From assembly GCF_000331535.1 (NCBI RefSeq), contig NZ_AMZN01000084.1:1-64000 (forward strand): a stretch of 64,000 bases of DNA, written 5' to 3'. Both the position numbers and the translations under genes were made by a program. This document shows positions 1 to 64,000 of the stretch, in pieces (the first letter of the stretch is position 1; every line of letters begins with the position of its first letter). The DNA is from Fulvivirga imtechensis AK7. GTDB lineage: Bacteria > Bacteroidota > Bacteroidia > Cytophagales > Cyclobacteriaceae. The notes beneath the pieces were generated by a model, which saw only the letters and a list, made by a program, of their open reading frames with translations, did not search any database and was not told where the DNA came from.

Positions 1-439
1 AGATCAATGGCAGAAGCTAAAGCCCGGACACTGCCGGTAGCGAGGGGATCCCGGATCTTCACTGCGTTACGTCCGGGATGACGGAAGTGGGGAATTGGAA
101 TAATTATCTGACTATCAGCATGTAATGAAAACTTGTCATTGGTATGAAAGAGGGAACTTTACTAAGAAGCATAGACGAAACGGCTTAGTAAGATCCCTCC
201 AAAGTCGGCATGACAACTCCTATTATTGAAGCCAGTCCTTAGCTAAAGAGCATTGAGCCCTCTCCAAAGGCCTCCAAAGAGGGGAAGTACTAAATCAAAT
301 TTGTCGTGCAGGTAATTGAACTAAAGTGCATTTGAAGGGCGACCAACCAGCGTTCCGAAATGAATAACGATCCTAAAACATAACCATACTGGCAATTGTT
401 GGGGTAGTATCGTTAAGTGTTACTATTCCTATATTGTAG
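1..439. other. Gene-free stretch with hairpin-forming repeat
   Basis: I see no convincing gene here. An inverted repeat (TCCCGGA at 49-55, TCCGGGA at 72-78) forms a hairpin of the CCGGGATGACG kind often scattered in Bacteroidota intergenic DNA. The rest is low in coding character. Confidence 0.4.
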
Positions 440-2221
440 ATGGAGGCTAAAAATAAAACCAGCTTTAGCGAAGATTGGCACCGGCTAAGGAGAGCTCTTA
501 TCCTGGCTTCTCCAAAAAAAAGAACTGTGGCGCTTATCGTGGTGCTAACCATATTGGTAGCTGTGGCAGGAGTGGTAGAGCCACTGATCATGAAGTTCGT
601 ATTCGATGGACTTACTGAAGACTTTCAAACCGCACAACTGGTACAGGGTGTATTTTTTTTGCTGGGCCTGAGTCTTGTAAGAGAAGGTATCGCGGCTACT
701 TCTAATTGGCTGACATGGCGCACACGCATCAGGATCCATTATAATTTGTTAAGTATCACAGTGGGTAGGCTACACCGTTTGCCAGTAGATTTTCATCGTG
801 CCCAGGGTACAGGGGCAGTTATGACGAAGCTGGAAAGAGGTATCCAGGGTTTTGTAACTGCTATTGCAGATATTTCATTCAATGTGTTGCCAGCTATTGC
901 CTACCTGATCCTTGCGATAGTTGTTATGCTGCGCCTCGACTGGAGAATGACCTTGTTAGTGGCGATTTTTGCCCCTATGCCCGCTCTTATAGCCACTTTT
1001 GCGGCTCCTAAGCAGAGAGGAAGAGAGAGATTTTTAATGGATAAATGGGCCAGGATCTACTCACGATTCAATGAGGTGCTGTCAGGTATTGTTACGGTGA
1101 GAAGTTTTGCCATGGAAGACTACGAAAAGTCTCGCTTTATGAAGGATGTGGGAGAGGCTAATGATCGTGTGGTGCGAGGGGTCGGCTTTGATTCTAAAGT
1201 GAATGCTATTCAAAACTCCATAGTTATCTTTGCCCGGGTAGCAGCCATCGGTTATGGCGCTTTTTTAATTGTCGGGGGTGAGATCACACTGGGTACGCTC
1301 ATAGCATTCCTCGGTTATATTGGTGGACTCTTCGGGCCGGTACAAAACCTTACAGGTATCTATAAGACCTTCCAAATGGCGACTGTCTCCCTGGAGCATA
1401 TTTTCAATATTCTTGATAAGCAGGATTTTTTAGGAGATGCCCCTGACGCCATCGAGCCACCACCTTTAAAAGGGGAGGTTTTTTATAAAAATGTTCGCTT
1501 CAAGTATGAGACCTCCGATAAAGAGATCATCAAAGGTTTCAACCTACATGTACAACCCGGGGAATCTATAGCCTTTGTCGGGCCAAGCGGGTCGGGGAAA
1601 TCAACTTTGATAGCGCTTTTGCAGCGGTTTTATGACCCTACTCATGGCCAGATACTGCTAGATGGACATGACCTTAGAAAGTTGAAGCAAAAGTTGCTGC
1701 GCAGACAGGTAGGAGTGGTGCTGCAGGATGCCCTTTTGTTTAATGAATCCATCGCGGACAATATCCGGTATGGAAGACCCGGAGCTACTTATGAAGAGAT
1801 TATACAAGCGGCAAAAGCAGCTAATGCTCATGAGTTTATCATGGAGCTGTCGGATGGTTATGAAACTTTTGCGGGTGAACGCGGAGGGCGGCTGTCGGGA
1901 GGCGAGCGGCAACGAATTGCCATAGCGCGTGCCATATTGAAAGATCCACCCATACTTATTCTCGATGAGGCTTCGTCTGCCATGGATGCCGAGGTGGAGG
2001 CGTTGGTACAGGAAGCTTTGGTAAAGCTTATGAAGGGGCGGACAACCTTTATTATAGCTCACAGACTCAATACCGTGGTAAACGCTGATAGAATTGTGGT
2101 TTTAAAAAACGGAAGGATCATAGAAGAGGGCACTCATAAAGAACTTATGATCAACAGAGGGTACTATGCCTCACTGGTTGATAAACAAACACAAGGGCTG
2201 CTGGTGTTGGATGAAGAGTAG
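440..2221 (+). CDS. ABC exporter, fused permease and ATPase (MsbA-like)
   Basis: A 593-residue half-transporter that should work as a homodimer in the inner membrane, exporting lipid or drug-like hydrophobic substrates. The first ~320 residues hold a six-helix exporter domain. The ATPase domain follows, with Walker [10 protein letters not shown] from residue 381, the signature LSGGERQR from 485, Walker B ILILDEASSAMD and the H-loop AHRLNT. Length is normal for the MsbA/LmrA family. The ATG at 440 is the first in frame with a complete N-terminus. It stands alone, with gene-free DNA upstream and tRNA genes downstream, so context does not reveal the substrate. No C39 peptidase domain is present, unlike the exporter at 9583. 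Confidence 0.9.
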   Translation: MEAKNKTSFSEDWHRLRRALILASPKKRTVALIVVLTILVAVAGVVEPLIMKFVFDGLTEDFQTAQLVQGVFFLLGLSLVREGIAATSNWLTWRTRIRIHYNLLSITVGRLHRLPVDFHRAQGTGAVMTKLERGIQGFVTAIADISFNVLPAIAYLILAIVVMLRLDWRMTLLVAIFAPMPALIATFAAPKQRGRERFLMDKWARIYSRFNEVLSGIVTVRSFAMEDYEKSRFMKDVGEANDRVVRGVGFDSKVNAIQNSIVIFARVAAIGYGAFLIVGGEITLGTLIAFLGYIGGLFGPVQNLTGIYKTFQMATVSLEHIFNILDKQDFLGDAPDAIEPPPLKGEVFYKNVRFKYETSDKEIIKGFNLHVQPGESIAFVGPSGSGKSTLIALLQRFYDPTHGQILLDGHDLRKLKQKLLRRQVGVVLQDALLFNESIADNIRYGRPGATYEEIIQAAKAANAHEFIMELSDGYETFAGERGGRLSGGERQRIAIARAILKDPPILILDEASSAMDAEVEALVQEALVKLMKGRTTFIIAHRLNTVVNADRIVVLKNGRIIEEGTHKELMINRGYYASLVDKQTQGLLVLDEE

Positions 2222-2370
2222 GTAAAATAACGTGAGTTCGATATTAAACGCTTAAAAGTGGGCGGTCATCCTGAGGCATGCTGTTTTTAAAGGTTCAAAT
2301 AATTCTTAATTTCGGCATTGTTAACTATTGGTTGGTAAATAAAACCTTATTACTTTTGTGGCCCTTATCA

Positions 2371-2455
2371 GCGCACGTGGCGGAATTGGTAGACGCGCCA
2401 GGTTGAGGGCCTGGTGGCCATTGCGGCCGTGGAGGTTCGATTCCTCTCGTGCGCA
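2371..2455 (+). tRNA. tRNA-Leu (anticodon GAG)
   Basis: The acceptor stem pairs GCGCACG (2371-2377) with CGTGCGC (2448-2454), with A as discriminator. The anticodon arm is CCAGG-TTGAGGG-CCTGG, giving anticodon GAG. A long variable arm and the T-loop GGTTCGATTCC are present, as expected for a class II tRNA. CCA is not encoded. A second tRNA-Leu lies 73 bp downstream. Confidence 0.97.
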
Positions 2456-2528
2456 CTTTAAAATCAGCTTTCTACCAAGGCTGATTTTGAAGCTGCAAGC
2501 ACGTTTGTTGTAGCTGGAAATGTTTAAT

Positions 2529-2610
2529 GCGCACGTGGCGGAATTGGTAGACGCGCTGTCTTCAGGCGGCAGTGCCTTCGGGCGTGAAGGTTCGACTCCT
2601 TTCGTGCGCA
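2529..2610 (+). tRNA. tRNA-Leu (anticodon CAG)
   Basis: The acceptor stem (GCGCACG / CGTGCGC) is identical to that of the preceding tRNA-Leu. The anticodon arm is CTGTC-TTCAGGC-GGCAG with one G-U pair, giving anticodon CAG. A long variable arm and a T-loop follow, and CCA is not encoded. A T-run directly after the gene could help termination. Confidence 0.97.
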
Positions 2611-2640
2611 CTTTTTTTATAAATAGCGAGTATTTGTTCT

Positions 2641-2913
2641 CTACTGATTTTTTAATTCTTCAATAATTCTCTTTATTTCATAGCTTACAAAAGCTATTAC
2701 AAACACTGCCTCTCTTTTATATATATAACTGCCATCCGCTTTTGAGTAAACTATGGGTGCTCCCCGCTTCTTCATCCATTTCAGGTAGTTAAAAACCGTT
2801 CGTTTGGATATGTTGAGTTTTGATGCCAGGGTAGTGGCGTTCCCTGTAGCTCTTTCCCTGATAAGCTTGTCAATAAATTCTATACGACTTAAAAAATCCA
2901 TTAACTTAATCAT
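2641..2913 (-). CDS. Small winged/HTH DNA-binding protein
   Basis: About 90 residues, read from the ATG at 2913. Residues ~10-65 look like a DeoR/HTH_11-type helix-turn-helix: a helix rich in Glu/Arg, then TTLASKLNISKRTVFNYLKWM, then a short wing ending GSYIYK. It probably binds DNA as a small regulator, and no ligand domain is present. It is the last gene of a three-gene minus-strand cluster; its start overlaps the end of the 2906-3115 ORF. The cluster diverges from the XRE-type gene at 3495 and sits next to two tRNA-Leu genes, a position often used by integrating elements. Confidence 0.6.
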   Translation of the reverse strand: MIKLMDFLSRIEFIDKLIRERATGNATTLASKLNISKRTVFNYLKWMKKRGAPIVYSKADGSYIYKREAVFVIAFVSYEIKRIIEELKNQ

Positions 2914-3115
2914 CAATTATGTCTTTGATCTCAAGCAACCTGGCTTGCATTTTTGCAGTGATCACTATGCTCCTCTGAACAGAAGTCCTGAACTCTTCAA
3001 ATTTTTCCCATTCTTCTGCTTGAATGATTTTGTCTATGGCCTCAAACCGGGCATCGAATTGAATTTTCGATATCAACAGGCCTGTTACCGCCTCAAGTAT
3101 TCTTTCTTTAGTCAT
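2906..3115 (-). CDS. Small hypothetical helical protein
   Basis: A 69-residue ORF with an ATG start, predicted to be mostly alpha-helical and charged, with no motif I recognise. It lies between the 80-residue ORF at 3123 and the HTH protein, all on the minus strand and tightly spaced, so the three are probably co-transcribed. Function unknown. Confidence 0.5.
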   Translation of the reverse strand: MTKERILEAVTGLLISKIQFDARFEAIDKIIQAEEWEKFEEFRTSVQRSIVITAKMQARLLEIKDIIDD

Positions 3116-3122
3116 AAAAAAA

Positions 3123-3365
3123 TTAAAAATGTATTCTGGCTACTGTTTCATTGTTCTGTTGCAGGCGGAATCTGATAACTCCGTTTTCCTTTTCAAAACA
3201 CAATTCATTGTTGATAATATGGTCAGGGTATTTTAACTCCAGCTCTTCTTCCGCAAGCCAGCATAGCCGGACATGCCGGATAATTTCATAATTTGCAAGA
3301 ACTAAGGATGCATAGTGTGGAGAAATGATCTCCAGCATTGACGAATTGGTTTTTGTTGCGATCAT
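3123..3365 (-). CDS. Small hypothetical protein
   Basis: About 80 residues if the ATG at 3365 is used. A TTG at 3401 would add 12 residues. No recognised domain. It heads the minus-strand trio and is divergent from the XRE-family gene at 3495, with an AT-rich shared promoter region of about 130 bp between them. Function unknown. Confidence 0.45.
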   Translation of the reverse strand: MIATKTNSSMLEIISPHYASLVLANYEIIRHVRLCWLAEEELELKYPDHIINNELCFEKENGVIRFRLQQNNETVARIHF

Positions 3366-3494
3366 GTTTTTTAAAATATTAATGGTTGGCGATGCAAACA
3401 ATTTGCACCGAATTTCATTTTTTTGATATATTGATAATGCGATATAACCTTAAAGTTTATAATTAATTTTTAATGTTATAAATAAACTGAAAAA

Positions 3495-3905
3495 TTGAGT
3501 AAGAAAAAATTTTTAGGTGAGAAAATTGCCGCTCATAGAGATAAATTAAAGCTGAACAGGCAAGAGTTTATCAATAAGCTCAATGAATTGCTCGGAACCA
3601 GCTATTCAGCCCAGGCTCTATATTCATGGGAAAAAGGAAAGTCCATTCCTCCTGCTGATCTTGTACCACCACTGGCTAACTTGTTGGAGATGAATATGTT
3701 GGAATTATTCGGAATAGATGCCTCGGAAATAGAAAATATGGCCAGGGATAATGCTGAGCATATCCTGGAAATTCAAAAACTCAGAAAGAAAGTAGAAGCT
3801 CAGGAAAGGGAAATTCAAAGACTGGGTGGAAAGCTCGAAGCTACTGAATCTTTTATGGATAAGCTGGTGAGTAAATTAAGGAATAGCGAGGAGCTTGGCA
3901 GCTAG
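3495..3905 (+). CDS. XRE-family HTH regulator with coiled-coil tail
   Basis: 136 residues. The first ~75 form a Cro/C1-type helix-turn-helix (LGEKIAAHRDKLKLNRQEF, later ALYSWEKGKSIPPADLVPPL). Residues ~90-130 are a coiled coil rich in Glu, Lys and Gln that probably drives dimerisation. The only sensible start is TTG at 3495, since no ATG lies in the HTH region. It is divergent from the three small genes at 2641-3365 and could repress them, as phage-like regulators do. Its end overlaps the end of the convergent TPR gene by 4 bp. Confidence 0.7.
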   Translation: MSKKKFLGEKIAAHRDKLKLNRQEFINKLNELLGTSYSAQALYSWEKGKSIPPADLVPPLANLLEMNMLELFGIDASEIENMARDNAEHILEIQKLRKKVEAQEREIQRLGGKLEATESFMDKLVSKLRNSEELGS

Positions 3906-5143
3906 CTTTTCAGAACGGTCTGCAGTTCCTTAGCCTCATTGTAAATGTCCTGCTTTGTTTTCTTCCAGTTACGCTTATATTTCCTCAATTTGTTGCTGTA
4001 ATAGTAAAAAGCCACAAGGCCAATAACAGTAAGAAACAACGCCACTACTATCAATACCAATATCTTGTTTTGAGCGCTCAACTTCTCAGCCTTCTGATCA
4101 CTTTCTATTTTCCAGGTGGCAGCCTCCACCTGATACTGCATGTTTAGTCCCTGTAGCTTTTCTTGTAGTTCGATCAGGTCTTCTGTAAATGTATCCTGAA
4201 GCTGATCGTAGTATAATGCTTTAGTTTCATTACCCTGAGCCCGATACTGACTCTCCAGTTCTTTGCAAATCCCATAATATTCTGCTGGCATACTAAAAGA
4301 CTTGTCTTTTAGGTAAGAAAAACTGCTTTCATAAAAATGAATAGCGGAATCCCTTTTTGTTTGCATTCGACCCAGGTTGCTATAAATAAATGACAGGGTT
4401 CTTTCTTGCACCTGATTCAGGTCTAACGATAATGCCTGCTTGAAGCAGCGGTACGCTAGGGCAGTATCACCTTTTAGTAGATGTGCGTAGCCTCTGTTGT
4501 TTAGCGTACGCGCCCGCATGGTTATGCTTTTGTCAGCTTGCTCGGCTAATTCATAATATTGATGGGCGAGTTCATACTTCCCTTGGCCGCGATAGGTCAT
4601 GCCCATATCATTGTAGATACGTCCGGCAAATGTGCTATTCAATGTCTTAGATATTTCAAGTGCTTTTTGATAATATAAAATTGCACTATCAAGCTTGTCT
4701 ATGTCCCAAAAGGTTTGCCCAATATCATATAGGATGTACATTGTTTCAACCGAATCCCGTTGTTGCTTGGCTAGAGACAGGGCATCATAAAAGTATTTAA
4801 GCCCAGTATTTTTAAAGCCACTTTTCCGATAAATTGAACCCAAATTCTTTACGACACGTGCCAAACTTTTATACTCTCTCAATTCGCGATAGTGCTTCAT
4901 GGCCTCCATATAGTTAATGACCGCATGAAAAAAGTTATTTTCTTGCTTTTCTAAGTATGCTATTAGATGATATGAATCTGCCAATACTTGTTGATCCTTT
5001 TGTGCTAGAGCCATAGATTTTACTTCTTTGGCGAAGGATATGTCAGACGAGTGTAGGGCTTCATTATAGAGTTGGTTAAGGCTTTGAGAATGGCTGAGAT
5101 TAAGGGTAAAATACAATGTTAGAAAAATGATGTTCCTGGGCAT
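3902..5143 (-). CDS. TPR-repeat membrane protein
   Basis: 413 residues from the ATG at 5143, which begins a plausible signal peptide (MPRNIIFLTLYFTLNLSHSQS). An upstream in-frame start at 5191 would bury that signal. Residues ~20-300 are tandem TPR units (patterns such as LKYFYDALSLAKQ, AILYYQKALEISK, AYRCFKQALSLD). A coiled coil, one transmembrane helix (ILVLIVVALFLTVIGLVAFYYY) and a charged ~35-residue tail follow. The layout matches Bacteroidota TPR sensor proteins whose cytoplasmic part is normally a kinase or HTH domain, but here that output domain is missing. It may be a truncated sensor or a scaffold. Confidence 0.65.
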   Translation of the reverse strand: MPRNIIFLTLYFTLNLSHSQSLNQLYNEALHSSDISFAKEVKSMALAQKDQQVLADSYHLIAYLEKQENNFFHAVINYMEAMKHYRELREYKSLARVVKNLGSIYRKSGFKNTGLKYFYDALSLAKQQRDSVETMYILYDIGQTFWDIDKLDSAILYYQKALEISKTLNSTFAGRIYNDMGMTYRGQGKYELAHQYYELAEQADKSITMRARTLNNRGYAHLLKGDTALAYRCFKQALSLDLNQVQERTLSFIYSNLGRMQTKRDSAIHFYESSFSYLKDKSFSMPAEYYGICKELESQYRAQGNETKALYYDQLQDTFTEDLIELQEKLQGLNMQYQVEAATWKIESDQKAEKLSAQNKILVLIVVALFLTVIGLVAFYYYSNKLRKYKRNWKKTKQDIYNEAKELQTVLKS

Positions 5144-5263
5144 TTCACTAGGTTTAAGGTCAATAATTTGGTTGATGTGTAAATCAAACAAAAAAGAGGA
5201 AGTATATTCCCCTTTTTTAATCTTAAACCTTACATGAAAATGGTTTTGTACTTGATGTTATTC

Positions 5264-5434
5264 TCAATTCCCATGAGGAGAGTCTGGACTTTCACCACCA
5301 TTATCCTCGCCATTGGTCGTTTCAATAGATTGAGGGTCGTTGTTGGTTTTATGAAAAAGATCCTCATCTGGGTCAGCACAAGAGCCTAAGAGTAAACCCA
5401 TTAGACAAATCGAAAGAGCAAATAATTTTTTCAT
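5264..5434 (-). CDS. Small lipoprotein
   Basis: A 56-residue protein from the ATG at 5434: a basic start, a hydrophobic stretch, then the lipobox LLGSC. The mature part is short, acidic and Asn/Glu-rich with no domain I know. An in-frame extension upstream to 5548 lacks a signal-like N-terminus and is unlikely to be translated. It precedes the TPR gene on the same strand and could share its transcript. Confidence 0.5.
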   Translation of the reverse strand: MKKLFALSICLMGLLLGSCADPDEDLFHKTNNDPQSIETTNGEDNGGESPDSPHGN

Positions 5435-6900
5435 ATCTATGTGATTTTGTTTTCTATAAATTAGAATGCGTAAATTAGGAATTCGATACCGGGGAACCCG
5501 TGTATTAGGTAGCAATATATAACACCTGACATATTTAATATCAAACAAGTGAAACTGAAATGCAGTGAATATGCATATGAGTTATTTATTGGTTTGAAAG
5601 CACAACCAGTATATCCATTGTGATGTAATGCCCATTAACAATGTCGGCATTTATAACAAACAATGTTCAATAATTATTCTCTATGTTACATGATAGACTA
5701 ATGGTTTACAGTGCTGCAAGAACAAAATTGAAACTTATTTTCAACGCTAAATCAGTTCACTGGGCACAAATGTTGACCAATTCCAGCACCGTCATCTCGC
5801 CTCAAGCCAAGAAGGAAATTCTAGCTAAAGTACAATTTTTGACATAGTTTGTCATAGGACTGGATGAATAGACCTTGTTCACCGATTCTTCAATAAAAAA
5901 AACCATAACCACCAGTCCCCGGACCTGTTCCGGGGCCCCTGGGAGAAGGGTGATTAACCGTAGTGACACTCCACCAAAACCAATGAAAAGCCGAAGAATA
6001 GGTTTTTTTTCTTTGCCTTTACATTGGCTAGGTCTATCGGGCTACTTCTCAAGAAGCGCTTTGCGCAGGGGTCCCGGAACTGGTCCCATAGCCGTTAACT
6101 TAAGCATCCCGGTAGGGATGCAATATTGGTAGCCCGGGGTGAAGCCCCGGGATAGGATTAGATTTTTTTATGCGCCACATTCAAGCTTGGGAAGATGAGA
6201 AGGCTATTTTGGCGCATCCATGCTTACTAAGGTAAATGCTTCGAACTCATTCCTGCCATGTGTGCCAAGGAAGCCTGTGTTCCATGGTTGGGCCTTCCTA
6301 TGGCACACTCAACTTCTCGTTTAAACCCGGGGCTTCACCCCGGGCTACAAAGATTTACCCCCTCTGGGGGCTCGTTATTCTCTTAAGTTAACGGCTATGG
6401 GAACAGGTCCGGGAACTGGTGCGAGGAGGCAGAAAATAAAAGTTGCATATTGCTGAATCGATTAACTAATTTCAGTAAGCATGCATCAATTATGAAGACA
6501 AAATCGCAAGATACTTGTTAGTGATGAGTTTAAACTCATCATCCCAATAATAACTACAAAGTTTATTTTTAAATTTATAATTTATTATAAAACATTCTCA
6601 TGTAATATTTACCCAATAATCAAACCATATATTCTTAACAATCGTCATGTACACAGCTTAAAGAAACTATAGATATAGAATATACCGCATGCCTTTTGGG
6701 CTAAAAAAGTACAATCTAGTTTTTGATAATATTATTTTGCAACCAGAACATACATAACTACCCGTTTAAACACATTATTGTTTTTGGGTTTTATTTTGAA
6801 TTAATGTTACACTTGCTACTGATTTCGCTGGCCACCGAATCCGAGTGAAGGGCATAGCTCGTTTTAATATGTCCGTAACCATGAATCAAATTATACTAAA
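5435..6900. other. Long gene-free stretch with remnants and inverted repeats
   Basis: No intact gene is visible over ~1.4 kb. Around 5730-5847 a short open frame with normal-looking codons (ending KKEILAKVQFLT, then a stop) may be the tail of a decayed gene. At 5920-5940 there is a CCCCGGA...TCCGGGG hairpin. 6073-6413 is a nested inverted-repeat unit, described separately. The last ~450 bp are AT-rich and probably hold the promoter for the peptide genes that follow. Confidence 0.5.
6073..6413. repeat. Nested inverted-repeat (REP/MITE-like) element
   Basis: Outer arms 6073-6104 and 6382-6413 are inverted copies matching at 30 of 32 positions. Inner arms 6130-6151 and 6326-6347 are perfect 22-bp inverted copies, and each is itself near-palindromic (CCCGGGG...CCCCGGG). 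Further hairpins lie inside: GCATCCC/GGGATGC at 6104-6121, TGCGCCA/TGGCGCA at 6171-6216 and GTGTGCCA/TGGCACAC near 6260-6307. There is no ORF of note. Part of the right arm region recurs inverted at 26171-26243. Confidence 0.75.
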
Positions 6901-7086
6901 ATGCAACAAATAGATTTAAAGAAAATGGGGGTTACTTCCCTCTGCTCCGGCGAGGTAGAAGAAATTCAAGGAGGATGGTGGCAAGCTGTTTTGGCTGCAG
7001 CAGGAGCGGCTATCTATATGTACAACAACTATGACGATTATGTCGAAGGCTTTATTGCCGCAAGGGAGCATTACGCCTCTAACTAA
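6901..7086 (+). CDS. Double-glycine bacteriocin-type precursor peptide
   Basis: 61 residues. Residues 1-25 look like a double-glycine leader (...LCSGEVEEIQGG), the signal cut by C39 peptidases. The predicted mature peptide of 36 residues starts WWQAVLAAAGAA, a hydrophobic GxxxG-like stretch resembling class IIb bacteriocins, and ends with YNNYDDYVEGFIAAREHY. The matching C39-peptidase exporter is 2.5 kb downstream on the same strand. Bacteriocin activity is inferred. Similar exported peptides can also be signals. Confidence 0.75.
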   Translation: MQQIDLKKMGVTSLCSGEVEEIQGGWWQAVLAAAGAAIYMYNNYDDYVEGFIAAREHYASN

Positions 7087-7117
7087 TCCTAAAATGAAAA
7101 CTTAAAATCTAATAACT

Positions 7118-7279
7118 ATGAATTTACACAAATTAAAATGTGAGGAAATAAACAGAGAAGAATTATGTGCTATTAAAGGTGGTGATCAATTTTCTTATGA
7201 TCTGGGGTATTTAATGGGAACTGTTTATACGTTTATAGAAAAGGCGCCTTTTCCGCGGTTGGGATGGACGCTCCTTTAA
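7118..7279 (+). CDS. Second double-glycine precursor peptide
   Basis: 53 residues. The leader MNLHKLKCEEINREELCAIK followed by GG (residues 21-22) fits the LSxEEL..I.GG consensus well. The mature part of 31 residues (DQFSYDLGYLMGTVYTFIEK...) is aromatic-rich and short. It starts 31 bp after the first precursor and is followed by a hairpin at 7290-7312. The two could act as a two-peptide bacteriocin, or be independent products. Confidence 0.7.
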   Translation: MNLHKLKCEEINREELCAIKGGDQFSYDLGYLMGTVYTFIEKAPFPRLGWTLL

Positions 7280-7289
7280 TTCACTTAAA

Positions 7290-7312
7290 CAGCCATCTTG
7301 TGAAGGTGGCTG
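7290..7312 (+). terminator. Hairpin after precursor peptide genes
   Basis: CAGCCATCTT (7290-7299) pairs perfectly with AAGGTGGCTG (7303-7312) across a three-base loop. Only a weak T-stretch follows, so it may act as a partial terminator or mRNA-stabilising end that lets the peptide genes be expressed more than the export genes. Confidence 0.5.
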
Positions 7313-7331
7313 TTGCTTAAAATTAATATCA

Positions 7332-7454
7332 ATGGACAAAGAAATAGAACAACTAAAACGAAGAATCAAGAAGCTTAAGCTATTTAATATTATATTGATT
7401 GTGTATGTAGTGATCTCCCTATTCATCATGGTTTATAACCAGCTAAAGGGATAG
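7332..7454 (+). CDS. Tiny single-TM protein in the peptide locus
   Basis: 40 residues: a charged N-terminus (MDKEIEQLKRRIKKLK), then one hydrophobic helix (LFNIILIVYVVISLFIMVY). No double-glycine leader. Size and topology would suit a small membrane immunity or accessory protein in a bacteriocin operon, but there is no sequence match I can name. Confidence 0.5.
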   Translation: MDKEIEQLKRRIKKLKLFNIILIVYVVISLFIMVYNQLKG

Positions 7455-7461
7455 ATAATAA

Positions 7462-7584
7462 ATGTTCAAAATTTCCAGATTTAAATTCGGATGCTCTTGT
7501 GAGTCAAGTACTTCAAAGCATTCTGCAAGATGTGGATGGATTCTTCCTCCTGCAGTTCTGGTCGCTCTAAGCAGCGTAAAATGA
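7462..7584 (+). CDS. Tiny Cys-containing ORF
   Basis: 40 codons with ATG at 7462. It has three cysteines in a GCSCES...ARCGW arrangement, followed by a hydrophobic tail (ILPPAVLVALSSV). Its TGA overlaps the ATG of the next tiny ORF (ATGA at 7581-7584), which suggests translational coupling and supports it being real. Function unknown. It could be a leaderless peptide product. Confidence 0.4.
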   Translation: MFKISRFKFGCSCESSTSKHSARCGWILPPAVLVALSSVK

Positions 7585-7730
7585 AATACAAAATGAAAAT
7601 CTTCAAATATATATCGATGAAAGGCATGGTAAATACAGGTCTAGCACTTTCTCTTGTAGTATATTTTATTAATAACTACGAGAGTTTCGTGGAAGGCTAT
7701 ATTTACGTGTGGCAGTTGATTTTTAAGTAA
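7581..7730 (+). CDS. Small peptide sharing the NNYxxxVEGxI motif with the precursor
   Basis: 49 residues from the ATG at 7581. The segment YFINNYESFVEGYI is clearly like YMYNNYDDYVEGFI of the 6901 precursor, but no double-glycine leader precedes it and the N-terminus is basic and hydrophobic. It could be an immunity peptide that mimics the bacteriocin or a diverged, leaderless paralogue. It is followed after 6 bp by the CPBP protease gene. Confidence 0.55.
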   Translation: MKYKMKIFKYISMKGMVNTGLALSLVVYFINNYESFVEGYIYVWQLIFK

Positions 7731-7736
7731 CCCCTT

Positions 7737-8405
7737 TTGGATAGAGATTTGAATTTAATTCGTGCAATGCGAAAACTACGTCCAATGAGCCCCACAGCTA
7801 TTAAGGGTGAACAACCAATCAATTGGCTTGAGATTTTTGCCCTGCTTGCTATCCAATTAGGGTTTAGCTATTTGGTAGTCGATCAAATTGGACTCTTTTT
7901 CGGTAATAAATCTCATACAACCTCTTTTATGGATTTGAGCAGCATTGAAATAGTAAGCGCTATTCTATTAGCCCCATTTATTGAAGAAGTTTGTTTCAGG
8001 TCTTTTTTAAGTGGCAAGGCCAAGCATGCATGGGGTTTACCATTGATGTTATTCGTGGCCACCCTTGCATTCAAGCATCTTGGGATAATTTTTCTTCTTT
8101 TTGCTTTCCTCATAATTGTCACAGTAACCGTACTATTGACAAAAAAGAGAACTCAGGTGTTTCTGCTTCGCAAGCATTACAACAAGACCTTCTTTTTTAC
8201 CTGCGTGATATTTGCCTTGTGTCATTTGGGAGTAATTGATGATAATGTCAATCCAGTTGCAGGCTTCTTCTTGATTCTTATGGCATTCATCCCTATAAGC
8301 TTAATATTCGGTTACATACGGATCAAATACGGGTTGATGTATTCAATCATTACACATTCCCTTAACAATATAGCCGTACTAAGCCTGAATTTATTGATCT
8401 ATTAA
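7737..8405 (+). CDS. CPBP-family intramembrane metalloprotease (Abi)
   Basis: 222 residues from TTG at 7737, or 212 from ATG at 7767. A polytopic membrane protein with the CPBP motifs: EExxxR (EEVCFR at residues 83-88), the FxxxH motif (FALCHLG) and the HxxxN motif (THSLNN) near the C-terminus. Family members include type II CAAX-like proteases, and proteins of this family are found next to bacteriocin genes as immunity or maturation factors. Here it lies between the peptide genes and the exporter, so immunity is the likeliest role. Confidence 0.8.
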   Translation: MDRDLNLIRAMRKLRPMSPTAIKGEQPINWLEIFALLAIQLGFSYLVVDQIGLFFGNKSHTTSFMDLSSIEIVSAILLAPFIEEVCFRSFLSGKAKHAWGLPLMLFVATLAFKHLGIIFLLFAFLIIVTVTVLLTKKRTQVFLLRKHYNKTFFFTCVIFALCHLGVIDDNVNPVAGFFLILMAFIPISLIFGYIRIKYGLMYSIITHSLNNIAVLSLNLLIY

Positions 8406-8416
8406 TAAACTTACCC

Positions 8417-9577
8417 ATGTCTAAAAAAATATTTCCAGCAGAAATATTAAACTTTACCATTGAAACCCAAATAGCTAAAAATACGGTCAAATCACAGGCT
8501 ATATACGTTACGCTTTTGGCCAGTCTCATAATAGCCATTGGGCTACTTCCAATAATTCATATAGATGTCAGTGTGCAAAACAGAGGCATAATAAGGCCAG
8601 ACAGCGAGGTAACGCAAATCATGTCACCAGCTCAAGGCAAAATAGATAAGCTGTTTTTCAACGAAAATGATATGGTGCTAGCGGGCGACACCTTATTGAC
8701 GATTAATTCAAGCAGGGTTTTTAACCAACTGGAATACACAAAAGAAAGGTTACAAGAACTGGAAAGCTACATCAATGATTTGGATGTTCTTTTGCAGGAA
8801 CTTTCCCCATCCGCATTTAACCCTGTCAGCACATTGCATACTGCCAGTTATCAGCGTCAGTATAAAGAGTTTAAGGAATTGATCAATCAGGCCAACCAGG
8901 TCTACATTAAGAAGAAACGAGATTACCATAGAAGTAAGAAATTATTTGAGGGGGAGGCCATTTCTCAGGTAGAATTTGAAAACTCCCGTTTCGAGTTCGA
9001 TAGGTCATTAGCGGATTTCAAAGCATTGCACCTGTCACAATTAACGAAATGGTCTGATGAACTACAAGGGTATAAAAATGAAAGGGAGAAAATTACTTCC
9101 GAGGTTAATAAAATTAAGGAAGATCAAAGGGATTACGTAGTTATTGCTCCCGTGTCCGGTTCCATTCAAGAGCTAAGAGGTTTAGCGGTGGGAGTGCAGA
9201 TTTTTCCCAATCAAAGCCTGTTAAAAATATCACCGGATTCAGAATTGGTGGTGGAAACATATATTTCCCCTTCTGATATTGGTTTGATAAAAATGGATCA
9301 GAAGGTAAATTTTCAAATTGATGCCTTTAACTACAATCAATGGGGGTTTGCTTCTGGTGCGGTCAAAGAAATAGCCAGTGACATCACCATTAAAGACAAC
9401 CAGCCTTTTTTTAGGGTCATTTGCTCAATGAAGGAAACCAGCCTTTCACTGAAAAATGGTTACACTGGGAGGTTGAAAAAGGGCATGACACTCAATTCCC
9501 GCTTTATAATCGCTAAAAGAAGTTTATGGCAATTGCTCTATGACAAAATGGACGATTGGCTCAACCCTAACGCCTGA
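8417..9577 (+). CDS. HlyD-family membrane fusion protein
   Basis: 386 residues. One transmembrane helix (~residues 30-48), then a beta-barrel/lipoyl segment (VQNRGIIRPDSEVTQIMSPAQGKIDKLFFNE), a long alpha-helical hairpin (~95-235) and the second lipoyl half (YVVIAPVSGSIQEL) with a barrel domain. It bridges the inner-membrane exporter to an outer-membrane channel. It lies 11 bp after the CPBP gene and 5 bp before the C39 exporter, so one operon. No TolC gene is present in the window. Confidence 0.88.
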   Translation: MSKKIFPAEILNFTIETQIAKNTVKSQAIYVTLLASLIIAIGLLPIIHIDVSVQNRGIIRPDSEVTQIMSPAQGKIDKLFFNENDMVLAGDTLLTINSSRVFNQLEYTKERLQELESYINDLDVLLQELSPSAFNPVSTLHTASYQRQYKEFKELINQANQVYIKKKRDYHRSKKLFEGEAISQVEFENSRFEFDRSLADFKALHLSQLTKWSDELQGYKNEREKITSEVNKIKEDQRDYVVIAPVSGSIQELRGLAVGVQIFPNQSLLKISPDSELVVETYISPSDIGLIKMDQKVNFQIDAFNYNQWGFASGAVKEIASDITIKDNQPFFRVICSMKETSLSLKNGYTGRLKKGMTLNSRFIIAKRSLWQLLYDKMDDWLNPNA

Positions 9578-9582
9578 TAAGG

Positions 9583-11769
9583 ATGAAAAGAATTCCAAAA
9601 ATAAAACAACACGATATAACTGATTGTGGAGCTGCTTGTTTATCCTCTATTTCATCATTCTACGGCCTAAAGCTACCAATCTCCCGAATAAGACAATTTG
9701 CTTCTACTGATAAAAAAGGGACAAATGTTCTTGGTATGATCGAAGCGGCAGAAAAACTGGGTTTTGTGGCTAAAGGAGTCAGAGGGGAGCTTGACAGTCT
9801 TATCAAAATACCAAAGCCTGCTATTGCTCATGTTGTGGTAAAAGAAGCCTTACAACATTATGTAGTGATATACAAAGTGACAGATAGGAGTATCACTGTA
9901 ATGGATCCCGGAGATGGTAAGGTACATAAATACTCCTACGAGGAATTCAGGAAGATTTGGACGGGTGTTCTGATATTGATTATGCCTGATGAAGGTTTCA
10001 AAGCTGGCGATGAAAAAGTAGCTGTAAAAAAAAGGCTATGGTATCTTCTAAAGCCTCATAAAGGAGTAATGATACAAGCATTGATCGGAGCGGCTGTGTA
10101 CACCATTATAGGCTTGTCCACTTCAATTTATGTTCAGAAAATAGTTGATTTTGTAATTGTTGGTGGTAATACAAATCTCCTTAACCTATTAAGCATCATA
10201 ATGCTGGTGCTCCTGTTACTGCAAATATTTATAGGGATAATGAAATCTGTTTTTACCCTCAATACCGGACAACTCATAGATGCCAGACTCATATTAGGGT
10301 ATTACAAGCACCTGCTAAAATTGCCTCAGCGGTTTTTTGATAATATGCGTGTGGGTGAGATCATATCCAGAGTAAACGATGCTGTAAAAATAAGGACTTT
10401 TATCAATAATACCTTGATTGATTTAATTGTCAATGTGTTTATCGTGGTCTTTGCATTTTCTCTAATGTTCATTTACTACTGGAAACTAGCCTTAATTATG
10501 TTGGCAGTAGTGCCATTGTATATGTTTGTCTACTGGCTAACCAATGTCCTCAATAAGCGAACCCAAAGGAAGTTAATGGAAACGTCTGCTGATCTTGAAT
10601 CGCAATTGGTGGAGTCCTTAAACTCCGTGTACACAATAAAAAGTTTTGGGTTGGAGCCTTACGCTAATCTGAAAACAGAAACAAGATTTGTAAAATTGCT
10701 GGAACAGGTCTATAAGTCTGGCATGAACAATATCTTTTCGAGTAATTCTTCACAATTCCTGTCACGTCTGTTCACGATTATACTACTGTGGGTTGGCTCT
10801 CTTTACGTAATTGACAATGCTATCACACCGGGTGAGCTGCTTTCTTTCTATGCCCTAATAGGCTATCTCACCAGCCCCATCATTAGTTTGATCGGAATGA
10901 ACAAGACACTACAGGATGCTATGATAGCATCTGACCGCCTGTTTGAATTAATGGATTTGGAAAAAGAAGATAATGAAAATAAAATCAAGCTTACCAAAGA
11001 AAAAATAGGCGATATCACTTTTCAGAACGTTTCTTTTAGGTATGGCTCCAGAGCAACGGTATTTGAAGACTTCAACATAAGTTTCGCCCGTGGACAAATA
11101 AATGCTATAGTAGGAGAAAGTGGCTCAGGTAAGACCACACTTATGTCTATTCTTCAAAAAATTTATCCCATTGAAAAAGGCAATGTCTCCATCGGGGATT
11201 ATGATTTAAACTACATTGATATAACACGCCTTAGAGAGGTCGTTTCAGTAGTTCCTCAGAGGGTAGACCTGTTTGCAGGTAATGTCATTGAAAACATAGC
11301 CATTGGTGAGTTTGCACCAAATATGGAGAAAATACTCCAAATTTGTTCGCAGCTAAATATATTGGAGTTTATTAAGTCTCTGCCAAACGGCTTTCATACT
11401 TATTTGGGAGAGAATGGAGCTTCCCTTTCAGGAGGACAAAAGCAGAGAATAGCCATTGCCAGAGCCCTATATAAAGACCCTGAAATCCTTATTCTGGATG
11501 AAGCTACTTCATCCTTAGATTCGGCCTCAGAGCAGTATGTCCAGAAGGCCATCAATCTGATTAAAAAAAGCGGTAAAACGGTTATTCTCATTGCTCACAG
11601 ATTGAGCACGGTCATGAATGCTGACAAGATTTTCGTTCTTTCAAAAGGCACTCTGGTTGAGCAAGGCACTCACAACCAGTTAATAAATTCTAAAGGGGAA
11701 TATTCCAACTTGTGGCAACAACAGTTTCCAATGTTTGAATACGAGAGAGTTCATGAGTTGGTGAGGTGA
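9583..11769 (+). CDS. Peptidase-containing ABC exporter (C39, bacteriocin maturation)
   Basis: 728 residues. Residues 1-140 are a C39 cysteine peptidase with Cys15 (DITDCGAACL), His92 (LQHYVV) and Asp108 (VMDPGDG), all three catalytic residues present. An exporter membrane domain follows (~160-450), then an ATPase with GESGSGKTT, LSGGQKQR and LILDEATSSLD. It should cut double-glycine leaders and export the mature peptides, matching the precursors at 6901 and 7118. The operon apparently ends here. Confidence 0.93.
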   Translation: MKRIPKIKQHDITDCGAACLSSISSFYGLKLPISRIRQFASTDKKGTNVLGMIEAAEKLGFVAKGVRGELDSLIKIPKPAIAHVVVKEALQHYVVIYKVTDRSITVMDPGDGKVHKYSYEEFRKIWTGVLILIMPDEGFKAGDEKVAVKKRLWYLLKPHKGVMIQALIGAAVYTIIGLSTSIYVQKIVDFVIVGGNTNLLNLLSIIMLVLLLLQIFIGIMKSVFTLNTGQLIDARLILGYYKHLLKLPQRFFDNMRVGEIISRVNDAVKIRTFINNTLIDLIVNVFIVVFAFSLMFIYYWKLALIMLAVVPLYMFVYWLTNVLNKRTQRKLMETSADLESQLVESLNSVYTIKSFGLEPYANLKTETRFVKLLEQVYKSGMNNIFSSNSSQFLSRLFTIILLWVGSLYVIDNAITPGELLSFYALIGYLTSPIISLIGMNKTLQDAMIASDRLFELMDLEKEDNENKIKLTKEKIGDITFQNVSFRYGSRATVFEDFNISFARGQINAIVGESGSGKTTLMSILQKIYPIEKGNVSIGDYDLNYIDITRLREVVSVVPQRVDLFAGNVIENIAIGEFAPNMEKILQICSQLNILEFIKSLPNGFHTYLGENGASLSGGQKQRIAIARALYKDPEILILDEATSSLDSASEQYVQKAINLIKKSGKTVILIAHRLSTVMNADKIFVLSKGTLVEQGTHNQLINSKGEYSNLWQQQFPMFEYERVHELVR

Positions 11770-11788
11770 ATGGGATGTAAATCACTAA

Positions 11789-11902
11789 CGACATGCCACA
11801 GGTGAAGTTGATGGTGCAATGCAGGCAGGTTTAAGTGCCGGCAATATCGATTGCGACCTTATAAAGAGTGATCCTAAAGTTAACTACAAAAGTTATGACT
11901 AG
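11789..11902 (+). pseudogene. Possible remnant: C-terminal gene fragment
   Basis: An open frame of 37 codons without a start (RHATGEVDGAMQAGLS..., ending in TAG at 11900-11902) has coding-like composition but no beginning. It may be the tail of a gene deleted when the peptide locus was inserted or rearranged. I do not recognise the family. Confidence 0.3.
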
Positions 11903-12000
11903 AAATCATATCAAAATTGCCTTTACCTCTTTAATTGGTCTAACTTCGTGCCTTTTGGTATATTTTTAATAGATATGAAGCTGAATCTAATCATTTAACA

Positions 12001-13365
12001 ATGAAACAAGTATTTACTCAAAACCCAAAAAGTGCACCTATGACCCCTACACAGCTACTTGGAATTAGTCTATTACTTATGCTACAATTCGCATGTATCC
12101 ATAACTCTGAATTTAGCAATATATCACCTGTGGATAAGAAAGGATATTTGGAGGAGTTTTCTGCTTATTGCAATCATGAGTTTAGCGCTGAGATCATGGC
12201 CGTACGCGCTTCTTTTTTTGGAGATCATGAAAATACCCTAAAATATGCAGTTCAGGATGCCAGGGATAACAGTAGCGATATTGCCGTAATTGACGGTGAT
12301 TATGAAGCTATGAAGTTAAGGGTTGAAAAGGCACTTACAGACAGTACTGTTTCTGAAGATGCCAAAGCAAGGATGCGTGAGTTTTTGGCTTTAATCGAAT
12401 ATCAAACTGATAGGCCCGATTATTTCAAGCGTGTTCAACCACATAATGCGACAGATTTTATTGTTTCTCGGGCAGATCATTTCCAATTTACCCTTATCAA
12501 TGAAGCACATTACAGTTCCCAAAACCGTGCTTTCACTCGTACTCTTTTGCAGCCTCTGTGGGATAAAGGATATAGATACCTGGCTTTGGAAACATTAAGC
12601 TATGATGACCCTGATATTAATGACAGGGGTTACGCTGAACGAAATTCAGGTTTCTATACCGCGGATCCGGTATTTGCAGAAATGGTAGCTGAGGCATTGA
12701 AAATTGGATATAAACTTGTTACCTATGAAACCCGATCCCAATCCATTGCCGATGGAACAGAACGGGATTTCGATCAGGCGATGAACATTTTCAATCAGAC
12801 TATAAAAATTGATTCCAATGCCAAGGTACTCATTCATGCAGGTTATGGTCATATTTTAGAGGTAGGTGACGATGGCTATCAACCCATGGGTGCCCAATTG
12901 AAAAGACTTCTTAATAAAGATGTACTTACCATTGACCAGGAGAGGATGGTTTATCTCCCTGATTCTACAAAAATGAACGCTTTGTATATGGAGGCTCATA
13001 AAAATTTCTCCATTACGGAACCATCAGTGTTCTTAGATGGAAAAAACAAACCCTTTGTCGAACCGTTTGTTCAGGAATCTATTGATATTCAGGTTTTTCA
13101 TCCCAAAACTGAGTTTAAATTTAATCGGCCTACATGGCTGAAATCAGATGAGTCAAATTACTATTTAATACCTGACGATTACCTCGAGTATGAAGGCTCT
13201 CTTATTCAAGCTATTGATATGGATCGGTCGGAATCAGCTATTCCCAATGATCAGACCATCATTAAAAAAAATACTGCACTCGTTTTGCCTCCGGGAAAGT
13301 ATAAAATTCACATTGTTGACCGGAATGGAAATCTGATTGGTCGGGCAACTTTGGAAGCAAATTGA
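12001..13365 (+). CDS. Lipoprotein with EreA/ChaN-like domain
   Basis: 454 residues. The N-terminus carries a hydrophobic stretch and a lipobox-like LQFAC, so it is probably an outer-membrane or periplasmic lipoprotein. Residues ~150-300 (LINEAHYSSQNRAFTRTLL, YLALETLSYDD, KLVTYETRS, KVLIHAGYGHI) follow the pattern of the erythromycin-esterase/ChaN/TIKI superfamily, with conserved His and Glu residues that could bind metal or form an active site. The C-terminal ~110 residues look like a beta-rich domain. Neighbouring genes give no pathway, and an actual enzymatic activity is unproven. Confidence 0.55.
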   Translation: MKQVFTQNPKSAPMTPTQLLGISLLLMLQFACIHNSEFSNISPVDKKGYLEEFSAYCNHEFSAEIMAVRASFFGDHENTLKYAVQDARDNSSDIAVIDGDYEAMKLRVEKALTDSTVSEDAKARMREFLALIEYQTDRPDYFKRVQPHNATDFIVSRADHFQFTLINEAHYSSQNRAFTRTLLQPLWDKGYRYLALETLSYDDPDINDRGYAERNSGFYTADPVFAEMVAEALKIGYKLVTYETRSQSIADGTERDFDQAMNIFNQTIKIDSNAKVLIHAGYGHILEVGDDGYQPMGAQLKRLLNKDVLTIDQERMVYLPDSTKMNALYMEAHKNFSITEPSVFLDGKNKPFVEPFVQESIDIQVFHPKTEFKFNRPTWLKSDESNYYLIPDDYLEYEGSLIQAIDMDRSESAIPNDQTIIKKNTALVLPPGKYKIHIVDRNGNLIGRATLEAN

Positions 13366-13498
13366 TGTTAATGGGCTAGATGAGTCCTACTACATGGAGG
13401 ATGAAATAAAAGAAATACAGTAAAACACTGAGGTGGCCCAGTATCGCTTTTGTTGCAGCTAAAAAATAAGTCATAATAGATTTTGAAACAAATTTATA

Positions 13499-13683
13499 AT
13501 GAAAAATAGGGTAAAAATTAGAATCGGTGTAATAGCGATAGTCATTTACACAGTTGTACAGTTGTACTAATTTCAAATTTAGTATTTAAGATTCTCCCCT
13601 CAGATACAAATGACACCTTGGTCATTTTTCTTATGTTCTCTTTATTCGTAACAATAATTCAAACACGAAAAAAATCTGCTTAG
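13499..13683 (+). pseudogene. Small two-TM protein gene, frameshifted by an 8-bp tandem duplication
   Basis: ATG at 13499 opens MKNRVKIRIGVIAIVIYTVV, then a stop at 13568-13570. An 8-bp unit CAGTTGTA occurs twice in tandem (13551-13558, 13559-13566). Removing one copy restores a continuous 58-residue frame ending at 13683, with a second hydrophobic helix (TLVIFLMFSLFVTIIQ). The intact product would be a small two-TM protein like the next gene. Either a recent mutation or a reversible slippage switch. Confidence 0.5.
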
Positions 13684-13725
13684 ATTCGAAAATTGAAATT
13701 TATTTATCCATTCAAAGGTTAAATC

Positions 13726-13959
13726 ATGAGAAACTGGTTATTTTATTTATGTTTTCTAGCTATCTGTGTGTCCACAGGTCTTTATTGGGCCTGGGTTGTC
13801 AAAGGTAAACCCAGCAAAGAGAGTATTTTATTTATGATTATTGCTGGCGGTATACTCATGACTGTCAGGGCTATCAGCGTGGGAGAAAAACCTTTTGATT
13901 TCAGCTTTAATATCAGGAAAAAATTTCAAAGGTTTAAGAAGGTATGGTTCTCCAAGTAA
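13726..13959 (+). CDS. Small two-TM membrane protein
   Basis: 77 residues with two hydrophobic helices (WLFYLCFLAICVSTGLYWAW and ILFMIIAGGILMTVRAI) and a basic C-terminal tail. No known domain. It resembles the frameshifted gene just upstream in size and topology. A strong hairpin starts at its stop codon. Confidence 0.5.
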   Translation: MRNWLFYLCFLAICVSTGLYWAWVVKGKPSKESILFMIIAGGILMTVRAISVGEKPFDFSFNIRKKFQRFKKVWFSK

Positions 13960-13991
13960 TAAAGTAAATGACGCCAGTCATTTACTTTATT
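13958..13991. terminator. Intrinsic terminator
   Basis: A near-perfect stem, AATAAAGTAAATGAC (13958-13972) with GTCATTTACTTTATT (13977-13991), has a 4-base loop. It begins within the stop codon of the two-TM gene at 13726. The U-rich arm suits termination. Confidence 0.75.
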
Positions 13992-14200
13992 GTTTATCTC
14001 TATTTCAGATATTATATTTGTTACGGCTTATTTTCTAATGAAAGTTCGCAAACACTTCAATCGTTTGAATTAACAAGAAGCCGCTAGAACCTTTTTTCTA
14101 CATCACTTATTTAGATTTCACTTTGAGATTTTACCCCCTAAAGTCTCGTAATTATCTTATCTTATGCTTTAATTTAGATTTCAAATTAACTGTTTCCTCA

Positions 14201-15211
14201 ATGAGTATCACCATAAAAGATATAGCCTCTACTTTGGGCATATCACCATCTACAGTTTCCAGAGCATTGAATGGTCACCCCGACATTAGTGAGAAAACGC
14301 GAAAATCTGTAAAAGACCTGGCAAAAAAGATGAACTACCAGGTTAACCAGATGGCGAGCGGCCTCCGGACAAAGCGATCTTTTACCATAGGCGTACTGGT
14401 GCCGAAGATCGCCAGCCATTTTTTTTCCTCTGCGCTCAGCGGTATTCAGGAGGTAGCTGTAGCGAATAACTACCAGGTACTGATATGTCAAACCAACGAG
14501 TCTCAAAATCAGGAGAGGAAATACGTGAAGTCGTTATTATCGGCCAAAGTGGATGGTTTTTTGATCTCACTGGCCAAAGGGCAGAAGACTATCACCCACA
14601 TTAAAGCCATTGTGGATAATAAGGTGCCATTGGTCTTTTTCGATAGAATAAGCGACAGTTTTAATGTGCCGAAAATAGAGGCCGAAGATTTTAAAGGAGC
14701 CCACCGGGCAGTAACACACCTGATCGATACCGGATGCCGCAAGATTGTGCATCTGGCAGGTCCCGACAACCTTACAGCCAGTTACAACCGCATGCAGGGT
14801 TACAAGCAGGCGCTGAAGGATAAAAATATACCCATTGATGAGAAGCTGATCATCCCGTGTGATTTTGACCCGGAGAATGCCAAAAAAGCAATTCACAGAC
14901 TAATGGGCCAAAATGGTGATATTGACGGTATTTTTACTGTAAATGATGAATTGGGGGTGGAAGCTATTCTAACCTTGAAATCAATGAATATTAAGGTGCC
15001 TGATCAGGTTTCTGTGGTGGGTTTTGGAGACTTTCCTATTTGCCGTATCGTTGAACCCAACTTAACTTCCATCAGGCACAATCCCTATCAAATTGGCCTT
15101 GAAGCGGCACAATGTCTTTTTAGCCAGATCAATCATAAAAATATCGATGGAGGGAGTAGGCGGGTAATTCCTTCTGAATTGGTGGTGAGGGATTCGTCCA
15201 AGACAAAATAG
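14201..15211 (+). CDS. LacI-family transcriptional regulator
   Basis: 336 residues from ATG at 14201, the start that gives the canonical N-terminus MSITIKDIASTLGISPSTVS. An in-frame extension to 14123 lacks family support. Residues 1-55 form the LacI HTH and hinge. The rest is a periplasmic-binding-like sensor domain (FTIGVLVPKIASHFF, GFLISLAKG, VDGIFTVNDELGVEA, VSVVGFGD), normally binding a sugar. No sugar-utilisation genes sit beside it, so its target is not evident. It belongs to the Bacteroidota CcpA-like/LacI group. Confidence 0.88.
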   Translation: MSITIKDIASTLGISPSTVSRALNGHPDISEKTRKSVKDLAKKMNYQVNQMASGLRTKRSFTIGVLVPKIASHFFSSALSGIQEVAVANNYQVLICQTNESQNQERKYVKSLLSAKVDGFLISLAKGQKTITHIKAIVDNKVPLVFFDRISDSFNVPKIEAEDFKGAHRAVTHLIDTGCRKIVHLAGPDNLTASYNRMQGYKQALKDKNIPIDEKLIIPCDFDPENAKKAIHRLMGQNGDIDGIFTVNDELGVEAILTLKSMNIKVPDQVSVVGFGDFPICRIVEPNLTSIRHNPYQIGLEAAQCLFSQINHKNIDGGSRRVIPSELVVRDSSKTK

Positions 15212-15293
15212 GTTTAAAAGATATTGGCTACGCTGCTGCTTTGCCAGCAGCAGCACAGAAGATTTTCTTAGTAAGTGTGTATTTCGCCCATTT

Positions 15294-16244
15294 CTACACT
15301 TCAAAATCACCGGCTTTTATATCGCGCAGCTCGCGGAGGTCGTCATTATTCCAGCTCTCATGAGGAGCGCCCGACAGGTACATAGATGACCCCACATCAG
15401 CCAGTATAATCCCATATTTTTTCATGGCATTCAGTATGATCTGGTTTGTTGGCGAAAAGCCAGAGATGTCGTAGTCGGCTTTTAACCTTAGCTTGGCCCC
15501 AAAGGGTAACAGGTCATCACCAGCCAGATCAGAAACTTTATGGCGGGCCGGGTGTACATAACCGCCATAGATCTTTGCTTTAGGCAAGGTAAACCGTATG
15601 GCATGGTCGATTTCCCCTTTTTCGATTTCAGGATACCTCACCAGCAGGGGAAAGATTGGCAACCCCGCAGCATCCGCTGATGTCCAGGTTTCGGGTCTGA
15701 ATTCTACTTTATTCAAATCAAACAATGCACCGGATGAAGCACCCCATCCATCATTGGTTCTGCTGGCATTGTACAGTTCGTAGAGTATGCCGCTGGCCAC
15801 ATCAACGGATATTACATGGCTATCACCCTTTCCATTACCCTCTACCGGGGCATCCAGTGGAATAGGAAAAGGTCCCGGATCGCTCTCATCACCGTAATTA
15901 CCATCATAATCATTAGCACGATAGGTAATGGCCACTTCCGGCTGGTTGGCGCCAACAACCACATAAGGTATACCAATGGGAGCCCCCTCCCAGGTGCCGC
16001 TACCGAAATCCGTAAAAAGCCCCGTTCCAGGACCTATATTGTTAATGATTTTTGATGAATTGACATCAATAGGTTTTTGTGATATATCCTCATTCAACGG
16101 GTGGGAGGATGGAAAAACTTCTATGTTTTCTGCTTCGGAAAGATCTTTTTGATCATTGCCCGCGGGTGGATCAGCATCATCCGCAGTACAGGAAATAAAG
16201 AAAAGTAAGCCAACGACAACTGAGGTTTTAATAATATTAGTCAT
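15294..16244 (-). CDS. Secreted lipoprotein, uncharacterised
   Basis: 316 residues. Signal peptide with lipobox LLFFISC, a low-complexity acidic linker (~25-65), then a ~240-residue domain containing SHVISVDVASGILYELY, NDGWGASSGALFDL, WTSADAAGLPIFPLLVRY and HAIRFTL. These blocks look like a conserved family of secreted proteins seen in several phyla, but I cannot name it with confidence. It is probably surface exposed or periplasmic. It stands alone, convergent with the LacI gene. Confidence 0.55.
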   Translation of the reverse strand: MTNIIKTSVVVGLLFFISCTADDADPPAGNDQKDLSEAENIEVFPSSHPLNEDISQKPIDVNSSKIINNIGPGTGLFTDFGSGTWEGAPIGIPYVVVGANQPEVAITYRANDYDGNYGDESDPGPFPIPLDAPVEGNGKGDSHVISVDVASGILYELYNASRTNDGWGASSGALFDLNKVEFRPETWTSADAAGLPIFPLLVRYPEIEKGEIDHAIRFTLPKAKIYGGYVHPARHKVSDLAGDDLLPFGAKLRLKADYDISGFSPTNQIILNAMKKYGIILADVGSSMYLSGAPHESWNNDDLRELRDIKAGDFEV

Positions 16245-16340
16245 ATAAATTTCAGTGTCTTAAAAGTTCAAAGCTAGTAATGATTTGTAATAACTATTGC
16301 TGAATGTAACATTTATAAATATATCATGCATATATCAATG

Positions 16341-16390
16341 AATAAGTGTCTGGGCTCCTGTACATTTTGCAGTTAGCCCAGACACTTATT
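16341..16390 (-). terminator. Intrinsic terminator
   Basis: A perfect 16-bp stem (AATAAGTGTCTGGGCT at 16341-16356 with AGCCCAGACACTTATT at 16375-16390) lies just past the stop of the DUF4136 gene. Confidence 0.85.
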
Positions 16391-16417
16391 AGCTATTACT
16401 GATGTGATTTCCGGACT

Positions 16418-17008
16418 TTATGAAGCCGGAAACTCGTCAAAGATCTCATCAATGTAGTTGGCAATCTGTGCTCGCAGGTTATAAGGACGTATGTAATCCT
16501 CTGCAGTACCTCTCCACACTACAGTATTGGAGTCCTTATCGATCAGATCAATTACAAGTGTTCCTTCCGTGTATTCCACCTGATCTACGTCATACCCTAC
16601 GATACTCGTGACGCGGTTGTAGTCGTAATAATAATACCGGTCATAGTATGGATTTACATACATGGCGGGTGCATAATAATCATAGGTAGCGTAAACAGGT
16701 TCTCTGACGGTGGAAGTCTCTTCATCAAACATCATATGCACTAACAACAGCAGATCAGGGTCAGTACGATCAAGTGTATACCCTTCGGCTTGCATTTCCT
16801 GGTTGATTTCGCTTACGATCGTTTGATTTAGAAGTTTACTGTCATATTTGTCATTTAGAATACTGTCTCCATTTGGCAGCCATGCATAAGTTTGGTAGCT
16901 GCGCATATCTACATTGGCCGTCTTGCCTGTCTGAACCCTCGGCCCACAGGCGTGTAAGATCAATAGCATTGAAAAAGCTATTGACACATATTTCATTATC
17001 TTTTTCAT
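16418..17008 (-). CDS. DUF4136 lipoprotein
   Basis: 196 residues with signal peptide and lipobox LILHAC. The domain carries the DUF4136 pattern: SYQTYAWLPNG near the start, an EINQEMQAEGY segment, DLLLLVHMMF, then VDLIDKDSNTVVWRGTAEDY. Such proteins are envelope lipoproteins of unknown function. A strong terminator follows. The Tyr/Asp-rich middle (YYDRYYYYDYN) is a variable insert. Confidence 0.8.
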   Translation of the reverse strand: MKKIMKYVSIAFSMLLILHACGPRVQTGKTANVDMRSYQTYAWLPNGDSILNDKYDSKLLNQTIVSEINQEMQAEGYTLDRTDPDLLLLVHMMFDEETSTVREPVYATYDYYAPAMYVNPYYDRYYYYDYNRVTSIVGYDVDQVEYTEGTLVIDLIDKDSNTVVWRGTAEDYIRPYNLRAQIANYIDEIFDEFPAS

Positions 17009-17339
17009 GGCTAAACTGTTTTAGTGATTTATTTAAATTTGTTTATCATTATATAACCCCAAAAGGATGCCACAAACTGATGTTTTTATGCAACTAATTG
17101 CAGATCAAGGGTTAATATATTTGGATGGGATGAGGCGCATTTTATAACTGTGCCAGTGTACATCGTATTCCCCAGAGTATAGAGATTCGTACATCGTTGA
17201 ACCTGGTGAGGTGACCTGTTATTTGGAGCTACTGGAAGGGCACGCGTTACGCTATCGCTAAACGCGCGCCAGTTTTAAGTATAGTGTATTCCGCAGAGTA
17301 TAGAAAATCGTACATCGTTGTCTCACCGGCCGAAATCTG
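17009..17339. repeat. Gene-free stretch with a 35-bp direct repeat
   Basis: Two copies of a 35-bp sequence (17165-17199 and 17286-17320) agree at about 32 positions and are separated by 86 bp containing CG-rich, partly palindromic DNA (ACGCGTTACG...AACGCGCGCC). No ORF or terminator of note is visible. The repeat lies directly downstream of the PBP1A gene end. Confidence 0.6.
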
Positions 17340-19727
17340 TTAGTTATCTTTCTTCTTCTTAAAGAGACCCTCTATTTTGTTAAAGATATTTTTCTTGTCT
17401 TTTTTCTTCTTTTCTCTGGAACGTGGTTCTTTAAATTCCGTCCTCTTCTCCGTGTCATCCTTATTGCCAAACAGCCATTCCATAAATGGTTTTTCCTCTT
17501 TTACAGGCTCACAATCCAGTTGGCGCAGAATGTGATGGGGTACTTCGGGGAATTTTGCATTGGCGTAGGTATTTAGCGCTTTACTTTGTTGAATTTTTTT
17601 AAAGAAACCGGCCACTACAGGAAGCGCTGTATTGGCGCCAGATCCGAGATTAGTGGTTCTAAATCTTATTGACGGATTATCAGCTCCTACCCAGGCGCCT
17701 ACCACTAATGAAGGGTTATAACCAATGAACCAGCCATCGGCATTGGATTGCGTGGTCCCCGTTTTTCCTGCCAGGTCATTCCTTAAGCCATACTTCCATC
17801 GGTAGCGAGATGCTGTGCCATTATTTACCACCCCTTGTAGCATCGTATTCATCATCGTGGCCGTTTCTGATGATAGCACCTGCTCCTTGTGCTGAGTTGG
17901 CTGAAATATTTCAATGATATTTCCACTATTGTCGGTGATGGCAGTAATGCGCCTGGGTGTAACGGCATATCCACCATTGGCGAACGCACAATATGAGGTA
18001 ACCATTTCCAGAAGAGAGATGTTAGCAGTGCCTAAGGCAATGGAGGGTACCTTGGGTAATTCCGATCTGATTCCGGTACGTTCCGCCAGTGCGATGGTTT
18101 TGGCTATCCCCACCTCTTCGAGTACTCTGACGGAAACCGTATTGACAGAGTTGGCCAGTGCTCCCTGGTAGGAATACTTCTTGTCGTAGTCTTCCTCGTG
18201 TGTATTGCCCGGTGACCAGTTGGCAAGGTTTGTATACGTTATTTTTTCAGCAGAGACATACCTGCAGGGATTCGCCCCATCCTCGATGGCCGCAGCATAT
18301 ACGATCGGTTTAAAGGTTGACCCTACCTGGCGTTTGGTGTTCTCATTCACATGATCATACTTGAAAAATTCGTAGTTAATGCCACCTACCCAGGCTTTAA
18401 TATCACCGTTTCGCGGGTCCATAGCCAGAAAGCCTGTTTGCAGAATGCGCAAATAATGTTTTATAGAATCGACCGGCGACATACTGATCTCCTTTTCGCC
18501 AGACCAGGTAAATATTTTCATGTGTACTGGCCTGGCCATCTCTTTTCGTATCTCATCTTCGGACAGCCCCTCTTCTTTAAGCCGCTTATATCGCTTTGAG
18601 TGCTTTATGGCATGACTAATTACATCTTTATTATCGCTCCATGGTTCTCTGCCAGACCAATGATCGTCAAATACTTTTTGCAGATCGGCCATATGGGTTT
18701 GCATGGCTTCCTCTGCTGATTTTTGCATTCGGGAATCTATAGTAGTGTAAATTTTAAGTCCGTCTGTGTAGAGGTTGTAGTCGGAACCGTCAGGTTTCTG
18801 ATGCTTTTCGCACCATTTTTCGAGTTGTTGTCTTAACTGTTCGCGGAAATAAGTGGCAATACCTGTGTTATGGGTTATTTTTGTATAATCGAGCTTGAGG
18901 GGCAGCGCACTAATGGAATCATACTGCTGATCATTCAGATAGCCATACCTGGCCATTTGCATAAGCACTACATTTCGTCTGTTGAGCGCATTTTCGGGAT
19001 ATATTCTGGGGTTATAGGTGTGGTTGGCTTTAAGCATACCTACCAAAACGGCAGCCTCCTGTATGCTGAGTTTCGATATTTTTTTGTTGAAGAATCTTTT
19101 AGCCGCCATTTCTACCCCGAATACATTATCTCCGAAAGGAACAGTGTTTAGATAGAGCAGGAGCACCTCTTCTTTGGTGTAGATTTCCTCCAGCCGATGC
19201 GCAATGATAGCTTCTTTAGCCTTGTTAACCGGTACGCTCAACCATCCGTTATCCTTCCGGGGAAAAAGGTTCTTAGCCAATTGTTGGCTTAAAGTGCTTC
19301 CACCTCCTGAAGTTCTGTCAAGAAGTAGTATGGTTTTGAAGAATACCCGGGCCAGACTGCGGTAATCAATGCCTTCATGATCAAAAAAACGGGCATCTTC
19401 TGTGGCTATAAGCGCGTTTATCAGATGTTCAGGGACCTCTTCATACCGGATCCTGGTTCTTTCCTGAATAAAAAATCTCCCTAACAACACGCTATCGGCA
19501 CTGTAAATTTCAGTGGCTGTGTTATTTTCTATCTTTTTCAGGGTTTCCGTTGCGGGTAATTTCCCGAAAAAGCCGGCTTTAACTGAAAAGAAGAATATAA
19601 AGAAAGCAGTTGCCAGTATTCCTATTGCAATACCTGCTATTTTTAATGCCTGACGGCCTATGACTTTATACTTTCTTCTGGTTCCCTTCTTTTTTGTCTT
19701 CTCCTTCTTCAATTCGTGTTTGGCCAT
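17340..19727 (-). CDS. mrcA: Penicillin-binding protein 1A (bifunctional peptidoglycan synthase)
   Basis: 795 residues. A Lys-rich cytoplasmic start, one transmembrane helix (~28-50), a GT51 glycosyltransferase domain with EDARFFDHEGIDYRSL and GSTLSQQLAKNLFPR, then the transpeptidase with the SxxK serine at residue 470 (GSTFKP), the SxN motif (ANSVNTV) and KTGT from 655. It polymerises and cross-links peptidoglycan in the periplasm. The C-terminus is again Lys/Glu-rich. Only 4 bp separate it from the LRR gene, which is upstream in transcription, so they are probably one transcript. Confidence 0.93.
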   Translation of the reverse strand: MAKHELKKEKTKKKGTRRKYKVIGRQALKIAGIAIGILATAFFIFFFSVKAGFFGKLPATETLKKIENNTATEIYSADSVLLGRFFIQERTRIRYEEVPEHLINALIATEDARFFDHEGIDYRSLARVFFKTILLLDRTSGGGSTLSQQLAKNLFPRKDNGWLSVPVNKAKEAIIAHRLEEIYTKEEVLLLYLNTVPFGDNVFGVEMAAKRFFNKKISKLSIQEAAVLVGMLKANHTYNPRIYPENALNRRNVVLMQMARYGYLNDQQYDSISALPLKLDYTKITHNTGIATYFREQLRQQLEKWCEKHQKPDGSDYNLYTDGLKIYTTIDSRMQKSAEEAMQTHMADLQKVFDDHWSGREPWSDNKDVISHAIKHSKRYKRLKEEGLSEDEIRKEMARPVHMKIFTWSGEKEISMSPVDSIKHYLRILQTGFLAMDPRNGDIKAWVGGINYEFFKYDHVNENTKRQVGSTFKPIVYAAAIEDGANPCRYVSAEKITYTNLANWSPGNTHEEDYDKKYSYQGALANSVNTVSVRVLEEVGIAKTIALAERTGIRSELPKVPSIALGTANISLLEMVTSYCAFANGGYAVTPRRITAITDNSGNIIEIFQPTQHKEQVLSSETATMMNTMLQGVVNNGTASRYRWKYGLRNDLAGKTGTTQSNADGWFIGYNPSLVVGAWVGADNPSIRFRTTNLGSGANTALPVVAGFFKKIQQSKALNTYANAKFPEVPHHILRQLDCEPVKEEKPFMEWLFGNKDDTEKRTEFKEPRSREKKKKDKKNIFNKIEGLFKKKKDN

Positions 19728-19731
19728 TGCG

Positions 19732-22176
19732 TCAGTAATATATAACGTTACACTCCGGGTTGGAGCGTCTAAAAGCTTCTACTCTTTTTTTGGAAATTCG
19801 GGTATTGTAGCATTTCAGTACTTTTAATCCCAAATGTTCCACTTCATCCAGACGTTTTACGGAGGTGTTGGAAATATCCAGTACTCTTAGTTCCGTGAGA
19901 TCATCAAGATATTTGAGCCTACTCACCTGCGTGCCGGAGCAGTTTAATTCCTGAAGTTGGGAAAGCCCGGCTATAGCTTTAAGATCGTCAACAGATGTAT
20001 TTGAAATATCTAATATTTTAATATTTCTGAAGTGGGCGACCGGATTAATATTTCCTAACGGACTTCGCGTTGCCTGTAATATTTCTATACTTTTCAATGC
20101 TGCCAAAGGTGAGAGGTCGGCAACTGCAGTGCCGGAAAATCTTAGCTCTTTTAGTTGAAGGAAATCCTTAAGCGGCAGCAGGTCCCTGATGTTGGCGTCA
20201 GAGAATTGTACTACCGGAAGTGCAATAAGCCTGTGAAGCTGTTCCGCTGAAGGGGTTGCGCTCACGGTCGTCTGCACGGAAAATACATTTTTCCATTCTT
20301 GCTCAAGACCTTCCCACCACGACAGCAGGTACTCTGATTTGAACAGGACCAGAACCCCGTCCTGATGTTTTAAAAGCTCTTGTACATGAGTTTCATTTAC
20401 CAGCGTATGATCAGCTTCTACCTTGGTGAGCCGTGTCAGCCCAAACAGTCCCGTAAGATTCGGTAGCTTTGTTTTGTTGGCCTTGAATGTTTTCAGATTA
20501 TCCAGAGTGGATATAGGTTGAAAGTCAGTGATATTGGTGCCGGATATGTCTAAATACTGAATGTTTCTCATCCCCTCAAGGGGCGAGAGGCTTTCCACAG
20601 CCGTGTTACTTATATTTACCTTCTCCGCTTTCCTCAGTTTTGACAATGGTTCGATGTCGCCAATGTATACATTGCCGGCAATATTGATAGAGTCAATATT
20701 CGTAACCTTGGCCAGTTCCTCTTTAGTGGGTTTGCCATTGCCAATGTGAGCAAATTGCTTGAAAATATTTTGCCAGGCTACAGACAGACCGACCCACCAG
20801 GTTTTAAGGTCTTCGGATTCAAAAATGACCAGAACCCCGGGATTAGCGGCCATAAAGTTCTGCGCAGCTTCCTTAGTGATCAGGGTCACATCGCAATATA
20901 CACGCTCCAGTTGGGGCTGATCATTCAGCGCAGCAAGCGATGAAACTGTTGTATAATTTATAGAAAGCACCTTCAGGTTCTTTAACTGGCTGAGGGGCTC
21001 AAGGGATGATACGGGAGTGCTATCTGCCCTGATGGTTTCCAGCTTTGTCAGTTGGCCTAAAGAGGCCAGGGTGTTGACATTAGTATTGGTGATATTCACT
21101 TCCTTTAAAGTATTTACTGTAGTGATGTCATCCAGATTGAAGATGGGTGTATGCGATATGTTCACAATTTCCAACTCCGGGAGAGAAGAGAGCGGGGAAA
21201 GGTCCGAAACATTTGTTCCGCTTAAGTTCAAAGTCCGCAGTTTAACCAATCGCTTAACAGTTGTAATATCTTCAATCTGAGTATTTTGCAGCTCCAGGTA
21301 CTGTATGGCATGGGCATATTTCAGTGGCTCCAGGTTTTTAACCTGCGTATTTGATATGATCAGTTCCTCTAGTTTGGTGAGGTTCCTGATAGGGGTGAGG
21401 TCTTCTATATTCGTATTGGATATGTCGAGCCTCTTCAGGTGAGTAAGCTGTGCAAGAGGTTCAATGTTAGTAATGTACCGGTTACCGGAAATATCCAGCG
21501 CTTCAATTTGCGAGATAAGTTTGATGTCGGTGTCGGTAGCGGTCTGTGTTAGCTCTACCTTTCTTTTAAAGATAGCCTTCCATTCAAAAGAAAGGTCATT
21601 CCACCAGCGAGCCAGCGCTTCTTTTTGATTAAGCTCATTGGTATAGATACTTACAATCTTAAGATCTTGTGACTCCGGGTTAAGGTTAACTTCAATGAAT
21701 CTCTTTTGTGTATTGTTCACAGAGTCGCCTTCAACATCAATACCTTGTAAATGCCGTATCAATGATACTTTGAAGAATAGCTCGCCATCTTCATTGATAT
21801 AATGGCTAATATCTTCAGTGGTGAAATCAAATTTTACCCCTTTAAAGAAAAAATCTACATCTTTAAGATATGCCTGTACATTTTTATTGGTAATTACATC
21901 CCTGTTTTCATCCAGGTCATCTTCAATCTGCACCTGGCTGTCTCTGAAAATTTTGACATAGCTTTGATTGACGATAACATCTTTATCGCGGGCTGATGTA
22001 GAACGATTGCCGAGCGTGTTCAACACATACTCCAGAAAGGCGATAATATCTTTCACCTTTTCCTCCTGTGCGGCAATTTGCTTCTGTTCAACATTGCTCT
22101 GGCCTTTGGAATAATTAAAAATACACGCTAAGCAAAGTGAGAAGAGTCCAACGACAATGGATTTACTTATCTTCAT
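19732..22176 (-). CDS. Secreted leucine-rich-repeat protein with three WW modules
   Basis: 814 residues. Signal peptide (~1-25), then an NTF2/cystatin-like N-terminal domain (~45-180), then SDS22/internalin-type LRRs of the form LTHLKRLDISNTNIEDLTPI. The repeats are organised in three blocks, each introduced by a conserved WWxxLxxxWxxxF element (Trp pairs at residues 191, 460 and 620). LRRs of this kind bind proteins. Its start overlaps the end of the upstream 278-residue gene. Placed between small exported proteins and PBP1A, it may be an envelope scaffold. Function is not known. Confidence 0.7.
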   Translation of the reverse strand: MKISKSIVVGLFSLCLACIFNYSKGQSNVEQKQIAAQEEKVKDIIAFLEYVLNTLGNRSTSARDKDVIVNQSYVKIFRDSQVQIEDDLDENRDVITNKNVQAYLKDVDFFFKGVKFDFTTEDISHYINEDGELFFKVSLIRHLQGIDVEGDSVNNTQKRFIEVNLNPESQDLKIVSIYTNELNQKEALARWWNDLSFEWKAIFKRKVELTQTATDTDIKLISQIEALDISGNRYITNIEPLAQLTHLKRLDISNTNIEDLTPIRNLTKLEELIISNTQVKNLEPLKYAHAIQYLELQNTQIEDITTVKRLVKLRTLNLSGTNVSDLSPLSSLPELEIVNISHTPIFNLDDITTVNTLKEVNITNTNVNTLASLGQLTKLETIRADSTPVSSLEPLSQLKNLKVLSINYTTVSSLAALNDQPQLERVYCDVTLITKEAAQNFMAANPGVLVIFESEDLKTWWVGLSVAWQNIFKQFAHIGNGKPTKEELAKVTNIDSINIAGNVYIGDIEPLSKLRKAEKVNISNTAVESLSPLEGMRNIQYLDISGTNITDFQPISTLDNLKTFKANKTKLPNLTGLFGLTRLTKVEADHTLVNETHVQELLKHQDGVLVLFKSEYLLSWWEGLEQEWKNVFSVQTTVSATPSAEQLHRLIALPVVQFSDANIRDLLPLKDFLQLKELRFSGTAVADLSPLAALKSIEILQATRSPLGNINPVAHFRNIKILDISNTSVDDLKAIAGLSQLQELNCSGTQVSRLKYLDDLTELRVLDISNTSVKRLDEVEHLGLKVLKCYNTRISKKRVEAFRRSNPECNVIYY

Positions 22177-22999
22177 AGTAGATGTACTTTCTTAAAAGGT
22201 CTTTATCCTTATCAGCCACCTTGACTAAATTTGATATAAGCCAACCCGTATTGTAGCCCGGGCGGTTAAATTCAGATAGCTCAAAATACCAGTTGTCAAT
22301 CTGAAAGAAATGGAACTTCACGTGGCGAATGGTTTTAAATTTGAGATTGCCCATTTTTATTTCGTATAAAAATAAGCTGAGGTAATCAGGTTTGTAATCC
22401 CTTACTACAAATCGATCCACTGTTGATTCATCCTGAAATACCTTTCTCAGATTCATAAAGTCAAGTTCATGACTGAGCGGATGCAGGAATTTACCGTGTT
22501 GGGTGGTGTCTCTTTTCAGGTAATCACGGAAAGCATCAGAATATACTTTTGAAATAACCCATTTATAGCCCAACCGTTCTTGTTCGAGCTTCATAAAAAG
22601 AATAAAGGTCCGGTCCTTGCCTTTATAATTAAAGGTAGTGGTGACCTCTGAAAACCACTCTCCTTCGTGAAAGTCAAGGATTACCGGATTGTTTCTATTG
22701 GTGACATACTCAATAAATTCTTTTTTGAGTTCATCATGGATGCCTCGGTTATCTGCATCAAAAAGGATAGTGATATAATTTTTTCGAAGCTTTGGACTTC
22801 TGAATTCTTTATCGCGGGAGTAATACCGCTCGCCACGTTCATCTTCCTCCCCATTGAAGCGCCTGAAAAACTGGTTGACCTGTTTAGTTTCAGCGTATAA
22901 TTTACTCTCATCATCCATATCACTCACAATTTGTGCCTGTGAGTGTATGGAGATGAAAAATGTGGTAAGATATAAAAAGGGAATCGTTATATACCTCAT
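22163..22999 (-). CDS. Exported protein of unknown function
   Basis: 278 residues with a cleavable signal (MRYITIPFLYLTTFFISIHS). No recognised motif; the body alternates strands and charged helices. Around residues 70-160 (RGIHDELKKEFIEYV, VILDFHEGEWF) it vaguely resembles the N-terminal domain of the adjacent LRR protein. ATGA overlap with the upstream gene at 22996 and a 14-bp overlap with the LRR gene indicate tight co-expression. Confidence 0.55.
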   Translation of the reverse strand: MRYITIPFLYLTTFFISIHSQAQIVSDMDDESKLYAETKQVNQFFRRFNGEEDERGERYYSRDKEFRSPKLRKNYITILFDADNRGIHDELKKEFIEYVTNRNNPVILDFHEGEWFSEVTTTFNYKGKDRTFILFMKLEQERLGYKWVISKVYSDAFRDYLKRDTTQHGKFLHPLSHELDFMNLRKVFQDESTVDRFVVRDYKPDYLSLFLYEIKMGNLKFKTIRHVKFHFFQIDNWYFELSEFNRPGYNTGWLISNLVKVADKDKDLLRKYIYYEDK

Positions 23000-23583
23000 G
23001 CTGTGGTTTCAGTCACTCTGATATCACCTAACAATACATCCCAGAACTCAACAGTTCTTCCCTGGATCTGGGTCTTTTTCCTTTCTACATATATGGTAAT
23101 ATCTTTTTTGGTGGTGTCTTTATAGGTCAGTCCGTCATCCGATTCTCCTTCGAATCTCTGATAGATCGTTACCACGCCAACATATCGGCCATCGGGCTGA
23201 CGCTCCAGATCGCTGATATAATGAATATTGTACCACCTGATCTTTACGCGGTCATAGTTCAGCGCCATCAGACGCTCGAAATACTGGCGTACTTTATAAT
23301 AGTTGATCTCTTCTCTATTTAGAGACGACACTCCTATCTCGCTATCGTCAGCAAATAGTTCCGAAGCCCGGTCCATTACCCGGTTAGCTTCTGAGAAGGG
23401 CGTTTGTTTATTTCCAATGATACTGATGTACTTACTGAGATCCCTTACTTTTTCCAGCGCCAGTGAATCAATGGCCTGCTTTCGTTCGGGGCTTATATTG
23501 TCATTTTGCGCTGATAGCGAACCCACTATAAAGGAGCAAAATAACATTGCTACAAGAAGTTTATTTTTATACATAGTTGACAT
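22996..23583 (-). CDS. Exported NTF2-like protein of unknown function
   Basis: 195 residues with a signal peptide ending SLSAQ. The rest (~45-190) has the layout of a small cystatin/NTF2-like fold: helix with FADDSEIGV, helix VRQYFERLMAL, then strands KIRWYNIHYISD, YVGVVTIYQRF, KDITIYVER. The same pattern is seen in the N-terminal part of the LRR protein downstream. It overlaps the next gene by 4 bp. Function unknown. Confidence 0.55.
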   Translation of the reverse strand: MSTMYKNKLLVAMLFCSFIVGSLSAQNDNISPERKQAIDSLALEKVRDLSKYISIIGNKQTPFSEANRVMDRASELFADDSEIGVSSLNREEINYYKVRQYFERLMALNYDRVKIRWYNIHYISDLERQPDGRYVGVVTIYQRFEGESDDGLTYKDTTKKDITIYVERKKTQIQGRTVEFWDVLLGDIRVTETTA

Positions 23584-23607
23584 TACTTTTCTCTTTCTGA
23601 ATGAAAA

Positions 23608-24135
23608 TTATTTCTGCTTAACAAGTTCTATCTCCGTGATCTTTCCCCTGGAATCAACCTGAAGATCACCAATTGTATTGATATTCTTCTTTTGGTCTTT
23701 CAGATAGTTGAGGTACTCCTTAATGGTAGTAGGACGGTCATAATCTTTTTGTCCGCCCGACTCACTGATAACGATAAGCACGGGAGTTTGAGGTGAAGCA
23801 AACATAGTCAACGCTTCATCAATACTTTGATTGGCAGAGGTGATGCTATTGGCGTTGGCAATAGCTTCAAAATACATTTCCAGTTTTTGTGCAGGCGCCT
23901 CCGCTTCGGCCCGCGCTTTTTCTCTGGCTAATCTTTCTTCTTCAGCTCTCCTTCTTTCTTCTTCCTCTGCTCTTAGTTTGGCTTCTTGTTCCATTCTGGC
24001 TTTTTCAGCTTCAGCATCAGAAACGTCACCTGCTTTCTTTTTGCTTTTGCAGCCAGCTCCACCGATCATCATTATCGCCACCAAAGCTAGCATGATAATC
24101 CTGGATAAGCGGAATAAATTGTTCATTTTTAACAT
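23608..24135 (-). CDS. Lipoprotein with coiled coil and small domain
   Basis: 175 residues from ATG at 24135 (24126 is an alternative). Lipobox IGGAGC is followed by a Lys/Ala/Glu-rich coiled coil (~35-80). The C-terminal ~85 residues (EALTMFASPQTPVLIVIS..., TIKEYLNYLKDQKKN) look like a shortened version of the domain in the next gene. First of a four-gene run with 22996, 22163 and 19732. Confidence 0.5.
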   Translation of the reverse strand: MLKMNNLFRLSRIIMLALVAIMMIGGAGCKSKKKAGDVSDAEAEKARMEQEAKLRAEEEERRRAEEERLAREKARAEAEAPAQKLEMYFEAIANANSITSANQSIDEALTMFASPQTPVLIVISESGGQKDYDRPTTIKEYLNYLKDQKKNINTIGDLQVDSRGKITEIELVKQK

Positions 24136-24297
24136 AAGATCTTAAGATTTTTTTTTGTTGATTGTTTTTCTTTTTACAGTAAATAATATGCCAACTATTT
24201 CTCTGTATCTTAAGAGATTGCAGTGGCGGATTTCGGTACAGGTTGTTGTTTGTTTAAAACGAGAAATGTGGAAAATAGTACACATGTTTCTCAAAAA

Positions 24298-24324
24298 AAA
24301 GAGGGCCCCATTTGAACCCTCTTT
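24298..24324 (-). terminator. Intrinsic terminator
   Basis: AAAGAGGG pairs with CCCTCTTT, and on the minus strand a run of T residues follows (plus-strand A-run at 24293-24300). It lies 37 bp past the stop of the Cbp1-like gene and separates it from the next operon. Confidence 0.8.
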
Positions 24325-24360
24325 GGTTTTCCTGGTTTACAGGTTTATAATAGTGGTTGC

Positions 24361-25251
24361 TTAGTTTACCATTACCACCAGGTATTTTGATGAATTCCAG
24401 AATTTGTCAGGATCAAGGATCACAAGCTTTTCAACTTTATCTTCTTCATTTCTTTTCAATTCATAAGAATCCTCCGGGTGAGTAGTTACTAACTCTATTT
24501 TCTTAGCGTATACAGGTATGTCATTGACTTTTGTAATATCAATTTTGCTGAACGCTTTGTCGTTGAAGTCGGTTCTTAGCTTTTCAGTTCTTCCAATTCC
24601 AAGAATACCTCCTTCCTTAGTCACCACTTTTTCACCTTCCAGGTCTTTATATGTACCTATTGCCACGTAAGCGGTGTTGAGCGCTTCTATTTGGTTGGCA
24701 ATTTTTTCACTTTGACTGGCTATGGTTTCTGTGTTGCTGGTGTACGCGTTGGATAATGTATCAACTGTATAGGTCAGTGTTTCTACATTTTTTGTCAGTT
24801 GCTCTCTTTCCACATTCAGTCTTTCCAGGTCTTCTTTTAGAGCCACCAGCTCCCCGTCTTTTTCCTGCAGCCTTCTGTTTAGGTTAGCCACCAAACGCTT
24901 AAACTCTTTACTGTCTGTGTTGAGCTTAGACTGGAGCTCTTCCATTTTTTGTCTGTTTTCGGCCATCAACGTATTGATTGCCTGAATATCTCTGACAATA
25001 GCTTCTTTGGCATTGGCTGGTGCTTGTACGTTGTCACCGGTGCTTACACTAATCTGCTCTTCCCTTTGCTTGATCTCTTTCAGATTGTTTTCAATGTCAT
25101 TAAAGGTCTTCATATAAGCCTCTAACTCAGTGCTCAATTCCTGTTTCTGGGTAGACAACTCCTGGTTTTGTGCTGTGAGCTCATCTACCTTCTTTTGATT
25201 ACAAGCCACAAAAACCGGGGCTAATAATAATACTACTATATACTTCTTCAT
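24361..25251 (-). CDS. Cbp1-like coiled-coil lipoprotein
   Basis: 296 residues from ATG at 25251, which begins a lipoprotein signal with VFVAC (an in-frame ATG at 25260 adds three residues). Residues ~20-190 are an uninterrupted coiled coil. The C-terminal ~100 residues carry GTYKDLEGEKVVTKEGG..., KIDITKVNDIPVYAKK, HPEDSYEL and FWNSSKYLVVMV, the pattern of Bacteroidota proteins named Cbp1-family collagen-binding adhesins. The adhesin name comes from that family; here it is more safely an outer-membrane coiled-coil lipoprotein. Confidence 0.7.
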   Translation of the reverse strand: MKKYIVVLLLAPVFVACNQKKVDELTAQNQELSTQKQELSTELEAYMKTFNDIENNLKEIKQREEQISVSTGDNVQAPANAKEAIVRDIQAINTLMAENRQKMEELQSKLNTDSKEFKRLVANLNRRLQEKDGELVALKEDLERLNVEREQLTKNVETLTYTVDTLSNAYTSNTETIASQSEKIANQIEALNTAYVAIGTYKDLEGEKVVTKEGGILGIGRTEKLRTDFNDKAFSKIDITKVNDIPVYAKKIELVTTHPEDSYELKRNEEDKVEKLVILDPDKFWNSSKYLVVMVN

Positions 25252-25332
25252 AGTTCTCATCGTTTTAACAATTATTGTTTTTAATTATTCATTTTAATTG
25301 GCGCAGTACAAAAGGGCTGCGCCATTTCCCTT

Positions 25333-25770
25333 TTATATGTAGTGGTCTAAAATTTTATCTCTGATCGCTCTTCTTAAGGTGGCGGATAACCGTACCATTG
25401 TATCTTCGTCCTTTACTATGTATTCGTAAATACCTATCTGAAAAAGCTGTATCGCAATGTCCTGGTCTTTTTGGCCGGAGATAATGATCACTTTACAATC
25501 TTCACAGAAGCTGTTAATAATCTTGAGCAATTCAGTACCCGAATAGGGCATTTGTCCTGAACTATCCTCCAGATAGTAATCCAACAACATGATATCAGTT
25601 CCCTTCTCGATATTGTTCAGACATTCCTTAGCAGAGCTATAGTGCCTGATATCAAAAGAAAGATTTGAATCTCCGTTGACCAGGTTATTTTTTATATGTT
25701 TTTTAAGTGATTCAGCATAAAACTGATCATCTTCGGCTATTACTATCTTTATATTATTTAACAGGTTCAT
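25333..25770 (-). CDS. Single-domain response regulator
   Basis: 145 residues, a lone receiver domain: acidic pair EDD (13-15), phospho-acceptor Asp64 (IMLLDYYLED), Ser/Thr position IIISG and the conserved Lys in EYIVKDE. No output domain, so it works through protein contact or as a shuttle in a phosphorelay. It has a short acidic insert after Asp64. It shares the strand with the kinase cluster at 26279-30789. Confidence 0.85.
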   Translation of the reverse strand: MNLLNNIKIVIAEDDQFYAESLKKHIKNNLVNGDSNLSFDIRHYSSAKECLNNIEKGTDIMLLDYYLEDSSGQMPYSGTELLKIINSFCEDCKVIIISGQKDQDIAIQLFQIGIYEYIVKDEDTMVRLSATLRRAIRDKILDHYI

Positions 25771-26278
25771 TTAGTTGGCTTTAGCATGTCTAATCTGACA
25801 GGTGCTATATGCCAAAACTTGAGCCATTTTATTAAGTATCTGAAATTCAGAATCTTAACAAGATTGACAGGTCTGGAATTTTTTTCATTTTGACAACTTT
25901 TGTGAAAATGAAAAGATGATCTGCGATTTTTCTCGGTAGTGGCTTGATGATCGCTAGAGGATAGGCGTCAGGCGGTTAAACTCAGGATAATGTTAAGCAA
26001 AGTCATTCAGATGGTGTTGATTGGCTAAGTTGTGAATAGTACCCTGAACTTAGTAAGATTCTTCATGCCTCCCCGAGGTAAGTTAAGGCAAGTTCGGGAC
26101 AGGCAGAATGACCTTAAAAAGAAGTTTTTTAGTCTGTTTTATATGCGAATACTATTTAAGAGGTTCTACTATATCGAACTCACGTTAACTTAAGAGCAAA
26201 CGAGTCCCCAGAGGGCCCCAGAGGGGGAAAATCTTTATAGCCCTTTCTTCAAATTAAGTAGGCCCGCAACGATTACCT
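25771..26278. other. Gene-free stretch containing a dispersed repeat
   Basis: No gene is visible. 26171-26243 is an inverted relative of 6343-6404 in the nested repeat element: both share CTTAAGTTAACG, CTCGTT and the CCCCCTCTGGGG block in the same order. The 16 bp at 26171-26186 also recur inverted at 2229-2244. The stretch separates the single-domain regulator from the NtrC-type regulator. Confidence 0.5.
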
Positions 26279-27634
26279 TTAATCGTCATCATCAATTTTT
26301 TCATTTTTTAATACCCTGTATATGGTAGAGTATCCGATATCCAATTCCTTGGCAGCATCTTTAATGTTATTTTCGTGCTTTTTTAGGTATAGCTTGATTA
26401 TTCGTGTTGTATGCTCCCTTAAAGTCATTCCTGATAACGGGGGATCGTACAACTCTTCATTGTTACTGAAGTTGATATCATCTTCTGTGATCTCTCCATT
26501 GTTGGACATCACCGTTGCCAACTCGACAATGGACTTTAGTTCACGGACATTGCCGGGAAAGCTGTAGTTCAGCAGCTTCTTCTGTGCTTTATTGCTCAGC
26601 ACGGGTGGCTCTTGCTTATTTTCCTGACAAAAGCTGGTAATGAAATACTTTGCAAGGATGATAATATCCTTATTACGATTGCGCAAAGGAGGCATATCTA
26701 CTGTGAGTCCAAAGAGCCGGTAGTATAGATCTTCTCTGAATTTCCCTGCTTTTACCTCTTGAAGTAGATTTTTATTGGTGGCTACAATGATGCGGCAGTC
26801 CGTTTTGATGGTTTTATTGCTTCCGATTCTTGTCACCTCTTTTTCCTGAAGCGCACGTAGCAATTTGGCTTGTAGTGTCAGGTCCATTTCACCTATTTCA
26901 TCAAGAAATAAAGTGCCTTTATCCGCTTCTTCAAATTTGCCTATTCTTCTGTAGTTGGCCCCGGTAAAAGCCCCTTTTTCGTGGCCAAAAAGCTCACTTT
27001 CAATCAGGTCTTTTGGTATGGCCGCCACATTAACAGGTACAAAAGGATAGTTTTTTCTGGTTGAGTTATAGTGGATAGCCTTTGCTGCCAGCTCCTTGCC
27101 CGTACCGGTCTCACCTGTTATGATAACGCTGATATTGTTGCCGATAGCTTTTTCCAAAAGGGAAAATACTTTCTTAATGCTGTCACTGCTTCCTATTATA
27201 CTGTTTTCGAAACTGTACTTTTTCTGTACTTCCTTTTGCAGCGTAGCCACCTTTTCCTTTAGGTGCGACTGCTTTCGGATGTTGCTAACGGTGTTAAGTA
27301 GCTTATCTCTGATATCGCGCGATTTTACGATATAATCGTATGCCCCCAGGTTGAGGAGGTTAACAGCGGTCTCTATTTTTTCTTGTTCGGAGATGATGAT
27401 CACCTCAATGGCCGGATTATAATCTTTTATTTTTCGAAGTACCTCCTCACCCTCCATGTCGGGTAAGCGGTAGTCGAGAGTAACAACATCCGGATTTTGG
27501 TCTAACTCATCGAGGAAAGACTTGGCGTTGTCAAATTTTCTGATCTCATAATCAGGATTAAGAGATAAATTGTAAGTGAGCAGTTCCCGATACCACTCGT
27601 CATCCTCGACTACGAAAATGGAAAATTTCGCCAT
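26279..27634 (-). CDS. NtrC-type sigma-54-dependent response regulator
   Basis: 451 residues from ATG at 27634 (a GTG two codons upstream is less likely). Receiver with EDD and Asp54 (VVTLDYRLPD), AAA+ sigma-54 activator domain with GETGTGKE, the sigma-54 contact loop GAFTGA and GTLFLDEIGEM, and a C-terminal Fis-type HTH (NIKDAAKELDIGYSTIYRVL). Phosphorylated protein should drive sigma-54 promoters, possibly of the envelope genes next door. All key motifs are intact. Confidence 0.93.
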   Translation of the reverse strand: MAKFSIFVVEDDEWYRELLTYNLSLNPDYEIRKFDNAKSFLDELDQNPDVVTLDYRLPDMEGEEVLRKIKDYNPAIEVIIISEQEKIETAVNLLNLGAYDYIVKSRDIRDKLLNTVSNIRKQSHLKEKVATLQKEVQKKYSFENSIIGSSDSIKKVFSLLEKAIGNNISVIITGETGTGKELAAKAIHYNSTRKNYPFVPVNVAAIPKDLIESELFGHEKGAFTGANYRRIGKFEEADKGTLFLDEIGEMDLTLQAKLLRALQEKEVTRIGSNKTIKTDCRIIVATNKNLLQEVKAGKFREDLYYRLFGLTVDMPPLRNRNKDIIILAKYFITSFCQENKQEPPVLSNKAQKKLLNYSFPGNVRELKSIVELATVMSNNGEITEDDINFSNNEELYDPPLSGMTLREHTTRIIKLYLKKHENNIKDAAKELDIGYSTIYRVLKNEKIDDDD

Positions 27635-27691
27635 TAACACTATGATTGGTTTCGACCATAAAATTAGACTTTATTATTACAGGTTAAAAAT

Positions 27692-28153
27692 TCACAGCAG
27701 GTCTATATCTGAGTCTGTGATCATTTTTTTTAGATTATCATAAAGCTCGTCATCCTTTTTAAGAAATCCGGAGGCTCCAAATTTCATAAACTCCTCTTCA
27801 AAGTTTTCCCATTCGTGCATTTGCGAAATAATGATCACACGGATGTCCGAATTGTATTTTTTGATCTTCTCTAACACATCATAGCCTGTGAGAGTGATGT
27901 CATTGTTTTCATCCAGGTAAAAATCGAGAATTACAAAATCAGGGTTTGTTGTTATTTTTCTTATGCAATCATTGCCATTGAGGAAACAGCGAGTCTCGAC
28001 CTGTATATTTATCTCTTCTCCTATCCTTTTGATGTACGATTTAACGATATTGTTAAAGTATTCGTCATCATCTACCACGAAAAACTTTAATTTTTTCTCT
28101 TCCTTTACTATTTCCAACTTTAGAGTATCGGGTTGTTTTTTTACTGCTTCCAT
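27692..28153 (-). CDS. Single-domain response regulator
   Basis: 153 residues. A ~20-residue charged extension precedes a receiver domain with DDD (28-30), Asp77 (FVILDFYLDE) and the Lys in FLKKDDE. No output domain. Its ATG shares one base with the TAA of the hybrid kinase upstream (TAATG), so the two are translationally coupled and this is a likely direct phosphorylation partner. Confidence 0.85.
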   Translation of the reverse strand: MEAVKKQPDTLKLEIVKEEKKLKFFVVDDDEYFNNIVKSYIKRIGEEINIQVETRCFLNGNDCIRKITTNPDFVILDFYLDENNDITLTGYDVLEKIKKYNSDIRVIIISQMHEWENFEEEFMKFGASGFLKKDDELYDNLKKMITDSDIDLL

Positions 28154-30789
28154 TACGCAACAGATTTAGGTAAATTCTTTTCGAGCCGGGTTATCTGCGT
28201 TTGTATTTCAGGCTTGACCTCATTGTAAGTGTCTGAAACTCGTTGTAAAAGTTCTTCTACTTTAGTGAGATCTTTTCCATCCTGTGATTCTTTTTCTATT
28301 TCTTTTAAAAGTATCACTAATGACATTAATCCCAGATGACGACACGGTGGGATCATCTTATGGGATTTTAATCGTAGGGTATACCAGTTCCTGGTATGTA
28401 ATCCCTGGTAAATATTTGATAGGTCGACATCAAAGTTTTTGAGGAATATTTTTAGCATATTAATAACAAATCCGGCATCGCCATTGGATAGTTTTTGAAG
28501 GTCATCGAGATTCAATTTATCTTCTATTGGAGCGGCAGTGGCATGCTGCAGTACAGTCCTGTGGTCAGGTACCAGCATTTCGATGAGCTTGGAGTATAGT
28601 TCAATTTGTGTAAAGGGCTTTAATACATACCCATCCATGCCCGCTTTCAGGCATTGATCGGCTTCCTCCCTGGATGCTGCAGCGGTAAGTGCAATGACTG
28701 GTATCCTTTTACCGGCTTTCTTTTCGATACTGCGGATCTTTTCAGTAGCTTCCAGGCCGCTCATTTCCGGCATTTGCACGTCCATAAGTATGAGGTCGTA
28801 TGGCTCGCTTTCGAAGGCTTTTATTGCTTCATGTGCCGAGGTGAAAGTAGTCCCGTCTATTTTCCACTTATTGAAAATGACATTGATCAATTCAAGGTTA
28901 TATTCCTGATCATCCACGGCCATGATCTTTTTGCCCGAAAGCAGATCGTACTGTATCGGCAAAGCCTTTTGCACTTCTTTCAGGTCTTCCTTGCTGCCGA
29001 TTTTGTAGCTAAGCTCAATCAGGAAGGCGGTACCTTTTCCTTCCTCGCTTTCTACGGAAATGGTACCATCATGCATTTCGACTATTTTTTTAACTATAGA
29101 TAACCCCAGTCCTGTACCGCCATATTTACGTGTTGTACTGGAGTCTACCTGGGCGAAGTCATTAAAGATCGAATTGACTTTTGCAGGGGGGATCCCTATG
29201 CCTGTGTCGGCTACTGTCAGTGCTAGCCTTGCTACATCTTTATCTGTTTCCTTTGCTTCCAGCTTAACTTCGATTGCTCCTTTAGAAGTAAATTTGATCG
29301 AGTTACCGATCAGGTTGATCAGTATCTGCTTGAAACGAACGGGGTCGCCAATAACGACTTCTGGTACGCTGTCGCTTATCTCATACCTTATCTCCAGGTG
29401 TTTCTTTTTAAAATGATTTTCAAAAGACTCTATCACCTCATCAATATTTTGGCCGGCAGAGAAGCCAATGGATTCGAGGGAGAGTTTGCCCGACTCCAGC
29501 TTGGCATAATCCAGTATATCATTAATGATCCTCAGCAGGTGATTGCCCGAATGATGGATGCTGCTGAGGTATTTCTTTTGCTCCTGGAGCAGGGGAGTGC
29601 CCTCTAATTGCTCGGTATACCCTATAATGGAGTTGAGAGGGGTCCTGATCTCGTGGCTCATATTGGAAAGGAATTCTTCCTTTACCTTTGCAAGCTTTTC
29701 TGCCTTCTCCTTGGCCTTTCTCAGCTTCTCCTTATTTTTTTGATTTCTGGATATATCATTGAAAATAATGAATAGTAGTACGGCAAAGAAAACCAACGCG
29801 GCAATTAAAGTGATGGTGATTAGGTCAATAGCCCTGTCTGTGGCCTTTTCGGCTGATTCGGCCCTACTAAGAGAGATACTTTTTTCTTTTGCTTCAATCT
29901 CATTAGCCACTTTTTGAATTTTCTGCATCAGCGCATTATCTCTGACGGTAAGCGCCAACTCTTGTTCTTTTACTGCTTTGATGTTTTGTGTGCGCTCCTG
30001 TCCTATTTTAGTGATCATACGGCCAATGTCCCTTGAGCTGAGGTCATTATTGGAGAGTATGGGAGTTTTTGAAGCATTTTTAGCTAATGCCGAGTCGGGC
30101 TGAGACTCCTGTATATGCTCATGAGGCAGATCTTCACCGGATAGTTCTTCCGCCAGATCGGCGGGTTTGTCTTCAGTCGGATCATCAGTGCTGCTTTGAT
30201 CATTGTCGTGGTTTTTGCCGAAAATGCGTTGAAAGATCGATAATTTCTTTTCTTCTCTTTCCGGCTTGGGGATCTCAACTTTTTGTATTCTGTCATATAT
30301 AGATTCCGAGGGGCGGTTTGAGCGGTAAGCAATTGGCTCGGGGATCGAGTCTTTCTGTCTTAATTTGGCAATATTCTCCAATACACGTTCGAAAAGCTCT
30401 TCTGTATCATGATCCTTTTTAATATCAATAAGCTCTTTCAGAGTGCCGTATTTCTGTTCTATAAGCCTCTCCATAGAGTCAATCATTACCAGTTGCTCTC
30501 TGTTCTTTACCAGATCATAGAGCCTGGTCATCTTATTATCGATCGTGGTGATAGATTCATAAAAAGGTGTGAGATTTTCCGATTCACGGGTAATGGTATA
30601 GGTCCTTACGCTGCTTTCAGCATCAGACAGGTCAGTAAGGATATCTTTCAGTACGGTCAATTTTTGATTGGGCTGAGACTCTTCTTTAATAGAAACTATC
30701 AGTTGAGTCAAAGTCATCTGACCGATAAATCCGATAAGGGCCAGCGCGAGGAGGGCAAAAACAAAGGTTAAAATAATTTTACCTTTCAT
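28153..30789 (-). CDS. Hybrid sensor histidine kinase (HisKA-HATPase-REC-Hpt)
   Basis: 878 residues. TM helix 1 (~5-28), a long extracytoplasmic CHASE3-like helical region with an unusual Pro/Asp-rich insert (~165-235), TM helix 2 (~322-345), then HisKA with His379 (MSHEIRTPLN), an HATPase domain (DTGIGIPP, GTGLGLSI), a receiver with Asp670 (LILMDVQMPEM), and an Hpt-like C-terminus with His810 (KSHKM). A full His-Asp-His chain is therefore present, ready to pass phosphate to the three receivers nearby. The stimulus is unknown. Confidence 0.92.
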   Translation of the reverse strand: MKGKIILTFVFALLALALIGFIGQMTLTQLIVSIKEESQPNQKLTVLKDILTDLSDAESSVRTYTITRESENLTPFYESITTIDNKMTRLYDLVKNREQLVMIDSMERLIEQKYGTLKELIDIKKDHDTEELFERVLENIAKLRQKDSIPEPIAYRSNRPSESIYDRIQKVEIPKPEREEKKLSIFQRIFGKNHDNDQSSTDDPTEDKPADLAEELSGEDLPHEHIQESQPDSALAKNASKTPILSNNDLSSRDIGRMITKIGQERTQNIKAVKEQELALTVRDNALMQKIQKVANEIEAKEKSISLSRAESAEKATDRAIDLITITLIAALVFFAVLLFIIFNDISRNQKNKEKLRKAKEKAEKLAKVKEEFLSNMSHEIRTPLNSIIGYTEQLEGTPLLQEQKKYLSSIHHSGNHLLRIINDILDYAKLESGKLSLESIGFSAGQNIDEVIESFENHFKKKHLEIRYEISDSVPEVVIGDPVRFKQILINLIGNSIKFTSKGAIEVKLEAKETDKDVARLALTVADTGIGIPPAKVNSIFNDFAQVDSSTTRKYGGTGLGLSIVKKIVEMHDGTISVESEEGKGTAFLIELSYKIGSKEDLKEVQKALPIQYDLLSGKKIMAVDDQEYNLELINVIFNKWKIDGTTFTSAHEAIKAFESEPYDLILMDVQMPEMSGLEATEKIRSIEKKAGKRIPVIALTAAASREEADQCLKAGMDGYVLKPFTQIELYSKLIEMLVPDHRTVLQHATAAPIEDKLNLDDLQKLSNGDAGFVINMLKIFLKNFDVDLSNIYQGLHTRNWYTLRLKSHKMIPPCRHLGLMSLVILLKEIEKESQDGKDLTKVEELLQRVSDTYNEVKPEIQTQITRLEKNLPKSVA

Positions 30790-31243
30790 ATTCAGTTATA
30801 AAGGTTGATAAATATATAATTAGTGTCTCTAAGAAAACGCCAATGTCTGCGTTATGCTCGTCCCAAAAATGCTCACGTACCCCAGTACGCTCCGCTTTTT
30901 GGCACTTTACAAGCCTTGACCTTAACGTTTCTTAAAGCCACTTAGAGTTTTCTTACAACCACTAATTACTACAACATGTATTCCATCATGTAATACAACG
31001 TAAATTTTGCATTTTACGATCTTTAAATTTCCTTGTAATTTTTCAATTTGATAGAAGGTGTTCAAAATGAAAACGTTAAGCTATAGGAAAATGACCTTGA
31101 GTTGTTGATAAAGAAGATTAGCGCAATAAATGTTCCAGCAAGTCAAAAAGAAGATGAAGAAGGAATAATGGTCATAATGTGGAAGAAAATACACAGTGAG
31201 TCTTTTCTTCCCCGGTGATAGTAGCTGTGGATGACGGAAGAGA
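30790..31243. other. Gene-free stretch with MITE copy
   Basis: Apart from the inverted-repeat element at 30822-30963, I see no gene or clear signal. The kinase promoter must lie within or beyond the element, which ends 33 bp upstream of its start codon. Confidence 0.4.
30822..30963. mobile_element. MITE-like element, copy 1 (142 bp)
   Basis: Ends are AGTGTCTCTAAGAAAAC and, inverted, AGTGGTTGTAAGAAAAC. It is flanked by AATT on both sides (30818-30821, 30964-30967), a likely 4-bp target duplication. The interior has no ORF. Related to the copies at 37634, 40602 and 51490. Confidence 0.75.
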
Positions 31244-31945
31244 TCAGGAGTGTAGGCCACACTCGGTTTTGGCAGTACCAGACCATCTGCCATTGCGACC
31301 ACGTCCTTTTGATGTACAATTGTGGCATCCGATAGATGCGTACCCTTCACTTGTGAGCGGGTGAGCAGGCAGCTCATATATCAGTTGATACAGATCAACA
31401 TCGGATGACGACATATCAATAAGTGGATGAACTTTTATCTGGTTACCCTTTGGCTCAAGTATTTTTATATTTCTCCTGTTTTCATTCTGAAAAGCCATGA
31501 GTCCGGATATCCATACTTTATAGCCACTTTTAATTTCGCTAAGTGGAGCTACCTTGTTGATAAAGCAGCATAGATCCTGGTTGTATTTCCAGGTTTTGTT
31601 TTCGTGGGTGAAGCGATTTTTGTTTGGTTTTGCACTGATATCTACAACATTAAGGTTCAGTTGCCTGGTAAGCTGGTCGCGATACTCAAGTGTTTCTTTA
31701 AAATGGAAAGACGTGTTGATGAAGTGGATGGGATGCCCGGGCTTAACCTGAGACAGCATATGTAGCAACACTACCGATGAGCCTCCGAACGAGGAGGTGA
31801 TAAGGATCTCTTCCGGTTTGAAGTTTTGAAAGATATTTTCCAATCGCTCTTTGGGCGACAGTGACCCAAATTGCTCATTTGCCTCACTGATATCAAAATT
31901 TTGATCAGTCGTTATCTCCCGAAACCAATTCTCTTGTGTGCGCAT
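31244..31945 (-). CDS. cysH: Phosphoadenylyl/adenylyl-sulfate reductase
   Basis: 233 residues. PP-loop-type nucleotide site (ITSSFGGSSVVLLHM), then DLCCFINKVAPL and IGCHNCTSKGRGRNGRW, ending TKTECGLH-like (TAKTECGLHS). The Cys pairs match the [4Fe-4S]-binding APS-type reductase, and the Cys of ECGLH is the catalytic one. It reduces activated sulfate to sulfite, which the sulfite reductase in the same operon converts to sulfide. It is the last gene of the operon and overlaps the siroheme gene by 41 bp. Genes for sulfate activation are not in the window. Confidence 0.9.
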   Translation of the reverse strand: MRTQENWFREITTDQNFDISEANEQFGSLSPKERLENIFQNFKPEEILITSSFGGSSVVLLHMLSQVKPGHPIHFINTSFHFKETLEYRDQLTRQLNLNVVDISAKPNKNRFTHENKTWKYNQDLCCFINKVAPLSEIKSGYKVWISGLMAFQNENRRNIKILEPKGNQIKVHPLIDMSSSDVDLYQLIYELPAHPLTSEGYASIGCHNCTSKGRGRNGRWSGTAKTECGLHS

Positions 31946-32498
31946 TTAATATTTTTACTTTTTCTGAAAAAGAAACTTTTAACTGCCTCCGGATCTTATT
32001 GAGGTTTTCAACCAGCTCATTTGTTTCGTCTGGCAGTATGCTTTCCAGCAACTCTCTAAATCTTTTTGCAAAGGTGGGCGACTGGCCATTGGTGGAAATA
32101 CCAATTTTTACGTGCCCTTTCGTTACTGTAGACCCCAGGTAAAAATCACATAGGTCGGGGGTATCTGCCACATTGGTGAGAATACCCCTCTCACTCGCCT
32201 GGTTGTAAATGATCTCGTTAACAGCCCTGTCTGCTGTTGCTAAAATGACAATCCGTACTTCCGGTTTCAGGTCATCTGTTTGAAAAGGACGTTCAATTAA
32301 CCGTACGTTGGGTACACCGGCTGCTATCTCTCTTATGCCTGCTGATATCTGTGTCCCTACCAATGTTACCAGCGCCCCTGGATCATTTTTCAGCAGGGCA
32401 TTTAACTTTTCCAGCGCTACATTCCCACCACCCACAATAAGAGTGTTCAGCTTGCTGAGTTTGAGAAATACCGGAAATAATTTATTGGTGGTTTCCAT
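31905..32498 (-). CDS. Precorrin-2 dehydrogenase / siroheme synthase N-terminal type
   Basis: 197 residues. NAD-binding start (LIVGGGNVALEKLNAL), then the Met8p/CysG-N layout with TNVADTPDLCDFYLGS and FAKRFRELLE. It converts precorrin-2 to sirohydrochlorin and may insert iron, supplying sirohaem for sulfite reductase. The methyltransferase half of CysG is a separate gene here (cobA), overlapping by 17 bp. Confidence 0.88.
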   Translation of the reverse strand: METTNKLFPVFLKLSKLNTLIVGGGNVALEKLNALLKNDPGALVTLVGTQISAGIREIAAGVPNVRLIERPFQTDDLKPEVRIVILATADRAVNEIIYNQASERGILTNVADTPDLCDFYLGSTVTKGHVKIGISTNGQSPTFAKRFRELLESILPDETNELVENLNKIRRQLKVSFSEKVKILNAHTRELVSGDND

Positions 32499-33237
32499 TA
32501 CTTATGTTTATTGTTTGGTAAACATTCAGATATTCACCTACTGATTCACCCACAACAATAAGTGCGGGAGTTGGTATGTATTCTTTCTGGTCCAGAATGG
32601 TTTCTATGGTGCCATGTACTACCTTTCCTGTAGGCAGAGACCCCTGAGAGATAATTGCAACGGGAGTAGAGGCTTTATCTTGCAACAGATAAAGCTCCAC
32701 GATTTCCCGGAGTTTTCTTAATCCCATGAAAAATACGACCGTAGCTGATGACTGAGCGGCCAGTTTGGCATCATCGGATAATTTTCCGTTAAGGTCAGTG
32801 GCTGTTACCACCCAAAAGCTCTGGTTGATGCCTCTTGTTGTTAAAGGTATACCATAGTAGCCGGGCAGGTTAATGCTCGAGATACCGATAATTGCTTCTG
32901 TAGGGATACCAAAACTTTTTGCATAGTCAATTTCCTCTTTGCCACGTGCAAAAATGAAGGGGTCGCCACCTTTTAGCCTTACTACATGCTTGCCTTTCAG
33001 TGCATGCTCAACGATAAGCTGGTTGATCTCCTCTTGTATGGCGCTGTGTTGCCCGGCTCTTTTACCCACAAATATTTTGGTACAGGTGCTTACGGCATAT
33101 TTCAAAAGCTCTTTATTTACCAGGGCGTCATAAAGTATCACCTCTGCTGAGGCAATAGCATTTGCGCCTTTGATGGTGATCAGGTCAGGGTCACCGGGCC
33201 CTGCACCTACCAGTGTTAATTGTCCGATCTTGCTCAT
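32482..33237 (-). CDS. cobA: Uroporphyrinogen-III C-methyltransferase
   Basis: 251 residues, full length for SUMT. Motifs: VGAGPGDPDLITIKG at the start, VVRLKGGDPFIFARGKEE for SAM/substrate binding, then PLTTRGINQSFWVVTA and VVFFMGLRKL. It makes precorrin-2, the first committed step to sirohaem. Its ATG overlaps the sulfite reductase stop by 4 bp (ATGA). Confidence 0.93.
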   Translation of the reverse strand: MSKIGQLTLVGAGPGDPDLITIKGANAIASAEVILYDALVNKELLKYAVSTCTKIFVGKRAGQHSAIQEEINQLIVEHALKGKHVVRLKGGDPFIFARGKEEIDYAKSFGIPTEAIIGISSINLPGYYGIPLTTRGINQSFWVVTATDLNGKLSDDAKLAAQSSATVVFFMGLRKLREIVELYLLQDKASTPVAIISQGSLPTGKVVHGTIETILDQKEYIPTPALIVVGESVGEYLNVYQTINISNGNHQ

Positions 33238-35354
33238 GCTTTGTAATAATTTGAAATAACTTCTTTTTCGCTTTCCAGCGCCTGAACTGTCCGCAGCGCC
33301 AAAGCCTCCCGAAAGAATGCCCTGGCTTGCTCCAGGTAATCTGTAGCAAAAGCAGGCTCTGGAATGTTCTGATTGATCTGAAGGACTTTTGCTTCGAAAT
33401 CCTGGCCTAAGCCTCCGTCAAAGTGCTTAGCGAAATCTTTGATAATGCCGATATGAGTATTGCACTGTATATCGATACTTAGCAAAAGCGCTTTGGCAGT
33501 AATTACAAACGTGCTATAGCTGTGATAAATAGAGTCTGCATAATAGCCGTTTTCAAGTGCTTCACCTCCATAGTGCAGGCGTTCTTCGGCATCTTGTAAA
33601 ATGGTACCCACCATATCATAGCTTACCCCGGCACATTCTCCCGTACCTATTTCAGGCACAAAAGCTTCCGTTTCTCCCCAGTCCAGGTAGTCGTCACCAC
33701 CCAGGGCAGTAAGGTCTCCTAATGGTTTTAAAAGGTTGTAGAAGTACATTTTGCCCTGTCTCAGGTAGTAGTAGTTGAAATATTCTCCTTCTTCAGAATG
33801 CGCTTCGTAGTCTTTCAGCAAAATTCTTACGGCTTCAGGGATCTTTTTAGTTGGTAACTTGATCACCTTGTCAGCGATAAAGCCACGCCCATACTCATCT
33901 ACACCACCGCCAAGTACCACCTGCAGTGCAGGTATTACGGCTGATCCGTTTTTTATAGAGCTGCCATGAAAGCCAATGTTTGCGATCATATGCTGACCGC
34001 AAGAGTTCATACATCCGCTTATTTTAATGTGTATATCGGAATCTGTGATCAGTGAGTGAAATTCGCTGCTGATCATTCGCTCCAGCTCTTCCGCGATGCC
34101 CGTACTATTGGTTACAGCTAAATTACAGGTGTCTGTGCCCGGACAGGCAGTAATGTCTACAATACTTTCAGAACCAGGCTCTGCAAGGCCCAGGTGGTCA
34201 AGTACATAGAATAGGTAGGGCAGGTTTTCCTTACGGGCAAACTTAAGCAGTAATCCCTGACTTATCGTGATCCGAATATCATCGGCAATGTATCCCTTGG
34301 TAAGGTTAACCAACTCCCGGGCAGTTCCGGCATGGATGTTTCCAAGGGGGAGTCTTATTTTTATGGCGTAGAAACCTTTTTGCTTTTGCTCCAGCACATT
34401 TGTTTGAAGCCATTCCTTGTATTTTTCTTTATTTTTTATGTCCGGTTCAGGCGCTTTTTGTTCTTTTGGTATTTCAACAGGGACCGAACCGGTGTCGATG
34501 TTTAAGGAATGATGCGCATTGGCTTTTTGTTCAATACTTATCAGCTCCATGAATTTTTCCAAACCCAGGCCCCTTTTAGCCTCTACCAGGAATTTCATAC
34601 GTGCTTTATGCCTTTTTTCCCGTTCTCCGTAGCGATCAAATACTCTCAACCCGGTTTCAATAAAAGGAATGATCTTATCCTCGGAAAGGAACTCATAGGC
34701 GGTCTCAGCAATGAACGTCTGAGCGCCCAGCCCCCCGCCAACCACTACTTTAAATCCCCTTTGGCCATCTTTTATTCTTGGAATAAAGCCAAAGTCGTGG
34801 ATGTATGTGAATGCAGCATCTTTATCACTCGAAGAAAAGGCGATCTTGATCTTACGGCCCATTTCCTGATTGATAGGGTTGCGCAGGAAATATTCAAATA
34901 CCGCATGAGCATAAGGGGCTACGTCAAAAGGCTCGTCAGGATCTATACCAGCCAATGGAGAGGCTGTAATATTCCTTACAGTGTTACCGCATGCCTCTTT
35001 TGTAGTGATCCCTTTTTCTTCCAGTTTAGCCCACATCTCAGGAGTATCCTCCAGGTGTACAAAGTGAAGCTGAATATTTTGCCGGGTAGTAGTATGCAGG
35101 TTGCCGTTGGTGTACTCTTCGGAAACGTCCGCGATCCTTGTTAACTGCTCACCGGTAACCTTGCCATAGGGTAGCTTAATTCGGAACATTTGTACTCCCA
35201 ATTGGCGCTGGCCGTATACTCCTCTTGCCAGGCGAAAAGCTTTGAAACGCTCCTCTTGTATCTCTCCTTTTTTGAATTGTGATATCTTTTTTTGCAGTTC
35301 CAGGATGTCCTTTTGGGCTGCTTTTGAGATGTTTTCGTTTAATACTAAGGTCAT
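33234..35354 (-). CDS. Sirohaem-dependent sulfite (nitrite) reductase
   Basis: 706 residues from ATG at 35354; a TTG at 35384 would overlap the terminator region and is unlikely. Two ferredoxin-like/NIR_SIR repeats, with the cluster-sirohaem cysteines in ACPGTDTC and GCMNSCGQH. The last ~150 residues are an extra helical domain (HEPN-like), usual in the Bacteroidota version. The setting with cysH and metZ indicates sulfite rather than nitrite reduction. Expression is probably governed by the Cys leader and terminator just upstream. Confidence 0.92.
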   Translation of the reverse strand: MTLVLNENISKAAQKDILELQKKISQFKKGEIQEERFKAFRLARGVYGQRQLGVQMFRIKLPYGKVTGEQLTRIADVSEEYTNGNLHTTTRQNIQLHFVHLEDTPEMWAKLEEKGITTKEACGNTVRNITASPLAGIDPDEPFDVAPYAHAVFEYFLRNPINQEMGRKIKIAFSSSDKDAAFTYIHDFGFIPRIKDGQRGFKVVVGGGLGAQTFIAETAYEFLSEDKIIPFIETGLRVFDRYGEREKRHKARMKFLVEAKRGLGLEKFMELISIEQKANAHHSLNIDTGSVPVEIPKEQKAPEPDIKNKEKYKEWLQTNVLEQKQKGFYAIKIRLPLGNIHAGTARELVNLTKGYIADDIRITISQGLLLKFARKENLPYLFYVLDHLGLAEPGSESIVDITACPGTDTCNLAVTNSTGIAEELERMISSEFHSLITDSDIHIKISGCMNSCGQHMIANIGFHGSSIKNGSAVIPALQVVLGGGVDEYGRGFIADKVIKLPTKKIPEAVRILLKDYEAHSEEGEYFNYYYLRQGKMYFYNLLKPLGDLTALGGDDYLDWGETEAFVPEIGTGECAGVSYDMVGTILQDAEERLHYGGEALENGYYADSIYHSYSTFVITAKALLLSIDIQCNTHIGIIKDFAKHFDGGLGQDFEAKVLQINQNIPEPAFATDYLEQARAFFREALALRTVQALESEKEVISNYYKA

Positions 35355-35386
35355 ATCACTGTGCGTTTTAATTTTTTTGTTCAAAT

Positions 35387-35426
35387 AAAAAGGCCTCTTC
35401 GTTGGTATCCGGGAAGAGGCCTTTTT
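35387..35426 (-). terminator. Intrinsic terminator (attenuator) before sulfite reductase
   Basis: AAAAAGGCCTCTTC pairs perfectly with GAAGAGGCCTTTTT around a 12-base loop. On the minus strand the stem is followed by TTTTTATTTG. It lies 33 bp upstream of the sulfite reductase ATG and 25 bp downstream of the Cys leader ORF, inside what is otherwise a contiguous operon, which is the arrangement expected of an attenuator. Confidence 0.88.
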
Positions 35427-35450
35427 AAAGTTTATTCCTTCACGGATACA

Positions 35451-35516
35451 TTAATCCCTTATGTGTTGACAACAAAAGCAACACATCCAGATGGCGATAT
35501 CGTTGTTAATCCTCAT
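35451..35516 (-). CDS. Cysteine leader peptide of the sulfite reductase attenuator
   Basis: 21 codons. The ATG (35516-35514) overlaps the metZ TGA in an ATGA arrangement, so translation is coupled to metZ. The peptide contains WMCCFCCQH: Cys codons TGT TGC, then TGT TGT, 4 of 5 consecutive codons. The intrinsic terminator at 35387-35426 follows. I infer ribosome-mediated attenuation: with plentiful Cys-tRNA the ribosome finishes and the terminator forms, with low Cys it stalls and sulfite reductase is transcribed. No competing antiterminator was proven by eye. Confidence 0.75.
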   Translation of the reverse strand: MRINNDIAIWMCCFCCQHIRD

Positions 35517-36691
35517 TTTGATGCGTTCAGTGCATTTTCAATATCTTCAAGTATATCATTGACATTTTCCAGTCCTACGGAAATACGTACCAACCCCGGT
35601 AAAATCCCTACTTCAGCCCTTTCCTCATCCGTGAGTTTAGAGTGTGTAGTAGAAGCCGGGTGTGTGGCTATAGTTCTTGAGTCGCCCAGGTTTGCCGTCA
35701 GTGACAACATTTGCAGACTATCCAAAAACCTTCTTCCCCGGTCGATCCCCCCTTTCACGATGAAAGTTACGAGTCCCCCTCCAAGCTTCATCTGCTTCTT
35801 TGCCAGCTCATACTGAGGGTGTGATTTTAAAAATGGGTACTTTACAAGCTCCAATTCTTCATGTCCTTCCAGGTATTCAGCAATTTTCAGAGCGCTTTCG
35901 CAATGTCTGTCCATCCGTACGGCCAGTGTTTCAAGGCTTTTAGATAGCAGCCAGCCATTAAATGGTGAAAGAGAAGGTCCGGTGTGTCTGGCAAAAAAAC
36001 GAATATCTTTGATCAACTCTTTGTCGCCCAGTATAGCACCTCCGATCGTACGGCCCTGCCCGTCTATAAATTTGGTTGCCGAATGGGTAACAATATGCGC
36101 TCCGTATATAGCGGGCTGTTGTAGATAAGGAGTGGCGAAGCAATTATCAATATTAAGAATTAGACCATGGTTGTTTGCCAATTGCCCCAACCACTCCAGG
36201 TCTATAATGTCCAATGCAGGATTTGAAGGGGTCTCTGCAAAGATCATTTTCGTATTTGGCAGTATCTTGCTTTCCCATTCTTCAGGGTTGTTGATATCTG
36301 CATAGGAATGCTGAATGCCCCATTTCGGGAATATCTGCGTAAACAACTGGTGCGTGGACCCAAATACCGATCTTGATGCCAGAATATGATCTCCACTTTG
36401 AAGTAAGGCAACCATGCTGGCAAACATCGCAGCCATGCCTGAAGCAGTGGCTATGCCATCATCCGTACCTTCTAATGCGCATAGTTTATCTATGAACTCC
36501 GTATTGTTCGGGTTAGAAAAACGCGTGTATATATTCCCCTCTTCCTCATCTGCAAATAAAGCACGTGCCTGCTCTGCATCATCAAAGGTAAAGCTGGAGG
36601 TCATATATAATGGCGCAGAATGCTCCCGAAACGGAGAACGTTCCGTTTGATTGCGTATAGCCTTGGTTTCAAAGTGTTTGTATTTCGACAT
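35513..36691 (-). CDS. metZ: O-acyl-homoserine sulfhydrylase (MetZ-type)
   Basis: 392 residues of the Cys/Met metabolism PLP-enzyme family. It has the substrate loop RFSNPNNTEF, ATASGMAAMFAS, the PLP-contact ILNIDNCFATPY and the PLP lysine in SATKFIDGQGR. It joins sulfide to O-acetyl- or O-succinylhomoserine to give homocysteine, using the sulfide made by the downstream genes. It lies 18 bp after the ferredoxin gene. Cystathionine-gamma-synthase activity is an alternative, but the sulfide-producing context favours MetZ. Confidence 0.88.
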   Translation of the reverse strand: MSKYKHFETKAIRNQTERSPFREHSAPLYMTSSFTFDDAEQARALFADEEEGNIYTRFSNPNNTEFIDKLCALEGTDDGIATASGMAAMFASMVALLQSGDHILASRSVFGSTHQLFTQIFPKWGIQHSYADINNPEEWESKILPNTKMIFAETPSNPALDIIDLEWLGQLANNHGLILNIDNCFATPYLQQPAIYGAHIVTHSATKFIDGQGRTIGGAILGDKELIKDIRFFARHTGPSLSPFNGWLLSKSLETLAVRMDRHCESALKIAEYLEGHEELELVKYPFLKSHPQYELAKKQMKLGGGLVTFIVKGGIDRGRRFLDSLQMLSLTANLGDSRTIATHPASTTHSKLTDEERAEVGILPGLVRISVGLENVNDILEDIENALNASK

Positions 36692-36709
36692 TTATCAGTT
36701 CTTGCTTTT

Positions 36710-37057
36710 TTATGAGGCATGTAGCCACTCTTTTTTGCTGTAAAGTTCTTCTTCTGACTCCTCATAATCCGGATCAGGCACACAGCAGTCTACAGGACAT
36801 ACAGCGGCACATTGCGGCTCCTCATGAAATCCTGTACATTCTGTACACTTGCCAGCTACGATGTAGAAAAACTCATCAGAATATGGTTCCTGTTTCTCAT
36901 CTCCGGGTATGGTGCTGCCATCTTCAAGTTCTACTTCGGAAAGATCAGTGCCATCGCTCCATGACCACTCTTCTCCACCCTCGTAGATAGCTGTATTGGG
37001 GCATTCTGGCTCGCAAGCCCCGCAGTTAATGCATTCTTCAGTTATTAATAGTGCCAT
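36710..37057 (-). CDS. 2[4Fe-4S] ferredoxin
   Basis: 115 residues from ATG at 37057, where [20 protein letters not shown] begins the fold (the in-frame upstream start at 37108 is not supported). The two cluster motifs are [11 protein letters not shown]...P and [18 protein letters not shown]. The second motif has the insert typical of the long-spaced ferredoxins, and a ~35-residue acidic insert separates them. First protein gene after the SAM riboswitch and Cys leader. It is the obvious electron donor for the sulfite and APS reductases in the same locus. Confidence 0.9.
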
Positions 37058-37120
37058 TTGATAATTCGTTTTTGTTTTTAAAAATGTGTTCGGCTGTGGT
37101 GGAGACATATTAAATCTCCC

Positions 37121-37144
37121 GGTGCATGTGTGTATTAATGCACC
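37121..37144 (-). promoter_or_regulatory. Hairpin between Cys leader and ferredoxin gene
   Basis: GGTGCAT (37121-37127) pairs with ATGCACC (37138-37144); a second small stem GGAGA/TCTCC follows at 37101-37119. Neither is followed by a T-run on the minus strand, so they may hide the translation start region or act as part of an attenuator rather than terminate. Confidence 0.35.
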
Positions 37145-37178
37145 TGATTGGAATTTGGCCGGAAATGAGATGGATTTC

Positions 37179-37304
37179 TTAGGCCTGCCAGGTACAACAA
37201 CAGCAACAACAAATGTGCTTACCTGCGGCTTTGACGATAAAATTAGAAAATAAACCCTGTTGTGGGTCTTTGGATCGGAATTGTAAGAAGTTAGATGCTT
37301 TCAT
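37179..37304 (-). CDS. Leader ORF with six consecutive Cys codons
   Basis: 41 codons, ATG at 37304 only 12 bp after the end of the SAM-I aptamer. Near its C-terminus, just before TWQA and the TAA stop, lie six successive Cys codons (37194-37211: TGT TGT TGC TGT TGT TGT). A run like this in a short ORF upstream of Cys/Met genes is the hallmark of a leader peptide used to sense Cys-tRNA. It is not a recognisable enzyme or metallothionein. Structures downstream are less clear than at the second leader. Confidence 0.7.
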
Positions 37305-37315
37305 TATTCAGTCAA

Positions 37316-37436
37316 TTTATATTCTCCCATCCGCCAACCTGGCGAACATTTGGGATCAGGATTTGGCACCTATATCACTTAGACTGATGGTTGCCAGAGG
37401 GTCTCAGAGCCTGTCTCTCACCTCATTCTTTATAAA
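37316..37436 (-). ncRNA. SAM-I (S-box) riboswitch
   Basis: On the minus strand the core reads GAGAGACAGGCTCTGAGACC, CTCTGGCAACC, later GGTGCCAAATCCTG, then a CGCCA-GGT-TGGCG hairpin, closed by a P1 helix TTTATA (37431-37436) with TATAAA (37316-37321). These are the conserved S-box blocks in the right order. It should bind S-adenosylmethionine and turn the ferredoxin-metZ-sulfite reductase locus down when methionine is plentiful. Confidence 0.88.
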
Positions 37437-37633
37437 TCAACTACACTTACGGGTAATTGATAATACAAATGTAAAGCCTTAAAAATCAATTCTGCAAATT
37501 TTTGTTGAGGTTTATTTTCTGCAAACGTTTTATTGCTGCAATTTGATACAATAGAATGTTGCCCCAACCTTAGGTGTTATTATTCCTTTTTGGCTAATAT
37601 TGAATAAAGCAATTTATGAATGAAAATCTAACT

Positions 37634-37821
37634 AGTGTCTATAAGAAAAACGCCAATGTAGGCGTTATGCTCGTTCCAAAAAATGCTCTTCCCGGCAGTT
37701 GTACGACAACGATACGGGACTCCGCTTTTTGGCACTTTGCACCTATGTGCCATAGCACTTTGGTGCGCAGGCGAACTTGACCTTGTTTTCTTAAAGCCAC
37801 TGGAGTTTTCTTACAAAAACT
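37634..37821. mobile_element. MITE-like element, copy 2 (188 bp)
   Basis: Ends AGTGTCTATAAGAAAAA and, inverted, AGTTTTTGTAAGAAAAC, flanked by AACT on each side (37630-37633, 37822-37825). The interior shares GCGTTATGCTCGT, AAAATGCTC and CTCCGCTTTTTGGCAC with copy 1 and copy 3. It ends 11 bp before the M42 peptidase start codon, so it forms that gene's 5' leader. Confidence 0.75.
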
Positions 37822-37832
37822 AACTAGCAGAT

Positions 37833-38882
37833 ATGTCGATGGATGTAAAATTACTAAAGAAAATATGTGAGGCCCCTGGAGTGCCGGGCTATGAAAGCAG
37901 AATAAGAAATTTGATTATTAAAGAAGTGGAGCCGCTCGTTGATAGTGTGGATATTGACAATATGGGCAACGTTATTGCCTATAAAAAGGGTGTTTCTGGT
38001 AATAAAAAAGCCATGGTGGCCGCTCATATGGATGAAATTGGCTTCATTGTTACCCACGTGGATGACAACGGCTTTCTCCGGTTTACTACGTTAGGAGGGT
38101 TTGACCCTAAAACACTGACAGCGCAGCGGGTGATAGTACACGGGAAAAAAGATGTGATGGGGGTGATGGGTACTAAGCCCGTGCATGTAATGAGTGCAGA
38201 GGAAAAGACCAAAATGCCCAAAATACAGGACTTCTATATCGATCTTGGCATGACCAAAGAGGAAGTCGATAAGCTGATAAGTGTAGGAGATCCCATAACA
38301 CGGGAGCGTGAACTTATTGAAATGGGGGACTGCGTGAACTGTAAGTCGATCGATAACCGCGTGTCGGTTTTCGTTTTGATCGAAACCTTGAGAACACTCA
38401 AAAAATGCCCTTACGATATATATGGAGTATTCACCGTGCAAGAAGAGGTAGGAATACGAGGGGCTAATGTAGCGGCTCACACGATCGATCCTGACTTTGG
38501 CTTTGGCCTGGATACCACCATAGCTTATGATCTGCCTGGCGCCCAGCCACACGAAAAAGTAACCTCGTTGGGTAAAGGGGCAGCTATTAAGATCATGGAT
38601 GCTATGACTATTTGTGATTACCGCATGGTGGATTATATGAAAAAAACAGCCGATCAGTACGGTATCCAATGGCAGCCGGAATTACTTACTGCCGGAGGTA
38701 CTGATACTGCCGGAATACAGCGCATGGGTAAAAGAGGAGCCATTTCCGGTGCTGTTTCCATACCAACCAGGCACTTGCATCAGGTAATTGAGATGGCTCA
38801 TAAGAAAGATATCGAGGGGAGCATCCAGCTTTTAAAGGCCTGCCTGGAGTCCCTTGATCAATACGACTGGGAACACCGGTAA
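37833..38882 (+). CDS. M42-family metallo-aminopeptidase
   Basis: 349 residues, a co-catalytic di-metal peptidase. Motifs: APGVPGYESRIRNLI at the start, VAAHMDEIGFIVTHVD (first metal His and the Asp), CKSIDNRVSVFVLIE, VQEEVGIRGA (catalytic Glu pair), GFGLDTT and TAGGTDTAGIQ; a His near RHLHQVIE completes the site. The family, often mis-named endoglucanase, trims peptides in the cytoplasm as large oligomers. Preceded directly by a MITE copy. Confidence 0.9.
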   Translation: MSMDVKLLKKICEAPGVPGYESRIRNLIIKEVEPLVDSVDIDNMGNVIAYKKGVSGNKKAMVAAHMDEIGFIVTHVDDNGFLRFTTLGGFDPKTLTAQRVIVHGKKDVMGVMGTKPVHVMSAEEKTKMPKIQDFYIDLGMTKEEVDKLISVGDPITRERELIEMGDCVNCKSIDNRVSVFVLIETLRTLKKCPYDIYGVFTVQEEVGIRGANVAAHTIDPDFGFGLDTTIAYDLPGAQPHEKVTSLGKGAAIKIMDAMTICDYRMVDYMKKTADQYGIQWQPELLTAGGTDTAGIQRMGKRGAISGAVSIPTRHLHQVIEMAHKKDIEGSIQLLKACLESLDQYDWEHR

Positions 38883-38969
38883 GAATCTTTTGGCAACCTA
38901 ACAAAAGTCATAGTTTTTAAGATCATTTGGCTTCAATATTGTTAAAAATAAAAACATGGAATTGCAGGC

Positions 38970-39067
38970 AGTCTCAAAGGTCATCCTGATTTAATCCCCG
39001 GACAAGTTCCGGCCTGTTTTTAGAGGTTCCAAATTAAGTTTGGAATGGCGAACTGACTTTTGAGACT
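38970..39067. repeat. Short element with 14-bp terminal inverted repeats
   Basis: AGTCTCAAAGGTCA (38970-38983) and TGACTTTTGAGACT (39054-39067) are inverted copies with one mismatch. Between them are a CCGGACAAGTTCCGG hairpin and AT-rich DNA. Size and ends resemble a tiny MITE. No target duplication is obvious. Confidence 0.5.
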
Positions 39068-39094
39068 CCCTACTTTCCAAAATAACATAATAGT

Positions 39095-39730
39095 ATGAAG
39101 CGATATTCCCTCTTTGCTATTCTACTTATAGTTTGTGTCACCATTACTTTTGCGCAGAAACAGAAATCACCGGCAAAGGCCGTGAGAGTGGTGGGTGTTG
39201 TGGTAGATGCAGACGACCATGTAGTGGTTCCGTATGTAAATATTGCCATAGCAGGTACACATTATGGTACCTCTGCCGATGCCAGCGGATATTTTTCGAT
39301 CTTTATCAACCCGGGAGATACATTGATGTTTTCGTCCATTGGCTTTAGCGATGCTGCTTTTGTAATGCCCTTCAAACTGGAGGGAGACGAATATTCTCTG
39401 CTGCAATTGATGAGGAAGGAGGCTGTAATGCTCAATGAGGTGGTTGTTTTCCCCTGGCCGAGCTTAAAAAATTTCGAGAAGGCCTTCTTAGACACAAAAC
39501 CTCAACGCAATATGAGTGATCTGGTATTTGAAGTGCAGCGGGATATTAAGCGCTCTGTGGATAAAAATGAGCAATATGAATATTATTATGATCAGATGCG
39601 GTACAACAGGCTTTACGAGTTACATGGTGAGATCCCTCCCAATAATTTTCTGAATCCTATCAGGTGGTCTAATTTTATTGACGATGTTCGTAAAGGTAAG
39701 TTTAAAGGTAAAAAAGATCCAAATCGATAG
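39095..39730 (+). CDS. Exported carboxypeptidase-like regulatory-domain protein
   Basis: 211 residues. Signal peptide (MKRYSLFAILLIVCVTITFAQ), then a CarboxypepD_reg-like beta-sandwich (~28-112: VVGVVVDADDHVVVPYVNIAI...GTSADASGYFSI...GDTLMFSSIGF), as at the front of many TonB receptors but here without a barrel. The ~100-residue C-terminal part is helical and charged. Secreted or periplasmic; role unknown. Confidence 0.75.
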   Translation: MKRYSLFAILLIVCVTITFAQKQKSPAKAVRVVGVVVDADDHVVVPYVNIAIAGTHYGTSADASGYFSIFINPGDTLMFSSIGFSDAAFVMPFKLEGDEYSLLQLMRKEAVMLNEVVVFPWPSLKNFEKAFLDTKPQRNMSDLVFEVQRDIKRSVDKNEQYEYYYDQMRYNRLYELHGEIPPNNFLNPIRWSNFIDDVRKGKFKGKKDPNR

Positions 39731-39756
39731 TGTTTTTGGCTATCAGAGAGTAGGAA

Positions 39757-40134
39757 TCATAGAGATCTTCCAATAAAATAGCCACCAAAGATCGCTGCTA
39801 TTGCAATAACCAGGCTGGCAAAGGTATAACCAAGCGCTGTGGGTAGGGCCTTTTGTTGATAAAGGAACATGTTTTCATAAGCAAAAGTAGAGAAAGTAGT
39901 AAAGCTACCACAGAAGCCCACAGCTATGAGTAACCTTATATTGTCGTTAATCATAGTCGTTTTGATCATAATACCCATGAAAATGCCAAGAATGAGGCTT
40001 CCGCCTACATTGACGATGAGGGTGCCCCAGGGAAAAATGGAGACCAGCCTTTTGCCAACCACCAAATAAACCAGGTAACGTGCAATACTACCCATAAAAC
40101 CACCCACCCCTACGAGTAATATATTTTTAATCAT
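39757..40134 (-). CDS. crcB: Fluoride ion channel CrcB
   Basis: 125 residues with four hydrophobic helices and the CrcB/Fluc hallmarks: GGFMGSIARYL at the start, TLIVNVGGSLILG, and GFCGSFTTFSTFAYE. It exports fluoride as a dimer. I see no fluoride riboswitch before it. The gene upstream ends 22 bp away on the same strand. Confidence 0.93.
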   Translation of the reverse strand: MIKNILLVGVGGFMGSIARYLVYLVVGKRLVSIFPWGTLIVNVGGSLILGIFMGIMIKTTMINDNIRLLIAVGFCGSFTTFSTFAYENMFLYQQKALPTALGYTFASLVIAIAAIFGGYFIGRSL

Positions 40135-40155
40135 GGCTATTGTAATTTGATGTCT

Positions 40156-40596
40156 CTACCTCATCTTTTTAGCACACTTCTTTTTTAGATATTGTATCAC
40201 TTTGGAATAGTCGGTGTGCTCCTGATATGATAAATATAGATGCTTTTTGTCAATGAAAGTAATCTCCACTTCTTTGTAAGTGCCCGTGGCTGCTTTTACC
40301 TGTGTTTCCTTCCAGAAATCGATGTCTCTCAACTTATACCCCCTTTTTGTAAACCGGGTGGGAAAGCGGATATCTATTTTTTCTTTTCCGACCTCTACGA
40401 TTTTGTATCCGAAAATAACTTTTGCAGCCAGGCCAAAGCCCAGCGGATACAGCACAAGTACGATCACATATTGATACCATGTAATTTCACTGGCATTGAT
40501 CATATAGTAGCCTGTGATAGTAGCTACCGCCAGACTGGCCAATATAAATACCCCGAGTGAAAAAAGTGTCCCGATCTTTGGTTTGGCAATTATCAT
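40156..40596 (-). CDS. Two-TM membrane protein (PH-like), uncharacterised
   Basis: 146 residues from ATG at 40596. The longer frame up to 40668 runs through a MITE copy and is unlikely to be native. Two transmembrane helices (~12-55) and a soluble C-terminal part with strands (KIDIRFPTRFTKRGYKL, KEVEITFIDKKHLYLSY) like bacterial PH-type domains. No function can be assigned. The mobile element begins 6 bp upstream of the start codon. Confidence 0.55.
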   Translation of the reverse strand: MIIAKPKIGTLFSLGVFILASLAVATITGYYMINASEITWYQYVIVLVLYPLGFGLAAKVIFGYKIVEVGKEKIDIRFPTRFTKRGYKLRDIDFWKETQVKAATGTYKEVEITFIDKKHLYLSYQEHTDYSKVIQYLKKKCAKKMR

Positions 40597-40601
40597 CAGT
40601 A

Positions 40602-40746
40602 AGTGCTTGTAAGAAAACTCTAGTGGCTTTAAGAAACGTTCCCACAAAAGAGCGAGATGAAGTCCCAAAAAGCGGAGTCCCGTACAGTTGTCGGGAAGAG
40701 CATTTTTCGGGCATGCGTAACGCTGACATTGGCATTTCTTAAAGAC
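40602..40746. mobile_element. MITE-like element, copy 3 (inverted, ~145 bp)
   Basis: The left end AGTGCTTGTAAGAAAAC and right end (inverted GTCTTTAAGAAATGCC) match the family, in the opposite orientation to copies 1, 2 and 4. AGTA flanks it at 40598-40601 and 40747-40750, but the right end then lacks the terminal three bases. The interior shares the GCGGAGTCCCGTACAGTTGTCGG block (as short matches) with copy 2. Confidence 0.65.
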
Positions 40747-40921
40747 AGTAATTATAAATTAGTTTTCACAAAGAAACAAAAAGGAGAAAAAAAGCCATCC
40801 GTTTGTGGAATAAATTGCTCGCACAAGGCGTAATAAAAGTCTTGTGACGGCATATATAGCAATGATCAAGGGCAGGCATTTGTTTTGTCATGAATAATAT
40901 TTAGAGATAAAGATAAAAGTC

Positions 40922-41419
40922 ATGAGAGAAGAAGTTATATATACTGATGGACACGGTGTGAAAATTACCAGGGATAAATTTTACACCGAGAAGAAAGAGT
41001 ATAATCTTGATGGTATCACGCATGTGGATCTGTCGAGAGTGCCCGCGAGCAAGGCTCCCGGCGTCATACTTTTTGTATTGGGTTTTTTGGCTATTCTGGC
41101 CGGTTCGCTTGAAATCTTTGACCGTTTGACTTACGAAGCTGCCGAGGCTATTTATGTAATTGATACTAATATGGTAGCTATTGGGTTGGGTGTAGCGCTG
41201 ATTCTCGGTGGTATCATTTGGATGATCGCTGCACGTGATAAGTATGCAGTAGAAATAGGCACTGCGGAAGGGGAGAAGCAGCCGATAGTGAGTAAAAGCC
41301 GTGAGTACGCAGCGTTGGTGGTAGCCTCATTGAAAAAGGCTTACTACCGCTATACGGACAAAGGAAGATACAGCGGCAGGGAAAGGGTAACAAGCAGGGA
41401 ACAAGTAGTTATTAGCTAA
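40922..41419 (+). CDS. DUF6232-like membrane protein
   Basis: 165 residues. A short N-terminal soluble part (EEVIYTDGHGVKITRDKFYT), two transmembrane helices (~45-65 and ~80-100), then a basic tail (SREYAALVVASLKKAYYRYTDKG...). The arrangement fits the DUF6232 family of small bacterial membrane proteins. Function unknown; single gene. Confidence 0.6.
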   Translation: MREEVIYTDGHGVKITRDKFYTEKKEYNLDGITHVDLSRVPASKAPGVILFVLGFLAILAGSLEIFDRLTYEAAEAIYVIDTNMVAIGLGVALILGGIIWMIAARDKYAVEIGTAEGEKQPIVSKSREYAALVVASLKKAYYRYTDKGRYSGRERVTSREQVVIS

Positions 41420-41443
41420 GGCCGCCATAAACAAAGCCTGCAA

Positions 41444-42487
41444 CTAAGGGAAGTGATACGAGGGTTTTTGATCCAGAACGGTTTGCAGGCTTTTTTTTAA
41501 TATTTCACCCATAGAGCCGCATTTTAGGAAGTCTTTGTTCTTATAATGCGTGGCCAGCTCTTTTTTTAGATGGTCAACATTTTCCTGTGGAGATATTTTG
41601 TCTTCTGACATCGCCACCAGCAATTGCTTAATTTTATCCCGGCTGGCCTTTACACGCGTGGCTATTAACGAACGCTCTTCCTTTTGATATTGCTTCACCG
41701 TTTCCGGGGTCATACATTGAAGGCCGATCTTGATCAAGGGGTTATTTTGCTTAAAGTACTGGGGGAGATAGATAGACTTTCTGCCCTCATACGACTGCTG
41801 ATCAAAATCTATAGCCCGTATCCGGTAATCTATTTCTTCAAAATCAGGAGTGATATCAATTACAAAATTACTGGAGTGCATATCACCCAAAAGCCTCACG
41901 AAACACCGTTCATTGAATTTAACAAATTCTTTTGCCAGCCGTATTTTATTAAGGTTTTTATCATGAAGGTGATATTTCATAAACTGATCTCCGGGAATGC
42001 CAATGATATGCTCTTCAATTAAAGTATTGTCGTCAACAAAATAGCTGATCCGGTTTGGCGATAGCAGATGCTCCAGCTCAAGACCGTATATCCGGGAAGC
42101 ATCAGCGTTTTTTATGTAGAAGTAATCAAAATTATCATTAATACGATTAACAATACGCACCCTGAATGGCTGGGTATTGCCATAGATACACAGGTCAATA
42201 CGATCTACAAATAAATGCTCCATTACAGACAAGTCTCCATCAGCCTTGAGTATGGCATATATCTTCTTTAAGCTATAATGGATGTGCTTCATGTCATCCT
42301 GAGGGTAGAATACGGATTCCCACAGGGTGTCTTTATTGTTTTTATCTAATAGCGGTATGGAGTTGTCATACCTCAGCAAGTCCTGATAGGTGATAGGAAG
42401 CTTTATTTCTCTATCATTTTCGATGAGATAAGCTCTTAGTTTTTTACTGATCCTGTAGATGTTCTTCTTTTTGTCAATTATTGCCAT
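41444..42487 (-). CDS. Protein-kinase-like fold protein (APH-like)
   Basis: 347 residues. RLLGDMHSSNFVID followed ~20 residues later by RAIDFDQQSYEG looks like the catalytic loop (HxxN) and the metal-binding Asp of aminoglycoside-phosphotransferase-type kinases. The N-terminal half (LSPNRISYFVDDNTLIEEHIIG) may supply the nucleotide lobe. The substrate is unknown; it could phosphorylate a small molecule or a protein. Single gene, convergent with the preceding membrane protein gene. Confidence 0.55.
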   Translation of the reverse strand: MAIIDKKKNIYRISKKLRAYLIENDREIKLPITYQDLLRYDNSIPLLDKNNKDTLWESVFYPQDDMKHIHYSLKKIYAILKADGDLSVMEHLFVDRIDLCIYGNTQPFRVRIVNRINDNFDYFYIKNADASRIYGLELEHLLSPNRISYFVDDNTLIEEHIIGIPGDQFMKYHLHDKNLNKIRLAKEFVKFNERCFVRLLGDMHSSNFVIDITPDFEEIDYRIRAIDFDQQSYEGRKSIYLPQYFKQNNPLIKIGLQCMTPETVKQYQKEERSLIATRVKASRDKIKQLLVAMSEDKISPQENVDHLKKELATHYKNKDFLKCGSMGEILKKSLQTVLDQKPSYHFP

Positions 42488-42858
42488 CTCCGCTGTTCGA
42501 TTTTATGCTTGTGAATATAAGCTTTAATAAAGAATTGTTTGGGTATCCTCATATTAAAAACGGCATCAGCGATATATAAAAGTGCGTTAGTATACCTACT
42601 ACAGTACCAGCGATAATAAATAAACAGCACTGAGGTATTTGATGTATTTTTTGTCAAAAAATGAATAAAAATTACTTCGTAATATATTTCCTGTTTGAGA
42701 ATCAAATTAAATACATTTTTCCCATTTAGGGAATAATTATTAATTCTGCTGTTTCTGATTCGTTCATAAATTACTAAAAATCAAGTGATTATGAATAATG
42801 TTGCTAGGTGGCATATAAATTGGGTGCATCTTTGTAAGCGAACAAAAGCACTGAAAAG
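42488..42858. other. Gene-free AT-rich region upstream of T9SS gene
   Basis: No convincing gene. It should hold the promoter of the T9SS cargo gene on the plus strand and of the kinase-like gene on the minus strand. I see no strong hairpin or repeat. Confidence 0.35.
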
Positions 42859-43971
42859 ATGAAAAAGTTACTCTACATATCGGCAATTTTAATAAGTTTA
42901 AGTACTTATGTAATGGGACAGAGTGGTTATACTTCTAATGATAATTATACTGGAAGTTGGGACGATGCTGCTACATGGAACAGGTCTCCTTTATCATTGC
43001 CAGTTACGCCAGGTAGCAACATTGGCGGTTCTGTGACTTACATCAATAGTTACGGACGAGTAACCAGATCAGGAAATATAAAGCTAGGTAGCAATGTGGT
43101 GCTTACTGTTTACGATACCCTGCTGGTGGATGGGAATGTGGAAGTTAGCGGACAGTCATCCTTGATTGTAGAATCAGGCGGGGTTTTGGTTATAACCGGT
43201 AATTTCATAGCCAGTGGAGGTTCAGTATCTACGAATGATGGCAAAATAGTAGTACAAGGTGATCTTAATGCCAGTGGAAGCTCTAGTATCAGTAATAATA
43301 CCAATGACTTTTACGTTTATGGTACAGCAACCGGCTCAGGTGGTTCCAGCTTAACCGGTACCTATAGCGATGAAGCCGCACTTTCTTCTAACGATTCCGG
43401 GTTATACACTTTAGTGAGTGGCGGCACCCTGCCCGTAGAGTTCCTTTATGTAAAAGCTACAGCATCTTTCGATAAGGTAGTTATTAAATGGGCCACCGCT
43501 TCCGAATTGAACAATGACTTCTTTACAGTGGAACGTTCTAAAGATGGTGTCAATTTTGAAACAGTGGCATCTGTAAATGGAGCCGGCACCAGCGAAAAAG
43601 TAAATAACTACGAGATTGACGACAATAATGCTTATAGTGGCACCAGCTACTATAGAGTGAAGCAAACAGATTATGACGGCCAATTCGAGTATTCAGGTAT
43701 GATCACCATTGTTAATAATTCTGTAGCTGATGTACAATTAAATATATATCCTAACCCTGCAGTGGATCAGGTTAAAATAGACATCAGCAGATTAGGGTCC
43801 GTGAAGGTTGAAATTATGGATATTAACGGAGTAAGTGTATACAGTGAAGAGTTCAACGGAGAGTTTACATCTGCAGCTCAAATTGATGTAACTTCTTTTC
43901 CTAAAGGTATGTACTACGTAAATCTTAAGACAAGGTCACACGCTGTGTCTAAAAACCTGCTGATCAAATAA
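42859..43971 (+). CDS. T9SS-secreted protein with type A sorting domain
   Basis: 370 residues. Signal peptide (MKKLLYISAILISLSTYVMG), a Ser/Gly/Asn-rich beta-helix-like region (~60-170), a fibronectin-like segment (ATASFDKVVIKWATASELNND...TVERSKDGVNFE) and a C-terminal ~75-residue sorting domain (LNIYPNPAVDQVKI...GMYYVNLKTRSHAVSKNLLIK). The sorting domain directs export through the type IX system to the cell surface. Probably an adhesin-like surface protein. A terminator follows. Confidence 0.88.
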   Translation: MKKLLYISAILISLSTYVMGQSGYTSNDNYTGSWDDAATWNRSPLSLPVTPGSNIGGSVTYINSYGRVTRSGNIKLGSNVVLTVYDTLLVDGNVEVSGQSSLIVESGGVLVITGNFIASGGSVSTNDGKIVVQGDLNASGSSSISNNTNDFYVYGTATGSGGSSLTGTYSDEAALSSNDSGLYTLVSGGTLPVEFLYVKATASFDKVVIKWATASELNNDFFTVERSKDGVNFETVASVNGAGTSEKVNNYEIDDNNAYSGTSYYRVKQTDYDGQFEYSGMITIVNNSVADVQLNIYPNPAVDQVKIDISRLGSVKVEIMDINGVSVYSEEFNGEFTSAAQIDVTSFPKGMYYVNLKTRSHAVSKNLLIK

Positions 43972-44001
43972 TTTAAATTTAAGATATCTTTTTAGCGCTT
44001 G

Positions 44002-44033
44002 GAGCCCGGCTGAAGATCAGTCGGGCTCTTTTT
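44002..44033 (+). terminator. Intrinsic terminator
   Basis: GAGCCCG (44002-44008) pairs with CGGGCTC (44022-44028), with an inner CTGA/TCAG stem, then TTTTT. It ends the T9SS gene transcript. Confidence 0.88.
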
Positions 44034-44126
44034 ATGGAAATGTTTAAAATTTTTTAACTTCAGTTGTAACCATCCGTGGAAAGTGCGGTATCCAAACGCA
44101 ACAAATAAAAATAGCCATTAACCCTT

Positions 44127-44666
44127 ATGACTGACGAATTGCTGATGATAGCTGTTAAGCATGGTGAGCTTGAAAAAGCTTCCGAATTATTTGATAGGTA
44201 TCACAAGCGGTTATACAATTTCTTCGTGAAGATCACATTCGATAGAGAACTGGGGCACGACCTTACACAGAACGTATTTCTTAGAATGATCAGGTACAGG
44301 GGTACTTATAAGGAAGATAAGCAGTTTAAGGCTTGGATATACCAGCTTGCCCGAAACATATACGCGGATCATTTCAGGAGGAACAAAATGATGTACTCTG
44401 ATTATACCGGAGTGGAGGATCTGAAAAATAAAATTGCTGCTGTGGATGAGGTGATGGTGCAGGATGAAAAGGAAAAACTGCTGTATATATCCTTGTTTAA
44501 GCTCGCACCTGAGCAGCGGGAAATACTGATATTAACGAGGTTTCAGCAAATGAAATACGAAGAAGTTGCTCAAATATTGGATTGCTCGGTAGCTAATGTA
44601 AAAGTGAAGGTACATAGGGCTATTAAGCAGTTGAGAGAGAAATATTTTGAACTTGAAAAAATTTAA
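44127..44666 (+). CDS. ECF-family RNA polymerase sigma factor
   Basis: 179 residues. Region 2 (LFDRYHKRLYNFFVKITFDRELGHDLTQNVFLRMIRY...FKAWIYQLARNIYADHFRR) and region 4 (LAPEQREILILTRFQQMKYEEVAQILDCSVANVKVKVHRAIKQL), the ECF layout without region 3. The anti-sigma-like gene starts 4 bp after its stop, and two DUF4097 genes follow, so these are likely members of its regulon. Confidence 0.93.
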   Translation: MTDELLMIAVKHGELEKASELFDRYHKRLYNFFVKITFDRELGHDLTQNVFLRMIRYRGTYKEDKQFKAWIYQLARNIYADHFRRNKMMYSDYTGVEDLKNKIAAVDEVMVQDEKEKLLYISLFKLAPEQREILILTRFQQMKYEEVAQILDCSVANVKVKVHRAIKQLREKYFELEKI

Positions 44667-44670
44667 TGTC

Positions 44671-45447
44671 ATGACTGAAGAAGAAATGAAAGACCTGATG
44701 ATCGACTATATTGATGGCCATCTAGCAGGAGAATTAAAAGAGTTCGTGGCAAAGCAGATAGAAAAAAATGCAGAACACAAAAAACAATTCGAAGAGCTGA
44801 AGCGCACTATGGACTTGCTGCAGTACGACCGGGAGCTGGAGCCTGATTGCTCGATGAAAGGTGCATTTGAAGAATTATTAAAGCAGGAGGCCGGAACTGG
44901 TGTAAAGGTAAGAACCGTGAAGCGAAGGTGGCATTTCTCACCCTGGCAGATTGCCGCATCTGTTGTTTTGGTTTCAGGGCTTTTTATTACCCTACTGGTA
45001 GTCCAAAATAATAGGAACCAGCAGCAAATTGCCGATCTGAAAAGAGAAATGGAGATGACAAAATACCTGGTAATACAGTCATTGGAAGACCGGTCATCCG
45101 CAAGCAGACGGCTTCAGGCAATAAATACAGCGTATGATGTGAAAAATATAGACAAAGAGATCATCAATGCGCTGATACGTACCATGAACAATGATGATAA
45201 CACCAATGTGCGACTGGCGGCAGTGGAAGCGCTGGTGAAATATGCCGATGAGCCGGATGTAATGTCCGCCCTGATCGTATCGATGGAGCAGCAGACAGAC
45301 CCTTTGGTACAAATAACTTTAATCAACCTGATGGTTCAATTGAGACAAAAAGGAGCTGTGGAGGAACTCCAGAGAATAATTAAGGATGAAAAAACTATTC
45401 AGACAGTAAAGGATGAGGCACATATGGCCGTATTTAAACTGTCCTGA
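44671..45447 (+). CDS. Membrane anti-sigma factor with HEAT repeats
   Basis: 258 residues from ATG at 44671 (an overlapping in-frame start at 44647 is less likely). The N-terminal ~60 residues (MKDLMIDYIDGHLAGELKEFV) have the zf-HC2 anti-sigma layout but without the Cys/His zinc ligands. One transmembrane helix (~90-110), a short coiled coil, then HEAT-like repeats (NVRLAAVEALVKYADEPDVMSALIVSM, PLVQITLINLMVQL) outside the membrane. It presumably holds the ECF sigma factor; the HEAT part may sense a periplasmic signal. Confidence 0.78.
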   Translation: MTEEEMKDLMIDYIDGHLAGELKEFVAKQIEKNAEHKKQFEELKRTMDLLQYDRELEPDCSMKGAFEELLKQEAGTGVKVRTVKRRWHFSPWQIAASVVLVSGLFITLLVVQNNRNQQQIADLKREMEMTKYLVIQSLEDRSSASRRLQAINTAYDVKNIDKEIINALIRTMNNDDNTNVRLAAVEALVKYADEPDVMSALIVSMEQQTDPLVQITLINLMVQLRQKGAVEELQRIIKDEKTIQTVKDEAHMAVFKLS

Positions 45448-45518
45448 AATTAAAATATTAAACCGGGTGCACAAGGTTTGAAAACTCAAAGTAAATAGGA
45501 CAACAAAAAATGTGAAAA

Positions 45519-46289
45519 ATGAAAACTCAAATAAAAAACGTATTAGCACTATTAATATTAGTAATGGCTTCGGTGCCGGGTGTAGCACAATATAAGGTAG
45601 CCATGAGTTCCGGTATACTGGAATTTAAGGAAATAAGTCACGTAGAGGTGGAGGGTTATTCCGGCAGCGAAGTGATCATTGAACCTTCCGGGGAATATAA
45701 AATACCTGAACGCGCCAAAGGACTGAGGCCTGTCAATGGACTTGGGCTGTCAGATAATACGGGTATAGGCCTGGCAGTGAAAGATGAGGGGAAAGACCAT
45801 AAGGTAGTTTATCAGGTAGCCCGCAATGCAGATGCCAAATATGTGGTAAAAGTGCCGAAAGGCGTGAAGGTGAGATACATCAACTCGTCAATTCATGGTG
45901 ATGACTTCAAGGCTCAAAATATCACTGAAGAAATGGAAGTGCAAACGCAAGGGGGTGATATACGGCTTGTCGATGTTACGGGTCCGGTTTCGGTAAGCTC
46001 TGTTCATGGCAACATTGATGTGATCTTTTCGAGTGTTACACAAAAATTGCCAAGCTCTATTGCCACTGTTCATGGTGATGTGGATGTAACTATTCCTGCC
46101 TCAACTAATGCTGATCTGGCTATTTCTACTGCCTGGGGGGAAGTATATTCTGATTTGGATATAAAAGTTGATAACCCAGAAGGCATGAAGGTATTCGGAG
46201 CAAAAAAGATCAATGGCAAATTAGGCGCTGGCGGTACAAAGCTAACGCTGTCAGCAACGCATGGTAATGTTTTTCTTCGCAAAAAGTAG
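45519..46289 (+). CDS. Exported DUF4097-type beta-helix protein, copy 1
   Basis: 256 residues. Signal peptide, then a right-handed beta-solenoid with short repeats (SSIHGDDFKAQNI, VQTQGGDIRLVDV, SSVHGNIDVIF, ATVHGDVDVTI, STAWGEVYSDL, ATHGNVFLRKK). Likely a periplasmic or surface protein in the sigma/anti-sigma operon. Closely similar in layout to the next gene. A terminator follows, so it is the end of that transcript. Confidence 0.75.
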   Translation: MKTQIKNVLALLILVMASVPGVAQYKVAMSSGILEFKEISHVEVEGYSGSEVIIEPSGEYKIPERAKGLRPVNGLGLSDNTGIGLAVKDEGKDHKVVYQVARNADAKYVVKVPKGVKVRYINSSIHGDDFKAQNITEEMEVQTQGGDIRLVDVTGPVSVSSVHGNIDVIFSSVTQKLPSSIATVHGDVDVTIPASTNADLAISTAWGEVYSDLDIKVDNPEGMKVFGAKKINGKLGAGGTKLTLSATHGNVFLRKK

Positions 46290-46320
46290 TATTAATCAAA
46301 GGTCAGAAATCTCGATTTTT

Positions 46321-46359
46321 GGCAGGTCATTCCTGAAATGAATAGTCGAATGACCTGCC
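46321..46359 (+). terminator. Intrinsic terminator
   Basis: GGCAGGTCATTC (46321-46332) pairs with GAATGACCTGCC (46348-46359), followed by TCTTTTG. It ends the transcript of the first DUF4097 gene. Confidence 0.8.
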
Positions 46360-46415
46360 TCTTTTGAAGCTACAAGCTAACCTCGTACTCTTCAAAATCA
46401 AAAACTCAAACAACA

Positions 46416-47171
46416 ATGAAAACTAGTCATTTAACAATATTCCTGATTCTCATCGGGCATTTGCTCCATGCACAAGGTCAGGTCAATGAGCAGTTTGATG
46501 CATCATCAATAGAAAAAATTACCTTAAGCTTTAAATATCCGGAATTGATAAAGATCACCTCTTGGGATAAAAATGAAGTGTTTATTAAAGGTACAGCGGA
46601 CATCAACAATGGTGAAAATAACGAGGCCTTCAAACTGAAGGGGGCAGTGAAAAATGGTGTGTTGTCAATATATTCGGAAATAGAAGGACATGACGAGTTG
46701 CCCAGAAGAATCACTATCAGAAAGGACGGAACCGTTTATACCTTTAATACGGATAATTGGAATGCTCCCGAGGTGCGTAAATTCATGGAGGAGCACGGCC
46801 GACAGCATGAATACATTTCACAAGGTGTTCATAAAGAAATAAAGCTGGAGGTTTTTGTGCCCCGCAACAAGCCAGTGGAAGTAGAAGCCAAATATGGTAT
46901 GGTGGAAATTGCTGGTGTAGATGCGCCACTTAAGGTAGTGACCAAATACGGAGGGATTGATATCAGTATTCCTGTGGCATCTAAAAGAGATCTTGAGGCC
47001 AGGACAAAGTATGGCCAAATATATACTGATCTGGAAGCAAGGTTTGATCGGACCGGAGATGCGATCCTGGATTATAACAAATGGACTGTTATCACGACAC
47101 AACTCAATGGTGGAGGCATTAAATATGACCTGGAGTCGAAGTACGGCAATGTCTACATGAGGAAAAGGTGA
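46416..47171 (+). CDS. Exported DUF4097-type beta-helix protein, copy 2
   Basis: 251 residues. Signal peptide ending LLHAQ, then the same solenoid arrangement (EAKYGMVEIAGV, VTKYGGIDISI, RTKYGQIYTDL, ESKYGNVYMRKR). The repeated core is KYG rather than the HG of its neighbour, but both end in a NVxxRK stretch. Paralogue of 45519; separated from it by a terminator, so it may have its own promoter. Function unknown. Confidence 0.75.
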   Translation: MKTSHLTIFLILIGHLLHAQGQVNEQFDASSIEKITLSFKYPELIKITSWDKNEVFIKGTADINNGENNEAFKLKGAVKNGVLSIYSEIEGHDELPRRITIRKDGTVYTFNTDNWNAPEVRKFMEEHGRQHEYISQGVHKEIKLEVFVPRNKPVEVEAKYGMVEIAGVDAPLKVVTKYGGIDISIPVASKRDLEARTKYGQIYTDLEARFDRTGDAILDYNKWTVITTQLNGGGIKYDLESKYGNVYMRKR

Positions 47172-47191
47172 GGCAATGACAACGATCAGGT

Positions 47192-47227
47192 GGCCATTCG
47201 AATTATATATAAATTCAGAATGGCCAT
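47192..47227. terminator. Hairpin after DUF4097 copy 2
   Basis: TGGCCATTC (47192-47200) and GAATGGCCA (47219-47227) with an inner AATT/AATT-like stem form a hairpin ~20 bp past the stop. The T-run after it is weak. Confidence 0.55.
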
Positions 47228-47354
47228 TGACTGTTTTGTGGCTTGTCATCTTGAAGAGATTCAGCGAACCCTCCTTGGAGAACGCGCAATGCCATTAAGT
47301 TAAGAAATGACATCTTAATTTAATATCATTGAGAGACGCGGGCCGGTGGAGACA

Positions 47355-48020
47355 CTAATTTAAACTGCTGGTATTCACAAGGTTTCTACTACCATTATGC
47401 TGGTAGATGAACCTGAACGTGTAATAACGTGAAGGTGATCTTGTGGCCATGTCAGCAAACTCCGCGGTAGTAGTATTAGGACTACCATAATAATAACTTA
47501 GGATCTCTATTTTGGCATATTTTCCCTCCGCGGTTTTTATCACAATTGTTTTTCCAGGTATAGGTATAATGGCATTGACAGGCGTGCCCGTATGGCCGGT
47601 GTAGTTATACCATCCATCTGTGCCTTGTATGGCATAACTCCCTTCCTCATCTTTTTTATAACCGGTCTCAGGAGCTTCTGTTAATTCCTCAAAGATCCCT
47701 GTTGTAATTTGAGCTTCGCCCTGACCGGGTCCGCTGTCACCCCCGTTAACAATGATTGCTGTACTTCGAAAACCGATGTCCCATTTTGTTGTCGCGCTGT
47801 CGCTATTGGGTATCACCTTGTTGTCTTTAAGACTGTACAGGGTAAATTGATTAGTACCCTCTCTGGCTGTGCCATCGGGATTGCTCTGAGGGTCAGCTTG
47901 CAGGTCTTCTACAACCTCGGCTTCGAGTTGCTTTACTACAACACTATTATCATCATCATCACAAGCTATGGTCAAAAATGTAATAGCAATGGCCATAACG
48001 GTTGTCTTAAAATATTTCAT
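47355..48020 (-). CDS. hmuY: HmuY-family haem-binding lipoprotein
   Basis: 221 residues. Lipobox FLTIAC then an Asp-rich linker. The domain has the HmuY pattern: TLYSLKDNKVIPNSDS, TTKWDIGFRSTAIIVNGG, GWYNYTG, IVIKTAEGKYAKIEILSYYYG and YYTFRFIYQ. HmuY captures haem at the cell surface and passes it to its TonB receptor, which is encoded directly upstream. Last gene of the operon. Confidence 0.87.
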   Translation of the reverse strand: MKYFKTTVMAIAITFLTIACDDDDNSVVVKQLEAEVVEDLQADPQSNPDGTAREGTNQFTLYSLKDNKVIPNSDSATTKWDIGFRSTAIIVNGGDSGPGQGEAQITTGIFEELTEAPETGYKKDEEGSYAIQGTDGWYNYTGHTGTPVNAIIPIPGKTIVIKTAEGKYAKIEILSYYYGSPNTTTAEFADMATRSPSRYYTFRFIYQHNGSRNLVNTSSLN

Positions 48021-48026
48021 GGTTAA

Positions 48027-50351
48027 TTAAGGTTTATTTTTGTTTTTACTTTTAATATTCATCCGTACAGTACCCCAGAATAATCTTCCTGGCAGGCTGG
48101 TAATGTATTCCGGGTTTTTATAATCAAACAGGTTATCGCAACCAGCTTGTATTGAGATGACTTCTCCAATAATTTTAGTAATGCTGGTGTTGACAGTTGC
48201 GTAGCCGTTGATGTATTCCTGATCAATGTCCAGAATTCCGTTACCGTTCCTATCGGCAAAACCGTACCGACTACGGTAATTGATCCGAAGACTGGCACCC
48301 CAACCACTTTTTGCATGATGATAAAAAGCCTTAACATTAGCTGTATGCTTTGAGCGGTTAAAGAGACCTCCATACTCACTCTTACTCACCCTGTAGGTTT
48401 CCTGCGTATCCGGGTCGCGGGCATAAATGTTCCCATCATTCAGATTGCTTAGTGTCTCTCTGTCTTTGGCAACCAGATATTGATAACCTACAGAAAGCCG
48501 AAGCGATTGTGCTGGTGAGTAGCTCATATCACTTTCAAATCCCTGCGTATAAACTTCATCTTTGTTGAGGTAGCTGAAAACAGCTTGCCCGTTTGTTTTT
48601 CTGGCTACCGTTACTGTTTCTATAAGATTAGATATGTTATTTTGAAAGAGATTAACTGATGCTGACCATGTAGATGATAATTGGGTCAGAAACTCAAGAT
48701 TGAAGGAAAGTGAGCTTTCGGCTTTTAGGTCATGAAACTGCTTTAGATCAGTTAGAATTTCAGTTATAAGTCCTTGTGTCTGCATACTTTCAACCTCTGC
48801 TGTTACCACGCCAGCTCCAAACACGCTATAGCCAGCCACTGAATTGGTGAAATTGAGGTACAGTTGTCTAAAGTCGGGCGCCTTGAAACCTACGCCCGCT
48901 ACACCCCGGATGGAAAGCCAGGGAAGTACATCATATTTGAGCGCCACCTTCGGGCTCAGTTGCGATTGGTAGGCGCTGTGCATATCTATACGCGCCCCCG
49001 CGGTGATATTGAGTCGATCGAGCGGGAGCCATTCATATTGACCGAATAAATATGTGTTTGAAAAATGCTGCCGTGACTGGTAACGAGTGGCTTCTACGGC
49101 TTCCCAGGTGTTGCCAACGCCTCCTGTTATAATATTCCTGGCGTTGACGAAGTATTCAGCTTGTAATTCAGGCTTATAAAGAGATTGCCCGAAAGAGGTT
49201 CTGTCATATACTTCACCAGTAGTTTTATATTCTAACAACGATTCTGTGTTGTAAGTGGTACCATAGAATCGAAATGTTAACTTCAACTGATCATTATGGC
49301 TGTGGGTTAGCTTCGGGTTGATACTCCATTCGGTAACCTCACCTGCTCCGATCACAGTTTGCTGTTGTGTCCCGGTTTTAAATTTGCTTTGTTGGGTTTC
49401 GGTAAAATACTTTCCATTGATCGAGAAATTCGTTTTTGACGAGAAATTATAGTCAAAAGTTGAGCCCAAGGTGTGGCTGGAAAACGGATCTACTGTTTGG
49501 CCGAACACGTCTTTAGAAAGGTCATATCCATTTGTGCTATACCTGTTGCCGAATAGATAAAGTCCTGACTTTTCACTTTTATATTGCCCCTCAAGCGCCA
49601 GATCGGTAGTGTTGTTGGAGCCATAGCGCAAGGCCGCACTACCTCCGGTACCTGATGCCCGGTCTGTGATGATATTCACCACACCGGCCAGCGCTTCAGA
49701 ACCGTACAGACTGGAGCCCGGGCCCTTGACTATTTCTACCTGCTTAATGTTGCCTACTGTAATTCTATTGAGGTCCAGGGTGCCCGCAGTGCGCCCTATT
49801 ACCGGCTCTCCGTTGATCAGCAGCAGCGTATAATCCGAATCCAGGCCCTGTACCTGAAGGCCTGCACCATGATCATTTATGATAGTCAACCCAGTTTGCT
49901 CCGCCAATATGTCGTTTAGCCTTAAAGACCCGGTTTGTTGTATCTGCTGTTTGTCGATGGTGCTGACTTTCACCGGGATATCACTTGCGACACGGTCATT
50001 GCGGGTGGCAGTAACTACAACGGGAGAAAGCTGCCGTATATTTTCAACGAGCTTGATGTTAATGGACTGTGACTCCTTTTCCACTGTCATGGTTAGCTTT
50101 TGTTTGGAAAAACCAATTGCGCTAAAACTCAGAACATATTCTCCTGAGGGTATATTGGTGAATATGAATTTTCCATGCTCATCAGTAGCAGTACCCCGAT
50201 TGGAGCCTTCCAGGGTCACATTTACTGCTATCAATGGACTGCCGGAGCTATCCGTAACCTTACCGCTGATAGAGAAGATAAAGGAGCTTTGCCCATGGAG
50301 GCTTACGGGTAAAGCCCATGCTGCAATGCACATAATACATATAAGCCTCAT
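48027..50351 (-). CDS. TonB-dependent haem receptor (HmuR-like)
   Basis: 774 residues. Signal peptide, a carboxypeptidase-like N-terminal domain (GKVTDSSGSPLIAVNVTLEG...GKFIFTNIPSGEY), a plug domain (DRVASDIPVKVSTIDKQQI...VEIVKGPGSSLYGSEALAGVVNII) and a 22-strand barrel ending with a typical C-terminal strand (LFWGTVRMNIK). It imports haem or an iron complex across the outer membrane using TonB energy. It lies between the chelatase-like gene and HmuY. Confidence 0.92.
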   Translation of the reverse strand: MRLICIMCIAAWALPVSLHGQSSFIFSISGKVTDSSGSPLIAVNVTLEGSNRGTATDEHGKFIFTNIPSGEYVLSFSAIGFSKQKLTMTVEKESQSINIKLVENIRQLSPVVVTATRNDRVASDIPVKVSTIDKQQIQQTGSLRLNDILAEQTGLTIINDHGAGLQVQGLDSDYTLLLINGEPVIGRTAGTLDLNRITVGNIKQVEIVKGPGSSLYGSEALAGVVNIITDRASGTGGSAALRYGSNNTTDLALEGQYKSEKSGLYLFGNRYSTNGYDLSKDVFGQTVDPFSSHTLGSTFDYNFSSKTNFSINGKYFTETQQSKFKTGTQQQTVIGAGEVTEWSINPKLTHSHNDQLKLTFRFYGTTYNTESLLEYKTTGEVYDRTSFGQSLYKPELQAEYFVNARNIITGGVGNTWEAVEATRYQSRQHFSNTYLFGQYEWLPLDRLNITAGARIDMHSAYQSQLSPKVALKYDVLPWLSIRGVAGVGFKAPDFRQLYLNFTNSVAGYSVFGAGVVTAEVESMQTQGLITEILTDLKQFHDLKAESSLSFNLEFLTQLSSTWSASVNLFQNNISNLIETVTVARKTNGQAVFSYLNKDEVYTQGFESDMSYSPAQSLRLSVGYQYLVAKDRETLSNLNDGNIYARDPDTQETYRVSKSEYGGLFNRSKHTANVKAFYHHAKSGWGASLRINYRSRYGFADRNGNGILDIDQEYINGYATVNTSITKIIGEVISIQAGCDNLFDYKNPEYITSLPGRLFWGTVRMNIKSKNKNKP

Positions 50352-50359
50352 ACTGCAAT

Positions 50360-51343
50360 CTAAAGTTTGCTATGCAGGGCCTGATCAATGGATACCCTTA
50401 TAAATTCTGTTATTTTTGAGTCGGGGAGAAGTGTCTTTCCACTCCATTTGTAGGTAAGTCCCTCCAGCCTTTTTACAATCCCTTTTTCGACACCGCCTTT
50501 TGAAAGCAAAAGAGGGACTACAATAACATCACCTTGCTTGCCGGCCTGGTGAACCATGTTTCTTAAATTTTCCCTGGCCTGTTCGTAAATAGCCTCATCG
50601 GCATCATCGCGCACGGTTGTAGTAAAGATGAATTTAGACTGTGTACCAGCAGTTTTCTGCTTTTCTCTGATCTGGTCAGCAAGACTTTCCATGGCCTTTA
50701 CCCACTTGCGATTGTCGTCTTCCGGGTTGGGGCCATGCCCAACAATAACTACTGTTTCCTGAGCAGGGCGCTCACTTAATTCCTGTATGCGATCGTACAG
50801 CATGCTAGCCACCAAAGGATGGTTGTCCAGGGGAGTTGTCATTATTATCTCCGATTTAAATTGAAGAGGGAGCAGCTCCGGCTTATGGCCTGACCCCGCA
50901 GAGTGGTGTTGATCCGATGCCCCATGCTGTGAGCCATGATGCCCCGATGTGCCATGGCCGCCATGGCCTCCGGAATGATCCATAACGATAGGCGGATCGG
51001 CTAACTCATTTCGTTTGCCCAATAAATATTCAGTCTGGCGAATGATAAAGCTATGTGAAGAAATGAAAAGCGGAACGACTATAATCTTATCAACCCCATT
51101 ATTTTCCAGGTTATTAATCCCTTGCTGTATGGTGCGCGGTAATGCCATTCCATAGGCAATTTCTACCGGAAAGTCTGAGCGAATGGGCGCAACAGCCGCT
51201 TCTACATGTTCATTCCACGAATTACTGCCACCATGTGCCAGTATCAGTATTCCTACTTTGGGCGTAGAGTGGGTCAGGGCGACTGCTACCGTGGAAAATA
51301 TCAGCCACATAGCTACTATAAAGGTTCGTATTAGAGTTTTCAT
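50360..51343 (-). CDS. Exported CbiX-like chelatase with His-rich insert
   Basis: 327 residues. A signal-like N-terminus (~1-24) precedes a CbiX/sirohydrochlorin-chelatase-type double domain: ILILAHGGSNSWNEH with His37, VVPLFISSHSFII with His97, and VIVGHGPNPEDDNRKW in the second half. Residues ~123-153 form an insert with about ten His (GHGGHGTSGHH). Chelatases of this fold act in the cytoplasm; an exported one in a haem-uptake operon may bind or remove iron or a metal from tetrapyrroles. That role is inferred. First gene of the operon, 7 bp after a Fur-like palindrome. Confidence 0.7.
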   Translation of the reverse strand: MKTLIRTFIVAMWLIFSTVAVALTHSTPKVGILILAHGGSNSWNEHVEAAVAPIRSDFPVEIAYGMALPRTIQQGINNLENNGVDKIIVVPLFISSHSFIIRQTEYLLGKRNELADPPIVMDHSGGHGGHGTSGHHGSQHGASDQHHSAGSGHKPELLPLQFKSEIIMTTPLDNHPLVASMLYDRIQELSERPAQETVVIVGHGPNPEDDNRKWVKAMESLADQIREKQKTAGTQSKFIFTTTVRDDADEAIYEQARENLRNMVHQAGKQGDVIVVPLLLSKGGVEKGIVKRLEGLTYKWSGKTLLPDSKITEFIRVSIDQALHSKL

Positions 51344-51349
51344 ATTTAG

Positions 51350-51372
51350 TTATTTAGAATAATTATAAATAA
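51350..51372 (-). promoter_or_regulatory. Fur-like operator of the haem operon
   Basis: A 23-bp palindrome, TTATTTA-N9-TAAATAA with inner matching positions (one mismatched pair), lies 7 bp upstream of the chelatase start codon. It is near-identical to the site at 52438. The position and AT-rich symmetry suit an iron-responsive repressor. Confidence 0.6.
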
Positions 51373-51489
51373 TGACAAAGGTCAGGGAATCAGATTTCTT
51401 TGGCAATGACTATCTCCGGGGATTTTGCGATACGCATAAAAGGGTATATTCAGCACCTGAAAATGGTAGATATATACCTAGTGTTAGGT

Positions 51490-51644
51490 AGTGTCTATAA
51501 GAAAACCCTTGTCGTTATCGCGCCTGTCCCGTGCCTGCCACGAGGAGGAATCGAAGCGATCCCCTCTTAATGCACGCCAAAGAGGAGGGGATTGCCTCAC
51601 TTAGTTACCAATGACGATAAATTGTGAGTTTTCTTAGAAGTACT
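51490..51644. mobile_element. MITE-like element, copy 4 (155 bp)
   Basis: Ends AGTGTCTATAAGAAAAC and, inverted, AGTACTTCTAAGAAAAC, with exact AGGT flanks (51486-51489, 51645-51648). The interior differs from the other copies and carries a GAGGGGA/TCCCCTC inverted repeat. Confidence 0.75.
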
Positions 51645-51717
51645 AGGTAGAATGAGGGCTGACTGTGTTAGTTTGTTGCTGCGTAAATGAATTCAAGACA
51701 ATGTAACCTGTGATGTG

Positions 51718-52407
51718 CTAGCATTTCGCATCAAAATTCACCAGCCCCAGGTCAATGGCGTGAACAACAAATTCGGTAGGGGATTTAATAGTAAGCTTTT
51801 TAATAATGTTTTTTCGATGTGTGCTGACGGTATGAGGGCTCAGATAAAGTTGATCAGCTACTTCCAGTGTAGAATACCCTATCGCTATCAGCTTTAAAAC
51901 TTCCAACTCTCGCTCAGTTAACACAGAGTTTTTTATAGCCTGTTCTGGTGTGCGCAATTGCAGAAGTATATTGAGAATTTTGTTACAGAAAAATTTCTCA
52001 CCCCTTTGCATAGCATGATAAGCCATGGTAATTTCTTGTAGGCCGCAATTCTTCGTAATGAATACCGAAACACCTTGATTAAGCACCTGTAGAATCGATT
52101 TGTGATCATTATCATCGGATACAACTGCAATTTTTAACTCAGGATTACGGGCGCTCAATAAACTAAATTGCTCAATGTCAAATCCGGGGAGTTGCCGGTA
52201 ATCGATAAATAGTATTCCATATTGATCTGTGCCCATGCTGGAAAATAATTCTGAAGCGGAGGTAACATTTTTGGAGGAAGCACTGCAGATATCGGCTAAT
52301 ATAGAGGTCAAGCCTGTGGCCGTCAGCGCCTGTTGGTCAGCTATTAGTATATCCCGTTGAGCCACCTTGAAAGTCGAAATTTTTAGAAATTGGTTGAATG
52401 CCTTCAA
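51718..52407 (-). CDS. LuxR/NarL-type response regulator
   Basis: 229 residues from TTG at 52407; GTG at 52365 is an alternative and no ATG lies near. Receiver-like N-terminal part (DILIADQQALTATGL, ILFIDYRQLPGFD with a candidate phospho-acceptor Asp) and a C-terminal LuxR HTH (LTERELEVLKLIAIGYSTLEVADQLYLSPHTVSTHRKNIIKKL). No kinase is nearby. A Fur-like palindrome 31 bp upstream suggests iron control, in line with the neighbouring haem operon. Confidence 0.8.
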   Translation of the reverse strand: MKAFNQFLKISTFKVAQRDILIADQQALTATGLTSILADICSASSKNVTSASELFSSMGTDQYGILFIDYRQLPGFDIEQFSLLSARNPELKIAVVSDDNDHKSILQVLNQGVSVFITKNCGLQEITMAYHAMQRGEKFFCNKILNILLQLRTPEQAIKNSVLTERELEVLKLIAIGYSTLEVADQLYLSPHTVSTHRKNIIKKLTIKSPTEFVVHAIDLGLVNFDAKC

Positions 52408-52818
52408 AATTGAGGAAAAATCGAACGAATAACAATATTATTTAGATTTATTCTAAATAAAAATTAACCAGAAACGGCCATGGAGTATGTGTTATTGGAT
52501 TTAGGGGAATATAGTTTCAGGTGAGCACAAGCTTCTTGCTCCGTTTTTTAGATATGTCATTAGAATTGTTTAAAGATTTGCCGATAGGAAACACCGTTAT
52601 CAATAACGATGCGGTTCCAATGTTTCAGGGATATGAGTGATGGAGGCTTAACAGTAAGTAATTTCACACACCTTTGGGGATAGGCAATGACCCGCTATGA
52701 TATTTTCTCTGACTGTAACCATCGTTCCCGCTCCCTTATATATGATATTAGGCCAGCCGTTTGAAACGGACAGTCCCGGCCATGTTTACGGAAGATCAAC
52801 AGGGTCGGTACAGAAACA
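52408..52818. other. Gene-free stretch with Fur-like site
   Basis: No gene is visible apart from the palindrome at 52438-52460. The remainder, including a GCCGGCC-like GGCCAGCC...GGCCATG area near 52750-52785, has no clear signal. Confidence 0.35.
52438..52460. promoter_or_regulatory. Fur-like operator of the LuxR regulator gene
   Basis: TTATTTAGA-N5-TCTAAATAA is a 23-bp palindrome with perfect 9-bp arms, 31 bp upstream of the LuxR gene start. It shares the outer TTATTTA/TAAATAA arms and total length with the site before the haem operon. Confidence 0.6.
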
Positions 52819-53292
52819 TTAATTCAAATTATCCTGTGCATTTTTCATGGCATTGAGCATCTGTTCCTTCACTTTTTCAATCTCATTTTTCTGAGCTTTA
52901 TAGTATCCCATCACTTTTTCATGATCATTCATATTCTCCTGTGGCTCAAAATCTCTCATCCATTGCATCATGGCCTCATCAGCTTCCTCAAGTTGTTTGA
53001 TAGCATTTTCGAGCGTTTTAAGCTCCTCCTGATTTTGGTTCTCCTGCTCTCTGGCGAGATCTAACTTAGTCTGAAGCCGGCCCTTAAGCCTCATCATATC
53101 ATCCATTTTCGGCATCACCTCATCGTGAACGGCCATTACCTCGTCATAAAGCGCCTTTTCAGCCCTTGCTTCGGCTGGCATTTCTTTATTTTCAATCTTT
53201 AGGTCGTCATTATCAGACTCACTTTTTTGACCGCATGAAAATAAAATGGTTGCAGTCATAATATGGAGAATAGAAAGCTGGATGTATTTCAT
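52819..53292 (-). CDS. Coiled-coil lipoprotein
   Basis: 157 residues. Lipobox ILFSC, then an almost wholly helical, charged body (DEVMAVHDEVMPKMDDMMRLKGRLQTKL..., KTLENAIKQLEEADEAMMQWMRDF). Proteins with this layout recur in Bacteroidota beside envelope genes. No enzymatic feature. Divergent from the alpha-2-macroglobulin gene. Confidence 0.6.
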   Translation of the reverse strand: MKYIQLSILHIMTATILFSCGQKSESDNDDLKIENKEMPAEARAEKALYDEVMAVHDEVMPKMDDMMRLKGRLQTKLDLAREQENQNQEELKTLENAIKQLEEADEAMMQWMRDFEPQENMNDHEKVMGYYKAQKNEIEKVKEQMLNAMKNAQDNLN

Positions 53293-53426
53293 TGGTATCT
53301 GGTTTTAAGCAAAACTATCAATAACAGCAATTGCATACAAATCCTGAATAAAATGTGAATGCATTAAGTGTATTTTTAAAATATTTAGCGATATTGTTGC
53401 CCTTAAATAACTAATTCAATTTTACT

Positions 53427-56400
53427 ATGGCTGATGGAAGTAACTCCGGCAAACTCAAGAAAATCATCATTGGAGCTGTTGCAGGAATCGTATTGATACT
53501 GGCAGGTGTTCTTTATTTTAACCAATCGGGAAAGGCAGGTACACTGGAAAAGAATGAGATAGACCCTGCATTTTCAGCTTTTATTTCTTCCTATACTGCC
53601 GGCGTTGTGCCATCAAACTCTACTGTAAGGGTACGCCTGGCCATGGACGTAGCCGATTCGTCCATGTTTGGTAAAGAAGTAGAGAAGAAAATATTCGCTT
53701 TCGAACCCTCGGTTAAGGGTAAGGCACTTTGGGTTGACTCGCGAACAGTTGAATTTCAGCCTGCAGAAAAACTTAAGTCAGGACAGATATATTCCGTAAA
53801 ATTCCAATTGGCCAAGCTGCAAAAAGTACCTGAAGGGCTGGATGTTTTTGATTATCAGTTTCAGGTTATTGAGCAAAATTTTGAGTTATCAATTGAAAAT
53901 ATTGAAACAGTTGATAAATCTTCATTAAAAGAACAACGAATAGTTGGAGTGCTACACACCGCGGATGCTGCTGATGACACTGAGGTAGAAAAATTGATGA
54001 CAGCGGTACAAGATGGAAAATCTTTGCCGGTTGCCTGGCAGCACAGCCAAAGTGAACACCGTTTTGTTGTTGGGGGTGTTGAAAGAAAAGGAGAGAAAAG
54101 CAAGGTAATACTTACAGTAAATGGCACTGCACTGGGTGTAGATAAGAAGAAGGAAGAAGGGGTAAATATCGCTGCCCTTGGAGATTTTACTCTTATAGAT
54201 GCCAAAGTAGTACAAAGTCCAAGTCAGTATCTGGTGCTCCAGTTTTCAGACCCTTTGAAACCTAAACAAAACCTGGAAGGGCTTATTTCCATAGATGGGC
54301 TTTACTCACTTGACTTTGATATCAAGGAGAATCAGGTGTTTGTTTATCCACCGGTGAGGCAAGCTGGAACTAAGACTGTTCGCGTTTCACCAGGGATCCG
54401 CAATGTTCTGGATTATAAAATGAATGTCGGTGATACCAGATCGGTTACCTTCGCGCAAATAAAGCCTGCGGTACGTCTGGTCGGGCAGGGCAATATCCTG
54501 CCTAGCTCCAACGGGCTGGTGTTTCCATTTGAGGCAGTGAGCCTCAAGGCTATTGATGTGGAGATCATTAAGGTCTATGAAAATAACATTATACAGTTTT
54601 TACAGGGCAATGACCTTGACGGGAGTCGCGAATTAAGACGTGTGGCCAAGCCTGTGCTTCGTAAAACAGTGCCTTTAAATACTTCGGGGATAGTTGATCT
54701 TGGAAAATGGAACAGGTATACACTTGACCTGGCCGAACTGATGAAAACGGAGCCAGGAGCTATTTATCAGGTGCGTTTGAGCTTTAGAAAGCATCACTCG
54801 TCATACTACTGCGGTGAATCGGAGGCAGAAGAGAACATGGTGTCATTGCAGGACCAGCCACTGGAGAATCCTAGCGATCCTCTTGAATTTGATACGTGGG
54901 ACTCTTATGAACGCTATGAATACGATCCCAATTACGACTGGGATGAACGTGACAATCCTTGTCATGCATCGTACTACAGCCTTTATGGAAACAATAAATC
55001 GGTCAAACGAAACGTCCTTGCCTCGGACCTGGGTGTAATTGCTAAAAAAGGAAACAGTGGTGAACTGATGGTACTGGTCACTAACCTGAAGACAACCGAA
55101 CCACTTACTGGTGTAAGGGTAGATGCCTACGATTTTCAGCAGCAGGTGCTGTCATCTGCTGTTACAGATGCCGATGGTTTGGTGATCATGCCATTAAAGA
55201 AGAACCCATTCATTGTAGTGGCTACCAGAAACAATGAAAAAGGGTACCTGAAGCTGGATGATGGCTCGTCCCTTTCATTAAGTAATTTTGACGTATCCGG
55301 TTCAAAGGTTGAAAAAGGTATCAAGGGGTTCATTTATGGAGAAAGGGGTGTTTGGAGACCGGGAGATACACTTCATCTCACTTTTGTGCTAGAGGATAAA
55401 CTAAAAAAGATCCCTGAAGCCCACCCTGTAATATTTGAATTGTACAACCCCTCTTTTCAATTGGATAAACGAATCGTAAGGTCAGCCGGTATGAACGGCT
55501 TCTACAATTTTAGTGTAGCTACAGATATTGAAGCGCCAACAGGCAACTGGACTGCAAAAGTAAAGGTAGGAGGTGCCGAATTTACAGAACGCATTAAAAT
55601 AGAAACCGTTAAACCTAATCGTCTGAAGATCAATCTGGACTTTGGAAAAGATAAACTTACCGCATTGGATAGTGATGTGAGCGGTCAACTACAGGTCAAT
55701 TGGCTTCATGGCGCTCCGGCAAGAAATTTAAAAGCTGAGTTTGAAGTTATGCTGGTGCCTTCCAAAACCACTTTTGATAAGTTCCAGGCGTACACTTTTG
55801 ATGATCCGGCTCGTGAGTTTTATTCCGAGAGTCAGAAAATATTTGAAGGGTATGTCAATGACAAGGGAAAGGCAACCGTATATGCTAACCTCTCCACCGA
55901 ATCTACTGCACCGGGAATGCTAAAAGCGTTTTTTAAAGGCAAGGTGTTTGAAGAAGGGGGAAATTTCAGTATAGATAATTTTTCTATGCCTTACTATCCT
56001 TACACTTCTTTTGTGGGGATGAAACTTCCTGAGTCGAAAACCTGGAGTCGACTGTTTTACGATAAACCCAACAGCATAGATATCGCTACTGCCGATGCAG
56101 AGGGGAATCCCGTTTCTCGCAAGAAACTTGATGTGGAGGTTTATAGGCTAGACTGGCGCTGGTGGTGGAACCAGAATGGTGAATCCGTGGCGAACTATAT
56201 CAGCAGGTCTAGCATGGACCCGAAAGTGCGCGGTACAGCTAGCACCAGCAATGGAAAGGGAAGCTTTCAATTTAACCTGAATGAATGGGGTCGATATTAC
56301 ATTAGGGTTTGTGATCCTGTAAGCGGTCACTGCACCGGTGAGATACACTACACCTCGTGGGGAGGTGACAGGAACAGCATGCCTGGCGGAGCTACCATGC

Positions 56401-59015
56401 TTAATTTCACTTCAGATAAAGAAAAGTACCAGGTAGGTGAAAAAGTAACCGTTAAAATACCGGGCAGCAGTCAGGGACGGGCTTTGGTGAGTATTGAAAG
56501 TGGTAGCAGAGTGCTGGAAACCCATTGGATACAGACACAAAGTGGAGAAACGACTTTTACCTTTGAAGCTTCGGGAGAAATGGCCCCTAATATTTATGTC
56601 TTCGTTACCCTGCTTCAAAAACACGAACAAACCGTAAATGATCTGCCAATAAGGTTATATGGAGTGATCCCAATAGCCATTGAAGATCCGAAGACGATCC
56701 TCAAGCCTGTAATAAACATGCCGGACGTGCTGGTGCCTGGAGAAGAAGTAACCATTAAAGTCAGTGAAGAAAGCCAGAAGAAGATGACCTACACCGTTGC
56801 TGTAGTGGATGAAGGCCTGCTCGACCTGACCAGGTTCAGAACCCCTAACCCATGGCATACCTTCTATGCCCGGGAAGCGTTGGGGGTAAAGACCTGGGAT
56901 CTTTATGAATATGTAATGGGAGCCTTTGGTGGCAAGCTTGAGCGCCTGCTGGCTATAGGTGGAGACGAGGAAGGAACAAAAGAAGGTGCAACCAAAGCCA
57001 ATCGTTTTGAACCGGTAGTTAAATACCTGGGGCCTTTTACCCTGGAAAAAGGAAAAACCAATACCCATAAATTCATCATGCCGCAGTACATTGGTTCTGT
57101 GCGTACCATGGTGGTGGCAGGATATGAAGGTGCCTATGGCAATGCTGAAAAAGCCACTCCGGTAAGGCAGTCGCTTATGGTGCTGGGTACACTGCCCCGG
57201 GTACTAGGGCCGGAAGAAGAGGTGAAGCTGCCAGTAACGGTATTTGCACAGGAAAAAGATGTGAAAAATGTGAAGGTACAGATAAAGGCCAATGACTTGT
57301 TTGAAATAGTAGGACCAGCATCCAAAACCATCACCTTTGACGACCTGGGTGATCAGGTGGTATACTTTGATCTGAAGGTGAAGCCTCAATTAGGCATTGG
57401 CAAGGTAGATATAGCGGCTACTTCGGCCGGAAAAAAGGCTAATCATAGTATAGAACTGGATGTCAGAAATCCTAATCCTCCCATTGTAAGGGTAATGGAT
57501 GCCTTGCTGGAAGCGGGGCAATCCTGGAGTCCGGATTTCATGCCTTTGGGGATGTCTGAAACTAATAAAGCCACCCTGGAAGTATCGAATATTCCCCCTA
57601 TTAACCTGGAGAAACGCTTGAGGTACCTGATCAGATATCCGCACGGATGTATTGAGCAGACCACCTCATCGGTATTTCCGCAATTATTCCTGGCAGATAT
57701 CACACCGCTTACAGATGCTCAAAAGCAGAAAATTGAGGAGAATATCAAAGCAGGTATTGAAAGATTAAGGTCATTTCAGAAGAGTGACGGAGGTTTTGCC
57801 TACTGGCCGGGAGGGGATGACTCTGACAGTTGGGGCTCCACATATGCAGGTCACTTTCTGGCGGAAGCCGAAAAACGGGGATATAATGTGCCCGGAAATA
57901 TGATGAGGCAGTGGAAAAGATACCAGAAGAGAAAGGCAGCCGAATGGCGGGACAGCAATGGTTATTACAATACGGAATTGATGCAGGCTTATCGCTTGTA
58001 TACCCTGGCGCTGGCAGGTGATGCAGAAACTGGCGCTATGAACAGGTTGAGAGAAAAAGGAAATTTATCTATCTCTGCGGCATGGCGATTAGCTGCTGCC
58101 TATGTGAAAGCAGGGCAGAAGGAAGCTGCGGAAAAGTTGGTTGAAAACCTTGCCACTGCTGTTAAAGATTATCGTGAACTCGGCTATACCTATGGGTCTA
58201 CCACACGTGATGAGGCCATGATACTGGAGACATTGAGCTTGTTAGGTCAGCATAAAAAGGCGGTGCCTGTGTTACAACGAATTTCGGCTGCGCTGGGAGA
58301 AAATAGCTGGATGAGCACACAAACCACAGCCTACAGCCTAATTGCTGTAGGGCAGTTTGCAGGAGGCGACAGGACCAAAGAGTTGAAATTCAGCTATAAA
58401 CTTAATAATGCGTCTGCTGTAAAAGCAAGTACAGATCTGCCAGTCGCACAGGCGAATCTCGAGATCAAACAAAGTGGACAAAATAAGGTTGAGGTAACAA
58501 ACACTACTTCAGGTATTTTATATGCACGAGTTATTCTTGAGGGTACACCCACCAGGGGGCAGGAGGAGTCTTCCGAAAGCAACCTGAAGATGAGCGTGAT
58601 TTACGCTAATACTCAAGGCGAATTTATTGATCCGGCCACTCTGGAACAAGGTATGGATTTTGTTGCTGAGGTCACCATATCAAACCCGGGGGTACGTGGT
58701 ACCTATGAAAATCTGGCGCTGACCCAGATATTCCCGTCAGGCTGGGAGATCCACAACGCCCGGTTGAATGACATGGAAGAGTACACAGCTAAGGACAAAC
58801 CTGATTACCAGGACATCCGTGACGACAGGGTGTATACTTACTTCAACCTTCGTCCAAATGAGCGTAAGACTTTCAGAATATTGCTCAATTCCAGCTACCA
58901 GGGGCTTTACTATATGCCGGCCATTAGCTGTGAAGCTATGTATGACAATACCATTAGTGCAGTATTGGCAGGGAAAGAGGTGAAGGTGGTGAAAGCTGGA
59001 AATGATACACAGTAG
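53427..59015 (+). CDS. Bacterial alpha-2-macroglobulin with thioester motif
   Basis: 1862 residues. One N-terminal membrane anchor (~12-30) rather than a lipobox, then macroglobulin domains including MG2-like GFIYGERGVWRPGDTLHL, the A2M segment (MTYTVAVVDEGLLDLTRF, MPQYIGSVRTMVVAG), the thioester domain with C1408-I-E-Q1411 (YPHGCIEQTTSS) and a C-terminal receptor-like domain (YFNLRPNERKTFRILLN). It traps attacking proteases in the periplasm. There is a Glu/Asp/Tyr-rich insert at ~480-530. The usual partner, a PBP1C gene, is not adjacent, though a PBP1A gene lies at 17340. Confidence 0.93.
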   Translation: MADGSNSGKLKKIIIGAVAGIVLILAGVLYFNQSGKAGTLEKNEIDPAFSAFISSYTAGVVPSNSTVRVRLAMDVADSSMFGKEVEKKIFAFEPSVKGKALWVDSRTVEFQPAEKLKSGQIYSVKFQLAKLQKVPEGLDVFDYQFQVIEQNFELSIENIETVDKSSLKEQRIVGVLHTADAADDTEVEKLMTAVQDGKSLPVAWQHSQSEHRFVVGGVERKGEKSKVILTVNGTALGVDKKKEEGVNIAALGDFTLIDAKVVQSPSQYLVLQFSDPLKPKQNLEGLISIDGLYSLDFDIKENQVFVYPPVRQAGTKTVRVSPGIRNVLDYKMNVGDTRSVTFAQIKPAVRLVGQGNILPSSNGLVFPFEAVSLKAIDVEIIKVYENNIIQFLQGNDLDGSRELRRVAKPVLRKTVPLNTSGIVDLGKWNRYTLDLAELMKTEPGAIYQVRLSFRKHHSSYYCGESEAEENMVSLQDQPLENPSDPLEFDTWDSYERYEYDPNYDWDERDNPCHASYYSLYGNNKSVKRNVLASDLGVIAKKGNSGELMVLVTNLKTTEPLTGVRVDAYDFQQQVLSSAVTDADGLVIMPLKKNPFIVVATRNNEKGYLKLDDGSSLSLSNFDVSGSKVEKGIKGFIYGERGVWRPGDTLHLTFVLEDKLKKIPEAHPVIFELYNPSFQLDKRIVRSAGMNGFYNFSVATDIEAPTGNWTAKVKVGGAEFTERIKIETVKPNRLKINLDFGKDKLTALDSDVSGQLQVNWLHGAPARNLKAEFEVMLVPSKTTFDKFQAYTFDDPAREFYSESQKIFEGYVNDKGKATVYANLSTESTAPGMLKAFFKGKVFEEGGNFSIDNFSMPYYPYTSFVGMKLPESKTWSRLFYDKPNSIDIATADAEGNPVSRKKLDVEVYRLDWRWWWNQNGESVANYISRSSMDPKVRGTASTSNGKGSFQFNLNEWGRYYIRVCDPVSGHCTGEIHYTSWGGDRNSMPGGATMLNFTSDKEKYQVGEKVTVKIPGSSQGRALVSIESGSRVLETHWIQTQSGETTFTFEASGEMAPNIYVFVTLLQKHEQTVNDLPIRLYGVIPIAIEDPKTILKPVINMPDVLVPGEEVTIKVSEESQKKMTYTVAVVDEGLLDLTRFRTPNPWHTFYAREALGVKTWDLYEYVMGAFGGKLERLLAIGGDEEGTKEGATKANRFEPVVKYLGPFTLEKGKTNTHKFIMPQYIGSVRTMVVAGYEGAYGNAEKATPVRQSLMVLGTLPRVLGPEEEVKLPVTVFAQEKDVKNVKVQIKANDLFEIVGPASKTITFDDLGDQVVYFDLKVKPQLGIGKVDIAATSAGKKANHSIELDVRNPNPPIVRVMDALLEAGQSWSPDFMPLGMSETNKATLEVSNIPPINLEKRLRYLIRYPHGCIEQTTSSVFPQLFLADITPLTDAQKQKIEENIKAGIERLRSFQKSDGGFAYWPGGDDSDSWGSTYAGHFLAEAEKRGYNVPGNMMRQWKRYQKRKAAEWRDSNGYYNTELMQAYRLYTLALAGDAETGAMNRLREKGNLSISAAWRLAAAYVKAGQKEAAEKLVENLATAVKDYRELGYTYGSTTRDEAMILETLSLLGQHKKAVPVLQRISAALGENSWMSTQTTAYSLIAVGQFAGGDRTKELKFSYKLNNASAVKASTDLPVAQANLEIKQSGQNKVEVTNTTSGILYARVILEGTPTRGQEESSESNLKMSVIYANTQGEFIDPATLEQGMDFVAEVTISNPGVRGTYENLALTQIFPSGWEIHNARLNDMEEYTAKDKPDYQDIRDDRVYTYFNLRPNERKTFRILLNSSYQGLYYMPAISCEAMYDNTISAVLAGKEVKVVKAGNDTQ

Positions 59016-59151
59016 TCGGTAGATAGAGACAGAGATCGCTTATTCTGGTAATTAACCGCTTAAGTAATATTCTTGTATCGTTAAGTGCTACTTTACGTTA
59101 TTAGTGGTGAATTATTTTTCCTATTTTTGACAAGACTCCAGTAACAACACT

Positions 59152-59871
59152 ATGGCAAAGATCATTGAAACACATGAGATCTCGAAAATATACAAAATGG
59201 GTACTCAAACTGTTGAGGCCCTGAAGTCGATCTCCATTGAAATTAACAAGGGTGAGTACGTAGCTTTTATGGGGCCTTCAGGGTCGGGTAAGTCTACACT
59301 GATGAATATTATTGGCTGTCTTGATACGCCCACCAGTGGCACTTACATTCTCAATAATCATAATGTGAGTGATTTAACCGAAAATGAACTGGCTGAGATA
59401 AGAAATAAAGAAATAGGATTCGTTTTCCAAACATTTAACTTGCTTCCAAGAGCTACTTCCCTGGAAAACGTAGCCTTGCCTTTGATTTATGCCGGATACG
59501 GTAAATATGATCGTGAGGATATGGCCATGGAGGCGCTGAACAATGTGGGGCTGGCTGACAGAGCGGGTCATAAACCTAATGAGCTTTCAGGAGGGCAGCG
59601 GCAAAGGGTTGCTATTGCAAGGGCTCTGGTGAACAACCCAAGTATTATACTGGCTGATGAGCCGACTGGTAACCTGGATTCCAAAACATCATATGATATT
59701 ATGGACCTGTTCCAACAATTGCATGATAAAGGCAACACCATCATTATGGTGACCCACGAAGATGATATTGCACACTATGCCCATAGAATAATCAGATTGC
59801 GTGACGGATTGGTTGAAACAGATGTGGTTAATGATAGCGTTACCCGAAGCAATAAAACAGTGACAAGCTAA
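59152..59871 (+). CDS. ABC transporter ATPase (LolD/MacB type)
   Basis: 239 residues. Walker [11 protein letters not shown]-loop [18 protein letters not shown], signature [15 protein letters not shown], Walker [13 protein letters not shown] and H-loop THEDD. The FNLLPR and [13 protein letters not shown] blocks place it in the LolD/MacB group, which powers lipoprotein release or peptide/antibiotic export. The partner permease is not next to it. It is followed after 8 bp by the adenosyltransferase gene. Confidence 0.9.
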
Positions 59872-59879
59872 AATACCGA

Positions 59880-60428
59880 ATGAAGGTCTATACAAAAACG
59901 GGAGATAAAGGTACAACAGCATTGTTTGGTGGGGCCAGAGTTTCTAAGTCTCATGATCGGATCAATGCCTATGGCACAATTGACGAACTTAATTCATACA
60001 TAGGTCTTGTGCGTGATCAGGAAGTTAATCACAAAAGAAGGACTATTCTGGTTGAAGTGCAGGACAGACTGTTTACCATAGGATCTGTGTTAGCGACCGA
60101 ACCTGGTAACAAAAAAGTGAAGACTCCTCATCTGGGTGAAGATGATATAGAAGCGCTGGAAGTGGAAATTGATAAAATGGAGGAAGAGCTGCCTCCCATG
60201 AAAAATTTTATCCTGCCCGGAGGGCATCCCTCAGTTTCATTTTGTCATGTGGCACGGTGTGTTTGTCGTAGGGCAGAGCGGCTTGTTGTAGCTTTAAATG
60301 ATCACGAGGCTGTAAACCCCTTGGTGATCCAGTATCTGAACCGGTTGTCAGATTACCTGTTTGTGTTAGCCCGTAAGATGTCGAAAGAGCTCAACGCAGA
60401 AGAAACCCCCTGGAAGGCGAGAATGTAA
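59880..60428 (+). CDS. PduO-type cob(I)alamin adenosyltransferase
   Basis: 182 residues. The PduO hallmarks are present: KVYTKTGDKGTTALFGGARVSK (ATP site, near N-terminus), YGTIDELNSYIGLVRD, FILPGGHPSVSFCHVARCVCRRAER and YLNRLSDYLFVLAR. It attaches the adenosyl group to reduced cobalamin in the cytoplasm. No cobalamin-using enzyme is adjacent. Confidence 0.93.
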   Translation: MKVYTKTGDKGTTALFGGARVSKSHDRINAYGTIDELNSYIGLVRDQEVNHKRRTILVEVQDRLFTIGSVLATEPGNKKVKTPHLGEDDIEALEVEIDKMEEELPPMKNFILPGGHPSVSFCHVARCVCRRAERLVVALNDHEAVNPLVIQYLNRLSDYLFVLARKMSKELNAEETPWKARM

Positions 60429-60515
60429 AGTTCATTAGTATTTTTCCTTACTGGCAATATTTTTATTATTTTTGCGGAAATTCCTAACAAGTGTTAGTTA
60501 CCTAAATACACTATT

Positions 60516-61580
60516 ATGATTGCCACACTAAATATGGACATTACAAAAGTAGCCCAATCAAAAATCGATAAGGTTGATTTTCAAAATATACAGTTTGGAA
60601 TGACCTATTCAGATCACCTTTTTGCCGCTGATTATGAGGACGGTGAATGGAGAAATTTTAAAATTGATCCTTATGATGATATAAAAATAAGCCCTGCCAG
60701 CCCGGCATTGCATTATGGAATTTCCATTTTTGAAGGGTTAAAGGCATATAAGCATGAGGATGGTAATGTCTATGTTTTCAGGCCTGATAAAAACCTGGAA
60801 AGGTTCAACAAGTCGGCCGAGCGCATGTGCATGCCGCTGTTGCCGGAAAATATTTATTTTGACGGACTGAACACTTTATTGGATCTTGACAGGGAATGGG
60901 TTCCTAATGTACCTGGCACATCACTGTATATCAGGCCATTTATGTACTCTAACGATGACTATATCGGGATCAGGCCTTCCCGGAACTTCAAGTTTATGAT
61001 CATTACCTGCCCGGTAGGGGCGTATTATGCGAAGCCGGTAAAGGTGAAGATCGAGGAACATTTTGTGCGCGCGGTAGAAGGAGGCAGCGGATTTTGCAAA
61101 ACCGGTTGCAACTACGGCCCCGCTATTTATCCGGCTAAGCTTGCACAGGAAAAAGGTTACGATCAGTTGATCTGGACTGATGGCAAAGCACATAAATATA
61201 TTGAAGAATCAGGCACAATGAACGTAATGTTCGTTATTGGTAATAAGCTGATAACCCCGGCTTTGGGGGATACTATTCTTCCCGGGATCACAAGAGACAG
61301 CGTACTTATACTTGCCAGAGAGTGGGGATACGATGTGGAAGAAAGAAAAGTAGAAGTGGCGGAAGTAATTTCAGCGGCTAAAGATGGCACATTAAAAGAG
61401 GCATTTGGGGCTGGTACTGCTGCTACTATTGCACATATCGAACTTATCGGATTCAATGGTGACGATCATAAACTTCCAAATGTTGAAGAACGGGAGTTTT
61501 CAAATAAAGTGCTTAAAGCTATGGACGATATCAAGCTGGGAAGGGTACAGGATAAGCATAACTGGCTGCATAAAATATAA
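60516..61580 (+). CDS. ilvE: Branched-chain amino acid aminotransferase
   Basis: 354 residues, fold-type IV PLP enzyme of the longer class like the mitochondrial form. Blocks: ALHYGISIFEGLKAYKHEDG, RPDKNLERFNKSAERMCMP, TSLYIRPFMY, the PLP lysine in GFCKTGCNYGP, and EESGTMNVMFVI. The usual KxGGNY reads KTGCNY here, one unusual Cys. It makes or degrades Leu, Ile and Val. A terminator follows. Confidence 0.92.
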   Translation: MIATLNMDITKVAQSKIDKVDFQNIQFGMTYSDHLFAADYEDGEWRNFKIDPYDDIKISPASPALHYGISIFEGLKAYKHEDGNVYVFRPDKNLERFNKSAERMCMPLLPENIYFDGLNTLLDLDREWVPNVPGTSLYIRPFMYSNDDYIGIRPSRNFKFMIITCPVGAYYAKPVKVKIEEHFVRAVEGGSGFCKTGCNYGPAIYPAKLAQEKGYDQLIWTDGKAHKYIEESGTMNVMFVIGNKLITPALGDTILPGITRDSVLILAREWGYDVEERKVEVAEVISAAKDGTLKEAFGAGTAATIAHIELIGFNGDDHKLPNVEEREFSNKVLKAMDDIKLGRVQDKHNWLHKI

Positions 61581-61596
61581 CTTCTAATACTTCGTT

Positions 61597-61620
61597 AAAG
61601 GGGCTGCAAAGCCCTTTTTT
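61597..61620 (+). terminator. Intrinsic terminator
   Basis: AAAGGGGCT pairs with AGCCCTTTT around a GCAA-like loop, and the stem runs into a T-tract. It lies 16 bp past the ilvE stop and abuts the next gene's start codon. Confidence 0.85.
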
Positions 61621-62118
61621 ATGTCCACCATGTTCTCCAAATACCAGTTTGTATTACTTTTTCTGGTCTTAATGGCCTCTCAGGTTGTTGCCCAGAGAAA
61701 ATTGATTATTGCCAAACCGGCCAGTCCGGCCAAATATACTTTTTATGAGGGAGAGGAGATCAGGTTTAAACTCAAAGGAGAGAGATACTGGAATAAAGCA
61801 TTTATTCAGGGGCTTGGCGATGATTATATCCGGCTACACTATACTACAATAGCACTTTCCGAAATTGAGATGATCGATATTAGGAGTAGATCTCACAGCT
61901 ATTTACATATGGTGGCGGCTATCGGAGTATATGGCGGTGTAGGTTTCATCGGAATTGATCAATTCAACAGGTCGATAGTAAAGGGAGAATCAGGGTTTGA
62001 TGAGAAAACAATGCTGATAGGAGGTGCGCTTTTGTCAACGGGAGCCCTGATCTATTTATTGAAACGTAAAAAGGTTAAAATCGGCAGGAAATTCAGACTA
62101 CGAGTCGCGGAATATTAA
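61621..62118 (+). CDS. Exported protein, uncharacterised
   Basis: 165 residues (ATG at 61621, or 61630). Signal peptide ending SQVVAQ, a central part with short strands (YTFYEGEEIRFKLKGERYW, IQGLGDDYIRLHYTTI, SEIEMIDIRSRS) and a C-terminal hydrophobic helix pair with a basic tail. Similar small proteins occur in Cytophagales. No function can be assigned. The terminator of ilvE ends one base before its start, so it needs its own promoter overlapping that hairpin, or read-through. Confidence 0.55.
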   Translation: MSTMFSKYQFVLLFLVLMASQVVAQRKLIIAKPASPAKYTFYEGEEIRFKLKGERYWNKAFIQGLGDDYIRLHYTTIALSEIEMIDIRSRSHSYLHMVAAIGVYGGVGFIGIDQFNRSIVKGESGFDEKTMLIGGALLSTGALIYLLKRKKVKIGRKFRLRVAEY

Positions 62119-62241
62119 TTTAAGAAAGAGACGGTCCTTACCCGGAAGATTGAGAGCTTACCGTATTATTCAAAGTACAATACTTCATAAGTATTATTTT
62201 TTAAATAGCTTTGCTGAGAATTTTCAAAAAATAAACAGAGG

Positions 62242-63337
62242 ATGACAACAGAACAGTTGAAAGACTTGAAGGCGCGTGTAGAGGCCTTGAGGAGGTATCT
62301 TTGACTACGATAAGAAAGTAGAAGAAGTAAAAGAAGAAGAGTTGGTGACAGCACAGCCAGGCTTCTGGGATAACCCTGTAGAGGCCGAAAAGGTGCTGAA
62401 GGAAATAAGAGCAAAAAAGATCTGGACGGAAAGTTTTGCTGAAGTGCATCAGTTGATGGAAGATCTGGAAACGCTCAACGAGTTTTATCAGGAGGAGGAG
62501 GTCAGTGATGAGGATATGGACAAGGAGTATGCGAAGACTAAAAAGGCCATTGAAGAACTCGAATTTAAGAAAATGCTGAGTGGGGAGGAAGATCAACTTG
62601 GTGCGATGCTCGAGATCAATCCTGGTGCCGGGGGTACTGAAAGTCAGGATTGGGCTGATATTCTCAACAGAATGTATATCATGTGGGGCGAATCCCAGGG
62701 GTATAGTGTGAAGCAGGTGAGCTATCAGCCGGGAGACACTGCGGGAATAAAATCTGCCACGCTGGAAATTGATGGTCCTTTTGCCTATGGCAAGCTGAAA
62801 TCAGAGATAGGTGTACACCGGCTGGTGCGTATATCACCATTTGACTCCGGTGGAAGGAGGCATACTTCATTTGCTTCGGTATACGTATATCCTATTGTGG
62901 ACGATGATATCGAAATAGAGATTAACCCTGGTGATATTGATTTCCATACTTCACGTTCAGGTGGAGCAGGAGGGCAGAATGTTAATAAGGTGGAGACAAA
63001 AGTGCAGTTGACACATAAGCCAACTGGTATTGTCATCGTCTGCCAGGTGGAGCGTTCTCAGTTGGCCAACAGGGAAAGAGCCATGAAAATGTTGAAATCA
63101 AGGCTTTACCAGATGGAGATAGAGAAAAGGAATGCTGAAAGGGATAAGATTGAAAGCTCAAAGATGAAGATCGACTTCGGATCTCAGATAAGGAACTATG
63201 TATTACACCCGTATAAGCTTATCAAAGATGCCAGAACAGGTGTAGAGCGGACAGATGTCCAAAATGTTTTGGATGGAGATCTTGATGATTATATCAAGGC
63301 CTTTTTGTTAGGCTATCAAAAAGAAAAGGCTCAATAA
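62242..63337 (+). CDS. prfB: Peptide chain release factor 2 (programmed +1 frameshift)
   Basis: ATG at 62242 opens 20 codons ending ...LRRYL, then in-frame TGA at 62302-62304. The slippery CTT-TGA-C with an internal AGGAGG just upstream is the classical autoregulatory +1 frameshift, after which DYDKKVEEV continues the frame. The main part has the SPF tripeptide ([14 protein letters not shown]) that reads UGA/UAA and the catalytic GGQ ([15 protein letters not shown]). Full length about 364 residues. Low RF2 favours shifting and so restores RF2. Confidence 0.96.
62293..62305 (+). promoter_or_regulatory. RF2 programmed frameshift site
   Basis: An AGGAGG internal Shine-Dalgarno-like sequence is followed by TAT CTT TGA C. 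The TGA at 62302-62304 is in frame 0; shifting +1 at CTT gives GAC and continues RF2. Confidence 0.95.
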
Positions 63338-63512
63338 ATATTGACGCTAACGTGCAAGTCATGATAGGTCTCAATAGATATCTGTCGTGGCTTTTGTTTT
63401 TTTAATCAAGCTATAATCATTGCTCAGTTGAGTGTACAAATGGGTGAACACCTTTGAATACCAGGCAAAAAATCAATTTGCTTTATAGAATTTCTAATTT
63501 AGCTTTGCCCGC

Positions 63513-64000
63513 ATGACACAAGCTACCATTGCCAAAACCCGTACTTATACATTACAATTTTGGTTGCTGTGTTTAAGTTCATACCTGTTTTTTGCCAGCT
63601 TTAACATGATCATACCCGAACTGCCAGACTACCTGACCGCTTTGGGTGGAGAGGAATACAAAGGGCTGATCATCTCTCTGTTTACTCTAACGGCCATGAT
63701 ATCAAGACCCTTTAGTGGAAAATTAACCGATAAAGTGGGACGTATACCTGTCATGATCATTGGCGCTGCCGTGTGTTTCATTCTTGGGTTTGCCTATCCA
63801 TTGGTAACTACAGTTGCAGCTTTTTTTTTATTGCGGCTTGTACATGGGTTTTCTACCGGCTTCAAGCCTACCGGCACAGTGGCCTATGTGGCAGACATAG
63901 TCCCCTACCACAGGAGAGGTGAGGCATTGGGTATTGCTGGTGTTTTTGGCACTATGGGAATGGCCAGTGGCCCCGCGATTGGCAGTCAGATCAAGTTGTG
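63513..64000 (+). CDS. MFS transporter, truncated by the window end
   Basis: About 162 residues are visible. Hydrophobic helices 1-5 with the MFS motif A-like DKVGRIP between helices 2 and 3 (GKLTDKVGRIPVMIIG) and the helix 4 RLVHGFSTGFKPTGT. A drug or metabolite exporter of the major facilitator superfamily is likely. The C-terminal part lies outside the window. Confidence 0.85.
   Translation, partial: MTQATIAKTRTYTLQFWLLCLSSYLFFASFNMIIPELPDYLTALGGEEYKGLIISLFTLTAMISRPFSGKLTDKVGRIPVMIIGAAVCFILGFAYPLVTTVAAFFLLRLVHGFSTGFKPTGTVAYVADIVPYHRRGEALGIAGVFGTMGMASGPAIGSQIKL

Follow-up and report, generated by a model that had tools for sequence, protein, structure and literature searches.

In the operon described here, a short cysteine-rich ORF and a complete intrinsic terminator lie between metZ and the gene of a sulfite-reductase-type protein, and this arrangement raises the question of whether translation of the short ORF decides if the reductase is transcribed. 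The window, that is, the whole stretch of 64,000 nucleotides from Fulvivirga imtechensis AK7 that was analysed, had received a first-pass annotation in which the ORF and the hairpin were read as a ribosome-mediated attenuator inside an operon. We found that the head of the same operon bears a SAM riboswitch and another Cys-rich ORF. From comparative sequence analysis we consider it likely that two Cys-sensing leader peptides are arranged in series, the first of them joined to the predicted SAM riboswitch. Below, the ORF before the reductase is called leader 1 and the one at the operon head leader 2. The features, in the order of transcription, are:

37314..37438, minus strand: SAM-I riboswitch aptamer (S-box; Rfam RF00162, 64.4 bits against a gathering threshold of 44.4)
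37179..37304, minus strand: leader 2 ORF, 41 codons, with six consecutive Cys codons at 37211-37194 (ORF translation)
36710..37108, minus strand: YfhL-family 4Fe-4S dicluster ferredoxin (NCBIfam NF033683, 96.7 bits against a cut-off of 86)
35513..36691, minus strand: metZ, an O-succinylhomoserine sulfhydrylase-type Cys/Met PLP enzyme (NF006003 and PF01053)
35451..35516, minus strand: leader 1 ORF MRINNDIAIWMCCFCCQHIRD, 21 codons, with CCFCC at 35483-35469
35437..35449, minus strand: antiterminator strand GUAUCCGUGAAGG (duplex energy test with the terminator arm and loop)
35387..35426, minus strand: intrinsic terminator with a 14-bp stem, a 12-nt loop containing CGGAUAC, and a T-run
33234..35354, minus strand: NirA/sulfite-reductase-type protein, 706 aa (Pfam and NCBIfam)
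32482-33237, minus strand: uroporphyrinogen-III C-methyltransferase
31905-32498, minus strand: siroheme synthase N-domain protein
31244-31945, minus strand: cysH-type PAPS reductase

Several of these assignments carry qualifications. The ferredoxin gene has its homology-supported start at ATG 37057, and the metZ product scored 513.4 bits against NF006003, slightly below the cut-off of 522. The reductase matched Pfam NIR_SIR and NIR_SIR_ferr, in two stretches of each, and its best NCBIfam model was NirA, at 234.6 bits and below the cut-off of 523; sulfite is favoured as its substrate because the genes downstream are cysH and those of the methyltransferase and siroheme-synthase proteins listed above. 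Its start at ATG 35354 is backed by homologues, and a longer form starts with TTG at 35384. C-terminal residues 586-647 of this protein exceed the gathering score of Pfam HEPN (24.3 versus 22 bits), which is unusual for a sulfite or nitrite reductase. We also observed that the reductase match falls into two pieces in two genomes of the same genus (G005:C1:2857647-2859774 and G007:C218:9840-12086, one of them with an internal TGA), where the gene may be broken or the assembly faulty.

Translation of the window confirmed the annotated 21-codon ORF with its CCFCC motif at 35516..35451 of the minus strand, its ATG overlapping the TGA of metZ (ATGA; metZ 36691..35513). The perfect 14-bp stem with T-run was likewise found as described. 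Its 5' arm (35426-35413), 12-nt loop (35412-35401) and 3' arm (35400-35387) form 14 perfect pairs, or 15 counting one flanking T-A pair, and the 3' arm ends in TTTTT followed by ATTTG, with the reductase ATG (35354) 32 nt further on. A fold of the 201-nt segment gave z = -3.2, and none of 200 shuffles was equally stable. A generic terminator scan does not report this hairpin, as the 12-nt loop exceeds the loop length that the scan allows. Rfam placed no T-box or other amino-acid leader family above its gathering threshold at leader 1; the best match, Thr_leader, reached 24.2 bits versus a threshold of 55, and a known Rfam leader family was rejected for this element.

The first-pass picture held for leader 1. 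It was incomplete on the operon head, where the SAM riboswitch and the second Cys leader had been overlooked. In the window, the 3' strand of the aptamer's P1 stem ends in ...UAUAAAUU, 9 nt ahead of the leader 2 ATG. Since this closing stem sits where the ribosome-binding region of leader 2 is expected, SAM probably gates the translation of a cysteine sensor. We searched for the same arrangement at other reductase loci. Of 98 genomes, counting the window's own, 61 gave a reductase match, and 60 oriented loci (the window among them; G088, a weak partial match, was left out) entered the comparison. A SAM riboswitch was present in 23 of the 60 within the stretches examined, some of which end at contig ends, and in 22 of these 23 a short ATG-started ORF with a Cys cluster lies directly behind the aptamer. 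The exception, G019, has an ORF without Cys at this position, and in G050 leader 2 has a weaker cluster, CCWSNRCC.

The pairing of aptamer and leader varied with the gene that follows. We sorted 134 SAM sites, drawn from 74 genomes, according to the long ORF next behind them (sites among the best ~150 matches, plus those of the window's own genome and of the reductase operons) and scored a leader where an ORF with three Cys in nine residues started within 28 nt of the aptamer. Among these sites, Cys leaders were found before 17/17 ferredoxin genes and 27/39 genes for metY-type O-acetylhomoserine sulfhydrylases, versus 0/44 metH and 0/2 hom genes; the remaining classes were reductase (1/1), other genes (9/29) and no gene (1/2). 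In this set of best matches, the difference between non-metH sites (55/90) and metH sites (0/44) has a Fisher P-value of 1e-13, uncorrected for relatedness. The window's own genome has four SAM sites: one lies before metH and has no leader, one heads this operon (leader 2), one stands before metY with a leader that ends in CCCCCCCC, and one comes before an alginate-export-family gene. At the last site (L152, C6:129678-129790), a short ORF ending in ESCCS is followed by the outer-membrane gene (PF13372, 301 bits), and the locus possibly serves the import of a sulfur compound.

In a second draw of 60 genomes across the class, which yielded 53 further SAM sites, Cys leaders were seen at 0/30 metH, 4/6 metY and 2/17 other sites. 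Four of these six leaders came from G111, of the window's family, and G071, of its order; outside the order, leaders stood at 2/46 sites, both of them metY (2 of the 4 metY sites there). We also scanned named genomes with a gapped pattern of aptamer core, ATG and five Cys codons, which returned at least 117 stretches. Among the matches listed, the 20 stretches with an S-box-like core were all in frame (20/20), versus 7/97 of those without the core; being mostly chance matches (97/117 of those listed lack the core), the stretches at large were rejected as evidence. The Rfam SAM threshold was passed by 19 of the 20 core-bearing stretches listed (all except L235) and by 0/13 of the other stretches scanned, of which four were in frame and nine from Bacteroidota. 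All 20 belong to Bacteroidota, a statement about the matches listed and no measure of prevalence or of absence elsewhere. Within that same set the pair occurs in genera that include Fulvivirga, Pontibacter, Mucilaginibacter, Lewinella and Haliscomenobacter, and further in Saprospiraceae, Chitinophagales, Crocinitomicaceae, Flavobacteriales, Microscillaceae and others. The genes that follow the pair in the named genomes include metY(-metX), cysH-cysD, an FNR-like gene with metX, metX-like, OsmC-like and reductase genes, the names beyond motif labels being sequence readings. Taken together, the existence and the gene specificity of the SAM riboswitch-Cys leader composite are well supported, and its logic is offered as a hypothesis.

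If the SAM riboswitch acted on the downstream gene separately, the Cys leader would be an independent element that merely adjoins it. Sites of the metX type and some of the metY/metZ type, which have a UAUAAAUU-type P1 without any Cys leader, speak for such independence. The geometry of the leader-bearing sites argues against it: the leader ATG is offset from the aptamer by 7-11 nt in 17/17 ferredoxin sites and by 8-10 nt in 20/27 metY sites, and these narrow offsets leave little room for an expression platform between aptamer and leader. The P1 stem of the leader class also ends in UAUAAAUU-type sequence, whereas 42/44 of the leader-less metH sites carry a P1 end of the GATAAG/GATGAG type. 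We thus judge separate action to be rather unlikely and favour a riboswitch that acts on the leader itself. A further form of the arrangement was seen in family f13 (L332, L334 and L342 of G088; L381 and L390 of G071), in which the ends of the SAM aptamers are of CATATAAAAA type, GTG is the start codon of four of the five Cys leaders and one next gene is cysH-like; this mostly GTG-started arrangement is a lineage-specific form.

How leader 2 would act on the genes behind it was approached through the spacer that follows. An intrinsic terminator was found after leader 2 in only 3 of 53 loci, and two of these (G021 and G016) belong to a further leader before the reductase, so that this effector was rejected. 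Alternatively, the Cys codon run of leader 2 might base-pair with the start region of whichever gene follows, such that a stalled ribosome would free the start codon. Comparable pairing has been proposed for the Actinobacterial leuA gene (the LEU element, as excerpted from PMC1262725) and, in kind, for the Cys leaders of mycobacteria. Single loci do pair well (G009, P = 0.003; G012, P = 0.010; G041, P = 0.020; G001, P = 0.043), and the ferredoxin group jointly departs from chance (Fisher 1.5e-4, relatedness ignored). Pairing at P<0.05 was nevertheless confined to 4/15 ferredoxin, 3/27 metY and 1/8 other loci, with P = 0.66 in the window, and we rejected the Cys run as a general anti-start element; sequestration of this kind is an improbable account of leader 2.

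Generally strong structure in the spacer was also rejected: the mean fold z-score after leader 2 was -1.44, versus -1.20 for metH spacers, and z fell below -1.6 in 17/49 versus 16/41. The fold is strong in the window (z = -3.4) and in its subclade (-3.4, -3.0, -2.3 and -2.9). Leader 2 spacers are rich in C and poor in G (24% C and 14% G, versus 18% and 16% for metH), a composition that would suit Rho and is no test of it. Rho-dependent termination is our favoured guess for the effector of leader 2.

To return to leader 1, we examined whether Cys-dense ORFs recur upstream of the reductase, taking as a leader any ORF with at least four Cys in nine residues within 350 nt of the gene. Such ORFs were found in 26 of the 60 loci, compared to 19 of 3000 dinucleotide shuffles (0.6%) and 0/60 antisense stretches, and so are not a product of chance. 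With five Cys in nine residues the counts were 19/60 loci, 0/3000 shuffles and 0/60 antisense, and with three they were 32/60, 130/3000 and 6/60. One of the 26, in G050, is probably an off-frame reading of a Cys-rich ferredoxin gene. Intrinsic terminators, judged by eye, follow the Cys leader in 27 loci, and both Cys codons and stem are thus kept in many homologous loci. By the three-in-nine threshold, 28 of the 60 reductase loci still have no Cys leader. Leader 1 is absent from G003, G005, G006 and G007, four of the 12 reductase-bearing genomes of the window's genus group; all four retain the SAM riboswitch and leader 2, which indicates that leader 1 is dispensable. Two side observations came from this survey. 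In G063 (L054), two units of Cys leader and terminator, recognised by eye, stand in tandem before the reductase, between ~400 and 70 nt from it, and a Flavo-1 RNA motif (RF01705, 53.7 bits) lies at L066 2657-2732, near a reductase locus of another family.

The leader 1 peptides read MRQLINNVIFCMCCLCCKHVKE in near relatives of the window and are of ACWFWCC and CCYVCCCCCMCC types elsewhere. The Cys-rich nascent chains of the leaders might sense a metal or the redox state instead of the supply of cysteinyl-tRNA. Metal binding or a reaction with thiols is conceivable for runs such as CCCCCC, and there is an established case: CruR, a copper-sensing uORF in Bordetella that encodes a DUF2946 protein with CXXC and a C-terminal RAPP motif, resembles our leaders as a Cys-containing uORF ahead of the genes it controls and acts in a Rho-dependent manner (excerpts of PMC9426467). 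The RAPP arrest motif, as defined in those excerpts, occurs in neither window leader (21 and 41 residues), and a CruR-type copper uORF was rejected for both. The peptides (CCFCC, CCCCCC, ACWFWCC, CCYVCCCCCMCC) share hardly more than their Cys runs, a pattern more in keeping with the counting of codons than with a site for binding. Most downstream genes that could be named belong to sulfide production or Met/Cys synthesis, the exceptions being unnamed, permease-like and OsmC-like genes. We consider metal or redox sensing quite improbable and retain the reading of a ribosome that counts cysteine codons.

This reading predicts an RNA segment behind the Cys codons that can compete with the terminator. 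We calculated the energy of a duplex formed by the spacer behind the Cys codons with the terminator's loop and 5' arm, compared it to 500 dinucleotide shuffles of the spacer, and did so for 26 of the 27 leader-terminator loci picked by eye; G089 was dropped, as the ORF picked there holds no Cys cluster, and the set was confined to loci with a clear terminator, which left out Cys-leader loci such as G055, G073 and G038. Complementarity of the post-Cys segment to the terminator's arm or loop exceeded that of the shuffles (P<0.05) at 19 of the 26 loci, and pairing was not significant at the other 7. In the window, GUAUCCGUGAAG lies directly 3' of the leader 1 stop, the antiterminator strand begins one base past the stop, and the duplex has an energy of -16.2 kcal/mol, compared to a shuffle mean of -10.3 (P = 0.026). 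The pairing letters vary by clade (GUAUCCG/CGGAUAC, CGGGAAAGGC/GCCUUUCCCG, UCAGCAGGGAG/CUUCCUGCUGA) and change together with the terminator, so that an alternative pairing, missed in the first-pass annotation, not only exists but co-varies between species. As a control, 12 other terminators of the same loci, found by a stricter rule and tested with the 55 nt upstream, showed no such pairing (0/12). The Fisher combination over loci, 2e-17 with relatedness ignored, is not to be taken at face value, since the loci are related and combined P-values are overstated.

A folding model of the half-made transcript is only weakly supportive. The terminator arm was paired with upstream RNA at a mean of 0.66 when the ribosome stood on the first Cys codon, versus 0.22 when it stood at the stop; the drop exceeded 0.2 in 22/26 loci, the reverse was seen in none, and the window gave 0.62 versus 0.29. 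This difference is partly trivial, because less free RNA is left when the ribosome stands at the stop. The three nearest relatives gave little or no difference (0.48/0.36 in G014, 0.50/0.50 in G001 and 0.46/0.49 in G008). For a ribosome on the last Cys codon, shuffled spacers reached 0.50 compared to 0.63 observed, and the observed value exceeded the shuffled mean in 20/26 loci. The model differed from shuffled spacers at P<0.05 in 5/26 loci, none of which is G000, G014, G001 or G008, of the window's subclade.

These results bear on another explanation, a plain mid-operon terminator that lowers the level of the reductase beside an incidental short ORF: a stem that is strong and complete without any leader and four related genomes that manage without leader 1 would suit it, but the excess of Cys-dense ORFs over shuffles and a complementarity to the arm or loop that the other terminators lack make it very unlikely. 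The attenuator layout originally proposed is supported by the Cys ORF, the terminator and the antiterminator together, and leader 1 is best read, on this comparative evidence, as a ribosome-mediated attenuator.

Under this reading, the overlap with the metZ stop would couple translation of leader 1 to that of metZ. When cysteinyl-tRNA is scarce, the ribosome is predicted to stall in CCFCC, leaving GUAUCCGUGAAG free to pair with the terminator's loop and 5' arm (CUUCCCGGAUAC); with the antiterminator formed, transcription would continue into the reductase and cysH. When cysteine is ample, a ribosome at the leader 1 stop would cover GUAUCCGUGAAG, the terminator would form and the ferredoxin-metZ part alone would be made. 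At the operon head, bound SAM would block translation of leader 2, in a form of "direct translation attenuation" whose target is the leader, and leader 2 would in turn report cysteine through its Cys run. The operon is expected to be off where leader 2 is either untranslated or fully translated and on where the ribosome stalls at the Cys codons; the net result would be an AND gate that permits expression only if both SAM and cysteine are low. Given two Cys-rich ORFs, a terminator and a SAM riboswitch, the cell probably reads the supplies of cysteine and methionine jointly before it makes sulfide. For Bacteroidota at large, the proposal that one composite switch reads two metabolites, with a SAM riboswitch gating translation of a Cys-counting leader before sulfide-using genes and the riboswitch standing without leader before metH, seems to us about evenly balanced between true and false.

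Each part of this arrangement has relatives among known systems. The trp, his and thr leaders combine control codons with alternative antiterminator and terminator structures and a terminator before the structural gene. Leader 1 shares control codons, alternative structures and a terminator ahead of the structural gene with these attenuators, and differs from them in its use of cysteine, its Bacteroidota host and its position inside an operon, behind metZ. The nearest precedent for the Cys leaders is the polycysteine short ORFs of mycobacteria, which are described as translational attenuation (excerpts of PMC9031893 and PMC13236596, citing Canestrari et al. 2020) and which had been predicted in PMC1262725, whose excerpts report no conserved terminator for them. 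As far as these excerpts go, the two share a Cys-run short ORF before cysteine-pathway genes, with ribosome speed at Cys codons as the presumed sensor, whereas leader 1 here is intra-operonic and has an intrinsic terminator and antiterminator, and leader 2 stands behind a SAM riboswitch.

SAM-I riboswitches with the ribosome-binding site in the 3' side of P1 have been described by Barrick and Breaker (PMC2258182). The head of our operon has the same RF00162 aptamer, and a start codon immediately follows the 3' strand of P1, as in the direct translation attenuation of that source; unlike the cases in its excerpts, the first ORF here is a poly-Cys leader peptide and no enzyme. The SAM-II riboswitch of Sinorhizobium metA, with AUG1/AUG2 and a terminator beyond, similarly places a SAM riboswitch near an upstream start codon and a terminator farther on, but it is of another class, and its abstract describes no amino-acid-sensing codon run (PMC9373788). 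Within Bacteroidota, excerpts on Flavobacterium psychrophilum point to amino-acid operons that may be preceded by leader-peptide attenuators, without naming cysteine (PMC9723704), and others note leader-peptide attenuation in Bacteroides thetaiotaomicron (PMC7366714); neither set of excerpts names a Cys leader or a coupling to a riboswitch. Among the papers listed by searches of the open-licence literature, we recognised no description of a Cys leader in Bacteroidota and none of a SAM riboswitch preceding a Cys leader, and the first-pass statement that no Bacteroidota case was known stands as far as those searches go.

If the proposed reading is true, this locus would represent a Cys-codon transcription attenuator in Bacteroidota with a full terminator and antiterminator, and a riboswitch that acts in the first place on another sensor, the leader peptide for a second metabolite. 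A single RNA element, recognisable from sequence, would then integrate two sulfur amino acids, and its recognition would open a route to annotating the Cys-rich ORFs of 20-60 codons in Bacteroidota genomes.
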